Origin: Lachnospiraceae bacterium
GTDB lineage: Bacteria; Bacillota; Clostridia; Lachnospirales; Lachnospiraceae
Length of the DNA: 46,957 bases
NCBI GenBank assembly: GCA_017387565.1
Contig: JAFOEY010000008.1
Location: forward strand, 1 to 46,957
Direction: 5' to 3'
Position numbers and translations under genes: made by a program. Below, piece after piece: positions 1 to 46,957 of this stretch (position 1 is the stretch's first letter; every line of letters begins with the position of its first letter). The notes beneath the pieces are model-generated. The model saw nothing but the letters and a program-made list of their open reading frames with translations, ran no database searches and was not told the origin of the DNA.

Positions 1-139
1 GCTACGCACTTTGTGCTCTCGCAATCCGTAAACAATCGAAATCCGCCCTAATCGGGCTACTTTCTCATGTTTTGCGGGTCCCAAAGTCATACTTTTTCAT
101 GCGAGCATGAAAAGTATGACCTTTTGACCCTGGTATCAT
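1..139 (-). repeat. Dispersed ~155 bp palindromic repeat, copy 1 (cut by window start)
   Basis: On the minus strand this starts with the terminal repeat ATGATACCA (139-131) and runs through the long hairpin (arms around 121-86), the GCCC..GGGC mini-hairpin and the GGATTGC..GCAATCC hairpin. It is cut a few bases before the far terminal repeat. It matches the complete copy at 15278-15432 almost base for base. It begins 5 nt after the stop codon of the HAD gene. No ORF is inside it. Confidence 0.9.
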
Positions 140-143
140 ATCA

Positions 144-746
144 TTAATAAACATGATATTTTTTCAATTCTTCTATCGCTGCTTCTTTGGTTGTAAAACA
201 GATTGTTTTCATACCCAATTTTTCAGCTGCCTCACAGTTATCTTTTCTATCATCAAGAAACACACACTCCTCCGGGACCAAATCATATCGTTCAATCAGC
301 CTTTTGTATATTTCCGGTTCCGGCTTTACCAGTTTTTCCTGATAAGATAAAATTCCGCCATCCATATACGGAATAAAATCAATGGCATCCTGACACTCTA
401 TTTCCGCTTTACGGGAAAAATTGGAAAGATACAAAACCCTGTAACCTTTCTGTTTTAATTCCAGAATCCACGGGATTGCATAATCCCTTTTTGTAATCAT
501 ATCATGAACATTTTCACACAACTGCCGTATCTGAGGCTCCAGTTCGGGATCATTTTTTATAAAACCACTTATCAGTTCTTCATCCGTTTTTGCCCCTCTG
601 TCAAAATCGTTCCATTCAGGCGATAAAACAGTTGCCTTGGCGATTCGCGGCATAATTTCTTTTGGAAAATGAAAGCTCTCAAAATACTCTTTCCATCCAA
701 AGTCTGCTAACACATTTCCAATATCAAAAATAATTGTAGTAAGCAT
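144..746 (-). CDS. HAD-superfamily hydrolase (YihX-like sugar-phosphatase group)
   Basis: A 200-residue cytoplasmic phosphatase of the haloacid dehalogenase superfamily. Motif I is FDIGNVLAD at residues 7-15; the second Asp of the usual DxD is replaced by Gly, as in the YihX-like subgroup (E. coli YihX has FDLGNV). The C-terminal half has the motif III lysine in VKPEPEIY and motif IV in FLDDRKDN, which bind Mg2+. The helical cap between them (residues ~18-85) suits small phosphorylated substrates. The ATG at 746 is chosen because AGGAG lies 8 nt upstream; an upstream in-frame start at 773 has no such site. The substrate cannot be told from sequence. The gene stands alone between two repeat copies. 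Confidence 0.88.
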   Translation of the reverse strand: MLTTIIFDIGNVLADFGWKEYFESFHFPKEIMPRIAKATVLSPEWNDFDRGAKTDEELISGFIKNDPELEPQIRQLCENVHDMITKRDYAIPWILELKQKGYRVLYLSNFSRKAEIECQDAIDFIPYMDGGILSYQEKLVKPEPEIYKRLIERYDLVPEECVFLDDRKDNCEAAEKLGMKTICFTTKEAAIEELKKYHVY

Positions 747-779
747 AAGATAACTCCTGTTCAATTCTCGCAAAAAATC

Positions 780-804
780 GTACGTAACAATCCGTTGGTA
801 TCAT
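780..804 (+). repeat. Remnant of the dispersed repeat, right end only
   Basis: CAATCCGTTGGTATCAT (788-804) is identical to the right terminus of the complete copy at 15278-15432. Only about 25 bp remain, in the 64 bp gap between the HAD gene and the LysR gene. It shows that the element has decayed here. Confidence 0.7.
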
Positions 805-810
805 CCGTCC

Positions 811-1695
811 TCATGCGAATAACAACTCCAACAACCCTTTTGCAGCAAAGCTTGTTGGAAGTTTCCGGTTGGCTACCACGCAAATCTGTCTTTTGGGAAT
901 CATTTTATTAAATCGGATTTCGAACAGTCTCCCGCTGTCAATTTCCGGTTGGGCAAAATCACGTACAACACAACCCACGCCAAGGTTACGCAAGGCAAAC
1001 TGGACAATCATATTGGATGTTGCCAGTTCAAATTCCGGATTTAGGATAACGTCATTTTGTGCGAGAAGCTCATCCATATATTTTCTGGTACTGGTATTCT
1101 TTTCCAGAGAAATGATTGGATAATTTAACAGTTCTTTAAAATCCGTCATGTGGTTTTTTAATTGTGTATACCTTCTTCCGGCTACAAAAATATCTTCAAT
1201 TTCCCGTACAGGCCTGACTTCCATTCCTTCCAAAACCTCAAATGGAGTGGACACCAGGCACAAATCCACCGCTCCATCCATAAGATTTTTCAATGTTTCC
1301 GGTGTCGGTGCATTGGAAATCTTTACTTTGATATCCGGATGCTGTTCATGATATTTTTCCAAAAAGGGCAGTAAGTAGAATTCCAACGTCATGTCGCTGG
1401 CCCCGATATGCAACTCCCCTGCTTCCAAATTCATAAGCTTTTGCAAAACCTGTTCTCCATGGGCAATCTGCTCATATCCGCCTTTGACATAGTCAAACAG
1501 AATTTCTCCTTCCGGCGTCAGGCGAATTCCACGGGAAGTCCTAAGAAACAATTTTGCTTTAAGGTTAGCCTCAAGCAACTTCATCGACTGACTGACAGCC
1601 GGCTGGGAAATGTTTAAAAGCTCGGCCGCTCTGGTCAGGCTTTTTTCTTTTGCAACGTAATAAAACACTTTATAATACTCTAAATTTCCATCCAT
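811..1695 (-). CDS. LysR-family transcriptional regulator
   Basis: A 294-residue DNA-binding regulator. The N-terminal winged helix-turn-helix is clear (residues ~3-62; core AAELLNISQPAVSQSMKLLE, followed by LFLRTSRGIRLTPEGE, the LysR wing). The rest is the two-lobe effector domain (from ~residue 85, GELHIGASDM) that senses a small ligand. Start: ATG at 1695 with GGAGA 6 nt upstream; a TTG at 1707 lies on the Shine-Dalgarno itself and is unlikely. LysR proteins usually control a divergent neighbour, but here the upstream genes run the same way, so the target is unknown. The effector domain resembles the CysL/CbbR-like group, a weak inference. Confidence 0.93.
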   Translation of the reverse strand: MDGNLEYYKVFYYVAKEKSLTRAAELLNISQPAVSQSMKLLEANLKAKLFLRTSRGIRLTPEGEILFDYVKGGYEQIAHGEQVLQKLMNLEAGELHIGASDMTLEFYLLPFLEKYHEQHPDIKVKISNAPTPETLKNLMDGAVDLCLVSTPFEVLEGMEVRPVREIEDIFVAGRRYTQLKNHMTDFKELLNYPIISLEKNTSTRKYMDELLAQNDVILNPEFELATSNMIVQFALRNLGVGCVVRDFAQPEIDSGRLFEIRFNKMIPKRQICVVANRKLPTSFAAKGLLELLFA

Positions 1696-1720
1696 ATTGT
1701 TCTCCAAATCAGTTAGAATA

Positions 1721-1966
1721 CTAGAATGTTTTCACATTATTCTGGTGATTGAAATTATGCATCTGACCACGCAAATCTTCGCCCCGTTGTTTGTAATAAT
1801 CAATCTGTTTTCCTTTGAGCTTTCCGGAAGCAGTTAATTCATCAAGCAGTTTCCAATACTCTTCATAGTTGAGTTTGGCAGCATCCTTGTAATTATTTTC
1901 AAAATTCATCTGCAAAGTCTGCAGTTTATTTTCTAATAGCTGATTCTTTTTCAGAAGTCCGAACAT
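1721..1966 (-). CDS. Small coiled-coil protein overlapping the glycosyltransferase gene
   Basis: An 81-residue, charged, helix-forming protein without signal peptide or membrane segment. It begins MFGLLKKNQLLENKLQTLQ and contains a Trp/Tyr-rich middle (NYEEYWKLLDEL). I do not recognise a family. The start codon lies 41 bp inside the end of the upstream glycosyltransferase gene in another frame, with AAAGG about 12 nt before it, so translation is probably coupled. The amphipathic heptad pattern suggests a partner-binding helix. It could be an accessory to the glycosyltransferase, but only position supports this. Confidence 0.65.
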   Translation of the reverse strand: MFGLLKKNQLLENKLQTLQMNFENNYKDAAKLNYEEYWKLLDELTASGKLKGKQIDYYKQRGEDLRGQMHNFNHQNNVKTF

Positions 1967-3200
1967 CTTTTATACACCTTTCATATATACGTCTTAACCG
2001 TCGATAATTTGTTTCATATTCCGTCTGCTCCAGAATATCCATTCTTGAAAAATCACATGTCATTTCCCATGGTCTGGCAGTCATCATAGAAAGCAGTGCC
2101 GCCAGTTCATCCGTATGATACGGCGCATACTTAAAGCCATTCACACCATTACGGACAAAAGATGAAAATCCGCCCAACTCCGGTACAATCGCGGGTGTTT
2201 TTGTCCAATAAGCTTCAATCAATACTAAAGGCACTTCATACCAGCGTGACGGAATTACCACACATTTTGATTCTGACATTGTCTTTAACACCTTTTCATG
2301 CGATACCTGTCCCATAAAAGCCACATTTTTTATATGATTTTCTTTTATAAAAAGCTGACAAGCAAAATCAAGCTTTCCTTCTCCGCAGATGACAAGCTTT
2401 GGAACCTGATATTCCTCTTTTTGCAACTTTGAGGACATCATGCGGTATGCCTCTAATAAATCCAAAATTCCCTTCTCTTCTTCCAGTCTTCCCACAAACA
2501 GTATCTGATTTTTACGAGTGATCTTTTCCAATTTCTGGTTCTTTAATTCATTTTTCTTTAATACATTAGGTTTTAGAAAAACATGCTCTGAAGAAACATC
2601 TGTGAGCCTGCAGATTTTTTCTTTTTGAAAATCCGTCAGACAAATAAAATGAACATCGCGATAAGTATGTAACTTGCGATGAACATAGGTCTGAACTGCT
2701 AAAAGTACAGACTGCCAGAAACTGTTTCGATAGCACCTGTAGCGGACCGCCTGCACCAGTCCGTTTGTCATGCATTTTTCACAGATATGTTGACATTGAT
2801 AAAAGGTTCCCTTCGGACAACACAAACGATAATTGTGCACGGTCATGACAACCGGTATTCCTTCTTTTCTTGCTGCCCAAAAAACGGAAGGACTGATTAA
2901 ATGCAGGGTATTATGCACATGCACCAGATCAATCTTTTTTTTGCGGATAATCCTGCGAATCTGAATATAGGTTTTAACAGAAAAAACCGAATCAAACGGC
3001 AATATGATTTTTTCAAAGAGAGGCAGATGTGCAATCTCTTCATTTCTTCGATAATACTTATAAACTCTGTGTCCGTGTTCCTTTAGCATTTCTGCTTCAT
3101 TTTTAACAACGACATCTTCGCCACCCGGCTCACGGTAAAAGTTATGAACCTGCAAAATATTCAATTTACGTTCTTTACTTTTATAATTCGTTTCTTTCAT
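1926..3200 (-). CDS. Glycosyltransferase family 4 (GT-B fold)
   Basis: A 424-residue retaining glycosyltransferase. The N-terminal acceptor domain starts ILQVHNFYREPGGEDVV; the C-terminal donor domain has ILFVGRLEEEKGILDLLEAY and the signature PSRWYEVPLVLIEAYW, where the two glutamates correspond to the EX7E nucleotide-sugar site although spaced one residue closer than usual. It has no membrane segment and presumably acts at the inner face of the membrane in polysaccharide or glycolipid synthesis. The start is uncertain: ATG 3200 is used here; TTG at 3218 extends in frame, and TTG at 3164 fits the family's usual N-terminus. A TATAAT lies only 7 bp before ATG 3200, so the message may be nearly leaderless. 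Confidence 0.88.
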   Translation of the reverse strand: MKETNYKSKERKLNILQVHNFYREPGGEDVVVKNEAEMLKEHGHRVYKYYRRNEEIAHLPLFEKIILPFDSVFSVKTYIQIRRIIRKKKIDLVHVHNTLHLISPSVFWAARKEGIPVVMTVHNYRLCCPKGTFYQCQHICEKCMTNGLVQAVRYRCYRNSFWQSVLLAVQTYVHRKLHTYRDVHFICLTDFQKEKICRLTDVSSEHVFLKPNVLKKNELKNQKLEKITRKNQILFVGRLEEEKGILDLLEAYRMMSSKLQKEEYQVPKLVICGEGKLDFACQLFIKENHIKNVAFMGQVSHEKVLKTMSESKCVVIPSRWYEVPLVLIEAYWTKTPAIVPELGGFSSFVRNGVNGFKYAPYHTDELAALLSMMTARPWEMTCDFSRMDILEQTEYETNYRRLRRIYERCIKDVRTSEKESAIRK

Positions 3201-3206
3201 GTACTC

Positions 3207-3236
3207 ATTATAGCTCAAATATTTATATTTTCACAA
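3207..3236 (-). promoter_or_regulatory. Predicted sigma-A promoter of the glycosyltransferase gene
   Basis: On the minus strand TTGTGA (3236-3231), an 18 bp spacer and a perfect TATAAT (3212-3207). The start point would fall at about 3200, on or beside the ATG. Confidence 0.55.
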
Positions 3237-3271
3237 CAAAAACCGATGTAATAAGAGAGGCAAAAAAGAAT

Positions 3272-3332
3272 GCCCGGTTTTACAGTGGGGACGGTTCTTC
3301 TGTCATGAGAAGTGTCCCACTATAAAACCGGA
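3272..3332. repeat. REP-like GGGGACGGTTCTTC palindrome
   Basis: Imperfect inverted repeat: CCGGTTTT / AAAACCGG as outer arms, AGTGGG / CCCACT inside and CTTCT / AGAAG at the tip. It shares GTGGGGACGGTTCTT with the perfect hairpin at 7614-7656, so both belong to one dispersed family. It lies downstream of bioB. Confidence 0.75.
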
Positions 3333-3384
3333 CATTTATCCGAATACTTTGTAAACAATTTTCTGTAAGGTTGACTTGCATCCA

Positions 3385-4368
3385 TTAAGATTGCGAACAT
3401 GCTTTTACTTCACGTCCCATTTCGGAAAGCATTTCGCGATCACTCTGAATGGTAGCATTTGCTGCTGTTGTAAGCATATTTCCGGTTATCGTTGCCGAAG
3501 CTCCGGATTCAAATGCCTTCTTTCCATCGTTTTCCATGAGAGCTCTTCCCGCTGCAAGCCGGATATGGGCAGTCGGATTGATATACCGGAAAATGGCAAC
3601 GGTTCGAACAATGTCCTCTTCAGTTAACCGCTCCTGATTTTCCAGAGGCGTTCCTTTAATCGGCATCAATGCATTTAATGGAATGGAATCCACACCGACC
3701 TCAGAAAGACTGACCGCCATATCAATGCGATCTTCCCATGTCTCACCCATTCCGATAATGCCACCGGAACAAATCTTCATTCCTTCTTCTTTTAAAACTT
3801 TCAGTGTTGCAAATTTCTGCTCATATGTATGCGTTGTACAAATATGGGAGAAAAATCTTTTAGATGTTTCAATATTATGATGATACCGGTCCACACCGAT
3901 TTCTTTTAATCTTCGGAATTGTTCGCGATTTAAAAAGCCCATGGATGCACAAAGTTCAATATCACATTCTTCTTTCATTCGCTTAAAAGCACTAAGTGCT
4001 TTCTCAAATTCCTCTCCGCTCAAATCGCGTCCTGCGGTAACAATGGAAAACCGGTCTACACCTTCACGTTCATTTAACTTACATGCTTCTAAAAGTTCTT
4101 CTTCTGACAAAAAATCATAGACATTACATTCGGTATGATAGTGTGCGGACTGCGCACAGTATTTGCAGTCCTCCGGGCATTTGCCACTTCTACCATTCAC
4201 TATGGCACACAAATCCACTTTATCTCCCACAAAATGCTTTCTGATTTTATCAGCACCCTCACATAATGCATCATAATCGCAGGTAATAAAATAGGACAAA
4301 TCCTCACCTCTTGAAAGCCTGCGTCCTTCTATAATCTCGTCTGCCAGCTGTAACATATCCATACTCAT
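3385..4368 (-). CDS. bioB: Biotin synthase
   Basis: A 327-residue radical SAM enzyme that inserts sulfur into dethiobiotin to make biotin. The radical SAM cysteines are seen as CPEDCKYC (C64, C68, C71), which hold the [4Fe-4S] cluster; conserved BioB segments include the glycine-rich GGIIGMGE and NALMPIKGTPL. ATG 4368 follows GAGGA by 6 nt. The gene follows bioY in the same direction with a 131 bp gap. No bioA, bioD or bioF is in the window, so the cell may import biotin or precursors and carry out only the last step. The gap contains the short dyad TTGTTAGT / ACTAATAA around 4403-4423, which is not a standard BirA site. Confidence 0.97.
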   Translation of the reverse strand: MSMDMLQLADEIIEGRRLSRGEDLSYFITCDYDALCEGADKIRKHFVGDKVDLCAIVNGRSGKCPEDCKYCAQSAHYHTECNVYDFLSEEELLEACKLNEREGVDRFSIVTAGRDLSGEEFEKALSAFKRMKEECDIELCASMGFLNREQFRRLKEIGVDRYHHNIETSKRFFSHICTTHTYEQKFATLKVLKEEGMKICSGGIIGMGETWEDRIDMAVSLSEVGVDSIPLNALMPIKGTPLENQERLTEEDIVRTVAIFRYINPTAHIRLAAGRALMENDGKKAFESGASATITGNMLTTAANATIQSDREMLSEMGREVKACSQS

Positions 4369-4499
4369 AATACATCCTCATCCATACTTTTCTTGAATAC
4401 TATTATTGTTAGTTATACTAATAATTTTTCCGGTAAATTTATCTGATAAATTCTTCTGTTTCTGTGAATTTTACTCTTTTTCATTTACCTCACGAAATC

Positions 4500-5081
4500 T
4501 TATTCCTGCACATCCGTTTGTTTTTCCTTTTGTGTTGCCGGTAACAAATGAGCCTTTGCAAGTGCATGCCGAATTGCTTTTCCTAAAATACCGGCAATTA
4601 CAATTTTTGCAAGATCGAAAGGAATAAACGGAAATACGCAGACAGCCAGTGCCTGTGACCAGGTGTATTCCAATTGATAAATAAACCAGATGGTTCCAAA
4701 TAAATATGCAACGATGGTTCCTAAAACCATTCCCAGACTTGTAATGACCACATTTGCATGTGATTTTTCCATAAAAATACCACAAATAATTGCCATTAAA
4801 ATAAATCCGATCAGATATCCACCGGTAGGTCCTGCTAACTTTCCGATACCCCCTTCATAACCGGAGAATACCGGCAATCCAATCATACCTAAAAACAGGT
4901 ATACAATATAACTAATTGTGCTTCCCTTTGTTCCTAAAAGATAAACTGCTAAGTAGATGACAAGATTGGTCAAAGAAACCGGAACCGGACCAATCGGAAC
5001 GGAATTCGGTCCCAATACACACATCAGTGCAGCCATCAGTGCACATGTTGTCAATTGATATACTTTTGTCTTATTTTTCAT
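4500..5081 (-). CDS. bioY: Biotin ECF transporter substrate-binding protein BioY
   Basis: A 193-residue integral membrane protein, the S-component that captures biotin for the energy-coupling-factor transporter. About six hydrophobic helices are visible. Family features are ALMAALMCVLGPNSVPIGPVP near the N-terminus and GPTGGYLIGF in the middle. ATG 5081 is chosen because AGGAGAG lies 7 nt upstream; an in-frame ATG at 5168 is rejected since it would put the promoter and operator inside the coding region. The energising EcfA/EcfT modules are not in the window and are probably shared from elsewhere. Regulation by BirA is shown directly by the operator at 5136-5170. Confidence 0.95.
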   Translation of the reverse strand: MKNKTKVYQLTTCALMAALMCVLGPNSVPIGPVPVSLTNLVIYLAVYLLGTKGSTISYIVYLFLGMIGLPVFSGYEGGIGKLAGPTGGYLIGFILMAIICGIFMEKSHANVVITSLGMVLGTIVAYLFGTIWFIYQLEYTWSQALAVCVFPFIPFDLAKIVIAGILGKAIRHALAKAHLLPATQKEKQTDVQE

Positions 5082-5115
5082 TTCTTTTCTCTCCTGTATT
5101 TTATTTCCATAAACT

Positions 5116-5170
5116 AAAATACAGAGAAAAAAAAGAATTGTCAACCTTTTTCTTGAAATGGTTAACAATT
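5116..5170 (-). promoter_or_regulatory. bioY promoter with overlapping BirA operator
   Basis: Two half-sites, AATTGTCAAC (5136-5145) and GTTAACAATT (5161-5170), are separated by exactly 15 bp, the arrangement known for Firmicute BirA boxes. On the minus strand the promoter reads TTGACA (5144-5139), 17 bp, TATTTT (5121-5116). The -35 box lies within one half-site, so bound BirA-biotinyl-AMP would block RNA polymerase. High biotin should therefore shut off bioY and possibly bioB. Confidence 0.92.
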
Positions 5171-5284
5171 CTTTTTTGTATTCTTTTTTATTTTACTTAA
5201 CTACTTTTTATTCTTTGTACAATTTATATCAATCTTTTGACAACAAGACTTTTCTCAAGTCAGTATTAAGAATGATAATATATT

Positions 5285-6736
5285 TTATACATTAATTTCG
5301 GCAGTCATTCCCAAAAGATCTTTATTAGCTTCCAAAATCGGATTTACAACATCCTTAATGAACTTCTCTACCTGAATCGGTGAACGTCCAACATATTTAG
5401 AAGGATCCATGGTCTTTTGCAAATCTTCCAAACTCATACCAAACGCAGGATCATTTGCAATCAGTTCCAGTAAATTATTTTCCTTACCTTCCTGTTTTAC
5501 ATGTTTTCCTGCTTCCATTGACAGAGTACGGATAATTTCATGCATTTCCTGACGGTTACCGCCGTTTTTAACAGCATCCATCATGATATTTTCAGTAGCC
5601 ATAAACGGCAACTCGCTCATCAGACGTTTGGTAATAACTTTGTCATAGACTACCAATCCGTCAACAACATTTAAACAAAGATCCAGAATACCGTCGATTG
5701 CAAGAAATGCTTCCGGAATGGATAATCTCTTATTGGCAGAATCATCCAACGTTCTCTCAAACCACTGAGTAGCTGATGTAATAGCCGGATTTAAAGCATC
5801 GATCATGACATATCTGGACAAAGAAGCGATACGCTCACTTCTCATGGGATTTCTCTTATATGCCATAGCAGAGGAACCGATCTGATTTTTCTCAAAAGGC
5901 TCTTCCACTTCTTTTAAGTGCTGTAACAGACGAATATCGTTACTCATCTTGTGTGCACTTGCGGCAATACCGGCTAAAATATTGCAGACTCTTGTATCTG
6001 TCTTACGGCTGTAAGTCTGACCGGATACTGCAACGCACTGTGTAAAGCCCATTTTCTTTGCAATCATGGGATCAATCTTATCAATGGTTTCCTGATCGCC
6101 ATTAAATAATTCCAAAAAAGATGCCTGCGTACCGGTAGTACCTTTAGAGCCCAGTAACTTCATAGTGGAAAGTACATAATCCAGATCTTCCAAATCCATG
6201 CAGAATTCCTGACACCATAAAGTTGCTCTTTTACCTACTGTTGTAGGCTGTGCCGGCTGAAAATGAGTAAATGCCAACGTCGGAAGATCTTTGTACTGAT
6301 CTGCAAATTTTGCCAGTTCTGCAATCACATTGACCAATTTCTTTTTTACCAGCTTTAATGCCTCTGTCATGACGATAATATCCGTATTGTCACCAACATA
6401 GCAGGATGTTGCACCCAAGTGGATAATACCTGCTGCCTTTGGGCACTGCTGTCCGTATGCATATACATGACTCATAACATCATGACGCACCTGTTTTTCT
6501 CTTTCTTTTGCAACATCGTAATTAATATCATGAACATGCGCCTTTAACTCATCAATCTGTTCCTGTGAAATTACCGGCTTTCCATCCTGTGAAAGACCTA
6601 ATTCCATCTCCGTCTCAGCAAGTGCAATCCATAATTTTCTCCAGGTCGAAAATTTCATATCCGGCGAAAAAATATACTGCATCTCTTTACTTGCATATCG
6701 TTCCGACAACGGACTTACATATCTGTCATTGCTCAT
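5285..6736 (-). CDS. purB: Adenylosuccinate lyase
   Basis: A 483-residue enzyme of the fumarase/aspartase superfamily that releases fumarate from SAICAR and from adenylosuccinate in purine synthesis. The superfamily signature loop is IGSSAMAYKRNPMRSER (residues 286-302), with the catalytic serine at 288/289. Other conserved regions are HDVMSHVYA (~85) and LAFTHFQPAQPTTVGKR (~154-170), the latter with the catalytic histidine. The ATG at 6736 follows AGAGGAG. It is single in its transcription unit; purF, the first pathway enzyme, lies 0.9 kb upstream in the same direction. No purine riboswitch was found in the 349 bp upstream. Confidence 0.97.
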   Translation of the reverse strand: MSNDRYVSPLSERYASKEMQYIFSPDMKFSTWRKLWIALAETEMELGLSQDGKPVISQEQIDELKAHVHDINYDVAKEREKQVRHDVMSHVYAYGQQCPKAAGIIHLGATSCYVGDNTDIIVMTEALKLVKKKLVNVIAELAKFADQYKDLPTLAFTHFQPAQPTTVGKRATLWCQEFCMDLEDLDYVLSTMKLLGSKGTTGTQASFLELFNGDQETIDKIDPMIAKKMGFTQCVAVSGQTYSRKTDTRVCNILAGIAASAHKMSNDIRLLQHLKEVEEPFEKNQIGSSAMAYKRNPMRSERIASLSRYVMIDALNPAITSATQWFERTLDDSANKRLSIPEAFLAIDGILDLCLNVVDGLVVYDKVITKRLMSELPFMATENIMMDAVKNGGNRQEMHEIIRTLSMEAGKHVKQEGKENNLLELIANDPAFGMSLEDLQKTMDPSKYVGRSPIQVEKFIKDVVNPILEANKDLLGMTAEINV

Positions 6737-7001
6737 GTTTAGTCTCCTCTGCTTGTATATTTTACGATAACGTTGGCAACTTTTTTATCCACTCACCATC
6801 GTTATTCTACCGTTAAATAATAGCATAACTAATAAAACTTGAAAAGTTGAATTATATTTATTCGTGTAATTCTTTTATAAAATCATCCTTAGAAGTTTTC
6901 AGATATAGTTTACACATATAAAATTGTTTATTGTTACTGTATCACATTATACATGATGTTTCTGTGTTTATGTACGTTTTTATAAAAATATTCATTAATA
7001 C
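6737..7001. other. Intergenic region upstream of purB
   Basis: AT-rich, no coding potential beyond short chance frames. On the minus strand TATTAT occurs about 100 bp before purB and may be a -10 box, but no convincing -35 box is spaced correctly. I see no riboswitch or operator. Confidence 0.4.
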
Positions 7002-7040
7002 AAAAGAGCTTGGCGAATACCATGCATTCTCCAAGCTCTT
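7002..7040 (-). terminator. Intrinsic terminator after the decayed gene
   Basis: AAGAGCTTGG (7004-7013) pairs with CCAAGCTCTT (7031-7040), with further GAAT/ATTC pairing inside. In the minus direction the stem is followed by TTTTG. It sits about 45 bp beyond the stop of the gene fragment at 7086-7374. Confidence 0.75.
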
Positions 7041-7085
7041 AATTTGAATAAGTTTTATAGCCGAAATCTCAAATATAGAAATGAA

Positions 7086-7374
7086 TCACATCTGCTCCAT
7101 AAAAGCTTCCATGCTGTCAACTTTAATAGCAAGCATAAACCATTTTTTTAGAATGTCTGCATCTGTAATAGTATTTACTTTTTCCAATAAATCATTAGAA
7201 ACACTCCCCAACTCATTCAATACATCAATAAGATCTTCTCGACGTGTTTCAATTATTGCCTCTGCCTTTGCATCCATTGTCTCAAAATCAATATATTCTC
7301 CCCATGTCATATACCGATACCTCTCTTCCGGTGACGTCTTTACTATCCAGTTCTTCAAATTTCTTTTTACTCAT
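7086..7374 (-). pseudogene. Frameshifted remnant of a small conserved protein
   Basis: A good Shine-Dalgarno (AAGGAG) precedes ATG 7374, which opens MSKKKFEEL and then runs off-frame to an early stop. The long reading frame (7358 to 7086) is offset by one base and would need a TTG start at 7358; it encodes NWIVKTSPEERYRYMTWGE and continues to a helical C-terminus ending MEAFMEQM. The simplest reading is a one-base indel around 7355-7360 in a ~97-residue protein. It resembles C-terminal tails of Rpn/PD-(D/E)XK transposase-like proteins, but the assignment is weak. A terminator follows at 7002-7040, so the unit was once a complete gene. Confidence 0.5.
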
Positions 7375-7613
7375 AAAATCCTCCTTACCGGCGGAGCCAT
7401 GAGTAAAAATAGATTTTCAAAGCAAATCAAACTCCGCCAACATATAAAATTATTTCTCTGTGAAAAATGTTGGCGAATGCCAAGATATTGCTGAAGATGT
7501 GATTTACAGCAGATGTTTTCACTTAAGATAGTTTGTATTATAATTTCAAAAGATATGTATGTCAATATGTTTCTCAAATATTTATAAACGAATTTTCGTT
7601 AATTCCATCTTAA

Positions 7614-7656
7614 TGTGGGGACGGTTCTTTTTTATGCAAAAAGAACCGTCCCCACA
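7614..7656. repeat. REP-like GGGGACGGTTCTTTTT perfect hairpin
   Basis: TGTGGGGACGGTTCTTTTT (7614-7632) and its exact complement (7638-7656) form a 19 bp stem with a 5 nt loop, 3 bp beyond the purF stop codon. The same core occurs at 3272-3332. The GGGGACGGTTCTTTTT palindrome is, from memory, widespread in Firmicutes. There is no T-run, so it is not a classical terminator, but it would protect the purF mRNA 3' end. Confidence 0.85.
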
Positions 7657-7659
7657 AAG

Positions 7660-9114
7660 TTATTGTTCAAATTCGCCTCGGATATCTTCTTTTGGCGGCT
7701 CCATCGGATATTTTCCGGTAAAGCAGCCCTTACATATCGGCAATCCATCAACTAACTCTGTTAATCTGTCAATTCCCAGGTAACCAAGACTGTCTGCACC
7801 GATAATCTGACGAATTTCTTCTATTGTTCGATTATACGCAATCAACTGCTCTCTTGCGGGTACATCGGTACCAAAATAACACGGCCATAAAAACGGCGGT
7901 GAAGATATTCGCACATGCACCTCTTTAGCTCCGGCATCGCGCAACATCTTTACGATACGATCGGAAGTCGTTCCTCTTACAATCGAATCATCAATCATGA
8001 TGACACGTTTGCCTTCCACAACTTCACGAATTGGATTTAATTTTACCTGCACACTGCTTTCACGGCTCTTCTGCTTGGGCTTGATAAAAGTCCGTCCGAC
8101 ATAGGTGTTTTTTACAAAAGCCGTTCCGTAAGGAATACCCGACTGCATGGCATAACCCATTGCTGCACAATTTCCGGATTCCGGTACACCGGTTACAATA
8201 TCGGCTTCTACCGGTGAATCCATTGCCAGAAATTTACCTGCTAAGATACGCGAATGATACACACTGACGCCATCAATTACACTGTCAGGTCTGGCAAAAT
8301 AAATATATTCAAAAATACATCTTGCATGTTCCTCTTTAGGAAGGCACATACTTTTATCCGATTCAATTCCCTTTTCCGGACTGATGGTAACAATTTCACC
8401 GGGCTCCACATCACGGACAAACTCAGCACCAATGGTATCTAAGGCGCAGGTTTCACTTGCCAGAATATAGCAATTATCTCTTTTTCCGATACAAAGCGGT
8501 TTAAATCCAAAAGGATCTCTCGCACCTATCAATTTACGAGGGCTCATGACAATCAAAGAATAAGCTCCTTTGATTTTTTTCATGGCACGTCCGACAGCTT
8601 CTTCTACGCTTCCGGTATTCAGTCTTTCTCTGGCAATATGATAGGCAATGACCTCCGAATCAATTGTCGTCTGGAAAATAGCTCCGGTATATTCCAATTC
8701 CTTTCGCAATTCCGGTGCGTTAATCAGGTTTCCGTTATGCGCTAATCCCAGTGTGCCTTTTACATAGTTTAGAACCAATGGCTGTGCATTTTCTCTGGTC
8801 GAACTTCCCGCTGTGGAATACCGTACATGTCCCACACCGATATCACCTTTTAAGCCGGCCAGTGATTCCGGCGTAAACGCCTCATGAATCAGCCCCATGT
8901 CTTTGTGAGTTGTCACTTTCCCTTTGGGTCCCATAGTCTCACTGACTGCAATACCACAGCTCTCCTGCCCTCTGTGCTGTAATGCAAACAGACCATAGTA
9001 GATACTGGTAGCCACATCATTGCCGTCAAAATCATACATGCCAAAGACACCGCATTCTTCTTTGATGTGTTCATCGTATTGCTTTCCGGATTCCTGCATC
9101 AATTTTTCACTCAT
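7660..9114 (-). CDS. purF: Amidophosphoribosyltransferase
   Basis: A 484-residue enzyme that makes phosphoribosylamine from PRPP and glutamine, the first step of purine synthesis. An N-terminal propeptide of about 20 residues precedes CGVFGMYDF, where C21 becomes the N-terminal glutaminase nucleophile (class II, Ntn fold). The phosphoribosyltransferase half carries the PRPP loop VIMIDDSIVRGTTSDR. Cysteines in RCIFEY, PCYFGTD and CKGCFTG match the [4Fe-4S]-binding, oxygen-sensitive Bacillus-type enzyme. ATG 9114 has AGGA 9 nt upstream; an in-frame ATG at 9141 has no site. The stop codon abuts the hairpin at 7614-7656. Confidence 0.97.
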   Translation of the reverse strand: MSEKLMQESGKQYDEHIKEECGVFGMYDFDGNDVATSIYYGLFALQHRGQESCGIAVSETMGPKGKVTTHKDMGLIHEAFTPESLAGLKGDIGVGHVRYSTAGSSTRENAQPLVLNYVKGTLGLAHNGNLINAPELRKELEYTGAIFQTTIDSEVIAYHIARERLNTGSVEEAVGRAMKKIKGAYSLIVMSPRKLIGARDPFGFKPLCIGKRDNCYILASETCALDTIGAEFVRDVEPGEIVTISPEKGIESDKSMCLPKEEHARCIFEYIYFARPDSVIDGVSVYHSRILAGKFLAMDSPVEADIVTGVPESGNCAAMGYAMQSGIPYGTAFVKNTYVGRTFIKPKQKSRESSVQVKLNPIREVVEGKRVIMIDDSIVRGTTSDRIVKMLRDAGAKEVHVRISSPPFLWPCYFGTDVPAREQLIAYNRTIEEIRQIIGADSLGYLGIDRLTELVDGLPICKGCFTGKYPMEPPKEDIRGEFEQ

Positions 9115-9167
9115 AATGTCATTCCTTTCGCTGTCTATCATTGAATCTAAAAAATTTATTCTATTTT

Positions 9168-9241
9168 AAAATCGTCTCAGACTTGACTGTATTGCTCTGT
9201 GTCAAAAATCGTCTCAGACTTGACTGTATTCCTCTGTGCCA
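9168..9241. repeat. Tandem pair of 37 bp repeats
   Basis: Units 9168-9204 and 9205-9241 both start AAAATCGTCTCAGACTTGAC and differ at two positions only. They fill the gap between the purF start and the end of the amino-acid ABC operon. No hairpin with a T-run is present. Confidence 0.9.
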
Positions 9242-9268
9242 AAAAAACATCCCGAATCTACGATTGAT

Positions 9269-10024
9269 TTACGATTTAAATTTACCGATAAATTCGCGTA
9301 CTCTCGGATTTTGCGAAGCAAATACTTCCTCGGGGGTTCCCTGCTCCTGAATGACGCCATCTTCCATAAAAATAATACGATCCGATAATTCACGCGCAAA
9401 TTCCATTTCATGGGTTACAATGATCATTGTCATCTTCTGTTTTGCAAGATCCTTGATAACCTTTAAAACTTCTGCTGTCAGCATGGGATCAAGTGCAGAA
9501 GTCGGTTCATCAAAAAACAAAATCTTAGGCTGAAGTGCCAGTGCTCTTGCAATGGAAACCCTTTGCTGCTGACCGCCCGAAAGCTGATAAGGATAAGCAT
9601 CTCTTTTATCGGATAAGCCAAGCTGACTTAACAGTTTATCCGCCCGCTCATCAGCCTCTTTTTTACTCACTTTATAAACGGAAATCGGCGCATCCACAAT
9701 ATTTTTATAAACACTGTAATGCGGAAATAAATTAAAATTCTGGAAAACCAGTCCGTAATAATGACGGATGCGCTGCAAATCCTTCTTAGATGCATACACG
9801 CTTTTTCCATCGTGGTCAAGGGCAGCTCCTTCACCCATGTAAATCAAATCGCCACCATCCATTTTTTCAAGCATGGTAGCACATCTTAAAATCGTTGATT
9901 TTCCCGAACCGGACGGCCCGATAATGGAAACCACTTCTCCTTCTTTTACCGAAAGTGAAATGTCTTTGAGGACTTCAAGCCCATCAAAGCTTTTTCTCAT
10001 ATGATTAATTTCTAAAATATTCAT
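9269..10024 (-). CDS. Polar amino-acid ABC transporter ATP-binding protein
   Basis: A 251-residue cytoplasmic ATPase of the GlnQ/HisP type that drives import. Walker A is GPSGSGKST (~36-44), the Q-loop is [10 protein letters not shown], the signature is [15 protein letters not shown], Walker B is [13 protein letters not shown] and the switch histidine is in IIVTHEM. The ATG at 10024 has AGGAGG 7 nt upstream. It is 10 bp downstream of the permease gene and so in one operon with it. The substrate is likely a polar amino acid or cystine; sequence alone does not decide. Confidence 0.95.
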
Positions 10025-10034
10025 ATCGGTCCTC

Positions 10035-10685
10035 CTATCGGTAATAGCTCATTTTTTTCTCAATCCTCTCCATGGTAAATGCCACAATCAGATTGAAAAT
10101 ATAATAGAAAACTGCTGCTACCACAAAAGGAATCATCGTCGTCTGTGCAGCGGCAATCTGTTTTGCAATGGTAAACATCTCCATGTATGCAAGAGAAAAA
10201 GCAAGGGAAGTATCTTTTACCAATGTAATCACTTCATTGGTAATTGCCGGCAAAATCCGTTTGATTACCTGGGGCAAAATGATTTTAAAAAATGTCTGGG
10301 ATTTGCTATAGCCTAACTGTGTAGCCGCTTCATACTGTCCAACCGGCATGGATTCAATTCCGGAACGGTATATTTCCGCATAATACGCCGCATAGTTTAA
10401 AACAAATCCTATGATAATCGCAATAAAGCGATATCCTTGCGACAATTTGATACCAAACAGATAATAGGGTCCAAAATAAACAACCAAAAGTTGCAACATA
10501 AGAGGGGTTCCTCTCATAACGGAAATGTAAAATTTAAAAATGGAAGAAACCAGTTTGTTTTTTGACATTCTTCCAAATGCAATAACAAGACCAAACGGCA
10601 GTGACAAAGCCAGTGTCCAGAAAAAAATCCCCACCGTCTTAATCATTCCCGAACTCAGTTGTTGCAGTATCGTTACGAAATCCAT
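10035..10685 (-). CDS. Polar amino-acid ABC transporter permease
   Basis: A 216-residue membrane protein with about five hydrophobic helices, HisM/GlnP family. The EAA-like cytoplasmic loop that docks on the ATPase is visible as [39 protein letters not shown] is the family's typical early segment. ATG 10685 follows AGGAGG. A terminator lies between it and the binding-protein gene upstream, which probably lowers its expression relative to the binding protein. A single permease gene implies a homodimer. Confidence 0.95.
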
Positions 10686-10744
10686 ACGTTCCTCCTGTGT
10701 TTTCCATTCCCATTACATATGTAGACGATTAGAGCCTTACCCCC

Positions 10745-10816
10745 GATAAAACCGCTCCGCTTGTTTTATCGCTGATTAGCACTCGCCAAATGCAATTGTG
10801 CAAGCACATTGCATTT
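10745..10816. other. Two hairpins upstream of the permease gene
   Basis: GATAAAAC (10745-10752) pairs with GTTTTATC (10763-10770). AAATGCAAT with GTGC (10788-10800) pairs with GCAC and ATTGCATTT (10803-10816). Neither carries a T-run. They sit between the terminator of the binding-protein gene and the permease, and may be mRNA-end stabilisers or remnants of small repeats. Confidence 0.55.
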
Positions 10817-10833
10817 TTCTCGTTGCCATAACA

Positions 10834-10879
10834 AAAAAAGGCTGTCAAAAAGTAATGGGATTTATTTTTTAACAGCCTT
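10834..10879 (-). terminator. Intrinsic terminator between binding-protein and permease genes
   Basis: In the minus direction AAGGCTGT + TAAAAAAT pairs with ATTTTTGACAGCCTT-like arms (10879-10839) and is followed by seven Ts. It lies 11 bp beyond the binding-protein stop codon. It should terminate only partly if the permease and ATPase are transcribed from the same promoter. Confidence 0.85.
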
Positions 10880-10890
10880 AAAAAATCAGA

Positions 10891-11799
10891 TTATTTTAAG
10901 CAAATCAAATCAGAAATGTCATATTTTTCAGCCAGTTCTGCAACGGTTCCGTCTTCAGCCAGCTTCTTTAAATCTGCGTTAACGATATCTCTTAATGATT
11001 CGTTGCCAAGCTTAAAGCCCACACCATACTGCTCAGAGTTCAATGTTTCAGATAAAATAACATATCCTTCTCCTCTTGAGCTGATCTGGTAGTTTGCCAC
11101 ACCGATATCAATAGCAATAGCATCCAGACTTCCTGCAAGAAGCTCTGAGAATGCGGAATTGTAATCAGAAAACTGCTGTAAAGAACCAAATGTATCAGCT
11201 AAAGCTTTCTGCTGTTCTTCGTCAGACAATACGGAAAGAGCAGCACTTGCAGTCTGTACACCGACATTTTTTCCTGCCAAATCAGCCAATGTATTGATAC
11301 CGCTATCTTCGGCCACAACAATTACCTGACTGTTATCGCAATAGGGATCAGACCATGTATAGTCATCTTCACGTCCGTTAATGGTAAAACCATTCCAGAT
11401 ACAGTCAATGGAACCGGAATTTAATTCCATATCCTTAGAATCCCAGTCTATCGGAGTCTTGGTTAACTCCCAGCCTTCCATATCACATACAGCCTGAGCA
11501 AGCTCTAAGTCAAAACCTGTATATTCTCCATTGTCATCCATATATCCGTAAGGCGGATATTCTGCATCAAAACCAACTACAAATGTAGTTCTGTCAGCTT
11601 CCGGATTGGCTTCTTCAGCTGCTTCTGTTTCTTCTGTTGTTGCTTCTGTTGTTTCTTCTGTTGTTTCTTCTGTTGCTTCTGTTGTTTCTTCTGTTTGCTC
11701 TGCTGCAGTCTGTGTGGTTTCTGCAGAACTGCTGCCACAGCCAACAAGTAAAGCCATGGTCATAGCACCACATAAAAGCATTGCTACTGTCTTTTTCAT
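10891..11799 (-). CDS. Amino-acid ABC transporter substrate-binding lipoprotein
   Basis: A 302-residue family 3 solute-binding protein. It has a lipoprotein signal peptide (MKKTVAMLLCGAMTMALLVGC; lipobox LVGC), then a Thr/Glu-rich linker of ~45 residues (repeats of TTEATEE type), and the two-lobe periplasmic-binding fold beginning FVVGFDAEYPPYGYMDDNG, with FDLELAQAV and the Asp-containing GSLDAIAIDI. The lipid anchor holds it outside the membrane beside the permease. ATG 11799 has AGGAGG 7 nt upstream; an upstream ATG at 11871 is rejected because it disrupts the signal peptide. It is the promoter-proximal gene of the operon. Confidence 0.95.
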   Translation of the reverse strand: MKKTVAMLLCGAMTMALLVGCGSSSAETTQTAAEQTEETTEATEETTEETTEATTEETEAAEEANPEADRTTFVVGFDAEYPPYGYMDDNGEYTGFDLELAQAVCDMEGWELTKTPIDWDSKDMELNSGSIDCIWNGFTINGREDDYTWSDPYCDNSQVIVVAEDSGINTLADLAGKNVGVQTASAALSVLSDEEQQKALADTFGSLQQFSDYNSAFSELLAGSLDAIAIDIGVANYQISSRGEGYVILSETLNSEQYGVGFKLGNESLRDIVNADLKKLAEDGTVAELAEKYDISDLICLK

Positions 11800-11909
11800 A
11801 ATATTTCCTCCTGTATTACCATCCCGTGCCACAAATGCACCAAGAAAGCATGTATTCATGACACATATCATAATTACTTTGACATATTATCATGCTAAAG
11901 TATTCGTTG

Positions 11910-13106
11910 TCAATCGTCTGAATTTTGATACTTCTTTTCTTTTTTTTCGTACTCGGAAACCATTTTCAAAATTTCTTCTGCATCTTTCGGATACTGTTTT
12001 ACCACATCCATAATTGCATCTTTAACCTTTTCAGCCGTCTCATTGTTATACTCCATCTGCTTTCTCAAATTTTGTCTTCGAAGTATCAGATTATGACGTA
12101 TTTCCACCATTTCTTTCGGATTTAATAATGCTTCCGTCTGATGCACCCAGATTAACGGATCAAACAACGGGTAATGTTTCAACTGTCTGACTAACTGTTC
12201 ACTGTGAAAGTCTAAATCGGCCTCAGTTTCCATAAGCCTTCGTCTTTCTTCCTTTTCCAGCTGGTACTTTGACCACAAATCCTTTAATTTTTCTCCGCTG
12301 CTGACACCATATTTTATATAATAATAATCCAACAGACTGGTGTTATTGACATAACGGATTTTTACCTTATTCTGCAGTGCAATGACCTTATTATAACTTT
12401 TGGATGCAGAAATCAGTTCCTGCCTCGCCTCATTAAATTTCACAAAAAAGATAGTCAGTAAAAGTGCAATTCCAACCGACAAAATCATATATCCGATCTG
12501 CGTTTCCATGTTCAACATGAACTGAAGGATTAATAAAATCAAGACACACGAAACTGCAGCAATCAGACTGATAATCGTCATTCCCCGCATATTCAGCTGG
12601 CTGATTTTTGCCTCCTCCATCCGAAACATACAGGCATGTTTTTCACCTTCCAGTCTCTGCAGGTCCTTCCGGATTTTCTCCTGATACTGTTCAGCTTCCG
12701 AAAGCTTTTGTATTCCTTCTTCAACCTCATCTTCCAAACGTTCCATTTTTCGAAATTCCGATTCACTCATATGAATCGTCCGCTCATTGGCCTGCTTTTT
12801 ATCACCATTCAAAACAAAAATAGCTTTGGCATGCTCCTCGACTTTTTGTTTTTCCGCATCCGGCAGCGCTTCGATTTCCTCCATATCGTGAAGATACGAA
12901 TTAACCAGCTGATATTCATTTTGCAGACGCTCAATTTCACCGGAAGCCTCATCCATTTGTTCCAAACAGCTTTTTACATAATGAAAGCGCTTATTCGGAT
13001 TGCTCAAATCCAGGTTTTGTCCTTTTTCCCATTCAAAATCAACCTCTAATTCTTCTAAAGGTTCATATTCTCTTTTTTTTCGAAACAATTTTGAAAAGAA
13101 TCCCAT
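11910..13106 (-). CDS. Coiled-coil membrane protein of the Hsp70-like cluster
   Basis: A 398-residue protein of unknown function. Residues ~40-170 are predicted coiled coil; two transmembrane helices follow (175-198 and 203-224), then a second helical, charged domain (225-398). With both membrane segments adjacent, both long domains should lie on the same, probably cytoplasmic, side. The N-terminus MGFFSKLFRKKREYEP is strongly basic. ATG 13106 has GAGG 6 nt upstream, and the gene starts only 7 bp after the TPR gene, so it is the last gene of the cluster. It may anchor the soluble partners to the membrane (inference from layout). Confidence 0.75.
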   Translation of the reverse strand: MGFFSKLFRKKREYEPLEELEVDFEWEKGQNLDLSNPNKRFHYVKSCLEQMDEASGEIERLQNEYQLVNSYLHDMEEIEALPDAEKQKVEEHAKAIFVLNGDKKQANERTIHMSESEFRKMERLEDEVEEGIQKLSEAEQYQEKIRKDLQRLEGEKHACMFRMEEAKISQLNMRGMTIISLIAAVSCVLILLILQFMLNMETQIGYMILSVGIALLLTIFFVKFNEARQELISASKSYNKVIALQNKVKIRYVNNTSLLDYYYIKYGVSSGEKLKDLWSKYQLEKEERRRLMETEADLDFHSEQLVRQLKHYPLFDPLIWVHQTEALLNPKEMVEIRHNLILRRQNLRKQMEYNNETAEKVKDAIMDVVKQYPKDAEEILKMVSEYEKKEKKYQNSDD

Positions 13107-13113
13107 AACAACC

Positions 13114-13929
13114 TCAACTTTCGGCTTTATACGCTGCTACTTTTTCCATAACAAGTTCCCGGTATTCCTGATTTCTCCCACGATTTCCTTGTGAAAAAGA
13201 AAGAAGTTTTATGGTATCCGGTTCTTTCAAAAAATCATGTTTTGCCTCGGCAATATCGCAGCTTAATTCAGCAACTATCTGTTCAAACTCAGAATGTTTT
13301 TTTATAAATTCACCAAATGCCTCATCCGTCATCACCATGTTTTTGCAAAATAATGCAGCTTTTAAATCTTCTTTTTGGTCAATTTCCATCTCTGCCGCTT
13401 TCATAAACCATTCAAAAGCCAGATCAAAATAAAACATATATGAATAGCAACATCCGATATTATACATAATGTTGTGTTTTTCTTTCTGCGTGCTATAATC
13501 CTTATGCTCGAGAATCTCCTCATAGTCCTGAATGGCTTCCCGGTAATTTTTTTCCACCACATAATAATCGGCTCGCATTTTTCTTCGTTCATTGATGCTT
13601 AACAGCGAATTCTTGCGAATCCTTTCACAAACAGCCTCACGCTCCGGTTTGGTCAGATAATTTGCATAGGCAAAAATCTGCGACGCAACCTTTTCCGGTC
13701 TCGGATCTTTACTAAGGATACTTAAAATACTTTCAAAAAGATCCATAAAGCCCAATTGATGTCCAATCCAGTTCGCCAATTGGATTTTCACAAGTTCCTC
13801 AGCGCACAAAGTCGTATTGTTATAAAGGTAATAACACAACTCTTCAATGGTATATATTTTTTTCCGTATATCTGCAATGAAATAAGGTTTTTCAGCCTTT
13901 TTTCCTTTGCAAAAAAGGATATAACTCAT
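13114..13929 (-). CDS. TPR-like repeat protein of the Hsp70-like cluster
   Basis: A 271-residue soluble protein. Tetratricopeptide-like helices are clear at ~115-190 (ADYYVVEKNYREAIQDYEEI; then a repeat around YNIGCCYSYMFYFDLAFEWF). The N-terminal 100 residues are helical and unassigned. TPRs bind other proteins, and in Hsp70 systems TPR proteins often serve as co-chaperones, but I see no carboxylate-clamp evidence here. ATG 13929 follows AAGGGAG, 11 bp after the DUF5716-like gene, so the genes are co-transcribed. Confidence 0.78.
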   Translation of the reverse strand: MSYILFCKGKKAEKPYFIADIRKKIYTIEELCYYLYNNTTLCAEELVKIQLANWIGHQLGFMDLFESILSILSKDPRPEKVASQIFAYANYLTKPEREAVCERIRKNSLLSINERRKMRADYYVVEKNYREAIQDYEEILEHKDYSTQKEKHNIMYNIGCCYSYMFYFDLAFEWFMKAAEMEIDQKEDLKAALFCKNMVMTDEAFGEFIKKHSEFEQIVAELSCDIAEAKHDFLKEPDTIKLLSFSQGNRGRNQEYRELVMEKVAAYKAES

Positions 13930-13940
13930 AAAACACTCCC

Positions 13941-15215
13941 TTAATTTAGCGAAATAATCTCACGATAGCGTTTTCCTGTAGGACGGAAAAATTCTCCAAA
14001 TCCCACATCTTCCACTTCCACCACCAATTCCTTTGCAGATTTCATTTTTAACAGACAGTGGAATTTCATACTTTTCGGGTCTCTGTCCGGAACAACCGGA
14101 AGGACAACCAGGACCACCCGTTGATTCTTATCTCCTAACGGTGTAATAACAATTGGAAGTTTGCCATCATCACCGGGCATAAAATCAAATTCCTTTTGAA
14201 CCTCAAACCATTTTTCTCCGCCGGAAAGCAGATTTTTGACAACCATTTTTCCTTCCTGCATAACTCTCACTCCGATATCCGCAGAAAGCTTATCTTTTCC
14301 CAGATACAGATAATCCTGAGCTTCTTTCCCCGGAACCAGGCGTTCCATACCTAATAGGCAGGCTCCCTTACTGTATAAATTGCTGCCCCCGAACACACGG
14401 CGGTTATGACAGATGAGTTTGAGTGTCTTCGGGCACCATTCTTTTTCAAAGATTTTTCCGGTCAGATAGAACACTGTCACAAGACGATTATTCAAAAAAT
14501 CTTCCATAATTATGGAAAGCTTTTCATCCATCATCTCCAGATACCGGTCTTTTTCCATAATAGAAGAAAACTCTGCAGGTATCGAAAACTTTTTATCCAC
14601 ATGTTCATCGATGGTTGTCACAATCGGCTTTGTACGGTTATTTAAACGGATATGATAAAACTTTAAAAAACCATCCGACAAATCGATAACCCCCAATTCA
14701 TAGCATCGTAATTCCTTGGGCTGATGAATGGTATAAGAAAATAAACATTCCATCTTGGGCTCAAAATATACCTGCTCAAAGCATTTTAATACGCTTTCCT
14801 TAACACGGTTTAATACTTCCAGCATACGTTCCGATAACGTATCGACCGAAATAACCAATGCCTTAACCGTAACATCGTTGTTGTATAATCCCATAGAAGC
14901 AAGACAATTACGAATAAACAGCGCAAGTAATTCTACCGGGTCAGCCGTTGCTTTTTCTATCTGAACAGGCTCTCCCCTGACAGCCAACGTTAACAGATCA
15001 TCTACCAGTGTTCCTTTAAAGTTAGCTGCTGCTTTCTTTGCTTCCTCCCCGTGAAACCACTGGTTGGCATCCGTTCTTTTACACAGGCAGACCGGGATGT
15101 TATAAACATCTCCCTCTTCCTCTTCAAAAGTCACATAACTAATCTGGGCATAAGTTCTTCCCAGATCAAATCCTACGATGTAGTTTTTTTCTTTATCCTG
15201 CGTCTGCTTTTCCAT
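13941..15215 (-). CDS. Degenerate Hsp70/actin-fold ATPase-like protein (DUF5716-like)
   Basis: A 424-residue protein with the landmarks of an Hsp70/actin nucleotide-binding domain: phosphate-1 motif IVGFDLGRTYAQISYV (residues ~13-28), a phosphate-2-like strand GVIDLSDGFLKFYHI (~180), and an adenosine-like motif VFYLTGKIFEKEW...GGSNLYSKGACLLG (~255-295). The last ~110 residues look like a beta-rich domain (VVKNLLSGGEKWFEV) without the helical lid of DnaK. The double glycine of phosphate 2 is missing, so hydrolysis may be weak. I recall this family as Pfam DUF5716, found mainly in Lachnospiraceae; no function is known to me. ATG 15215 follows GAGG by 10 nt. Confidence 0.82.
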   Translation of the reverse strand: MEKQTQDKEKNYIVGFDLGRTYAQISYVTFEEEEGDVYNIPVCLCKRTDANQWFHGEEAKKAAANFKGTLVDDLLTLAVRGEPVQIEKATADPVELLALFIRNCLASMGLYNNDVTVKALVISVDTLSERMLEVLNRVKESVLKCFEQVYFEPKMECLFSYTIHQPKELRCYELGVIDLSDGFLKFYHIRLNNRTKPIVTTIDEHVDKKFSIPAEFSSIMEKDRYLEMMDEKLSIIMEDFLNNRLVTVFYLTGKIFEKEWCPKTLKLICHNRRVFGGSNLYSKGACLLGMERLVPGKEAQDYLYLGKDKLSADIGVRVMQEGKMVVKNLLSGGEKWFEVQKEFDFMPGDDGKLPIVITPLGDKNQRVVLVVLPVVPDRDPKSMKFHCLLKMKSAKELVVEVEDVGFGEFFRPTGKRYREIISLN

Positions 15216-15277
15216 CTTTTGCATCCTCACTATACATTAGAAAATCTTTTTCCCAAAATTATCCTGCCATAATCTGA

Positions 15278-15432
15278 ATGATACCAGGGTCAAAAGGTCA
15301 TACTTTTCATGCTCGCATGAAAAAGTATGACTTTGGGAGCCGCAAAACATGAGAAAGTAGCCCGATTAGGGCGGATTTCGATTGTTTACGGATTGCGAGA
15401 GCACAAAGTGCGTAGCAATCCGTTGGTATCAT
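15278..15432 (+). repeat. Dispersed palindromic repeat, complete copy with terminal inverted repeats
   Basis: Ends are ATGATACCA (15278-15286) and TGGTATCAT (15424-15432), exact inverted repeats. Inside are a long hairpin (15297-15311 with 15316-15331, loop CTCG), a short GCCC/GGGC hairpin (~15360-15372) and a hairpin GGATTGC (15390-15396) / GCAATCC (15415-15421) with a nested GCAC-AAA-GTGC. No ORF and no clear target-site duplication. It lies between the DUF5717-like and DUF5716-like genes and so interrupts their probable transcript. Confidence 0.92.
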
Positions 15433-15502
15433 GGAATTTGCAACCCCTTATGCAGATGATTCAAATCACAAATAAAACATGATTAAAACTGTCAACTGAA
15501 TT

Positions 15503-18500
15503 TTACTTTATTTTCAACATTGAATCGGTCAAATATTTTTTCAACTCGTATTCTTCCATCAGTTCATCTGTCGTTTCATAATCCGTCAATGCGAAAGCCA
15601 TGGAAATTTCATTGATACAACGATATCTTCCGTTGCGGGATAACGTTGTATTTTCAACTAACTCCAGTTGTCCCTTCTCACAGAACTGTTCTGTTCCTTC
15701 TACAACCGTGGTAATATAATACGGAATTATATCTCCCCAGAAGATACGGAATTCTTTCTGATAAATGCCGGGATAAACTTCTGTCATTTCCTCTGTATAA
15801 TAGTACTGTTCTTCGATATCCGACTGCCCGGTCACAAAATGTATCATAACCTTCTGTTGCTTTTTCGAATAATACTCCACATAAGTCTGCTCGCCATATA
15901 TTTCCAAAACCGGATAAACACAGGCATATGCATTAAAAAAAGATAAATATATTTCCTGATTTAAACAATCAAGCAGCAGTTGTATGCACTTTCTGCATTC
16001 ATCTTCACTCAGGCTTTCCACATGATAGCTATGATATTTTAATAACGCAAGCTTTGAACCGGTTGACAATTTTTTATGCTCCAGCATCATTTGATTGAGA
16101 CAATTCCATAAATCATCTTCCACTTCTTTTCCGTTTATCAGATAATCATTTGCACAGATGGAAAGATACACTTCTATCAAATCGTCTCGTCCGCCGGATT
16201 TATAGCAATATCGGAAAATTTCGATTGTTTCCGCACAAAAAGCATCCATAAATATTTCCTGCTCCAGAATGCGCTGTGCCATTTCCAAAGCTGGCAGATT
16301 CATGGACAAAAGTGCATGATATATTTCCAACATCTGCTTATGGGTTCCGGTAAAATACAAATTCAGATATTGTAAAATTTCATCAGTATATTTTCCGGAA
16401 GCAAAAACCATATACGTCAGTTTCAGCAATCTGTCCTGATATCCCATATCTTTTGTTAGCATATACTGACAAATCCCCAGAAGTGTTTTGATCCGGATAC
16501 CCTTTATACCATATTTGCAGACAATCTCATAGGCTTTTTCATATTGTCCAATTCCGGCCAGTACGGATACAAATTCCGGACGGTCGCCGGGCAAGAAATC
16601 TTCGGCACTCATGGAAACCAGAAATTGTTCACAATCCTGAGGCATATCCTGATTTTGAAGTGCACGGATAAAATCAACGGCAAGTTCCTTTTTAAAACAT
16701 TCGTCCAGAACATCCTGATGAATAAGCCATAGATATTGTTTATATCGTCCTGCCAGTTCTTCCGGCTTATCCAGTGCATGTATCGGATTTTTTTCATACA
16801 AATACAACTGTTCACCGACGCTGATATTGCGACATCCCTTCAGCAATCTCTTTGTTTTCTGATAATCCATAAAAGGCCTGATCTGGCAGCCTTCTTCATC
16901 GGAAATGATTCTGCCTTTTGAATCCTCAAACAGAATCGTATATTCATCAGTATAAAGATAAATTACAGCACTGTGTTTTTTTATCATATAACGATTTTGT
17001 TCTTTAATTCCCCGTTGTCTGACAATACAACTCTTATAGTCGCGGCCACCTTCCAAAGTTAATTGATTGGCAAAAACCAATTTTTGCAGTTGCCGTTGTA
17101 AGTTCTCGTCCATATCTTCCACAGACAGCGTATTTCGATACAGATAAGAAAGGGAGCTGTTTATTTTACCCTTTTCCAGCTGTTTGATTGTAAAATCATG
17201 AATTCGGTTCAAATATTCCGCATTGATTTTCTCCTGTTGCTTTAATATTTTTTCATATACATAAGCAAGATGACGTTCCTCAAGTGATGTACCGAAAGCA
17301 AAATAACGGACAACCTCCGATGGCAATGTTTCTTTGGGACTAAGCTTAAGAGATCGTATATAAGCCTCATACAGACCGTTAATCCGGCAATCAGCAAGGA
17401 TTCCCTTTTTATACCACCAGGATGCATCCTCTCCCATATATCCCTCTTTCATCAACAAATGACACATCATTTTCGCCATTGCATTTTCATCCTTTGAGGG
17501 ATGTTTTCTGCACAGTTCGGAAAATTTGGGACAAAGCTTCTTAACCGAAATCGGAAGTCTGTATATCTGCTCGCAAACAGGACTCGAAAGTAACGAATAC
17601 CGTTCCATAAACAACAATACCTGAACTTCGAAATCGGTAATCGCAGACAAAAGAAGCTCATTCTCTAAAATCAGAAGTGCTGCTTCCAGATATAAAATCG
17701 GGCTTGTACACCCCTCCTCAAAAAACATACGGAGTCTACGATAAACTGCAGGCGGATTTTCAAGCTGAAGATGCTCTTTGTGCATACATGCCCAATACAA
17801 CGCAAAACTGTGACCATACTCTTTTGCATATTTATCTAGCAGTTCAGCAGCTTTTCCCTGGGAATCATCTCCTGACATGGACAATAAATATAAAAAATAT
17901 CCATACAATTCAGTGGAAACTTCCTGTTTTTTCAACATGCGCTTTGCATTCTTCAATAACCAGATGGCTTCGTTATCTTTATTGCGTAAAAGTTTCAGAT
18001 GTGCTTCATATAAAGCCGGAAGCAGTTCATCAATTCCACGGCATTGCTCCAACAGTTTTTCGGCTGTTTTAAAGCACTCTTTCAAAGGTCTCCGCCCCGT
18101 ACGATAATCCAGATAGAGCCTGGTGATTCCGGTCTTGAGCATATCATTTTGCAGTTTATCTCCATTCGAAGTCTTCCGCTCTTTGGATACCATGACTACA
18201 ATTTCACATAGAACACAGTCCGTTTCTTTTTCCATAATAGAGCATCTGTTTTCTCCGGTATGCAACTTACTCTCATCAAAAGTAACAGTAAAACATCCGC
18301 AATCCCGGGAAAAATCATCTTCTGTTAAAACCGCATCCACACAACAAAAACCCTGATTGGATACCACTTTTGCATGGGTATAGCCCCAACCGTTTCTCTG
18401 TATTTCGATTGAGAGCTTTTCCGGAAGTTCTTCCTTCGCAAAAGTATATACATTTTGCTCACACTCATAAGAAATTGCCTGTTTCTTATGAATCAAAATC

Positions 18501-19075
18501 AGAAACCGGTCCATTGCCAAATCCATTTTTCCGGTTTCAAATCCATATTGTAAAAGTGTCTTATAACTCTCTAAATACTGTTTCCCGCTTCCGACTAATA
18601 CATTGGGGAACAATGGACTTACAAAACATTCCCGTGCCTGTTCCCAATTTACACGTGCCAAATTGGCAAAATGAAAGAGATTTCGGACTTCTCCGAGTTC
18701 GCCTTTTAACATTCTGCCTTTAATGATAACCTCATAAGGAAGCCGGAATTCACCGATACTGGTAACCAGATAAAACTCTCCAAATACCTCATCTCCCTGA
18801 TCCAGACCGGTTGTATCATATAAAAACGGCACAGTCAGATTGCTTCCTTTGAATTTCTGTTTCGAAGTCTGCATACGCATATCCGTCGTATAGACATATC
18901 CTTGTGCCCCCTGTGGAGAAAGGATGTGAACATCAAAGCTTCCCTGAAAGATCGTATCAGCTTCTGCTTCAATCGAAACTTTGACCACATCAAATTCCAA
19001 AACACCGTTACCATATGTAATTGTAGAAACATCATCCTTCGGTTCGGACGAAAACACCGTTTTCTGTTGTTCCAC
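15503..19075 (-). CDS. Large DUF5717-like repeat protein, head of the Hsp70-like cluster
   Basis: About 1190 residues, cytoplasmic, function unknown. The first ~120 residues look like a beta-sandwich (motifs FQGSFDVHILSPQGAQGYVY, YDTTGLDQGDEVFGEFYL, FRLPYEVIIKG). From ~300 to ~1050 it is helical with repeat-like pairs (for example ELLPALYEAHLKLLRNKDNE), and a beta-rich C-terminal region (~1060-1180) follows. I recall this architecture as Pfam DUF5717, next to DUF5716 in Lachnospiraceae. The start is uncertain: GTG 19075 has AGGGGA 6 nt upstream and yields the family-like N-terminus; an ATG at 19195 would add 40 residues of AT-rich, probably untranslated sequence. The dispersed repeat separates it from the next gene. 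Confidence 0.8.
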   Translation of the reverse strand: MEQQKTVFSSEPKDDVSTITYGNGVLEFDVVKVSIEAEADTIFQGSFDVHILSPQGAQGYVYTTDMRMQTSKQKFKGSNLTVPFLYDTTGLDQGDEVFGEFYLVTSIGEFRLPYEVIIKGRMLKGELGEVRNLFHFANLARVNWEQARECFVSPLFPNVLVGSGKQYLESYKTLLQYGFETGKMDLAMDRFLILIHKKQAISYECEQNVYTFAKEELPEKLSIEIQRNGWGYTHAKVVSNQGFCCVDAVLTEDDFSRDCGCFTVTFDESKLHTGENRCSIMEKETDCVLCEIVVMVSKERKTSNGDKLQNDMLKTGITRLYLDYRTGRRPLKECFKTAEKLLEQCRGIDELLPALYEAHLKLLRNKDNEAIWLLKNAKRMLKKQEVSTELYGYFLYLLSMSGDDSQGKAAELLDKYAKEYGHSFALYWACMHKEHLQLENPPAVYRRLRMFFEEGCTSPILYLEAALLILENELLLSAITDFEVQVLLFMERYSLLSSPVCEQIYRLPISVKKLCPKFSELCRKHPSKDENAMAKMMCHLLMKEGYMGEDASWWYKKGILADCRINGLYEAYIRSLKLSPKETLPSEVVRYFAFGTSLEERHLAYVYEKILKQQEKINAEYLNRIHDFTIKQLEKGKINSSLSYLYRNTLSVEDMDENLQRQLQKLVFANQLTLEGGRDYKSCIVRQRGIKEQNRYMIKKHSAVIYLYTDEYTILFEDSKGRIISDEEGCQIRPFMDYQKTKRLLKGCRNISVGEQLYLYEKNPIHALDKPEELAGRYKQYLWLIHQDVLDECFKKELAVDFIRALQNQDMPQDCEQFLVSMSAEDFLPGDRPEFVSVLAGIGQYEKAYEIVCKYGIKGIRIKTLLGICQYMLTKDMGYQDRLLKLTYMVFASGKYTDEILQYLNLYFTGTHKQMLEIYHALLSMNLPALEMAQRILEQEIFMDAFCAETIEIFRYCYKSGGRDDLIEVYLSICANDYLINGKEVEDDLWNCLNQMMLEHKKLSTGSKLALLKYHSYHVESLSEDECRKCIQLLLDCLNQEIYLSFFNAYACVYPVLEIYGEQTYVEYYSKKQQKVMIHFVTGQSDIEEQYYYTEEMTEVYPGIYQKEFRIFWGDIIPYYITTVVEGTEQFCEKGQLELVENTTLSRNGRYRCINEISMAFALTDYETTDELMEEYELKKYLTDSMLKIK

Positions 19076-19325
19076 GTGATTCCCCTGCTTTTGTTTTTTT
19101 ATATTAGTTTTAATTGTTTTTTTTATTAAAATTGCTATAATGTAGAATGTAATTTGCCCAAGTTCAAATACCAATTCATATATTTCGAACAACATTTTAC
19201 TCTTTCAAATTATGTTCAAAAAAGATGTAATCAAATGGTTCAGTTGCTTTGGCAACTTTCGCATTTCATTATAGCATAGTATTGACTGATTTCCAACCAA
19301 AGGAAAGAAGCAAAAGGAGACAAAA

Positions 19326-20420
19326 ATGAAAAAAGAGACAACAGCCTTTCACGGAAGTGATTTGGAAAAAATTGAAGCCGCCTATGGAATAAAAAAAGAA
19401 GATATCATTAATTTTGCAGCCAATGTCAATCCGTTGGGCTTTTCGAAAAAAGCTGCCGGCGTTTTGGCTGATGACCTAAGTATCATTTCCCGTTATCCGG
19501 ACCCGGCATACACCAGATTAAAAAACGCAATCTCTTCCTATACAAATGCCGATTCCAATAATATTATTCTGGGAAACGGTGTCACAGAATTACTATCCCT
19601 TTTTTTGTCAATTATAAATCCATTAAAAGCAGTGGTTATCGGACCAACCTATTCGGAATATGAAAAAGACTTAAAAAGACTTGGATGTGAAATCTGCCAT
19701 ATCGATGCAAGCGAAACAAACGATTTTGTTTTAACAGCAGATGAAATTCTGAAACAAACTCCGTCCTGTACAGATCTGGTTATTCTTTGCAACCCCAATA
19801 ATCCTACATCCGGTGCTCTGCGCAGACCGGAGCTTATAAAGTTAGCGCAAGCTTACCAAGAGTCAGAAACCTATCTGATGATCGACGAAACCTATGTTGA
19901 ATTCTCCAAAGATTCGGACGAGATATCTTCTGCCTCTCTGACCAATCATTTCGATCATTTACTGGTGCTGCGCGGCACTTCCAAATTTTTTGCAACTCCG
20001 GGACTTCGTCTGGGCTATGCACTAACCAGAAATGCCGAACTACTTGCATCGGCAAAAGCCATGCAGGATCCCTGGAATATCAATTCCGTAGCTGAAACAG
20101 TAGGGAGTGTCATGTTTACCGACGAAGAATATATCCATCTGGTTCAGACAACCATGGAGGATGAAAAAAAATATGTTTGTGATGCATTGGAAAAAATCGA
20201 TGGTATGAAAATCTTCCCGGTAAACGGAAACATCGTACTGGCAAAGCTTCCCAAAGGAAGCCTTACCTCCGATGAATTATTCGATATTCTAATCCGGCAG
20301 GGACTGATGATAAGGAGTTGCACATCTTTTCAGCCTTTAGGCAATCGTTTTATCCGAATCTGTTTCATGTCTCATGAAGATAATGTGAAACTGATAAATG
20401 CTATTAAAGATGCATTATAA
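19326..20420 (+). CDS. PLP-dependent aminotransferase (HisC/CobD-like, fold type I)
   Basis: A 364-residue enzyme. The PLP lysine is K220 in RGTSKFFATPGLRLGY; other fold-type-I marks are GNGVTELL (~83-90), NPNNPTSG (~156-163) and the pyridine-ring aspartate in LMIDETYVEF. The start AFHGSDLEKIEAAYG and INFAANVNPLGFS resemble threonine-phosphate decarboxylase (CobD) more than typical HisC. No cobalamin or histidine genes are nearby, so the substrate is open. ATG 19326 has AGGAG 9 nt upstream. It is divergent from the DUF5717-like gene and convergent with the next gene. Confidence 0.88.
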   Translation: MKKETTAFHGSDLEKIEAAYGIKKEDIINFAANVNPLGFSKKAAGVLADDLSIISRYPDPAYTRLKNAISSYTNADSNNIILGNGVTELLSLFLSIINPLKAVVIGPTYSEYEKDLKRLGCEICHIDASETNDFVLTADEILKQTPSCTDLVILCNPNNPTSGALRRPELIKLAQAYQESETYLMIDETYVEFSKDSDEISSASLTNHFDHLLVLRGTSKFFATPGLRLGYALTRNAELLASAKAMQDPWNINSVAETVGSVMFTDEEYIHLVQTTMEDEKKYVCDALEKIDGMKIFPVNGNIVLAKLPKGSLTSDELFDILIRQGLMIRSCTSFQPLGNRFIRICFMSHEDNVKLINAIKDAL

Positions 20421-20477
20421 CGATTGCTTATGTCAGCCGTTTCTCAAATCCAACCTGACCCGATCCGGAAATCCAAT

Positions 20478-21734
20478 TTAGCCCGGCTCGGCAATTCTGG
20501 TTACCGCAACATAAACGTTTGAGATCTGATACCATGTAGGATAATCAACGATTCCACTTTGAGGCAGTAGAAAAATTCCCTGAAATGTTTCTACTGCTCT
20601 TCTTGTATTGACACCAAAGATTCCATCTGCGGCAATTCTGGGAATTGCCGGATAGTTTTGGGCAATCCGATTCAACTGTTGCTGCATCTGAAGTACCTTG
20701 GCTCCCCTTGAACCAACGGTTAAATCATATCCCGGATATGAAGACGGAATACCCGAAATATAGTTGGTAGAATTAATAAACATGTCATTTCCGTAATAAT
20801 ATCTGATGATTTCAATTGCCGAATATCCCTGATCCGCCAGATACTTTGATCCCCACTGACTCAATCCTTCACAGGTCACTCGGTTACCATCACAATAGGA
20901 TGTAAAAATCGGCTGACTGACACCGGGACGCGACAAAAAATTGTTAAAAATAGAATCGACGACATATGAAATATTCTCATAAATATTGCGTCCGTAAATC
21001 CATTTCTGGTCAAATGCCGTATTACTTGTAATCGTAAAATCATAGCCTTTTCCACGATAAAATTCTGTGTAAACACGATTTAGCGTAAATGACATAATAC
21101 ATAAAACATTTGCGTAAATTGCCTGTTCCGGCCAAGTGGAATAGATCTCGCTGCTTGCAACATTTTTAATATAGTCTTTGTATCTCACATAATAATTTTT
21201 TGCATAACGGTCTTCCGGTCTTCCGTCATGCACCACTACATATTCCGGAATCACGACACGACTTAATACAATTTCGCCGCTCTCGTTTACTTCCTTTATT
21301 TCTTCCTCCGGGATTTTTGCTTCATACTCTCCATAAAGTGTATGGTCCGGAATAAATATATCGCTCTGCACCAGATCCGGTTCTTCAAGCGGATTCATTT
21401 CCACATTCTGTACCGCTAATTCATCTGACATGACCTCACTTCCGGTAATGCTGACCGGTTCGTATCCTTCCGCCGAAATTTCCATATCATACTCTGCGTA
21501 TGGTCTTATTTCCGAAGGCTCCTGACTGAGACTTCTGGGTGGCGTGGGAAGAACAACCCTGTCCGTCTGACCGCTTTCATTTGTATTCAGTGTCTCCACC
21601 AATACTCTTTCCTGATCTGCCGACTGACGCTCCGCATAGATTTTAACAGTAGCATTTTTTATCGGTATGAAACCGACAGAACTTGTCACACTGACAAGCA
21701 GTCGTCCAATTTCTGAATTCACATTTTCAGGCAT
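20478..21734 (-). CDS. SpoIID-like protein with peptidoglycan-binding domain
   Basis: A 418-residue protein in three parts: an N-terminal carboxypeptidase-regulatory-like beta domain (residues ~8-110), a SpoIID/LytB-like region (~180-320; YIKNVASSEIYSTWPEQAIY, then GRNIYENI and CEGLSQWGSKYLADQGYS), and a C-terminal PG_binding_1 domain (~335-400; VGSRGAKVLQMQQQLNRI, AADGIFGVNTRRAVETFQ). SpoIID enzymes cut peptidoglycan during sporulation, which suggests a cell-wall or spore role. No signal peptide is visible. The Shine-Dalgarno AGAGG is buried in the hairpin at 21736-21779, so translation may be controlled. Confidence 0.85.
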   Translation of the reverse strand: MPENVNSEIGRLLVSVTSSVGFIPIKNATVKIYAERQSADQERVLVETLNTNESGQTDRVVLPTPPRSLSQEPSEIRPYAEYDMEISAEGYEPVSITGSEVMSDELAVQNVEMNPLEEPDLVQSDIFIPDHTLYGEYEAKIPEEEIKEVNESGEIVLSRVVIPEYVVVHDGRPEDRYAKNYYVRYKDYIKNVASSEIYSTWPEQAIYANVLCIMSFTLNRVYTEFYRGKGYDFTITSNTAFDQKWIYGRNIYENISYVVDSIFNNFLSRPGVSQPIFTSYCDGNRVTCEGLSQWGSKYLADQGYSAIEIIRYYYGNDMFINSTNYISGIPSSYPGYDLTVGSRGAKVLQMQQQLNRIAQNYPAIPRIAADGIFGVNTRRAVETFQGIFLLPQSGIVDYPTWYQISNVYVAVTRIAEPG

Positions 21735-21735
21735 A

Positions 21736-21779
21736 AAAAAACCTCTGCATTTTTGTACTATTATATGCAGAAGTTTTTT
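21736..21779 (-). terminator. Terminator hairpin overlapping the ribosome site of the SpoIID-like gene
   Basis: Arms 21765-21779 and 21736-21750 pair over 15 bp on the minus-strand RNA (one G-U pair) and are followed by Ts up to the ATG. It should terminate the ABC-exporter transcript, and in a read-through transcript it would sequester the AGAGG before ATG 21734. Confidence 0.8.
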
Positions 21780-21847
21780 AATTGTTATTCTAAATCAAAA
21801 TAATTTCAAGATTATTCCAAAATACAGTTATTCATAATCTTAAACTA

Positions 21848-22672
21848 CTATTCCAAATTTAATTTCTTTTCAATGAAATATTTGTTAAGGAAATATAATC
21901 CCACCGTACTTCCAACTATAGCAAGCGTCAGCAGAACCGAACCGATATTGACAGATGTCAAAGAAGGATCCTCATTGATTACAAACATTTGCAGGGGGAA
22001 TGACAAAAGGGAACTAATAAACCGCTTTCCTATATAAATACCAATCAAAACCAGAATCGATAAGAGCAATCTGTTTTTCTTGGACAGCTGACCGATTCCA
22101 ACTGCCATGTACATTAACAACATTTCAAAAACCGGAGATATCAGTCCGCAAATTACAGCTGAAACAATTAGCGGAATTCCCTTCATAAGCTCCTCAAGTT
22201 CAATTTCAATATCATGAAACGCCTCAGCAAAATCTGTGATTGACAATTCTGCAAAGATATTGGTAAATGAAAAAGAGATAAGCACAATACAAATTGCCAC
22301 TACAATACCGGTAATAAACTGCCACAATACCGCAATGATAAGCTTGGAATTAATCAAATCTGTTGATTTTACCGGAAGCGTATGCATCAGATATCCCTGA
22401 TCCGTAAACAGATTTTTATAATATCGTAAAAAGAAATAGTATTTCATTACCAGGACAATGGCAAAAACCGAAACGATATAAATAATGATATAAAAGGAAA
22501 AAACAACGCCCAACATTGTTGTCTGTGTATCCGTAAACGTCCTATCATCTGAATAATGCCAAAGCGATATCATTAATGCACCGATAACTGAAAGAATTAA
22601 CGCAATGCCATTGCAGACGGTACAAAGCCCCCAAGTATCTTTCCATTCATATTTCAACAATGTTTTCAGCAT
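21848..22672 (-). CDS. ABC-2-type transporter permease
   Basis: A 274-residue integral membrane protein with about six transmembrane helices in the arrangement of ABC-2 exporters: cytoplasmic start MLKTLLKYEWKDTW, helix ~20-45, ~60-85, the loop RYYKNLFTDQGYLMHTLPVK (typical of this group), then helices at ~110-135, ~165-195, ~200-220 and ~240-262. Its start overlaps the end of the ATPase gene by 7 bp, so the two are coupled and form one exporter. The substrate is unknown; the family often exports peptides or antibiotics. The terminator at 21736-21779 follows. Confidence 0.88.
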   Translation of the reverse strand: MLKTLLKYEWKDTWGLCTVCNGIALILSVIGALMISLWHYSDDRTFTDTQTTMLGVVFSFYIIIYIVSVFAIVLVMKYYFFLRYYKNLFTDQGYLMHTLPVKSTDLINSKLIIAVLWQFITGIVVAICIVLISFSFTNIFAELSITDFAEAFHDIEIELEELMKGIPLIVSAVICGLISPVFEMLLMYMAVGIGQLSKKNRLLLSILVLIGIYIGKRFISSLLSFPLQMFVINEDPSLTSVNIGSVLLTLAIVGSTVGLYFLNKYFIEKKLNLE

Positions 22673-23619
22673 GCAAACACCTCCCTGAAATACATATCAA
22701 CCGATTTATTGAATTTATCGCGAATTTTCTGAGCCGTACTCTGCACAACCAGACGACCGTTTTTGATAAATACGACATCATCCAGAATATTTTCAATATC
22801 ATAAATCAAATGTGTACAAATCAGAATTGTCGCTTCGGAATTATAATTTGATAAAATTGTTCTCAAAATATAATCCCTTGCAGCCGGATCAACTCCGGCA
22901 ATCGGTTCGTCCAGGATATAAAGCTGCGCATCCCGACTCATGACCAAAATCAGCTGTACCTTTTCCTTGGTTCCTTTTGATAACGTTTTCAATCTGGCAT
23001 CAATCGGAACTCCCAGTGCCTGTAACATATCATAGGCTCTCTCTTTACGAAAATCCTGATAAAAATCCGCAAAAAATTCAATCAGACTTTTAACATCCTT
23101 CTGAGCCTCCAGATAGGTTCTTTCCGGCAAATATGATACAACCGATTTTGTGTATGCTCCGGGCTTTTGTCCGTTAATCAGCACTTCGCCCTCCGTAGGA
23201 ACCAGTAAGCCGTTGATTATTTTAATCAGTGTTGTTTTGCCACTTCCATTTGGCCCTAACAATCCAACAATATGTCCTTTTTCTATAGTCAGGTTTAAAT
23301 GATCCAGCGCGTTTCTTCCATAGACATAACTTTTGGTCAGATTACGGCATTCCAACAGAGATGGACCATTTTCCAACTTCGGCATCGGCTCAACAATCAA
23401 TTGTGGCATAGGTCTCATCGGCGGATAGCCATACATGGGCATTCCTCCCATCGGGTGGTGTCCCATCGGCATCTGTCCCTGCATTGGTTGTCCCATTGGC
23501 ATTTGACCCTGCATTGGTTGTCCCATTGGCATTTGACCCTGCATAGGTTGTCCGTACGGGGGCTGTCCCGTTGGCATCTGTCCAACCGGCGGTTGTCCGT
23601 ATGAATTATTTGTTTCCAT
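22666..23619 (-). CDS. ABC transporter ATPase with repetitive Pro/Met/Gln/Gly N-terminus
   Basis: A 317-residue ATPase. Residues 1-75 are low complexity, with three near-identical decapeptides of the form PMQGQMPMGQ, encoded by 30 bp DNA repeats (about 23470-23560). The ABC domain follows: LLECRNLTKSYVYG, Walker A GLLGPNGSGKTT, signature LSKGTKEKVQ, Walker B LYILDEPIAGVDP and switch histidine in LICTHL. The domain is a YtrB/exporter-type ATPase. Such an N-terminal extension is unusual in a cytosolic ATPase and could mediate self-association or membrane contact (speculation). ATG 23619 follows AAGGAGA. No GntR regulator, common in such operons, is present. Confidence 0.9.
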   Translation of the reverse strand: METNNSYGQPPVGQMPTGQPPYGQPMQGQMPMGQPMQGQMPMGQPMQGQMPMGHHPMGGMPMYGYPPMRPMPQLIVEPMPKLENGPSLLECRNLTKSYVYGRNALDHLNLTIEKGHIVGLLGPNGSGKTTLIKIINGLLVPTEGEVLINGQKPGAYTKSVVSYLPERTYLEAQKDVKSLIEFFADFYQDFRKERAYDMLQALGVPIDARLKTLSKGTKEKVQLILVMSRDAQLYILDEPIAGVDPAARDYILRTILSNYNSEATILICTHLIYDIENILDDVVFIKNGRLVVQSTAQKIRDKFNKSVDMYFREVFAC

Positions 23620-23874
23620 CTTTCTTCTCCTTTTTCATTTTGTTTCTTGAATTCCCTTTTCCTTGGACGGCTTCTCGACTCGAGCGGCTCCCCGGACGTT
23701 TCCTCGAACATATTTCCATAAAACTGTGAGTTGACAAGTGAGCAGTCTCAATTAGGTTCCATCCCTCTTGCATTTGTCTTTCGTCATCACAGCGATTTAT
23801 CATCACAACGAATTGGGGAAGATATTTTATTTCCAGGTAGCGTTTTCATACTCAATCCGTTTTGGTAAAGCAAC
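23620..23874. other. Intergenic region upstream of the ABC exporter
   Basis: No convincing gene; a 66-codon frame at 23606-23806 has no ribosome site or family features. On the plus strand TTGACA occurs near 23733, but without a matching -10 box. Nothing else is recognised. Confidence 0.4.
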
Positions 23875-24091
23875 TGGCTGAGTTTATGTTTTCTGTGTTA
23901 TTATGCAGAGGTATTAGTTGTTCTTGTTATTTCGTTATATTTCAGCAATTCGCGACATGGAGGTCGCGAAAGGTGCACGACGGACAAGGATGTCCGGGTG
24001 CACCGGTGCGTTCGTATCAAAACACTGAATAGCGAAATGACCAGAACAACTTATACCTCGAAATCTAACACAAAAAACATAAACTCAGCCA
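23875..24091 (+). ncRNA. Candidate structured RNA with two CsrA-type hexaloops (or large inverted-repeat element)
   Basis: The outer stem is 18 perfect bp (23875-23892 with 24074-24091), one mismatch, then 7 bp (23894-23900 with 24066-24072). A second stem has 16 of 17 pairs (23908-23924 with 24043-24059) and continues imperfectly to about 23945/24025. Two apical hairpins remain: 23949-23956 with 23963-23970 (8 bp, loop AUGGAG), and 23972-23985 with 23992-24004 (12 bp with a small bulge, loop AAGGAU). Both loops are closed by AC/GU; ACAAGGAUGU fits the CsrA SELEX consensus. No ORF inside. No sure promoter is seen. A MITE is the alternative. Confidence 0.6.
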
Positions 24092-24117
24092 TCCCCCCAT
24101 AAAAAGACAAATGCAAG

Positions 24118-24145
24118 AAAAGCTGCCAGTACATCCGGCAGCTTT
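24118..24145. terminator. Bidirectional intrinsic terminator after ilvE
   Basis: AAAAGCTGCC pairs with GGCAGCTTTT around a 9 nt loop. On the minus strand it ends the ilvE message 20 bp beyond its stop; on the plus strand it would end any transcript of the folded RNA at 23875-24091. Confidence 0.9.
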
Positions 24146-24164
24146 TCGTCACGTATCTCGTGAA

Positions 24165-25190
24165 TTATTCAATGACTTTAATCCATCCTTCAGGAGCCTC
24201 AATACGACCCATCTGAATACCGGTTAAGGTGTCATATAATTTTTTGGTAACCGGTCCCATTTCATCCATACCACTGGGGAAACAGATTTCTTTACCATGA
24301 TCTACAATCTTACCTACCGGTGAAATTACCGCTGCTGTACCGCAAAGACCGCATTCTGCAAAATCTTTAATTTCATCAAAGTAAACTTCTCTTTCCTCTA
24401 CTTCCATGCCTAAATATTCTTTTGCAACTACCATAAGAGAGCGGCGTGTAATGGAAGGTAAAATGGTACTTGATTTGGGAGTAACAAACTTGCCGTCTTT
24501 TGTAATAAATACAAAGTTGGCACCGCCTGTTTCCTCAACCTTGGTTCTTGTTGCAGAATCCAGATACATATTTTCATCAAAGCCCTGATGATGCGCATCT
24601 GTAATTGCATATAAACTCATGGCATAGTTAAGACCGGCTTTGATATGACCGGTTCCGTGCGGTGCTGCACGGTCATAATCACAAACGCGAATGGTAATCG
24701 GTTTGGCACCACCTTTAAAGTAAGGACCTACAGGTGTTGCAAAAATACGGAACTGATATTCATCAGCAGGTTTTACACCAATAACCGGATTGGAGCCAAA
24801 CATATAGGGACGAATATATAATGTTGCACCAGAACCATACGGAGGTACATATGCTGCATTTGCTTTTACAACATCTACAACAGCCTGTACAAAACGATCT
24901 TCCGGGAATACCGGCATAACCAGTCTTTCGCAAGAGTCTTTCATACGTGCCGCATTCAGATCAGGACGGAAACATACAATTTTTCCATCCTCTGTTGTAT
25001 ATGCTTTTAATCCTTCGAAACATGTCTGTGCATACTGTAAGACACCGGCACATTCACTGATCACCACATTAGCATCTGAGGTTAATGTTCCTTCATCCCA
25101 TGCTCCGTTTTTGTAGTTGGATACGAATCGTTTGTCTGTCTGGATGTATCCGAATCCCAAATTAGACCAGTCAATGTCTTTCTTTTCCAT
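24165..25190 (-). CDS. ilvE: Branched-chain amino-acid aminotransferase
   Basis: A 341-residue fold-type-IV PLP enzyme that interconverts leucine, isoleucine and valine with their 2-oxo acids. The PLP lysine is K184 in GTGHIKAGLNYAMSL. Other marks are YAQTCFEGLKAY (~53-64), LYIRPYMFG (~124-132) and EVEEREVYFDEI. It is the longer class II (BCAT2-like) form typical of Firmicutes. ATG 25190 has AAGGAAG 8 nt upstream. It is monocistronic: a terminator follows and a damaged copy of the dispersed repeat lies about 50 bp upstream. I see no T-box leader or CodY site that I would defend. Confidence 0.96.
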   Translation of the reverse strand: MEKKDIDWSNLGFGYIQTDKRFVSNYKNGAWDEGTLTSDANVVISECAGVLQYAQTCFEGLKAYTTEDGKIVCFRPDLNAARMKDSCERLVMPVFPEDRFVQAVVDVVKANAAYVPPYGSGATLYIRPYMFGSNPVIGVKPADEYQFRIFATPVGPYFKGGAKPITIRVCDYDRAAPHGTGHIKAGLNYAMSLYAITDAHHQGFDENMYLDSATRTKVEETGGANFVFITKDGKFVTPKSSTILPSITRRSLMVVAKEYLGMEVEEREVYFDEIKDFAECGLCGTAAVISPVGKIVDHGKEICFPSGMDEMGPVTKKLYDTLTGIQMGRIEAPEGWIKVIE

Positions 25191-25237
25191 TTTCTTACTT
25201 CCTTTCTGATTGTAGAATATGATGTGTTTTTATTAAA

Positions 25238-25320
25238 TGATGTTGGGGTCAAAAGGTATTATGCTCCCATGATACCAACGGATTGCTACGCACTTTATGC
25301 TCTCGCAATCCTAGTATCAT
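25238..25320. repeat. Rearranged, internally deleted copy of the dispersed repeat
   Basis: The left end (ATGAT...GGGGTCAAAAGGT, 25238-25258) is followed by the right end in inverted orientation: ATGATACCAACGGATTGC (25269-25286), a hairpin loop, then GCAATCCTAGTATCAT (25305-25320). The 52 bp unit 25269-25320 has its own inverted ends ATGATAC / GTATCAT and is a mini-element. The long hairpin of the full copy is lost. It lies in the 5' region of ilvE. Confidence 0.8.
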
Positions 25321-25474
25321 TAAATAGTAGACAATCTACAATATACTTTTTTTATTATCAGACTTTTACTTTCCAATGTCAATAAAATTTAATTCCCTTT
25401 GGGTATTTGTGTTCCTGAAGACGAAGTCTGAATTTTGAAACCGGTCATTTAATAATACTTTGTGAATAAACCAG

Positions 25475-25966
25475 CTACTTTTTCTTTTGATAAGTAACAA
25501 AATTGTAGCATACGTCAAAATAAGTCTGTTCCTCCGAAATATCCACTACTTCCCAATCTTCCATATCATCCAGATTCGGGAAATAGGTATCCGCCTCATA
25601 TGCTTCATCAATTTTGGTTACTATCGCTTTATCGCAGAACGATAACAGTTGTCGATAAATGCTTTCTCCACCAATCACATAGATTTCTTTATCGGGATAT
25701 TTCTTTAATTCCTCCCATAAATCATCCAGGGAATGAACTACCGTGGCACCATTTACTTTATAGTTTTCACTTCTTGTCAAAACAATATTAACCCTGTTTC
25801 CCAAAGGCTGACTTTGAGGAAAACTCTCCAGCGTTTTTCTTCCCATGATAATCACATTGCCGGTGGTCAACATACGAAAATTTTTCATATCCGAAGGAAT
25901 CTGAATCAAAAGCTTATTTTTATTGCCTATCGCCCAGTTTTTGTCAACTGCCACAATTAAATTCAT
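25475..25966 (-). CDS. folA: Dihydrofolate reductase
   Basis: A 163-residue enzyme that reduces dihydrofolate with NADPH. Family marks are MNLIVAVDKNWAIGNKNKL at the N-terminus, the NADPH-binding GNVIIMGRKTLESFP (~36-50), IYVIGGESIYRQLL (~96-109) and an acidic residue in the substrate pocket (IQIPSDMKNF). Chromosomal trimethoprim-sensitive type by length; I would not predict resistance. The ATG at 25966 has an AAAGGGA 9 nt upstream. It lies 225 bp downstream of thyA in the same direction, a natural pair because thymidylate synthase makes the dihydrofolate that this enzyme recycles. Confidence 0.96.
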   Translation of the reverse strand: MNLIVAVDKNWAIGNKNKLLIQIPSDMKNFRMLTTGNVIIMGRKTLESFPQSQPLGNRVNIVLTRSENYKVNGATVVHSLDDLWEELKKYPDKEIYVIGGESIYRQLLSFCDKAIVTKIDEAYEADTYFPNLDDMEDWEVVDISEEQTYFDVCYNFVTYQKKK

Positions 25967-26191
25967 AAATCATTTCCCTTTCCTAAAAATCATACTGTAT
26001 TTTGAATTCTAAAATACGGTTACATGGTTACCGTTTTATCTTTTACTATGTCTTTTTTACAGTTGCATATGTGGTTTTTATACTGCATTTACTGCTAATC
26101 TGCCGATTTTAATCTGTACGGTTATCTTTTTTATCACAATTGGATTTTCCGATTTTTACCGATTTGATGTTTACAGCCTATTCCGGTTTCA

Positions 26192-27034
26192 TCAAATTGC
26201 AATCGGAATATTTTTAATCTGCGGTTCGGTAATATAATCCTCTACATGCAGATCATCCGTCGTAAACGAATAGAAATCCGTCACCTCCGGATTGAGCCAT
26301 ACTTTTGGTGCAGGATGCTCCGGTCTGTCAAGCAGTTCTTTGATGATATTCACATGTCTGTCATAAATATGGGCATCTGCAATGACATGGATCAATTCTC
26401 CAGGGATCATGTGATTCACCTGGGCAACCATCATCAGTAAAATAGCATACTGGGCAACATTCCAGTTGTTTGCCGCTAACACATCCTGGCTTCGTTGGTT
26501 TAACACCATATTCAAAACCAGACCATCACCTTCCTTGGTAACATTGTAGGTTGCCGAATAGCAACACGGGTCCAGATGTCCGGTTGCAAGATCATGGAAC
26601 TGATATAAATTGGTCAATATGCGGCGGCTGTATGGATTTTCTTTTAATTGTTTTAATACATAATCCATCTGGTCGATTTCTTCCCCTTTGTAAAGGAATT
26701 TTTCTCCCACAACATATCCGTATGCGGTTCCTATGGAACCGTTTTCGTCAGCCCAGCTGTCCCAGATATGCGGTTTTAAATCATGAATATTATTTGATTT
26801 TCTCTGATAAATCCAGAGTATCTCATCCATGGCAGATTTTAAAGCCGTTTTCCGGATGGTAATCGCAGGGAACTCTTTTCGAAGATCATACCGGTTTACC
26901 ACTCCAAATTTTTTAATGGTGTAAGCCTTTGTTCCGTCTTCCCAATGCGGTCTTACCTTTTCTCCTTCCGTACTGGTGCCGTTCTCTAAAATATCACGGC
27001 ACATTTCTTTAAAAATCTTATCTGCGTAACTCAC
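26192..27034 (-). CDS. thyA: Thymidylate synthase
   Basis: A 280-residue enzyme that methylates dUMP to dTMP using methylene-tetrahydrofolate. The catalytic cysteine is C157 in LDPCCYSATY, where the usual PCH motif reads PCC. The phosphate-binding SRRIL (~136), NQRSQDVLAANNWN and HIYDRHV are also present. GTG 27034 is preferred because AAGGAG lies exactly 8 nt upstream; the in-frame ATG at 27076 would put that site inside the gene. It follows the GH13 gene by 51 bp, so both may share a transcript, and folA comes next. Confidence 0.95.
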   Translation of the reverse strand: MSYADKIFKEMCRDILENGTSTEGEKVRPHWEDGTKAYTIKKFGVVNRYDLRKEFPAITIRKTALKSAMDEILWIYQRKSNNIHDLKPHIWDSWADENGSIGTAYGYVVGEKFLYKGEEIDQMDYVLKQLKENPYSRRILTNLYQFHDLATGHLDPCCYSATYNVTKEGDGLVLNMVLNQRSQDVLAANNWNVAQYAILLMMVAQVNHMIPGELIHVIADAHIYDRHVNIIKELLDRPEHPAPKVWLNPEVTDFYSFTTDDLHVEDYITEPQIKNIPIAI

Positions 27035-27085
27035 GATAAAATCTCCTTGTTCTTTTATTTCATTCGATATTTGCAAAAGCAGTAA

Positions 27086-28375
27086 TTACTGCGTTATAGT
27101 CAAAATCACCGGCGTTCCATCTATTTCCAATCTGCCATCTTTCACGGTCTTTACCGTGCCGTCAATCAGATTTTCATAGTCTCCGTCCGGCAGTTCTACT
27201 GTAACGGCCCCACTCTTTGCTTTGAGGGAAAAGACACCGACACATTTTTTTTCGTCACTTCCGCGCTCCATAATTGCAATATCGTTATCGTCATCCGCAC
27301 TTGCAAAGAAATAATCCGATACACCAAACTGCTGTTTTTTGATATGAATGAGTGTCTGTAAAAGCGGTGTCAGATCCGTTCCTGTCGCATAATCAATAGG
27401 TTCCTGTTCAAACAGGCTCGGAAGATGTGTGTTTGCAAACTCCTGACCTGCGTAGATAAGTGTTGTACCCTTCATAAAATACATCATCGCCGTGTAGTTA
27501 CGAAGTGCCATCTCATCTTTCACAAAAGAAGCAATTCGCGGTTGGTCATGATTTTCAAGGCAGCGCATTTTGTTGTAATTATCCGGATAGATTGCCTCCT
27601 GCATATTCATGGCATCCGTCCACTGTGACAAGTGTGCTTCGCCTTTTAAATACCGGTCCATAATCTCACGGATATCGTACTCATACTCCAAATCAAATGC
27701 CTCATACAGCTCGTAATCTTTTGCAGAATATATGCCGTTTCTGCGGGCAAAGTTACCAAAGCTTTGATGTACACTCTCCGCCAGCCAGATACATCCGGGA
27801 TGCACCGTCTCCACTGCTGCCCGAGCCTCTTTCCAGAATTCCACCGGAACGAAAGATGCCACATCGCATCGAAAACCATCCACGATTGTCGCCCACATTT
27901 TCAGTGACTCAATCTGATAATCCCACAGTGCCCGGTTATCGTAATCAAGATCAATGACATCCGACCACTCTCCGCAACGATTTCCAAATGATCCGTCTGC
28001 TTTTCTGTAATAAAACTCCGGATGCTCAGTCACAAGTACTGCATCGGGTGAAGTATGGTTGTAAACCACATCAATGATACACTTCATTCCTCGATTGTGG
28101 ATTTCCTCCACAAGCTCCTTAAAATCCTCCATCGTACCATAAGCAGGATTTACACTGCGGTAATCCTTATTTGCATAGGGACAGCCCAGACTGCCCTTTT
28201 TCCCTTTCTCACCGATTGGATGAATCGGCATGAACCAGATAATATCCGTACCCAGCGCACGAATACGATCCAGATCCGGAATCACTGCCCGAAAAGTTCC
28301 CTCTTTCGTATGACTGCGTACATAAATAGAATAAATCAATTGTTTTTGTAAATTTAAATCCGTCTGTGTTGCCAT
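27086..28375 (-). CDS. Intracellular GH13 alpha-glycosidase (alpha-amylase family)
   Basis: A 429-residue (beta/alpha)8-barrel enzyme without signal peptide, so intracellular. The GH13 triad is visible: nucleophile D171 in VDGFRCDVASF, acid/base E200 in IWLAESVH, and stabiliser D277 in LENHDQPR; region I is IIDVVYNHTS (~100-109). A short C-terminal beta domain (~365-429) follows. It probably trims glycogen, maltodextrin or similar alpha-glucosides; subfamily is not clear. The Shine-Dalgarno AGGAGG is about 16 nt from ATG 28375, unusually far, and the frame is closed by a stop just upstream, so no earlier start exists. Confidence 0.92.
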   Translation of the reverse strand: MATQTDLNLQKQLIYSIYVRSHTKEGTFRAVIPDLDRIRALGTDIIWFMPIHPIGEKGKKGSLGCPYANKDYRSVNPAYGTMEDFKELVEEIHNRGMKCIIDVVYNHTSPDAVLVTEHPEFYYRKADGSFGNRCGEWSDVIDLDYDNRALWDYQIESLKMWATIVDGFRCDVASFVPVEFWKEARAAVETVHPGCIWLAESVHQSFGNFARRNGIYSAKDYELYEAFDLEYEYDIREIMDRYLKGEAHLSQWTDAMNMQEAIYPDNYNKMRCLENHDQPRIASFVKDEMALRNYTAMMYFMKGTTLIYAGQEFANTHLPSLFEQEPIDYATGTDLTPLLQTLIHIKKQQFGVSDYFFASADDDNDIAIMERGSDEKKCVGVFSLKAKSGAVTVELPDGDYENLIDGTVKTVKDGRLEIDGTPVILTITQ

Positions 28376-28478
28376 GATATGTCTGAATTATCCTCCTAGT
28401 CACTTGTTATATTTAGTTACATTTCTGTTGCTTTTCTATCACCTTTTACGATTTCGCCATAGTTTTTGCCACTGCATT

Positions 28479-30083
28479 TTACCGATCCCACTTATCACAC
28501 AGGGAATTGATCTGATCAGCAAATTTTGCCAGATCCTTATTGGCGCCACCTTCATTATGCTGGATAACCACAAGCAGTCTCTGTCCGGCAGCCAAAAGTC
28601 TCGCAAAGACATCGGATACTGCTTTTCCGGGTTTCTTCTTTTCCAGACGAATCGGAGACGCAATATACTCAAGCTCATTGTTAGCCAGGTTAAACCGTGT
28701 TCCGGAATAGGGTGCATAGGCATTGATGCCATGTTCATGAATCAGACACTCCTTAAATGATTCACAGACACTGTCTTCTCCATGCACAACAAATACCCGG
28801 TCCGGTTTCTTTTCAAATCCGTTAATCCAGTCTAACAATCCGTTTTTATCCGCATGGCCGCTCAATCCTACGAGTTGTCGGATACTTGCACGAATCTTGA
28901 TTGGTTCACCAAACAATTTAACCTCATCAATTCCATCTACAATCGCGCGTCCCAAGGTTCCAACTGCCTGATAACCGACAAATAAAATCGTACTTTCCTC
29001 TCTCCAGAGATTGTGTTTCAAATGATGACGGATACGTCCTGCCTCACACATACCCGAAGCGGAAATAATGACTTTTGGTTCTTCATCAAAATTGATGGCT
29101 TTTGATTCATCGGAAGTAATCGTCAGATGAAGACCGGGGAAACTTAAGATATTAATGCCCTGCTTTACGAGTGCCATCGCCTCTTCATCAAAGCAGGTAT
29201 AAATATTCTTCTGGAAAATCCCGGTTGCTTCAACAGCAAGCGGACTGTCTACATATACAGGGAAATCCTCGTGGCCTTCGACCAGTCTGTCATTTTTAAT
29301 CTGTCTAAGGAAATATAAAAGTTCCTGTGTACGGCCTACAGCAAAGGAAGGAATTACAACGTTACCGCCTTTGTCAAAGGTCTCTTTTAAAATAGCTGTC
29401 AGTTCGGCAATATAATCCGGTCTGGTGGCAGAATGCAGACGATCTCCGTATGTAGATTCCATAACGACATAGTCGGCTTCTTCTGTCTTTTTCGGATCTT
29501 TGATTAGTGGCTGGTTTAAATTGCCGATATCACCGGAAAAGACAATCTTTTTCTCTAAACCGGCTTCGCTAATCCATACTTCAATACTGGAAGAACCAAG
29601 CAGATGTCCGATATCGGTAAAGCGCACTTTAATGCCTTCACACAATTCAACCACGCTGTCATAGTGACAGGGAACAATGTGTTTTAATGTTCCGTCTGCA
29701 TCTTCCATTGTGTACAACGGTTCAATCGGATCGGACGACGCACTCCTTTTTGCTTTTCGGCTTTTCCACTCGGCCTCCTGCATCTGGATATGTGCACAGT
29801 CACGTAACATGATGCTGCACAAATCCGCTGTCGCATCTGTCATCAAAATCTGTCCACGGAATCCTCTTGCATATAATAGTGGAAGCATTCCGGAATGATC
29901 CACATGTGCGTGTGTCAAAAGAACATAATCCACAGCCGCGGGACTAACCGGCAATTCGGCATTTTCAAAAACATTAATGCCCTGTTCCATACCATAATCC
30001 ACTAAAATTGTTTTTCCACAGGCCTCCAGGCAGTGACAACTTCCCGTAACCTCGTGAGCAGCTCCAATAAATGTAAGCTTCAT
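28479..30083 (-). CDS. MBL-fold beta-CASP nuclease-like protein
   Basis: A 534-residue metallo-hydrolase of the CPSF-73/RNase J superfamily. The zinc motif is LTHAHVDHSG (H58, H60, D62, H63), with the later ligand in FTDIGHLLGSSSIEV. The beta-CASP domain has VAVGRTQELLYFL-like sequence, SGMCEAGRIRHHL and GYQAVGTLGRAIVDG; a conserved HGED closes the site (~440). Proteins of this type cut RNA, and bacterial members of unknown role (YsH1-like) are common. ATG 30083 has GGAG 7 nt upstream. It is 103 bp upstream of the GH13 gene. Confidence 0.92.
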   Translation of the reverse strand: MKLTFIGAAHEVTGSCHCLEACGKTILVDYGMEQGINVFENAELPVSPAAVDYVLLTHAHVDHSGMLPLLYARGFRGQILMTDATADLCSIMLRDCAHIQMQEAEWKSRKAKRSASSDPIEPLYTMEDADGTLKHIVPCHYDSVVELCEGIKVRFTDIGHLLGSSSIEVWISEAGLEKKIVFSGDIGNLNQPLIKDPKKTEEADYVVMESTYGDRLHSATRPDYIAELTAILKETFDKGGNVVIPSFAVGRTQELLYFLRQIKNDRLVEGHEDFPVYVDSPLAVEATGIFQKNIYTCFDEEAMALVKQGINILSFPGLHLTITSDESKAINFDEEPKVIISASGMCEAGRIRHHLKHNLWREESTILFVGYQAVGTLGRAIVDGIDEVKLFGEPIKIRASIRQLVGLSGHADKNGLLDWINGFEKKPDRVFVVHGEDSVCESFKECLIHEHGINAYAPYSGTRFNLANNELEYIASPIRLEKKKPGKAVSDVFARLLAAGQRLLVVIQHNEGGANKDLAKFADQINSLCDKWDR

Positions 30084-30259
30084 ACCATCACTCCATTCCC
30101 CAAAATTATCTTGTTTACTATACCATTTTGTCTGTCATATTATTATATTTCTTATTCTTTAACACGATTCCTATTCCCTATTTATTAGTATAATATCTTT
30201 TCGTCAAATAGAAAAGAAAAACTTACCATTCCGTCGTTTGCTCCGTCTTTTGCTTATAT
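30084..30259. other. Divergent intergenic region before the histidine kinase
   Basis: AT-rich spacer between the minus-strand nuclease gene and the plus-strand kinase leader. Apart from the kinase promoter at its right end I see no structure. Confidence 0.4.
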
Positions 30260-30288
30260 TTGATTTTCCTTTTTCCTTACTATATAAT
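30260..30288 (+). promoter_or_regulatory. Predicted sigma-A promoter of the hybrid histidine kinase
   Basis: TTGATT (30260-30265), 17 bp, TATAAT (30283-30288). The start point would be at about 30295, inside the dispersed repeat that begins at 30290, so the repeat becomes the 5' leader. Confidence 0.75.
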
Positions 30289-30289
30289 A

Positions 30290-30403
30290 ATGATACTTGG
30301 GGCAAAAGGTCATACTTTTCATGCTTGCATGAAAAAGTATGACTTTGGGACCCGCAAAACATGAGAAAGCAACCCGATTAGGGCGGATTTTGAATGTTTT
30401 AGG
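30290..30403 (+). repeat. Dispersed palindromic repeat, 3'-truncated copy in the kinase leader
   Basis: Begins ATGATAC like the other copies and keeps the long hairpin (30309-30323 with 30328-30343, loop CTTG) and the CCCGATTAGGGCGGATT block. It stops at TTTTAGGA, 18 bp before the kinase ATG, without the third hairpin and right terminus. Confidence 0.88.
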
Positions 30404-30421
30404 AAATATGGGGGAAAAACT

Positions 30422-32947
30422 ATGTATAATATCTATTTTGGAGTGGCATCCATCGCTTTTGTTGTTCTTTTGCTCATATATCTTTTTGTGGAATACCCCA
30501 AAATGTCTGAAAGTAATCTTCGTTTTCGTCACATGGTACTCTCTTTGTTGATTTCAGATATCTTCGATGTTGCGACTGCCATAACCATCGATCACGGAAG
30601 CAGTGTTCCTCCCCTTTTCAACCAAATCCTGAACACCATCTTTTTTATTGTTTCAGCCTATATGGCTTTATGCTATGTACGCTATGTCGAATCTTTTGTA
30701 AAAGGCGGCAAGTTACGGAAAATCTTCAAACCCTGTCTGTTTATTTTTATTGCCTATATTATAACTATGATTGGCAATCTCTTTTTTGGATACTGCTTTT
30801 TCTTTAATGCACAGGGCGAATATATACATGGCCCACTCTATCCGGTTTCCTATGGTACACAAGTACTTCTCGGTCTGATTGGTATATTCTATATTTTTGT
30901 CCATCGACATGAATTTGAGAACAGACAAAAATATGCTCTATGGCTCTTTCTCTTATTAATTGTAATCGGTTTTGTATTTCAAATTATTATCTTCCCCAAA
31001 ACACTGTTTGCAATGTATATGGGGTCTTTAGCCACGTTTATTTTCTTATTTGTCATTGAGACTCCGGATTATCATCAGCTGGCAAAAACGTTGAAAGAAC
31101 TGGATAAGCAGAAAAAAAGAGCGGATGAGGCCAACAAGGCAAAGTCTTTGTTTTTAGCAAAAATGTCACATGAAATCCGTACGCCCATCAATACCATCAT
31201 CGGTATGAATGAGATGATTTTGCGTGAACAGAAAAGTCCCCAGATTCAATCCTATGCCATGGATATCAAAAGTTCTGCAGAAGCCCTGCTTTCTACAATC
31301 AACGATATTCTTGATTTGACAAAAGTAGAATCCGGCAAAATGGAACTTGTCAATATTGAATATGAAGTTAGCAGCCTCTTACATGATGTCATCAACACGA
31401 TTTCCTTAAAAGCGCAGGATAAAAATCTGGAAGTCAAAACCTATCTGGACCATTCCATTCCTTCGCGCTTATACGGAGATGATGTGCGTATCAGACAGAT
31501 TCTGATTAATCTTTTAAACAACGCTGTTAAATATACTGAAAAAGGCTGTATTTCCTTTTCTGTAACACATCAGAAAAATGGTGATAGTGCATTGCTGCGA
31601 TTCGATATTAAAGATACCGGTATCGGAATTCGGCAGGAAGATTTAGACAGACTGTTTGCAGAATTTGAACGTATTGATTCAGTACGCAACCACAAAATAG
31701 AGGGTACCGGGCTTGGCATGAACATTACCCAGCAACTGCTACGACTTATGGGCAGTGAATTAAAGGTAGAGAGTGTTTACGGCAGCGGCTCCCACTTTTA
31801 TTTCGAACTGCAACAACAGATTGTAGACAGTGAACCCATTGGTGATTTGGACAAACGAATTGACGAACAAAAGAAAAATTTTTCTTATAATGTATCCTTT
31901 GTCGCACCGGATGCAAACATTCTGATTGTCGATGATATCGCAACCAACCGTAAAGTCTGCCGGGCTCTTTTAAAAGACACTTTGGTTAAAATCGATGAAG
32001 CTTCCGGCGGATACGAATGCCTGGAATGTGTGAAAGAAAAGCATTATGATCTCATTTTCCTAGATGACATGATGCCTGATCTCGACGGTGTCAGTACACT
32101 AAAAGAAATGCAGAAAACAGAACATACCTGTAAAGACACACCGGTTGTTGCCCTGACTGCAAATGCCATTGTAGGCGCGGAAGAAATGTATTTAAAAGAA
32201 GGATTTAACAGTTTTCTCTCCAAACCGGTCCGCCCCGAAAAATTAGAACGTATGATTCGGGAATTGCTTCCCGAAGAGCTGATTTGTTTAAATTCCGATT
32301 TTTCATCAGATAAGTTGAAAGAAGAATCTGTTTATCTGGAAGAAATGCCCGCCATAGACGGTATTGACTGGGATTATGCAAGGCTTCATATGACAGATGA
32401 CGCCCTGCTAAGAGAAACCATTCAGGATTTCATCAAATCTTCTGCTGCCGAAATGCGTAAATTAAACGGCTATTTTGAAACCATTGAAAACCCGGACAGC
32501 CTGAACCAATATCGAATTACCGTCCATGCCATGAAAAGCAATTCTGCCATGATCGGTGCAACTTCCGTTTCAGGGATTGCCAAGCTCCTTGAGCGTTTTG
32601 CCAATGAACATTTATTTGAAAATATCCGTTATTTCCACACTGTTTTTGAAGCAGAATGGGAGAAACTAACCAATGATTTGCAAAATGCTTTCCGGATTGA
32701 AGAAAGTGAAAAAACAAATACCATTGCACCGGACCGTGATAAAATCTTAGTTAGCCTTAAGCAACTTGAAAATGCAATCATCGACTGTGACATTGATATA
32801 GCAGATGATATCATAAAGCAACTTTCTGTTTATAACTATTCAGATGAGATGCAAAAGATATTTGATGATATGATTGAAGCGGTCGAAAATATTGATGCTG
32901 ACCAGACAACAGCATGCATCAGACAAATGGAGGGGGTATTATCATGA
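30422..32947 (+). CDS. Hybrid sensor histidine kinase with receiver and Hpt domains
   Basis: An 841-residue membrane phosphorelay protein. Seven hydrophobic helices fill residues ~3-210; a coiled linker leads to HisKA with phospho-acceptor H250 (MSHEIRTPINTIIG). HATPase follows with N-box LLNNAVKYTEKG, DTGIGI (~398) and GTGLGM (~428). A receiver domain (~497-620) has acidic pair D504/D505, phospho-acceptor D548 in FLDDMMPDLDG and K601 in LSKPVRPEKL. The Hpt domain carries H702 in VHAMKSNSAMIGA. A separate output regulator is not seen, though the broken receiver protein nearby is a candidate. GGGGGA precedes ATG 30422. The signal is unknown. Confidence 0.93.
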   Translation: MYNIYFGVASIAFVVLLLIYLFVEYPKMSESNLRFRHMVLSLLISDIFDVATAITIDHGSSVPPLFNQILNTIFFIVSAYMALCYVRYVESFVKGGKLRKIFKPCLFIFIAYIITMIGNLFFGYCFFFNAQGEYIHGPLYPVSYGTQVLLGLIGIFYIFVHRHEFENRQKYALWLFLLLIVIGFVFQIIIFPKTLFAMYMGSLATFIFLFVIETPDYHQLAKTLKELDKQKKRADEANKAKSLFLAKMSHEIRTPINTIIGMNEMILREQKSPQIQSYAMDIKSSAEALLSTINDILDLTKVESGKMELVNIEYEVSSLLHDVINTISLKAQDKNLEVKTYLDHSIPSRLYGDDVRIRQILINLLNNAVKYTEKGCISFSVTHQKNGDSALLRFDIKDTGIGIRQEDLDRLFAEFERIDSVRNHKIEGTGLGMNITQQLLRLMGSELKVESVYGSGSHFYFELQQQIVDSEPIGDLDKRIDEQKKNFSYNVSFVAPDANILIVDDIATNRKVCRALLKDTLVKIDEASGGYECLECVKEKHYDLIFLDDMMPDLDGVSTLKEMQKTEHTCKDTPVVALTANAIVGAEEMYLKEGFNSFLSKPVRPEKLERMIRELLPEELICLNSDFSSDKLKEESVYLEEMPAIDGIDWDYARLHMTDDALLRETIQDFIKSSAAEMRKLNGYFETIENPDSLNQYRITVHAMKSNSAMIGATSVSGIAKLLERFANEHLFENIRYFHTVFEAEWEKLTNDLQNAFRIEESEKTNTIAPDRDKILVSLKQLENAIIDCDIDIADDIIKQLSVYNYSDEMQKIFDDMIEAVENIDADQTTACIRQMEGVLS

Positions 32948-33681
32948 ATTTAAAAGAAAAAGGGCTGACAAGAGCACAATTAAAATATCTTGCCATCACG
33001 GCTATGGTCGTAGATCATACAGCATGGGGCTTTGTGGAATTTATGTCCCCACTCGGTCAGATTATGCATCTTTTCGGGCGTCTTACGCTTCCAATCATGT
33101 GTTTTTTTGTTGCAGAAGGATACCGTCATACATCCAATCTCAAAAAATATATTTTACGCATGGCAGTCTTTGCCCTGATTACCGTCATCCCTTTCTATCT
33201 GTTTTTTAACGAAGAATACGAATACCGTCAGAATATTATCTTCGATTTACTCTTAGGTCTATTGGCAGTTACGGCACTTGAACACAAAAAACTTCCCAAG
33301 GCCGCACGTATTTCAATCGTTGCTTTGTTGTTTTTGATTTCTGCAGTCATCGGTGGCTGGGTCATCATGCCTATGATTTATATTCTGGTTTTCTATTACA
33401 ATAAAGAATTTAAAAACAAGGCAAAATGGTTCTGCTTCTTTACCGTTTTATTGGAAATTGTATTATCCGCACTCATTTTGCTGAATCGCCAATTTCATTT
33501 TTCCCACTATGACTGGACACTCACGCAGTGGATTTATCTGTACGGTTTCATGTTAGCATTGATCCCGCTTTCGTTTTATAACAATAAAAAAGGCACAACC
33601 CATACCGGAAAATATTTCTTTTACATATTTTATCCGGCACATTTCGTTGTGCTCTTTCTAATAAAACTGTTGATACAGTAG
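32944..33681 (+). CDS. TraX-family membrane protein
   Basis: A 245-residue protein with seven or eight hydrophobic helices. The family pattern is LKYLAITAMVVDHTAW near the N-terminus, followed by GRLTLPIMCFFVAEGYRHT and TLTQWIYLYGFMLALIPLSF; TraX proteins resemble acyltransferases and F-plasmid TraX acetylates pilin. In Firmicutes they are common chromosomal proteins with unknown substrate. ATG 32944 overlaps the kinase stop codon (ATGA) and has GGAGGGGG 7 nt upstream, so translation is coupled. An upstream in-frame ATG at 32914 lies inside the kinase gene and is rejected. The pairing suggests the kinase controls or depends on it. Confidence 0.88.
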   Translation: MNLKEKGLTRAQLKYLAITAMVVDHTAWGFVEFMSPLGQIMHLFGRLTLPIMCFFVAEGYRHTSNLKKYILRMAVFALITVIPFYLFFNEEYEYRQNIIFDLLLGLLAVTALEHKKLPKAARISIVALLFLISAVIGGWVIMPMIYILVFYYNKEFKNKAKWFCFFTVLLEIVLSALILLNRQFHFSHYDWTLTQWIYLYGFMLALIPLSFYNNKKGTTHTGKYFFYIFYPAHFVVLFLIKLLIQ

Positions 33682-34580
33682 TCATTCGATTGATTCTGTT
33701 TCTTCCGTTGAAATGATATCATCCTGCGAAGCAGTTTGGTCAGGCAAGGATGTATCATCCATACTATCCTGCATATTAGCCCGATCCATTGCCTTCATTT
33801 TTTCTGCTAAAGCCTGCTCGATCTGAGAAAACAGTTTTTCTTCAGCCGCAGGCTTAAGAATATATCCCGCCGGTTCCAATTCCAAAACAGCATAGATATG
33901 TGACTTATCCGTAACCCCTGTTAAAAACAGGACAGGTATATTCTTTGTATTCGGATTTTCTTTGATTTTAATAAAAGTCTCACGCCCATCCATACCCGGC
34001 ATTTCATAATCCAACAAAATAATATCCGGATTTTTTTCGGAATAAAATCCAGCGCCTTCTCTCCGGAGGTCGCAATAAAGACCTGATAACGCTTTTCCAG
34101 CAGATGTTTCATATTACGAAGCAGAAGCGGGTTGTCATCGATTACCATCACTCTTTTCTTTACCGCATCTTTTTTATCTCCGGCCTTTGAAGCTGATTTT
34201 TCCGCAAACTTTTCATCTTCTCCAATCACCTTGTAGCATGTGTTAACCAGCTTACTTTTTACAATCGGTCTTTTTAATAAAACGAAATTGGGAAATACTC
34301 TTTCATACTCGGACAAATGATTTTTTGCCGTTACGGTTTCAATAAAAACAATCGGCATTTTCGGCATCTTTTCCTTTAGCATGTCCAGAATTAGAACATC
34401 TTCTTTTCCATCGATTCCCTGCTGACTGATAACAAGTAAATCCGGCTGAAGAAGCTTTCTCATTTTCTTTATTGTTTCCAGATCAGCCTCACACATCTGT
34501 GTCTCAAATTCGTTGATCAGGCATTGATTAATATTCATCAGAACCGGATTCAATTCCCCGATAATTAATGCTTTTCTCAT
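33682..34580 (-). pseudogene. Double-receiver response regulator, frameshifted at an A7 run
   Basis: The upstream frame (34580-33921) encodes a degenerate receiver (residues 1-~120), a linker, and the start of a second receiver RVMVIDDNPLLLRNMKHLL. Translation then leaves frame at CCGAAAAAAATCC near 34030, where one extra A would give NPDIILLDYEMPGMDG, found in the second frame (34017-33682) with the phospho-Asp and the later LFLTG and KPA residues. Joined, it would be ~298 residues ending in an acidic tail (ISTEETESIE). It may be a sequencing error in a homopolymer, a true null mutation or a phase-variable site. It is convergent with the TraX gene, touching it end to end. Confidence 0.85.
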
Positions 34581-34717
34581 CCCGTATTACCTCGTTCTCC
34601 CCTCGAATAATAAAGAATACTTCAGGCATTCCCCTCTATCCATATGTTATCACAGAAATTCCAATCATGCACTAGGGGATTTTTGAATTACTCCTCTTCA
34701 ATCCGATTTTCACTCTC

Positions 34718-34782
34718 AAAAATGGTTTATATAAAAAATGGATATATATTAAAAATACAAAAATGGGTATATATTAAAAAAT
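34718..34782 (+). repeat. Three AAAAATGG-type iterons upstream of a small membrane protein
   Basis: AAAAATGG starts at 34718, 34734 and 34759; the last two extend as AAAAATGG(A/G)TATATATTAAAAA. They lie just upstream of the promoter at 34784-34812 and could be regulator sites, but AT-rich chance repetition is possible. Confidence 0.55.
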
Positions 34783-34783
34783 G

Positions 34784-34812
34784 TTGACGAATTAACCATT
34801 AACTTGTAACAT
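34784..34812 (+). promoter_or_regulatory. Predicted promoter of the small membrane-protein pair
   Basis: TTGACG (34784-34789), 17 bp, TAACAT (34807-34812), about 45 bp before ATG 34858. Confidence 0.55.
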
Positions 34813-34857
34813 TTAAGTATCATTAAAATATTTTTATGAAGGGAAAGGAAAACAAAA

Positions 34858-35307
34858 ATGGAAACCAACACAATTATTAAGAGAGCGAAAATATTAAACT
34901 ACGTAGAAATTGCTCTTACCGTAACACTCTTTGTTTTGTTCAAAGTTTTGAACACTGCTGCTACAAATGCCTCATTAGAGCAACTTGATTCTCTGATAAG
35001 TATCCAGAGAATCTGTCTTATCGTTAGTGCAATTATATCAATTGTAGTTATCATCTGCACAGCTGTCCTTATGTCTAAAAACCAGAAAAGAGTAAAAGGC
35101 TTAGGATTATTATTAGCTGCAGGTATTGTAACTCTTATCTTTTCAATACTCGGATTAATGATCGGTCTTGTTATTTGGATTTTATGCGGTATATCTCTTA
35201 ACAAACTGAAACAGAAAAAAGCCGAAGATCAGTTTGAAGCACAGTTGCAAAATGAAATGAATGTATCTAATTCGACAAATGATTATACACCGAATAATTT
35301 CCAATAG
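34858..35307 (+). CDS. Small membrane protein, unknown function
   Basis: 149 residues with four hydrophobic helices (about 14-33, 47-70, 80-95, 97-117) and a polar C-terminus ending in an Asn-rich tail (NSTNDYTPNNFQ). I recognise no family; the layout of four short helices with a basic loop resembles small stress or DUF4870-like membrane proteins. ATG 34858 has AAAGGA about 9 nt upstream. A second membrane protein begins 23 bp downstream on the same transcript, and a strong terminator follows both. Confidence 0.7.
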   Translation: METNTIIKRAKILNYVEIALTVTLFVLFKVLNTAATNASLEQLDSLISIQRICLIVSAIISIVVIICTAVLMSKNQKRVKGLGLLLAAGIVTLIFSILGLMIGLVIWILCGISLNKLKQKKAEDQFEAQLQNEMNVSNSTNDYTPNNFQ

Positions 35308-35330
35308 TCTTGACAACAAGAGGTACTAAT

Positions 35331-35876
35331 ATGGGAAAAACATTTGAATCTTATATTGATTTAAGTGGACCACTAAATATTGTTTCGATCGCTTTAAATG
35401 GTTTGTTAAAGATTAACGGACCACTTACGCAGGTGAGAAATCACTATCATATTGATGTAAAAAAAGAAATTAAAGGTTCACAGGATACTGAAATCCAAAT
35501 CATGTACAGCAATTTTTTTCAACATGTGAAGCATATGGATATCCGGCTCATGGAGCTAAATCCCTACCAAACCCGAATGACTTATGTTATTGAGAAAAAT
35601 GTGATGACTGTAGCTTTGATTTTTTTAATCATTTTTGACCTGTTGTTATCACTTCTCATTGGATTTTGTTTTTCACAGATTGGCGAAAGCTTTACTGCAC
35701 AGATACTTCTTTTTTCAGTTTCATATGCAATATTTTTTCTTATATTCGGTATTGCTCCGCTGATCTTTATTTTTGCAAAGACAGATGCTTCACTAAAAAA
35801 ACGGTTTGAGAATTATTTTATCGAAAGACTGGCATCTTATATGACAATTGTTCAGAAAAATCAATACCGGCAATAA
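35331..35876 (+). CDS. Membrane protein of unknown function
   Basis: 181 residues: a soluble N-terminal domain of about 90 residues (GKTFESYIDLSGPLNIVSIA; beta-rich pattern) followed by two transmembrane helices (~98-120 and ~128-150) and a helical tail. No family recognised. ATG 35331 has AGAGG 8 nt upstream; an in-frame ATG-like start at 35310 has none. It is cotranscribed with the small membrane protein before it. Confidence 0.68.
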   Translation: MGKTFESYIDLSGPLNIVSIALNGLLKINGPLTQVRNHYHIDVKKEIKGSQDTEIQIMYSNFFQHVKHMDIRLMELNPYQTRMTYVIEKNVMTVALIFLIIFDLLLSLLIGFCFSQIGESFTAQILLFSVSYAIFFLIFGIAPLIFIFAKTDASLKKRFENYFIERLASYMTIVQKNQYRQ

Positions 35877-35885
35877 ATATGCAAT

Positions 35886-35935
35886 AAAAAACCTCTTATT
35901 TGAACCGAAAACGGTAAAAATAAGAGGTTTTTTTT
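35886..35935 (+). terminator. Strong intrinsic terminator, bidirectional
   Basis: AAAAACCTCTTATTT (35887-35901) pairs with AAATAAGAGGTTTTT (35918-35932) and continues with Ts. It ends the two-gene membrane-protein transcript 10 bp after the stop. Confidence 0.93.
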
Positions 35936-36258
35936 AGCAAATAAAGCGTCCTTTATCGGCTTTCATATATTAGACGGTTGGGGAAGTGTAAAAATCTCAT
36001 TTATTCTCTATAAAGTTAATTTACTTATTTTAAGTTGCGGAATATTACCGAGAAAAGTATAATGTTTATATTAGAATTACTCTTACTTTTCGCAATTCTA
36101 CCACATTTGCAGTTTTTTGATAATTTATGGGAGAAATCAATGATTGCTTATGTGTAATAGGTCAATCTTTCCATGCAAATATGCTACAAACAGGAACAAT
36201 ATCTGTATTTTGACCTTATATATCATACATTCAGATAAATGAAGGGGGATAGACAACT
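35936..36258. other. Intergenic region before the GGDEF gene
   Basis: 323 bp without ORF. GGTCAA (~36160) and TTGACC (~36212) form a distant inverted pair; I do not see the conserved core of either c-di-GMP riboswitch class. No clear promoter. Confidence 0.4.
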
Positions 36259-37182
36259 ATGGATAAAAGCAGTTACGAAAAAAAGATACAGACCTTGGAA
36301 TCAGAAATTAAAATCATGAAAGAACGCTACCAGATCTTAGTTGAGACTACCACCGCCATTCTTTTTGAATATAAACCCGCTGAGGATAAGATGATTTTTA
36401 ATTATAACTTTCCCGACAACAAAAGCCGCAAAGAAATTGAAAACTATCATGATTATATGAAACATTCGCCCCTGGTTCATCCTGACCATCTCAAGAAATT
36501 TATGGATGTCTTAGACACAGCATCCAGGTTTCCGATACGCGGTGAATTGGAATATCTGAGTAAAGTCTCCACCGGAGAATTCGAATGGCACAAAACTTAC
36601 TATTCCAGTATTGCGGATTCAAACGGAAAAGTCATTAGCGTACTTGGGAAAATAGCAAACATTCACAAATTCGCTACGGAGCGTCAAAAAATGATTCATC
36701 GGGTTGAAACTGACTATCTGACCGGACTTTATAATAAAGGAACGGCTACCGAAAAGATTTCCAAGTGGCTTGTAACAAATCCCACTTCCGAATCACACCT
36801 TCTCATGATTGATCTGGATAATTTTAAAAGTATCAACGATCAACATGGTCACTCCTTTGGTGATGAAGTGTTGAGAGATACGGCATCGGTTTTAAATGAC
36901 TGCTTTAACGAAGATTGTCTCATTGCCCGTTTTGGCGGTGATGAATTTATTGTTTTTGTACAAGGAAAGTCCTCACGTCAGGTAGAAAGCCTTGCCGACA
37001 ATCTGATGCAAATGCTTTCCGAGCGGATTATCGGCCTGGATACTCCATTAAAATGCAGCATCGGCATTTCTTCCAGAGTATACAGACAGGATACCTTTGA
37101 GGATATGTTCAACCGCGCCGATTCGGCAATGTATGAAGCAAAGAAAAAAGGAAAAGGATGTTATGTAGGTGCCCAGGAATAG
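36259..37182 (+). CDS. PAS-GGDEF diguanylate cyclase
   Basis: 307 residues, cytoplasmic. An N-terminal coiled coil (1-28), a PAS-like sensor (~25-140; ILFEYKPAEDKMIFNYNF) and a GGDEF domain (~150-305) with TDYLTGLYNK, IDLDNFKSIND and intact active site RFGGDEF (226-230), so c-di-GMP synthesis is expected. The inhibitory RxxD site five residues before GGDEF is absent (NEDC instead), so product inhibition should be weak. ATG 36259 follows AAGGGGGA by 10 nt. A terminator overlaps the stop codon. Confidence 0.93.
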   Translation: MDKSSYEKKIQTLESEIKIMKERYQILVETTTAILFEYKPAEDKMIFNYNFPDNKSRKEIENYHDYMKHSPLVHPDHLKKFMDVLDTASRFPIRGELEYLSKVSTGEFEWHKTYYSSIADSNGKVISVLGKIANIHKFATERQKMIHRVETDYLTGLYNKGTATEKISKWLVTNPTSESHLLMIDLDNFKSINDQHGHSFGDEVLRDTASVLNDCFNEDCLIARFGGDEFIVFVQGKSSRQVESLADNLMQMLSERIIGLDTPLKCSIGISSRVYRQDTFEDMFNRADSAMYEAKKKGKGCYVGAQE

Positions 37183-37195
37183 GGCACCTATTTTT
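37166..37195 (+). terminator. Intrinsic terminator overlapping the GGDEF stop codon
   Basis: TAGGTGCCC (37166-37174) and GGGCACCTA (37182-37190) form a perfect 9 bp stem followed by TTTTT. The left arm codes the last residues of the GGDEF protein, so the terminator is partly coding. Confidence 0.93.
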
Positions 37196-37286
37196 AATCC
37201 TTTTTGCGAAAAGGTATCGTAATATCCCTTTAGATAAATCACAACAATAATCACAGGCAATATGTAGGTCATATGCTAAAAAGACA

Positions 37287-39215
37287 TCAAGGCTTTTCAA
37301 TAATAATAAAGCAATTGCTATCCGGATAATCAATCAGTTCCTTCTTTTCATTCATCAGGGTAATCATGGGCTCTAAATGTACCTGATAATCTTTTTCAAA
37401 ATAAGACTCCGCAACAAGAATTTTTGCCCCCAGCTCACGAAAGAAAGAAACAAACTCTTCAATCGTAAAATATCCAAACTGTTCCTTCACTTCATTAAAA
37501 TAGCTTTCCGGTCCCCATGTTAGTGTATACATAAATTCCCGAATAAAATTAATGTCAGCCGAAACAAGGGCACCTTCTTGTGTATTCTCTATCGTAATAT
37601 TGTCTCTGTCATACTCTTTCAATCCCTTAAAATCACGACAATAATTGTCAAAGAACTCTTTTGCTTCCGGCGTTTTGATTCGTAATAAACAAGTTTCAGA
37701 AGATGCCGTTTTAACCCCATCTCTGATTAAGATTCTTCCACCCGAAACAATGGATTCATAAGCATTTTTTAAGGCTTTCTTTACAGATTCTATGTCAAAC
37801 TTGCCATTTTCACCATCTGTATAAGAATAAATCTCATGAAGAATGGAGCTGAAAATAATGGTTGAGCAGGGGCTAAAACAAGAAACAACAAAATTGTGCT
37901 CTTCCACTTCCCACGAATGTTTTTCGTTTGCTTTTTTCTTTTTTAATGTCTCAATAACAGCCGAAGACACATCGGTTCCAATAATTGTTTTATTCGGATA
38001 TCTTTCCTCTAACAAATTCAGTAATATTCCTGATCCGGAACCCACATCAACCAGCCTGTCACCTTTTACATAGTTAATCAAATCGCCCTTTCTGCTGGAT
38101 GAAATATCATTCATCGTATCAAGATAGGATTCTTCATTATTTAACCGGTCAAATATATCATGTCTGAAATCAAAGAAATCAAAAAGCATAACGATTGCCT
38201 GTTCATAGTTGATATCCCCGGAAAGCTCTGCTTCATCACAAAATTCCACAAGTTTTTCACATGTTTTACTTAGTTTGAAATCAACAAACAACACATCGTC
38301 TTCTACAGAAAACAGAATATCAATATGTTTATTTGATCCTGTTTTTATAAAACTTTCTACTATTCTTTTTTTATAAATATTGATATGCTTCTTACCTTTA
38401 TAGTCATAGTACAGATAATCCGCTATTCTTTTGAAGTTGATATCAAAAACCGTATCGTATTTTGCTGCCTCTTCAATCGCCAGCTCCATAATCGCCGAAA
38501 ATACAGTATCAGAAAAAGTTTCAAGCGCTACATGAGGAAACCAGAAACTGTATTTTTCTGCGTCTTTGATTACTTCAGAACTAAAATCAGACTTGATTTC
38601 ACGAAATCTTTCAGCCAGAGAAAAGGATACTTTTTTATCCGGAAGCTGATGTATGATATTGCAAACCTTATCCTTTATTGACAACCAGAGTTGCTCATCA
38701 ACCCCAAAGATAACTGCTCCAACAAGATTTTCGAACATGGCAAATATCTCATTCGGTTCATATTTGCATCCATAATTTCCATACAATAAGTCGTCGTATA
38801 GCTTGTATACAGGCGCAAATGCCGTCTCAGATATTTCTCCTCTTAAATATTGACCAATGGTTCCATGAATTTTTATCATATCTGACACAATATTTTTCAT
38901 ACTGTCATTATCATCAGAATAAAGTTCATAGATATCTGCGGAACCAAGATTATGGATAGAAAGATTAAATCCCTTTTCTTTCCAATCGTTTCTTCTCGAT
39001 TCATTTCCGCACTTGGCTACTTCCGACCATTGCAGTGTTCTTCTGACCATAAGGTTAAGCGGCGTGTCTTTTCCATATGTAATCAAGTATTCCAGCGTGC
39101 GAAACACATATTCAAGCGTTTCTAATCCATTGATTTCTCCAAGAGAATCCACTCTTTCCAGATTTATTTCTTTGTTACCTTCAACTAATAATTGAAACCA
39201 TTTTTCTTTTTTCAT
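37287..39215 (-). CDS. Large protein with C-terminal SAM methyltransferase domain
   Basis: A 642-residue cytoplasmic protein. The class I methyltransferase domain begins near residue 380 with motif I LVDVGSGSGILL (388-399), acidic motif II in IIGTDVSS (~412) and motif IV-like IIFSSILHEIYSYT. The first ~370 residues are unassigned; SIHNLGSADIYELYS (~86) and IHGTIGQYLRGE (~116) contain spaced histidines that recall HD-domain hydrolases, but I am not confident. ATG 39215 follows GGAGGAA by 5 nt; an upstream start at 39266 is rejected. It lies between the GGDEF terminator and the GNAT gene, 57 bp downstream of the GNAT gene. The substrate is unknown. Confidence 0.72.
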   Translation of the reverse strand: MKKEKWFQLLVEGNKEINLERVDSLGEINGLETLEYVFRTLEYLITYGKDTPLNLMVRRTLQWSEVAKCGNESRRNDWKEKGFNLSIHNLGSADIYELYSDDNDSMKNIVSDMIKIHGTIGQYLRGEISETAFAPVYKLYDDLLYGNYGCKYEPNEIFAMFENLVGAVIFGVDEQLWLSIKDKVCNIIHQLPDKKVSFSLAERFREIKSDFSSEVIKDAEKYSFWFPHVALETFSDTVFSAIMELAIEEAAKYDTVFDINFKRIADYLYYDYKGKKHINIYKKRIVESFIKTGSNKHIDILFSVEDDVLFVDFKLSKTCEKLVEFCDEAELSGDINYEQAIVMLFDFFDFRHDIFDRLNNEESYLDTMNDISSSRKGDLINYVKGDRLVDVGSGSGILLNLLEERYPNKTIIGTDVSSAVIETLKKKKANEKHSWEVEEHNFVVSCFSPCSTIIFSSILHEIYSYTDGENGKFDIESVKKALKNAYESIVSGGRILIRDGVKTASSETCLLRIKTPEAKEFFDNYCRDFKGLKEYDRDNITIENTQEGALVSADINFIREFMYTLTWGPESYFNEVKEQFGYFTIEEFVSFFRELGAKILVAESYFEKDYQVHLEPMITLMNEKKELIDYPDSNCFIIIEKP

Positions 39216-39272
39216 GTTTCCTCCACTTTTTACGCATCTGTCAATGCCCCTTAAGTCTAATCTCAATATGAT

Positions 39273-39845
39273 TCAATGCAGTTCATCCCCCTGATCATCA
39301 AGCACCTCAGAAAGCTTTAGCGGTTTATGGAGTTCTCCTTCAAGTGGTCCAATCTGCTTTACCATCCATCTGATGCCACGCCATTTTCCTAGTTTATAGC
39401 CTGCATTTTCAAAATGTCCCACCTCAGAAAAGCCAAGACTTTTATGAAATCCAATACTTGCTTCATTTGTATCTACTAACACACCGTAAATATATCGATA
39501 TCCCTGTTTCACTAATATTCTTACAAACTCCTTGTAAAGCGCTGATGCAATCCCTTTTCTTCTTGGTGCATCCGGCGCAAGCACAATTGTCCACTCTACA
39601 TTCCACTGATAAGCATCATGCGGCCGAAGCGCTGAGCCGTATACATATCCAAGTACTTTCCCATCTTCATCTTCTGCAAGAAGAAAAGGATATTTTTCAA
39701 GTGTATCGACAATTTTTTGACGATATGATTCTACATCCGGATTATCAACGGTAAATGTAACATAATCGAGCGGAACATATGATCCATAAATATCATGAAC
39801 CACCTGCGCATCATTTTCAGTTGCCAGTCTAATCTTGTATGACAT
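39273..39845 (-). CDS. GNAT N-acetyltransferase, phosphinothricin-acetyltransferase-like
   Basis: 190 residues. The acetyl-CoA loop is RRKGIASALY (~106-115), with the preceding strand WTIVLAPDAP. NEASIGFHKSLGFSEVGHF and the YKLGKWRGIRWM end are characteristic of the Pat/Bar and MnaT group that acetylates phosphinothricin, methionine sulfone or similar amino acids. ATG 39845 has AAAGGA 8 nt upstream. It is divergent from the AAC(3)-like gene. Function in detoxification is likely; the true substrate is not known. Confidence 0.9.
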   Translation of the reverse strand: MSYKIRLATENDAQVVHDIYGSYVPLDYVTFTVDNPDVESYRQKIVDTLEKYPFLLAEDEDGKVLGYVYGSALRPHDAYQWNVEWTIVLAPDAPRRKGIASALYKEFVRILVKQGYRYIYGVLVDTNEASIGFHKSLGFSEVGHFENAGYKLGKWRGIRWMVKQIGPLEGELHKPLKLSEVLDDQGDELH

Positions 39846-40046
39846 ATCAATTCTTCCTTTCATCGCTTTTTATCCGATTAAACCTTCATGTCATCTGCTC
39901 TTTTTTATTCATTATACCACATTTTTTGTTCATGTTGTATAAATCCAAGCCTGCAAATTTGGATGTGGTTACGCGTTTAACCTTTGAAACTATGTGTCCC
40001 AGCAATTACAATATAAGTAACACATCTTATCTAAGGAGGTACCAAC

Positions 40047-41225
40047 ATGAAAGTGGTAATCAAAGAGGATATTATAAAGGAATTAAAGCGTGTAGGACTT
40101 GAAAAAAATGACGTGGTCATGGTTCATACATCATTAAAAAATATGGGCTACGTCTGCGGTGGAGCCCAAACGATAATAGAAGCGTTATTAGAAGTAGTCG
40201 GTGAAGAAGGTACAATCATGATGCCCACACAATCATGGAGAAATCTGGATCCAGAAGACGGTGTTCATTGGGAGGCAGATAAAAATGACTGGCAGTTAAT
40301 TCGCGATAACCTGCCGGCATATGACAAAAACATAACCCCCACAAACACCATGGGAGCGGTAGCAGAAATGTTCCGAAAGTGGCCCGGAAGCATTCGGAGC
40401 GATCACCCGGCCAGATCAGTATGTGCCCTTGGAAAGTATGCGCATTACCTGACAAAAGACCATGACCTTTCCAATATTTTTGGTGATGGATCGCCCATCG
40501 CCAGACTGTATGAATTAGACGGAAAAGTATTACTTTTGGGAGTCGGATATGACAAAAATACATCCATACATTTAGCTGATGCCAGAGCACAGTATCCCGG
40601 AAAACATGACTGTACAGAATATAGTGCCATCATGGAAAATGGCAAACGAGTTTGGAAAAAATATGACACCTTATTTGTAGACGGTGAGGATTTTGAAGAA
40701 ATCGGAAGCGCATTTGAAGAGGAACATCCGGTCAGCAAAGGAACTATTGGCAAGGCTGATATAAGACTCATGAAACAACGCGATATTGTGGATTACGCGG
40801 TGAAATGGATAGAAAAGAATCGAAAAAACCTGTCTCCAACAGAAATCGTAGTAAAGTTTTTTGAAGACGGCTATACCAACCATAACTATGACTATATCAT
40901 GGGCTGTATGGCAGAGAATTACATCGACCATAGTCCGGCTGGCGCCAGAAGCAATGCGGACGCCGTTGGCATTTTGAAAATCGTTGCCGAACAGTTCTCC
41001 AATCTGACGGTAAAAGTGCTGGATGTTTTTGCTGAAGGAGGCATGGTTGCCACCCGCATTCTCTATGATGGCATCCACACCGGCACCTGCATGGGTATCC
41101 CGGCAACCGGAAAGCATATTACCTTCGAAGCTTTAGAAAACTTCAAGGTTGAAAACGGTAAAATCACGGAATCCTGGGGCTACTGGCCGGATAAAGAAAT
41201 TGAGCAAAAACTGAAAGCGGAATAA
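40047..41225 (+). CDS. AAC(3)-type acetyltransferase fused to a SnoaL-like domain
   Basis: 392 residues. Residues 1-~265 match the aminoglycoside 3-N-acetyltransferase (YokD-like) family: VVMVHTSLKNMGYVCGG, GTIMMPTQSW, MGAVAEMFRKWPGSIRSDHP and LLLGVGYDKNTSIHLAD. Residues ~270-392 are a SnoaL/ester-cyclase-like fold: FFEDGYTNHNYDYIMGCM, YIDHSPAG, GIPATGKHITFEALENFKV. The fusion is in one open frame with no stop and a strong AAGGAGG before ATG 40047. Normal AAC(3) proteins end after the first part. The family includes members with other substrates, so antibiotic resistance should not be assumed. Confidence 0.88.
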   Translation: MKVVIKEDIIKELKRVGLEKNDVVMVHTSLKNMGYVCGGAQTIIEALLEVVGEEGTIMMPTQSWRNLDPEDGVHWEADKNDWQLIRDNLPAYDKNITPTNTMGAVAEMFRKWPGSIRSDHPARSVCALGKYAHYLTKDHDLSNIFGDGSPIARLYELDGKVLLLGVGYDKNTSIHLADARAQYPGKHDCTEYSAIMENGKRVWKKYDTLFVDGEDFEEIGSAFEEEHPVSKGTIGKADIRLMKQRDIVDYAVKWIEKNRKNLSPTEIVVKFFEDGYTNHNYDYIMGCMAENYIDHSPAGARSNADAVGILKIVAEQFSNLTVKVLDVFAEGGMVATRILYDGIHTGTCMGIPATGKHITFEALENFKVENGKITESWGYWPDKEIEQKLKAE

Positions 41226-41255
41226 GAATAGTTTCACATACTCAATTAAAAAGAT

Positions 41256-41298
41256 ATCGCTGCACGATAGCCTTGAAAAGCTGTGGTGCAGCGATTTT
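41256..41298 (+). terminator. Intrinsic terminator after the AAC(3)-SnoaL gene
   Basis: ATCGCTGCAC (41256-41265) pairs with GTGCAGCGAT (41286-41295), with AGC/GCT inside, then TTTT. A second small hairpin, AACAGTG-AAAA-CACTGTT, follows at 41304-41321. Confidence 0.92.
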
Positions 41299-41349
41299 GT
41301 TCGAACAGTGAAAACACTGTTACCAAATATCTTGAATGATGTATATTTA

Positions 41350-42035
41350 TCAAAAGGCAGCACTCTGTTTTAACCAACAAAATGCAGCAAGGACGGCGAT
41401 CACCATAAATATGATTCCAAGGATAGTCACCGTTACAGAGTGCACCGGTATCCATCCTTCCTCAGGATGTTCGGGATTTATTTTAATCTCATAATATTCA
41501 TTGAGAACAGGAGGCTTGACATTCGAAGAGAAATTGGATGCATAAATATATTCACGACCATTGTAATAATATTTATAAACCGGGGAATACATCTCTTCTA
41601 CGGGATCTTCTCTTAAATCAATACATTGCGCCTGAACAATACAGGTGCAGTTTTCTATTTTCTTTTTTCGATAAAGTATAGAACCAAGAAACATACCGAT
41701 ACCAATGCAGAAAACGATGCCATAAAGGCAATAGGAATAATCTGATCTATATTTTTTCGAATTTTTTCCAAAAAAGAAAAATCCCAAATGAATGAAGCAG
41801 AAATAAGCATGACAACAGCTCCTGCAAAAGGAAATATTAAAAGAAAGCCATTTTCCAGCTTAAGTCCATTTGTAAAAATCCCCAATGTACCAATAAAAAA
41901 GAATATTGCCCCTACAATAAAGACACTCATTAATGGTTTGGTTTGTGAAAAGTAAACCATACCACCCATCGCTGATAAAAATAGAATGACAAGAACATTA
42001 TTGACGATTTTCTTTAATCCGGAATTATCTTTCAT
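41350..42035 (-). pseudogene. Membrane protein (DUF3592-like) split by a frameshift at an A run
   Basis: The first frame (42035-41655) encodes a four-helix membrane segment ending VLYFIEKRK and a stop. The second (through 41350) resumes with RKKKIENCTCIVQAQCIDL and continues with a soluble beta domain (PVYKYYYNGREYIYASN) and a final helix. Both read across CGAAAAAAGAAAATAG near 41660, so a one-base indel in the A run is the simplest explanation; joined they make ~225 residues, a layout seen in DUF3592-like membrane proteins. As above, a sequencing error is possible. The start is ATG 42035. Confidence 0.75.
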
Positions 42036-42160
42036 AATTTTCTTCCTTACAGTTTTTATAGGTCATTTGACACTATCCAATTTTCGACCTTATATAAAAC
42101 ATAATGATACCATACTATTGTCAAGATAATATCCCATTCATGTAAAGCATATGTAAAATT

Positions 42161-42523
42161 TTATACAGGCGTTCCTACTTCAATTAAATTACCATCTAAA
42201 TCATAAAAACGGATTACTTTTTGTCCCCAGCTATGCTTCACAAGTCGATTGACATATTGAATTGAAGGATATAATTGATCCAGTTTCTCAATAAATGCTT
42301 CTATATCCTGTTCTTCAAAATACAGTTCACAAGAATTACTTTTCGGAATAATATCCTTCTCCAAAAACTTCTTCCATATTTTTTCATCCTGAAGTACAAG
42401 ACCTTCCGTTAAAATCATGTTGCCATCATTATCAAGCACCATATCAAGCCCGAACAAGTCATGATAAAACTGTTTCGATTTTTCAATATCTTTAACAACA
42501 ATCAATATGTTCTTTAATTTCAT
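42161..42523 (-). CDS. VOC-family protein (glyoxalase/bleomycin-resistance fold)
   Basis: 120 residues, cytoplasmic. Begins MKLKNILIVVKDIEKSKQFY, the typical first beta-alpha of the paired betaalphabetabetabeta fold, with YHDLFGLDMVLDNDGNMIL and a second half ending KVIRFYDLDGNLIEVGTPV, where the E of LIEVG is a likely metal ligand. ATG 42523 has AGGAG 8 nt upstream; the longer reading frame start is rejected. Substrate is unknown; the fold covers dioxygenases, glyoxalases and drug-binding proteins. Confidence 0.93.
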   Translation of the reverse strand: MKLKNILIVVKDIEKSKQFYHDLFGLDMVLDNDGNMILTEGLVLQDEKIWKKFLEKDIIPKSNSCELYFEEQDIEAFIEKLDQLYPSIQYVNRLVKHSWGQKVIRFYDLDGNLIEVGTPV

Positions 42524-42575
42524 TGTCAAATCTCCTGATTTTTTCTTGTGCAAGTTTTCAAGTTCCTATAACTTA

Positions 42576-42612
42576 AAAATCCCGGAACGCCCATTTTACA
42601 AGGGTCTCCGGG
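42576..42612 (-). terminator. Probable ancestral terminator of tRNA-Gly, now displaced
   Basis: CCCGGA (42581-42586) pairs with TCCGGG (42607-42612); in the minus direction the stem is followed by ATTTTT. It lies just outside the left attachment site, at the position that would directly follow the tRNA 3' end if the mobile element were absent. Confidence 0.75.
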
Positions 42613-42622
42613 AAATAAAAAA

Positions 42623-42643
42623 GAGCGCGAGACGGGGATCGAA
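42623..42643 (-). other. Left attachment site (copy of tRNA-Gly 3' end)
   Basis: Identical over 21 bp to 45441-45461 and so to the T-arm and acceptor of tRNA-Gly; the match ends at 42644 (GTCAAC instead of CCCGCG). Confidence 0.93.
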
Positions 42644-42685
42644 GTCAACTCGAACCTGTAACCCCTTATTTTATCAGCATTTTTC

Positions 42686-42720
42686 ACCCAACTTTAACGT
42701 GAGTTGGCAAAAAGTTGGGT
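42686..42720 (-). other. Hairpin immediately after the relaxase gene
   Basis: ACCCAACTTT (42686-42695) pairs with AAAGTTGGGT (42711-42720); an alternative stem CCAACT/AGTTGG (42688-42707) competes with it. No clean T-run, so it may be a weak terminator or an end stabiliser. Confidence 0.6.
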
Positions 42721-43650
42721 TTATTCTTTAGAAAGGAAAGCATCAAGTATTTCAGCCTTTTCAAACTCTTTTTCAAGTTGTGGATACTTTTTAAGGATAT
42801 CCTTTATTATCTTTGTTTTCTTTTCATTTTCCGCCTTTACTTTTGCAAACTGAATAAATATCGGGTCAACGTCTTCAAGTGCGTTTTTTACATCCTTTTC
42901 AATTTCTTCCAAGCGTTTTTTGGCATTATCAACGTGCTTCGATTGGCTCTTTTCATTTCCCCTCTTTAGTCCGAATTTTTTTCCAACTTCCTCAAACAAA
43001 TCTGTTTGCGTTTTGGACATCTTGGCTTTGTTTCCAATTATATCTTTTGCCGATAAACGGTTCTTTTCTTTATCTTTAATTATCGGCACCGTTTGCACAT
43101 GTAAATGTGGACTTGCTTCATCCACATGTATTTCTGCACCAATTATTTCTCCATAATGTTTTTTCGCAAAATTCATACAGTATTTTGCGAATTTTTCAAA
43201 TTCAGCCTTTTGTGTAGCTACATTATTGGGATTATAGCTGTCCAACCAAGCATAATGAAGTCTCTGTTCATCGGTTCGATATTTTTTCACATTGCCGTCC
43301 TTATCTATTCCAAAAAAATCTTGATTTCTTTTATCTGACAAATCTAAATGCAAATAAACGATGTAGTCTTTCATCTTATCCGGACTGTACGTGTAAATTT
43401 GGTCGAGGCACACAACCGCGTCGCTCCGATACTTTTCAATACCATTCTCTGTCAAGACATTTTTTATCTTTTCTCGTATCGTGATTTTTTCATTACTATT
43501 ATTTTTTATATATATAAATTTATTACGCTCCTCATTCGGCAAGGAATGAGTTTGCTCTAACTTTTTATCACGAAAATGATGATGCTCAATTCCTGTAACC
43601 TGTTCCATTTTAACTTTTTCTACTCGATGAATGATATAGTGTTCTTTCAT
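42721..43650 (-). CDS. MobV-family relaxase (Mob_Pre)
   Basis: 309 residues, shorter than most MobV proteins (~400-490). It nicks oriT and leads the strand into the recipient. The metal-binding signature is AEIHVDEASPHLHVQTVP (~167-184), the HxDExxPHxH motif. The N-terminus GIEHHHFRDKKLEQTHS fits motif I. The C-terminal ~100 residues are coiled coil (AKKRLEEIEKDVKNALEDV), likely for dimerisation or membrane contact. ATG 43650 follows a perfect AGGAGGTGAT 15 nt back. The oriT lies ~40 bp upstream. Confidence 0.94.
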   Translation of the reverse strand: MKEHYIIHRVEKVKMEQVTGIEHHHFRDKKLEQTHSLPNEERNKFIYIKNNSNEKITIREKIKNVLTENGIEKYRSDAVVCLDQIYTYSPDKMKDYIVYLHLDLSDKRNQDFFGIDKDGNVKKYRTDEQRLHYAWLDSYNPNNVATQKAEFEKFAKYCMNFAKKHYGEIIGAEIHVDEASPHLHVQTVPIIKDKEKNRLSAKDIIGNKAKMSKTQTDLFEEVGKKFGLKRGNEKSQSKHVDNAKKRLEEIEKDVKNALEDVDPIFIQFAKVKAENEKKTKIIKDILKKYPQLEKEFEKAEILDAFLSKE

Positions 43651-43680
43651 GTATAATCACCTCCTATCCTGCTAGATTTC

Positions 43681-43716
43681 TGTTGAAGTCTACTCACTAG
43701 ACTTATTTCATAAGTC
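43681..43716 (-). other. Origin of transfer (pMV158/MobV-like oriT)
   Basis: On the minus strand GACTTAT-GAA-ATAAGTC (43716-43700) is followed by TAGTGAG^TAGACTTCAAC. It parallels pMV158 (an inverted repeat, then TAGTGTG^TTA). A second inverted repeat, AAGTCTA (43686-43692) and TAGACTT (43698-43704), overlaps the first, as the alternative hairpins do in pMV158. The probable nick is between 43693 and 43692. Confidence 0.82.
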
Positions 43717-43723
43717 GCGTTCG

Positions 43724-43745
43724 TTTAAGGGGTCTCCCCCTTAAA
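43724..43745. terminator. Hairpin at the end of the small element protein
   Basis: TTTAAGGGG (43724-43732) and CCCCTTAAA (43737-43745) form a perfect 9 bp stem with loop TCTC, overlapping the stop codon at 43725. No long T-run. Confidence 0.7.
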
Positions 43746-43982
43746 AATCCCTTGTGCATTACTGTGATATTTTTTGAAATAATCAATTTGCTGACCACTC
43801 GTAATGTGCTTCATCCACACATCATAATTAGTGCCATATTTTTCTAAAATATCCCTTAACACATAAGCTCTCACTTCATCAATCTTTTCATCGACTGTCT
43901 GCCAAAAAGATTGTTCTTGACGTTGCTCCCGTTTCTTTTTCGCTTGCAATTTTCTCAACAATTCTTCCTCACGGTTTGTCAT
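43725..43982 (-). CDS. Small protein of the mobilizable element
   Basis: 85 residues, highly charged: a basic N-terminal helix (EEELLRKLQAKKKREQRQEQ) and a C-terminal half (VWMKHITSGQQIDYFKKYHS). No recognised family. Position just upstream of oriT and mob suggests a mobilisation accessory or regulator; the absence of any other excisionase candidate makes that role possible too. ATG 43982 has GGTGG about 10 nt upstream. Confidence 0.65.
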   Translation of the reverse strand: MTNREEELLRKLQAKKKREQRQEQSFWQTVDEKIDEVRAYVLRDILEKYGTNYDVWMKHITSGQQIDYFKKYHSNAQGIFKGETP

Positions 43983-44190
43983 ATCATTACCACCCCCTTT
44001 TTTATTTAATTAAATTAAATATGAAATTTAAGAATTTATTTAATTTAATAAAAATATAAAAATTAAAATCAGCCTCAGCCAATCAATAAATACAGCCAAT
44101 ACCTCGTTCATAAGAAGGACTCCCCCTCTGGGGGAAGGGGGGCAAAAAAATTCATAAAGTCGTCTTTCATATTTTATTTATCAAAAATAA
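43983..44190. other. AT-rich intergenic part of the mobilizable element
   Basis: The first part, about 44005-44060, is nearly pure A/T with mirrored TTTAATT/AATTAAA words; then a GC-rich hairpin CCCCC-TCT-GGGGG (44122-44134) followed by GGGGGG. It may hold integrase arm sites or promoters for the divergent genes, but I see no defined site. Confidence 0.45.
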
Positions 44191-44216
44191 AAGGAGATGA
44201 TTGTGTAAAATTAGAA

Positions 44217-45422
44217 TTGCAATTATTGCTAAAAAAAGATAATCTTGAATTGACTGAAATACTTGATGTAGATACGGAGGTAATGAAAAAATATAAAAAG
44301 ATTATTGAGATTTATGAAGACAAGATTAAATTGAACGCTGACGGTAATTATCATGTTTATGTCGATGGCAAACATAAAAAGGCTAAAACGAAAGAAAGTT
44401 TATATGAATCAATCTATAAAGAATTATATTCATCACCAACCTTTGCCGAAGCATACAATCTTATGCAGCAACACGAACGAGATATTAAACATGAACTATC
44501 TACAATCGAACGCCGTGACAACGATTATAACAAATTTGTTCTAGGCGCAAAGATTGAAAAAATTCGAATGAACAAAATGAAAGCTCAAGACCTACGCGAT
44601 TTTGTCGATTATTTAATCATAAAATTTAATGGCAAAATGACACATAATGCATTGACTAATGTATTTTCTTTAGTAAACAAGACGTTTATGTTTTGCATTA
44701 ACAGAGACATGATATCGTGGGATTCAAAGCCAATTTTGACATTATATCGAAAGGAAAATCTTAAATCTGACAGTGATTTCTACAAACCGACAAAATGTGA
44801 AGATGAAACATTGGATGTGAATACAGATAATTTGCTTCATAACATTGTATTAGAGAGTAAAAATCCTCGTGATTTGGCGATTAGAATGCAACGCGCGTTA
44901 GGATGTAGGACAGGTGAAGTTGTGGCTTTAAAAGCTTCTGATTTTGACCTACAAAAACGTATTTGTGCTATTCAACGGACGGAAGCAAAGAATAAAGCTA
45001 ACGGTGTTATAATAAAAGCACCCAAAACATCTACTCGCCGTAAAAAACCTGCTTACTTAACAGATGAAGCCATAGAAACATACCATGCAATGTTAGCTAT
45101 TCATTCAGGGAAGTCTGAATATCTTTTTGAGGAAAATGGGAAAAGGATAACAAGAAGCATGCTATATCACCGAATTAAGCGATTATGCCATAATCATAAT
45201 CTGAATACATTCAATTCGCGTGGTTTACGAAAAACATTTACATCTGAAATGTACGACAATGGGGTAAATCCTAAATTCATTGCAACTCAACTGGGGCACA
45301 GTAAAATCACGACGTCGATGCAACATTATAATCAACAACGATTGTCCACCAAAGATGCGCAAATCGCCATAAATAATGCGGTTGGAAAAAGTTGGGATAA
45401 AAAAAATACCGCAAACCATTAA
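44217..45422 (+). CDS. Tyrosine integrase of the mobilizable element
   Basis: 401 residues, Tn916-type length. An N-terminal arm-binding region (~30-75), a core-binding domain (~75-175) and the catalytic domain (~200-390): box I arginine in LGCRTGEVVALKASDF, the lysine strand GVIIKAPKTSTRRKK, box II FNSRGLRKTFTSEM and LGHSKITTSMQHY with the nucleophile tyrosine. In box II the usual HxxR reads RxxR and the following His is Lys. The start is unclear: a good AAGGAG (44191-44196) precedes ATG ATT GTG TAA, while the long frame opens at TTG 44217. The gene ends 19 bp from the tRNA. Confidence 0.9.
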   Translation: MQLLLKKDNLELTEILDVDTEVMKKYKKIIEIYEDKIKLNADGNYHVYVDGKHKKAKTKESLYESIYKELYSSPTFAEAYNLMQQHERDIKHELSTIERRDNDYNKFVLGAKIEKIRMNKMKAQDLRDFVDYLIIKFNGKMTHNALTNVFSLVNKTFMFCINRDMISWDSKPILTLYRKENLKSDSDFYKPTKCEDETLDVNTDNLLHNIVLESKNPRDLAIRMQRALGCRTGEVVALKASDFDLQKRICAIQRTEAKNKANGVIIKAPKTSTRRKKPAYLTDEAIETYHAMLAIHSGKSEYLFEENGKRITRSMLYHRIKRLCHNHNLNTFNSRGLRKTFTSEMYDNGVNPKFIATQLGHSKITTSMQHYNQQRLSTKDAQIAINNAVGKSWDKKNTANH

Positions 45423-45440
45423 GTTTACGGCATTTCCTGC

Positions 45441-45513
<73 letters not shown>

Positions 45514-45637
45514 ATCATATATCCGATTAATCACGGACAATTGTTATTATATTAAAGCTTTCCATATTTGTCAATTGTTTTTTCAAATCATTTTTCAGTG
45601 GCTCACTTTTCAGCGCACTGAGTTCAATCATATGTAA

Positions 45638-45663
45638 ACCGGTCCACGCCTTTGCAGACCGGT
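45638..45663 (-). terminator. Probable terminator of the 52-residue gene
   Basis: ACCGGTC (45638-45644) and GACCGGT (45657-45663) form a 7 bp stem; the minus strand continues TTTAC. It lies 16 bp after the stop of the small gene. Confidence 0.65.
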
Positions 45664-45678
45664 CGCCAGCTCTACTAA

Positions 45679-45837
45679 TTAATAGTTGTTTTCAGCTTCA
45701 TCTTTACTATTTTTGGCATTTGAAGCTTTATTCTGCTCACTTTTGTTCTGGCTGTCATTCTTGCTTGCATCCTTACTGTCAGAAGAATTAAAGCTCTGTT
45801 TTGACTGTTTTGATTCACTATAATCGTTTTTTGCCAT
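45679..45837 (-). CDS. 52-residue Lys/Asn/Ser-rich protein
   Basis: Starts MAKNDYSESKQSKQSFNSSD and continues with the same composition to NNY. There are no hydrophobic segments, so it is likely disordered. ATG 45837 has GGAGG 8 nt upstream. Similar small KNSS-rich proteins occur in Clostridia, sometimes as spore components; that is only a memory-based hint. It is read from its own transcript, with a promoter-like TTGAAA-17-TATTTA on the minus strand about 60-90 bp upstream. Confidence 0.75.
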   Translation of the reverse strand: MAKNDYSESKQSKQSFNSSDSKDASKNDSQNKSEQNKASNAKNSKDEAENNY

Positions 45838-45995
45838 GATAAAATCCTCCAATCATTTTGATTACAATAGTAGTATTACAAATCAAAAAGATTTTATACC
45901 TTTCCTAAATAAAAAATTTAAAAAACAATTTCAAAATACTACAAAAAACATGTCAAAAATGTACACATAAAAACCAACTAGTCTCACAAAATCTA
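45838..45995. other. Divergent intergenic region between the small gene and the small RNA
   Basis: Very AT-rich. It carries the promoter area of the 52-residue gene on the minus strand and the upstream edge of the small RNA promoter on the plus strand; nothing else is recognised. Confidence 0.45.
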
Positions 45996-46024
45996 TTGAA
46001 AAAAAAGGGATTTTGAATTATAAT
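45996..46024 (+). promoter_or_regulatory. Promoter of the candidate small RNA
   Basis: TTGAAA (45996-46001), exactly 17 bp, TATAAT (46019-46024). Predicted start 46030 or 46031, at the foot of the first RNA hairpin. Confidence 0.82.
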
Positions 46025-46030
46025 TTCTGT

Positions 46031-46125
46031 ATAGACAGAGTAATCCCCAATTTTTCTGTCTAGGAATGATATATTTATTTATACTCCCCGTAAAATAGGC
46101 TATCACCCCTGATAGCCTATTTTTC
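46031..46125 (+). ncRNA. Candidate C-rich regulatory small RNA (~95 nt)
   Basis: A 5' hairpin TAGACAGA (46032-46039) / TCTGTCTA (46055-46062), a single-stranded middle, and a 3' terminator hairpin (46092-46104 with 46111-46123). CCCC occurs three times in loops or unpaired parts: 46045-46048, 46086-46089 and 46106-46109. No start codon with ribosome site gives a peptide. The layout matches known Gram-positive sRNAs that pair with Shine-Dalgarno sequences through C-rich loops. Targets are unknown. Confidence 0.7.
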
Positions 46126-46130
46126 TTTCT
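46092..46130 (+). terminator. Intrinsic terminator of the small RNA
   Basis: AAAATAGGCTATC and GATAGCCTATTTT form a 13 bp perfect stem with a 6 nt loop (ACCCCT), followed by a U-rich tail. It can also serve the convergent HAAS-protein gene on the minus strand. Confidence 0.93.
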
Positions 46131-46169
46131 TATACAATATTTTTTCAATTTTGTTTTAAATGGAATTTT

Positions 46170-46655
46170 TTATCTTTTATTTCCAAAAAACAGAGTATAT
46201 ACCAAATAAAAGACAATAATAGGAATTAATAATGGAATAATATATTTAAATAGCACCATAAATGCCAACCCCAGCAACTTCCCAACCAAAAACAGAACAA
46301 TCAGTAATACGAAAATAATTGTAATGACAATAGCCCAAATCTTCCAACGCGGTACAACTTTTCCATTAAAAATAAACTGTGCTTTGGTTATGTCATCCTC
46401 ATCCATTTGGTTTGTATATTCATAATTCTGATATTCATCCTCTCGGTAAGTATTCTCTCCTTCTGCCATTACTATAGATTTTGCAAGAAGTCTGGGGTCC
46501 CCCAAAGAATCTAATACTTCTTGTTCGCTCTTACCATTTCGGATTTGCATTTCAATATAATCCTGATAATATCTTGTCAATTCCTGCATCTTTTGTGTGG
46601 AAACTTTTCCGGTAAGATGTCGTTGTAATTCTACTATAAAATCATACTTATTCAT
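46170..46655 (-). CDS. HAAS/DUF1700-domain membrane protein
   Basis: 161 residues. The first ~75 residues form the HAAS domain (YDFIVELQRHLTG, YYQDYIEMQI, VLDSLGDPRLLAKSI), which usually pairs with a PadR regulator. Two transmembrane helices follow (~106-128 and ~132-156). No PadR gene is next to it; the region upstream is repeats up to the window edge. ATG 46655 follows GGAG by 8 nt. Confidence 0.88.
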   Translation of the reverse strand: MNKYDFIVELQRHLTGKVSTQKMQELTRYYQDYIEMQIRNGKSEQEVLDSLGDPRLLAKSIVMAEGENTYREDEYQNYEYTNQMDEDDITKAQFIFNGKVVPRWKIWAIVITIIFVLLIVLFLVGKLLGLAFMVLFKYIIPLLIPIIVFYLVYTLFFGNKR

Positions 46656-46688
46656 TTAAAATACTCCGCTTCTTGTAATAAAACTGAA

Positions 46689-46732
46689 ACATGAGAAACC
46701 AGCCCAATCAGGGAGGATTTCGAATGTTTTAA
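46689..46732 (+). repeat. Internal fragment of the dispersed repeat
   Basis: Matches the middle of the element (CATGAGAAA, CCCAATCAGGGAGGATT, CGAATGTTTTA), with several substitutions. Both ends are missing. It lies just upstream of the HAAS-protein gene. Confidence 0.75.
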
Positions 46733-46787
46733 ATTAGTCTGATCAGAAAAATGATTTGACATTAGTCTGATCAAAAATTGATTTGAC
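46733..46787. repeat. Tandem pair of 27-28 bp repeats with TGATCA palindromes
   Basis: Units 46733-46760 and 46761-46787, each starting ATTAGTCTGATCA and ending TGATTTGAC. The second supplies the -35 box of the promoter below. Confidence 0.85.
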
Positions 46788-46812
46788 ATTTATTTTAATA
46801 AAATTTTATAAT
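46783..46812 (+). promoter_or_regulatory. Predicted strong promoter directly before repeat copy at 46821
   Basis: TTGACA (46783-46788), 18 bp, TATAAT (46807-46812). The start point falls at about 46819, on the left end of the repeat. Confidence 0.7.
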
Positions 46813-46820
46813 TATATTCA

Positions 46821-46957
46821 ATGATACCAGGGTCAAAAGGTCATACTTTTCATGCTCGCATGAAAAAGTATGACTTTGGGACCCGCAAAACATGAGAAAG
46901 TAGCCCGATTAGGGCGGATTTCGAATGTTTTAGGATTGCGAGAGCACAAAGTGCGTA
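46821..46957 (+). repeat. Dispersed palindromic repeat, copy cut by window end
   Basis: Begins ATGATACCAGGGTCAAAAGG and keeps the long hairpin, here extended by GGGTC/GACCC outer pairing, the GCCC/GGGC hairpin and half of the third hairpin. The window stops at GTGCGTA. Confidence 0.93.

Follow-up and report, generated by a model that had tools for sequence, protein, structure and literature searches.

Positions 23875-24091 of the window, by which we mean the whole stretch of 46,957 nucleotides of Lachnospiraceae DNA analyzed here, are a real, conserved RNA, a copy of the TwoAYGGAY family (Rfam RF01731). The family match lies inside a longer palindromic element, whose parts and neighbors are listed here with the evidence for each in brackets.

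22666..23619, minus strand: gene on the 5' side for an ABC transporter ATPase whose N-terminus is repetitive (open reading frame list; PF00005)
about 23698-23724, no strand: scar of a deleted divergent partner, the tips of its arms (comparison with genome G008)
23725..23874, no strand: spacer between the deleted partner and the window copy (comparison with G008)
23875..24091, plus strand: whole palindromic element of 217 bp, TwoAYGGAY copy plus extended outer stem (folding, inverted-repeat scan)
23901..24066, plus strand: RF01731 TwoAYGGAY at full length, model positions 1-168 (cmscan 90.2 bits, gathering score 43)
23949..23970, plus strand: hairpin 1, loop AUGGAG at 23957-23962 with GGA at 23959-23961 (sequence and fold)
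23972..24004, plus strand: hairpin 2, inner stem 23981-23985/23992-23996, loop AAGGAU at 23986-23991 with GGA at 23988-23990 (sequence and fold)
24117..24147, no strand: perfect 11-bp hairpin by the 3' end of the element (inverted-repeat scan)
24165..25190, minus strand: gene on the 3' side (open reading frame list; encoded relatives), which we take to encode a branched-chain aminotransferase (ilvE)

Fold and hairpins of the element

The original prediction that about 217 bp fold back on themselves is borne out: The minimum-energy fold of 23875-24091 reaches -115 kcal/mol compared to a mean of -49.6 (sd 4.15) for 200 dinucleotide shuffles, none of which is equally stable (z -15.8), and a perfect outer stem of 18 bp is followed by 7 bp and then by longer helices. 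Its inverted arms lie at 23875-23900/24066-24091 (96%) and 23908-23938/24029-24059 (87%). Both hexaloops that had been claimed, AUGGAG and AAGGAU, each with a GGA and closed by AC/GU, are present in sequence and fold, each one base off AYGGAY and with 26 nt from GGA to GGA; the minimum-energy fold further contains an extra A-U pair inside loop 2 and a small third hairpin. A GGA presented in a loop is what CsrA wants, and the consensus of CsrA ligands from SELEX is RUACARGGAUGU. The exact match to this geometry stands, as ACAAGGAUGU (23984-23993) is the sole match to ACARGGATGT in the window, but the motif is not significant by itself because 0.20 matches are expected in the window and at least one is found in 18 of 100 shuffles.

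The RF01731 score of the window copy is about twice the cut-off (90.2 versus 43 bits), with both hairpins, the junction and the outer stem of the model matched, while the outer stem is around 25 bp longer on each side here. As far as the available portions of the cited publications go, a 2010 listing considered the family a probable RNA, most likely without a cis-regulatory role, with occurrence in the human gut, Gammaproteobacteria and Clostridiales (PMC2864571), so that our finding of it in Clostridia agrees with the first description; its type in Rfam is cis-regulatory. In 2014 it was matched by a model of the CsrA-site motif and proposed as a CsrA-binding or -sequestering RNA of Clostridia, CsrA sponge RNAs being said to be known only in Gammaproteobacteria and TwoAYGGAY to be a testable candidate for Clostridia (PMC4333381). 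Later work extended one of its helices (2020; PMC7657543), added two covarying pairs (Rfam 15; PMC11701678), and described the stability of its two hairpins as unequal (2025 preprint; PMC11661157). The idea of a CsrA sponge is sound but not new because it is already in print for RF01731 (PMC4333381). What differs from these descriptions, in the portions available, is the large number of copies per genome, often in divergent pairs, and paired copies are not mentioned in those portions of any of the five publications.

RF01731 is assigned to Rfam clan CL00106, which we take to be the clan of the CsrB, CsrC and RsmX/Y/Z RNAs. TwoAYGGAY shares with these gammaproteobacterial RNAs the GGA in small hairpin loops, but it belongs to a different phylum, has two sites per RNA where they have many, is found at up to dozens of loci instead of one to three, and comes without a known promoter or two-component control.

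Copies in the genome, the genus and the order

The genome of the window (G000) encodes 24 TwoAYGGAY copies over the cut-off, i.e., 23 beyond the window copy, with palindromes of near-constant length (213-238 bp) and a DNA identity to the window copy of 74-89% over mostly partial matches. Eight of the nine genomes of the genus have the family (31, 29, 24, 24, 16, 5, 3 and 3 copies over the cut-off), with G007 as the only exception. Across the order, at least 34 of 294 genomes match the family at E 0.001, and 30 of these exceed its cut-off; because this survey used stricter filters and scored at most nine candidates per genome, neither its negatives nor its copy numbers are certain beyond the genus, and all copy figures from it apply among the matches listed. 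Searches of 72,556 plasmid and 50,697 phage records detected no DNA match to the window copy at the sensitivity used.

Loop 1 reads C-A-(N)-G-G-A, with the C, A, G, G and A columns invariant in all 21 own copies that were aligned, and the best copies from 27 of the 33 other positive genomes, counted by reading, have GGA in loop 1 (24 of 27) and in loop 2 (22 of 27). When 97 copies were scanned roughly for such loops, 71 showed at least two GGA hairpins, 22 showed one, and 4, all from genome G016, showed none. In the four copies fetched from G016 and in the copy of G311, neither loop has a GGA, and both of these genomes have csrA; the presence of at least two GGA sites in hairpin loops that marks a CsrA-sequestering RNA thus holds for the window copy and not for those of G016 and G311. 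That both loops have changed jointly in G016 and G311 suggests a single ligand that recognizes the two of them and whose requirement has shifted in these genomes.

Covariation and the strand of evolution

Compensatory change among homologues, by which the original prediction proposed to check the RNA, is seen both between the copies of one genome and between orthologues. RNAalifold predicts 52 pairs for 21 of the 24 own copies (the three judged most divergent were omitted), and 40 of these pairs show at least one pair-keeping double change, including pairs of the outer arms, the region most variable between copies. Comparisons of orthologous copies drawn from G000, G004 and G008 (23 comparisons, 1466 pairs) contain 20 double Watson-Crick replacements, along with 6 double changes of other kinds. 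The one-sided changes are 32 between Watson-Crick and G.U, 5 between Watson-Crick and A.C, and 30 between Watson-Crick and other mismatches; 32 versus 5 corresponds to a binomial p of 7e-6, and 30 versus 4, with a badly aligned and a repeated row dropped, to 6e-6. In the 16 rows with gene context, G.U and A.C changes number 6 and 2 where the copy faces a gene end, and 14 and 1 where it faces a gene start. Among standing pairs in 97 of the 276 copies, namely those with fetched flanks, there are 151 G.U and 72 A.C, counts that are not independent of each other. For the later tests, copy types and gene contexts, the counts of events, the figure of 75 csrA-positive genomes and the 20 loci left after collapsing (see below) were entered by hand.

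With one-sided changes that lean towards G.U over A.C, the orthologous copies evolve as expected if the GGA strand is the RNA. A one-strand C-to-T mutation bias could give part of this lean, and template switching in palindromes could yield double changes, though not the G.U lean. The opposite-strand reading, with loops CUCCAU and AUCCUU pairing with ribosome sites, had been offered in the original prediction and is disfavored by the 32 versus 5 changes on the GGA strand.

Divergent pairs and genomic context

Neighboring copies no more than 600 nt apart are divergent in 32 of 33 cases and those 600-3000 nt apart in 7 of 10, while orientations are mixed beyond 3 kb; this count covers 135 of the 138 matches in the genus (three partial ones below the cut-off were dropped) and 141 from the order-wide matches listed. 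Orthologues collapsed by eye leave 20 divergent loci and one tandem case. Among the 27 pair rows of G000, G004 and G008 (one triple counts as two rows), both members were typed in 18, and 15 of these combine an A-type with a B-type copy. The two partners of a pair are 93-99% alike at contig C44 of G000, in both pairs of G281 and in one of the two pairs of G262; those of G016 are 78 and 82% alike. We also observed that the same two hairpins bracket 1.3 kb at one locus (L036, G000:C44:48498-50145) and 7.8 kb with several extra genes at another (L273, G008:C8:28067-36241), as if bounding a cargo slot.

The window copy has lost its partner by deletion and is the solo survivor of such a pair. In G008, the orthologous locus still has an intact partner, placed divergently across the spacer (G008:C15:20329-20494), and the two loci are 96% alike over 1530 bases that include the window copy; G004 has a shortened partner there and no counterpart of the window copy. 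A perfect 16-bp inverted repeat (23766-23781/24103-24118) flanks the element and exists in less perfect form in G004, where the element is absent. The N-terminus of the neighboring ABC transporter ATPase (window 23415-23619) is an M/G/Q/P-rich repeat whose length varies among species of the genus. On the other side, the hairpin at 24117-24147 would be terminator-like for the neighboring gene, possibly from both sides.

Promoter signals were sought in 32 of 38 spacers with 64 tests, and none emerged (mean z 0.03 compared to two-base-block shuffles); a SigD-like motif occurs 10 times with 11 expected, so that a common sigma-A or SigD promoter in the spacers was rejected for lack of enrichment over these shuffles. 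Taking open frames of at least 100 aa to stand in for genes, the nearest one is on the 3' side in 85 of 99 copies, but paired copies (70 of 77) show this almost by necessity, as they have the spacer of their partner on the other side; among solo copies it is 15 of 22. The window copy fits this pattern, with its 3' end 73 nt from the stop codon of the neighbor. The 99 copies divide into 57 that face a gene end and 42 that face a gene start.

The gap between dapB and fbp (names by reading) makes pairs with their spacers look like units of joint gain or loss. Where the element is absent, in six genomes of the genus, this gap spans 14-131 bp; it widens to 736 bp in G000 and 778 bp in G008, each carrying a pair and its spacer, and to 297 bp in G004, which has a single copy there. 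Comparison of two loci within the genus revealed no clear target duplication, and the losses observed are imprecise; a short duplication would be hidden, as the bases beside the element ends are partly conserved between copies. The idea that one member of a pair is the left end of a classical transposon and the other its right end was rejected, with partners 93-99% alike in several pairs and no transposase recognized in the regions read.

csrA, fliW and flagella

The csrA gene (PF02599) is found in 181 of the 294 genomes of the order, and it is present in 33 of 34 family-positive compared to 148 of 260 other genomes (Fisher p 8e-7, among the matches listed and with genomes that are not independent). 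FliG occurs in 187 of these 294 genomes, among them every one of the 34 that are family-positive, so that CsrA is not separable from flagella, which weakens the csrA association as proof of a CsrA role. The two are almost collinear in the order, and the data speak of "flagellated, CsrA-bearing lineages" and no more. Within the f1 genomes alone, the RNA occurs in 27 of 75 csrA-positive and 1 of 20 csrA-negative genomes (p 0.006, among the matches listed), a test that is only indicative because its negatives come from those matches.

A profile search found neither csrA nor fliW in the assembly of G000 itself, where the original prediction proposed to look for them. In the genus, seven genomes have csrA, fliW and the RNA, G007 (91% complete) lacks all three, and in G000 the RNA is present but neither gene was found. 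The gene order in G003 is flgK, flgL, fliW, csrA, flaG, fliD (FliW and CsrA by Pfam, otherwise names by reading), while on contig C32 of G000 flgK is followed by a gene with a sub-threshold PDDEXK_2 match and then by flaG and fliD. The start of contig C5 repeats the open frames from the final 6 kb of C32 with order and spacing unchanged (shared stretch of about 6 kb, G000:C32:17000-24152, L149, and G000:C5:1-6200, L150), and the PDDEXK_2-like gene sits where flgL, fliW and csrA are expected. That csrA and fliW were not found at this suspicious contig break reflects either genuine loss or a fault of the assembly, and one of the conditions that the original prediction named as refuting it, absence of csrA from the genome, applies in part. 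The window itself contains four copies of the Clostridiales-1 RNA (RF01699) in 47 kb, at 15279-15431, 30291-30448 and 46822-46957 (+) and at 1-138 (-); the assembly probably broke in this repeat because two copies, cut off, form both contig ends.

Alternative explanations

MITEs, ERIC, BOX and REPIN elements are dispersed bacterial palindromes, and TwoAYGGAY resembles them as a dispersed intergenic palindrome of near-constant length. The copies might therefore be MITE-like elements moved in trans, inserted singly or in pairs between genes, with the RNA fold as a by-product or serving only the element itself. This reading, which we consider unlikely yet worth keeping in view, is consistent with the 24 dispersed own copies of 213-238 bp, the widened dapB-fbp gap where the element is present, the partners 93-99% alike at C44, in G281 and in one pair of G262, a gene read as nuclease-transposase-like inside the C44 pair, and what reads as a fragment of such a gene in the spacer of G281:C219. 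The C44 gene has no Pfam hit, however, the other spacers in 10 regions hold unrelated genes or none, and no ends shared with a transposase-bearing element were recognized in the regions read. Double compensatory changes and a strand-specific G.U lean are not expected of an idle inverted repeat, and together with the conserved loop, the divergent pairing and positions common to related species they set TwoAYGGAY apart from such palindromes; the lack of a clear target duplication at the two loci compared, the imprecise losses and the lack of plasmid or phage matches at the sensitivity used also speak against mobility of this kind. Of the MITE alternative in the original prediction, dispersal is thus confirmed, whereas near-identity of the copies and target duplication at the two loci are not.

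Other readings accept the RNA but give it another role. A transcript of the GGA strand could have a partner other than CsrA, be it another RNA-binding protein, processing by RNase III or a flagellar regulator, with convergent GGA loops. The loops without GGA in the csrA-bearing G016 and G311, FliG in every family-positive genome, and 24 copies in a genome where csrA was not found are all in line with this improbable but coherent explanation; the retention of GGA in most other genomes (loop 1 in 24 and loop 2 in 22 of 27) argues against it, as does the match of TwoAYGGAY to the published CsrA-site motif model, as described in the available part of that study (PMC4333381). Less is to be expected of a boundary element, in which the hairpin would terminate or process transcripts at gene ends and have no role in trans. 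The excess of nearest frames on the 3' side and the 57 copies facing a gene end would fit, but a plain terminator has no need of a loop that is conserved while its stems change, and no U-run follows the element in the window; we regard this explanation as very unlikely.

A candidate CsrA-binding RNA

The proposal of a regulatory RNA with two CsrA-type hairpins gains from covarying stems, an invariant loop 1, evolution as the GGA strand and csrA in 33 of 34 positive genomes, and it loses from the csrA and fliW not found in its own genome and from the confounding with flagella. A CsrA reading of TwoAYGGAY is plausible, and it had already been published. Our best explanation, in which our confidence is evenly balanced, is that TwoAYGGAY is an outward-transcribed, CsrA-binding GGA-hairpin RNA that serves as a genome-wide sponge or as CsrA-responsive leaders and tails. 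Each copy would be transcribed outward from a spacer shared, now or formerly, with its partner, giving an RNA in which a long stem holds up two GGA hairpins that one CsrA dimer may bind together. The copies of one genome (3-31 in the genus) would then add up to a spread-out CsrA sponge or, alternatively, provide the flanking genes with CsrA-responsive leaders and tails. More tentatively, and with considerable doubt, we propose a CsrA sponge spread over dozens of chromosomal loci, made of divergent GGA-hairpin pairs that are gained and lost as units between genes, in which summed transcription would set the level of free CsrA.

Our analysis adds the paired, outward-facing layout and the strand evidence to what is known of this family. 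The data tell which strand to test and point to up to about 30 loci per genome, many of them divergent pairs, and the loops of G016 and G311 compared to all others are a natural change that can be used as a control. If the proposed sponge is real, free CsrA would not be governed by one CsrB-like gene, and the system would be, within a limited literature search, the first of its kind in Lachnospiraceae and a regulatory RNA that spreads like a mobile element.
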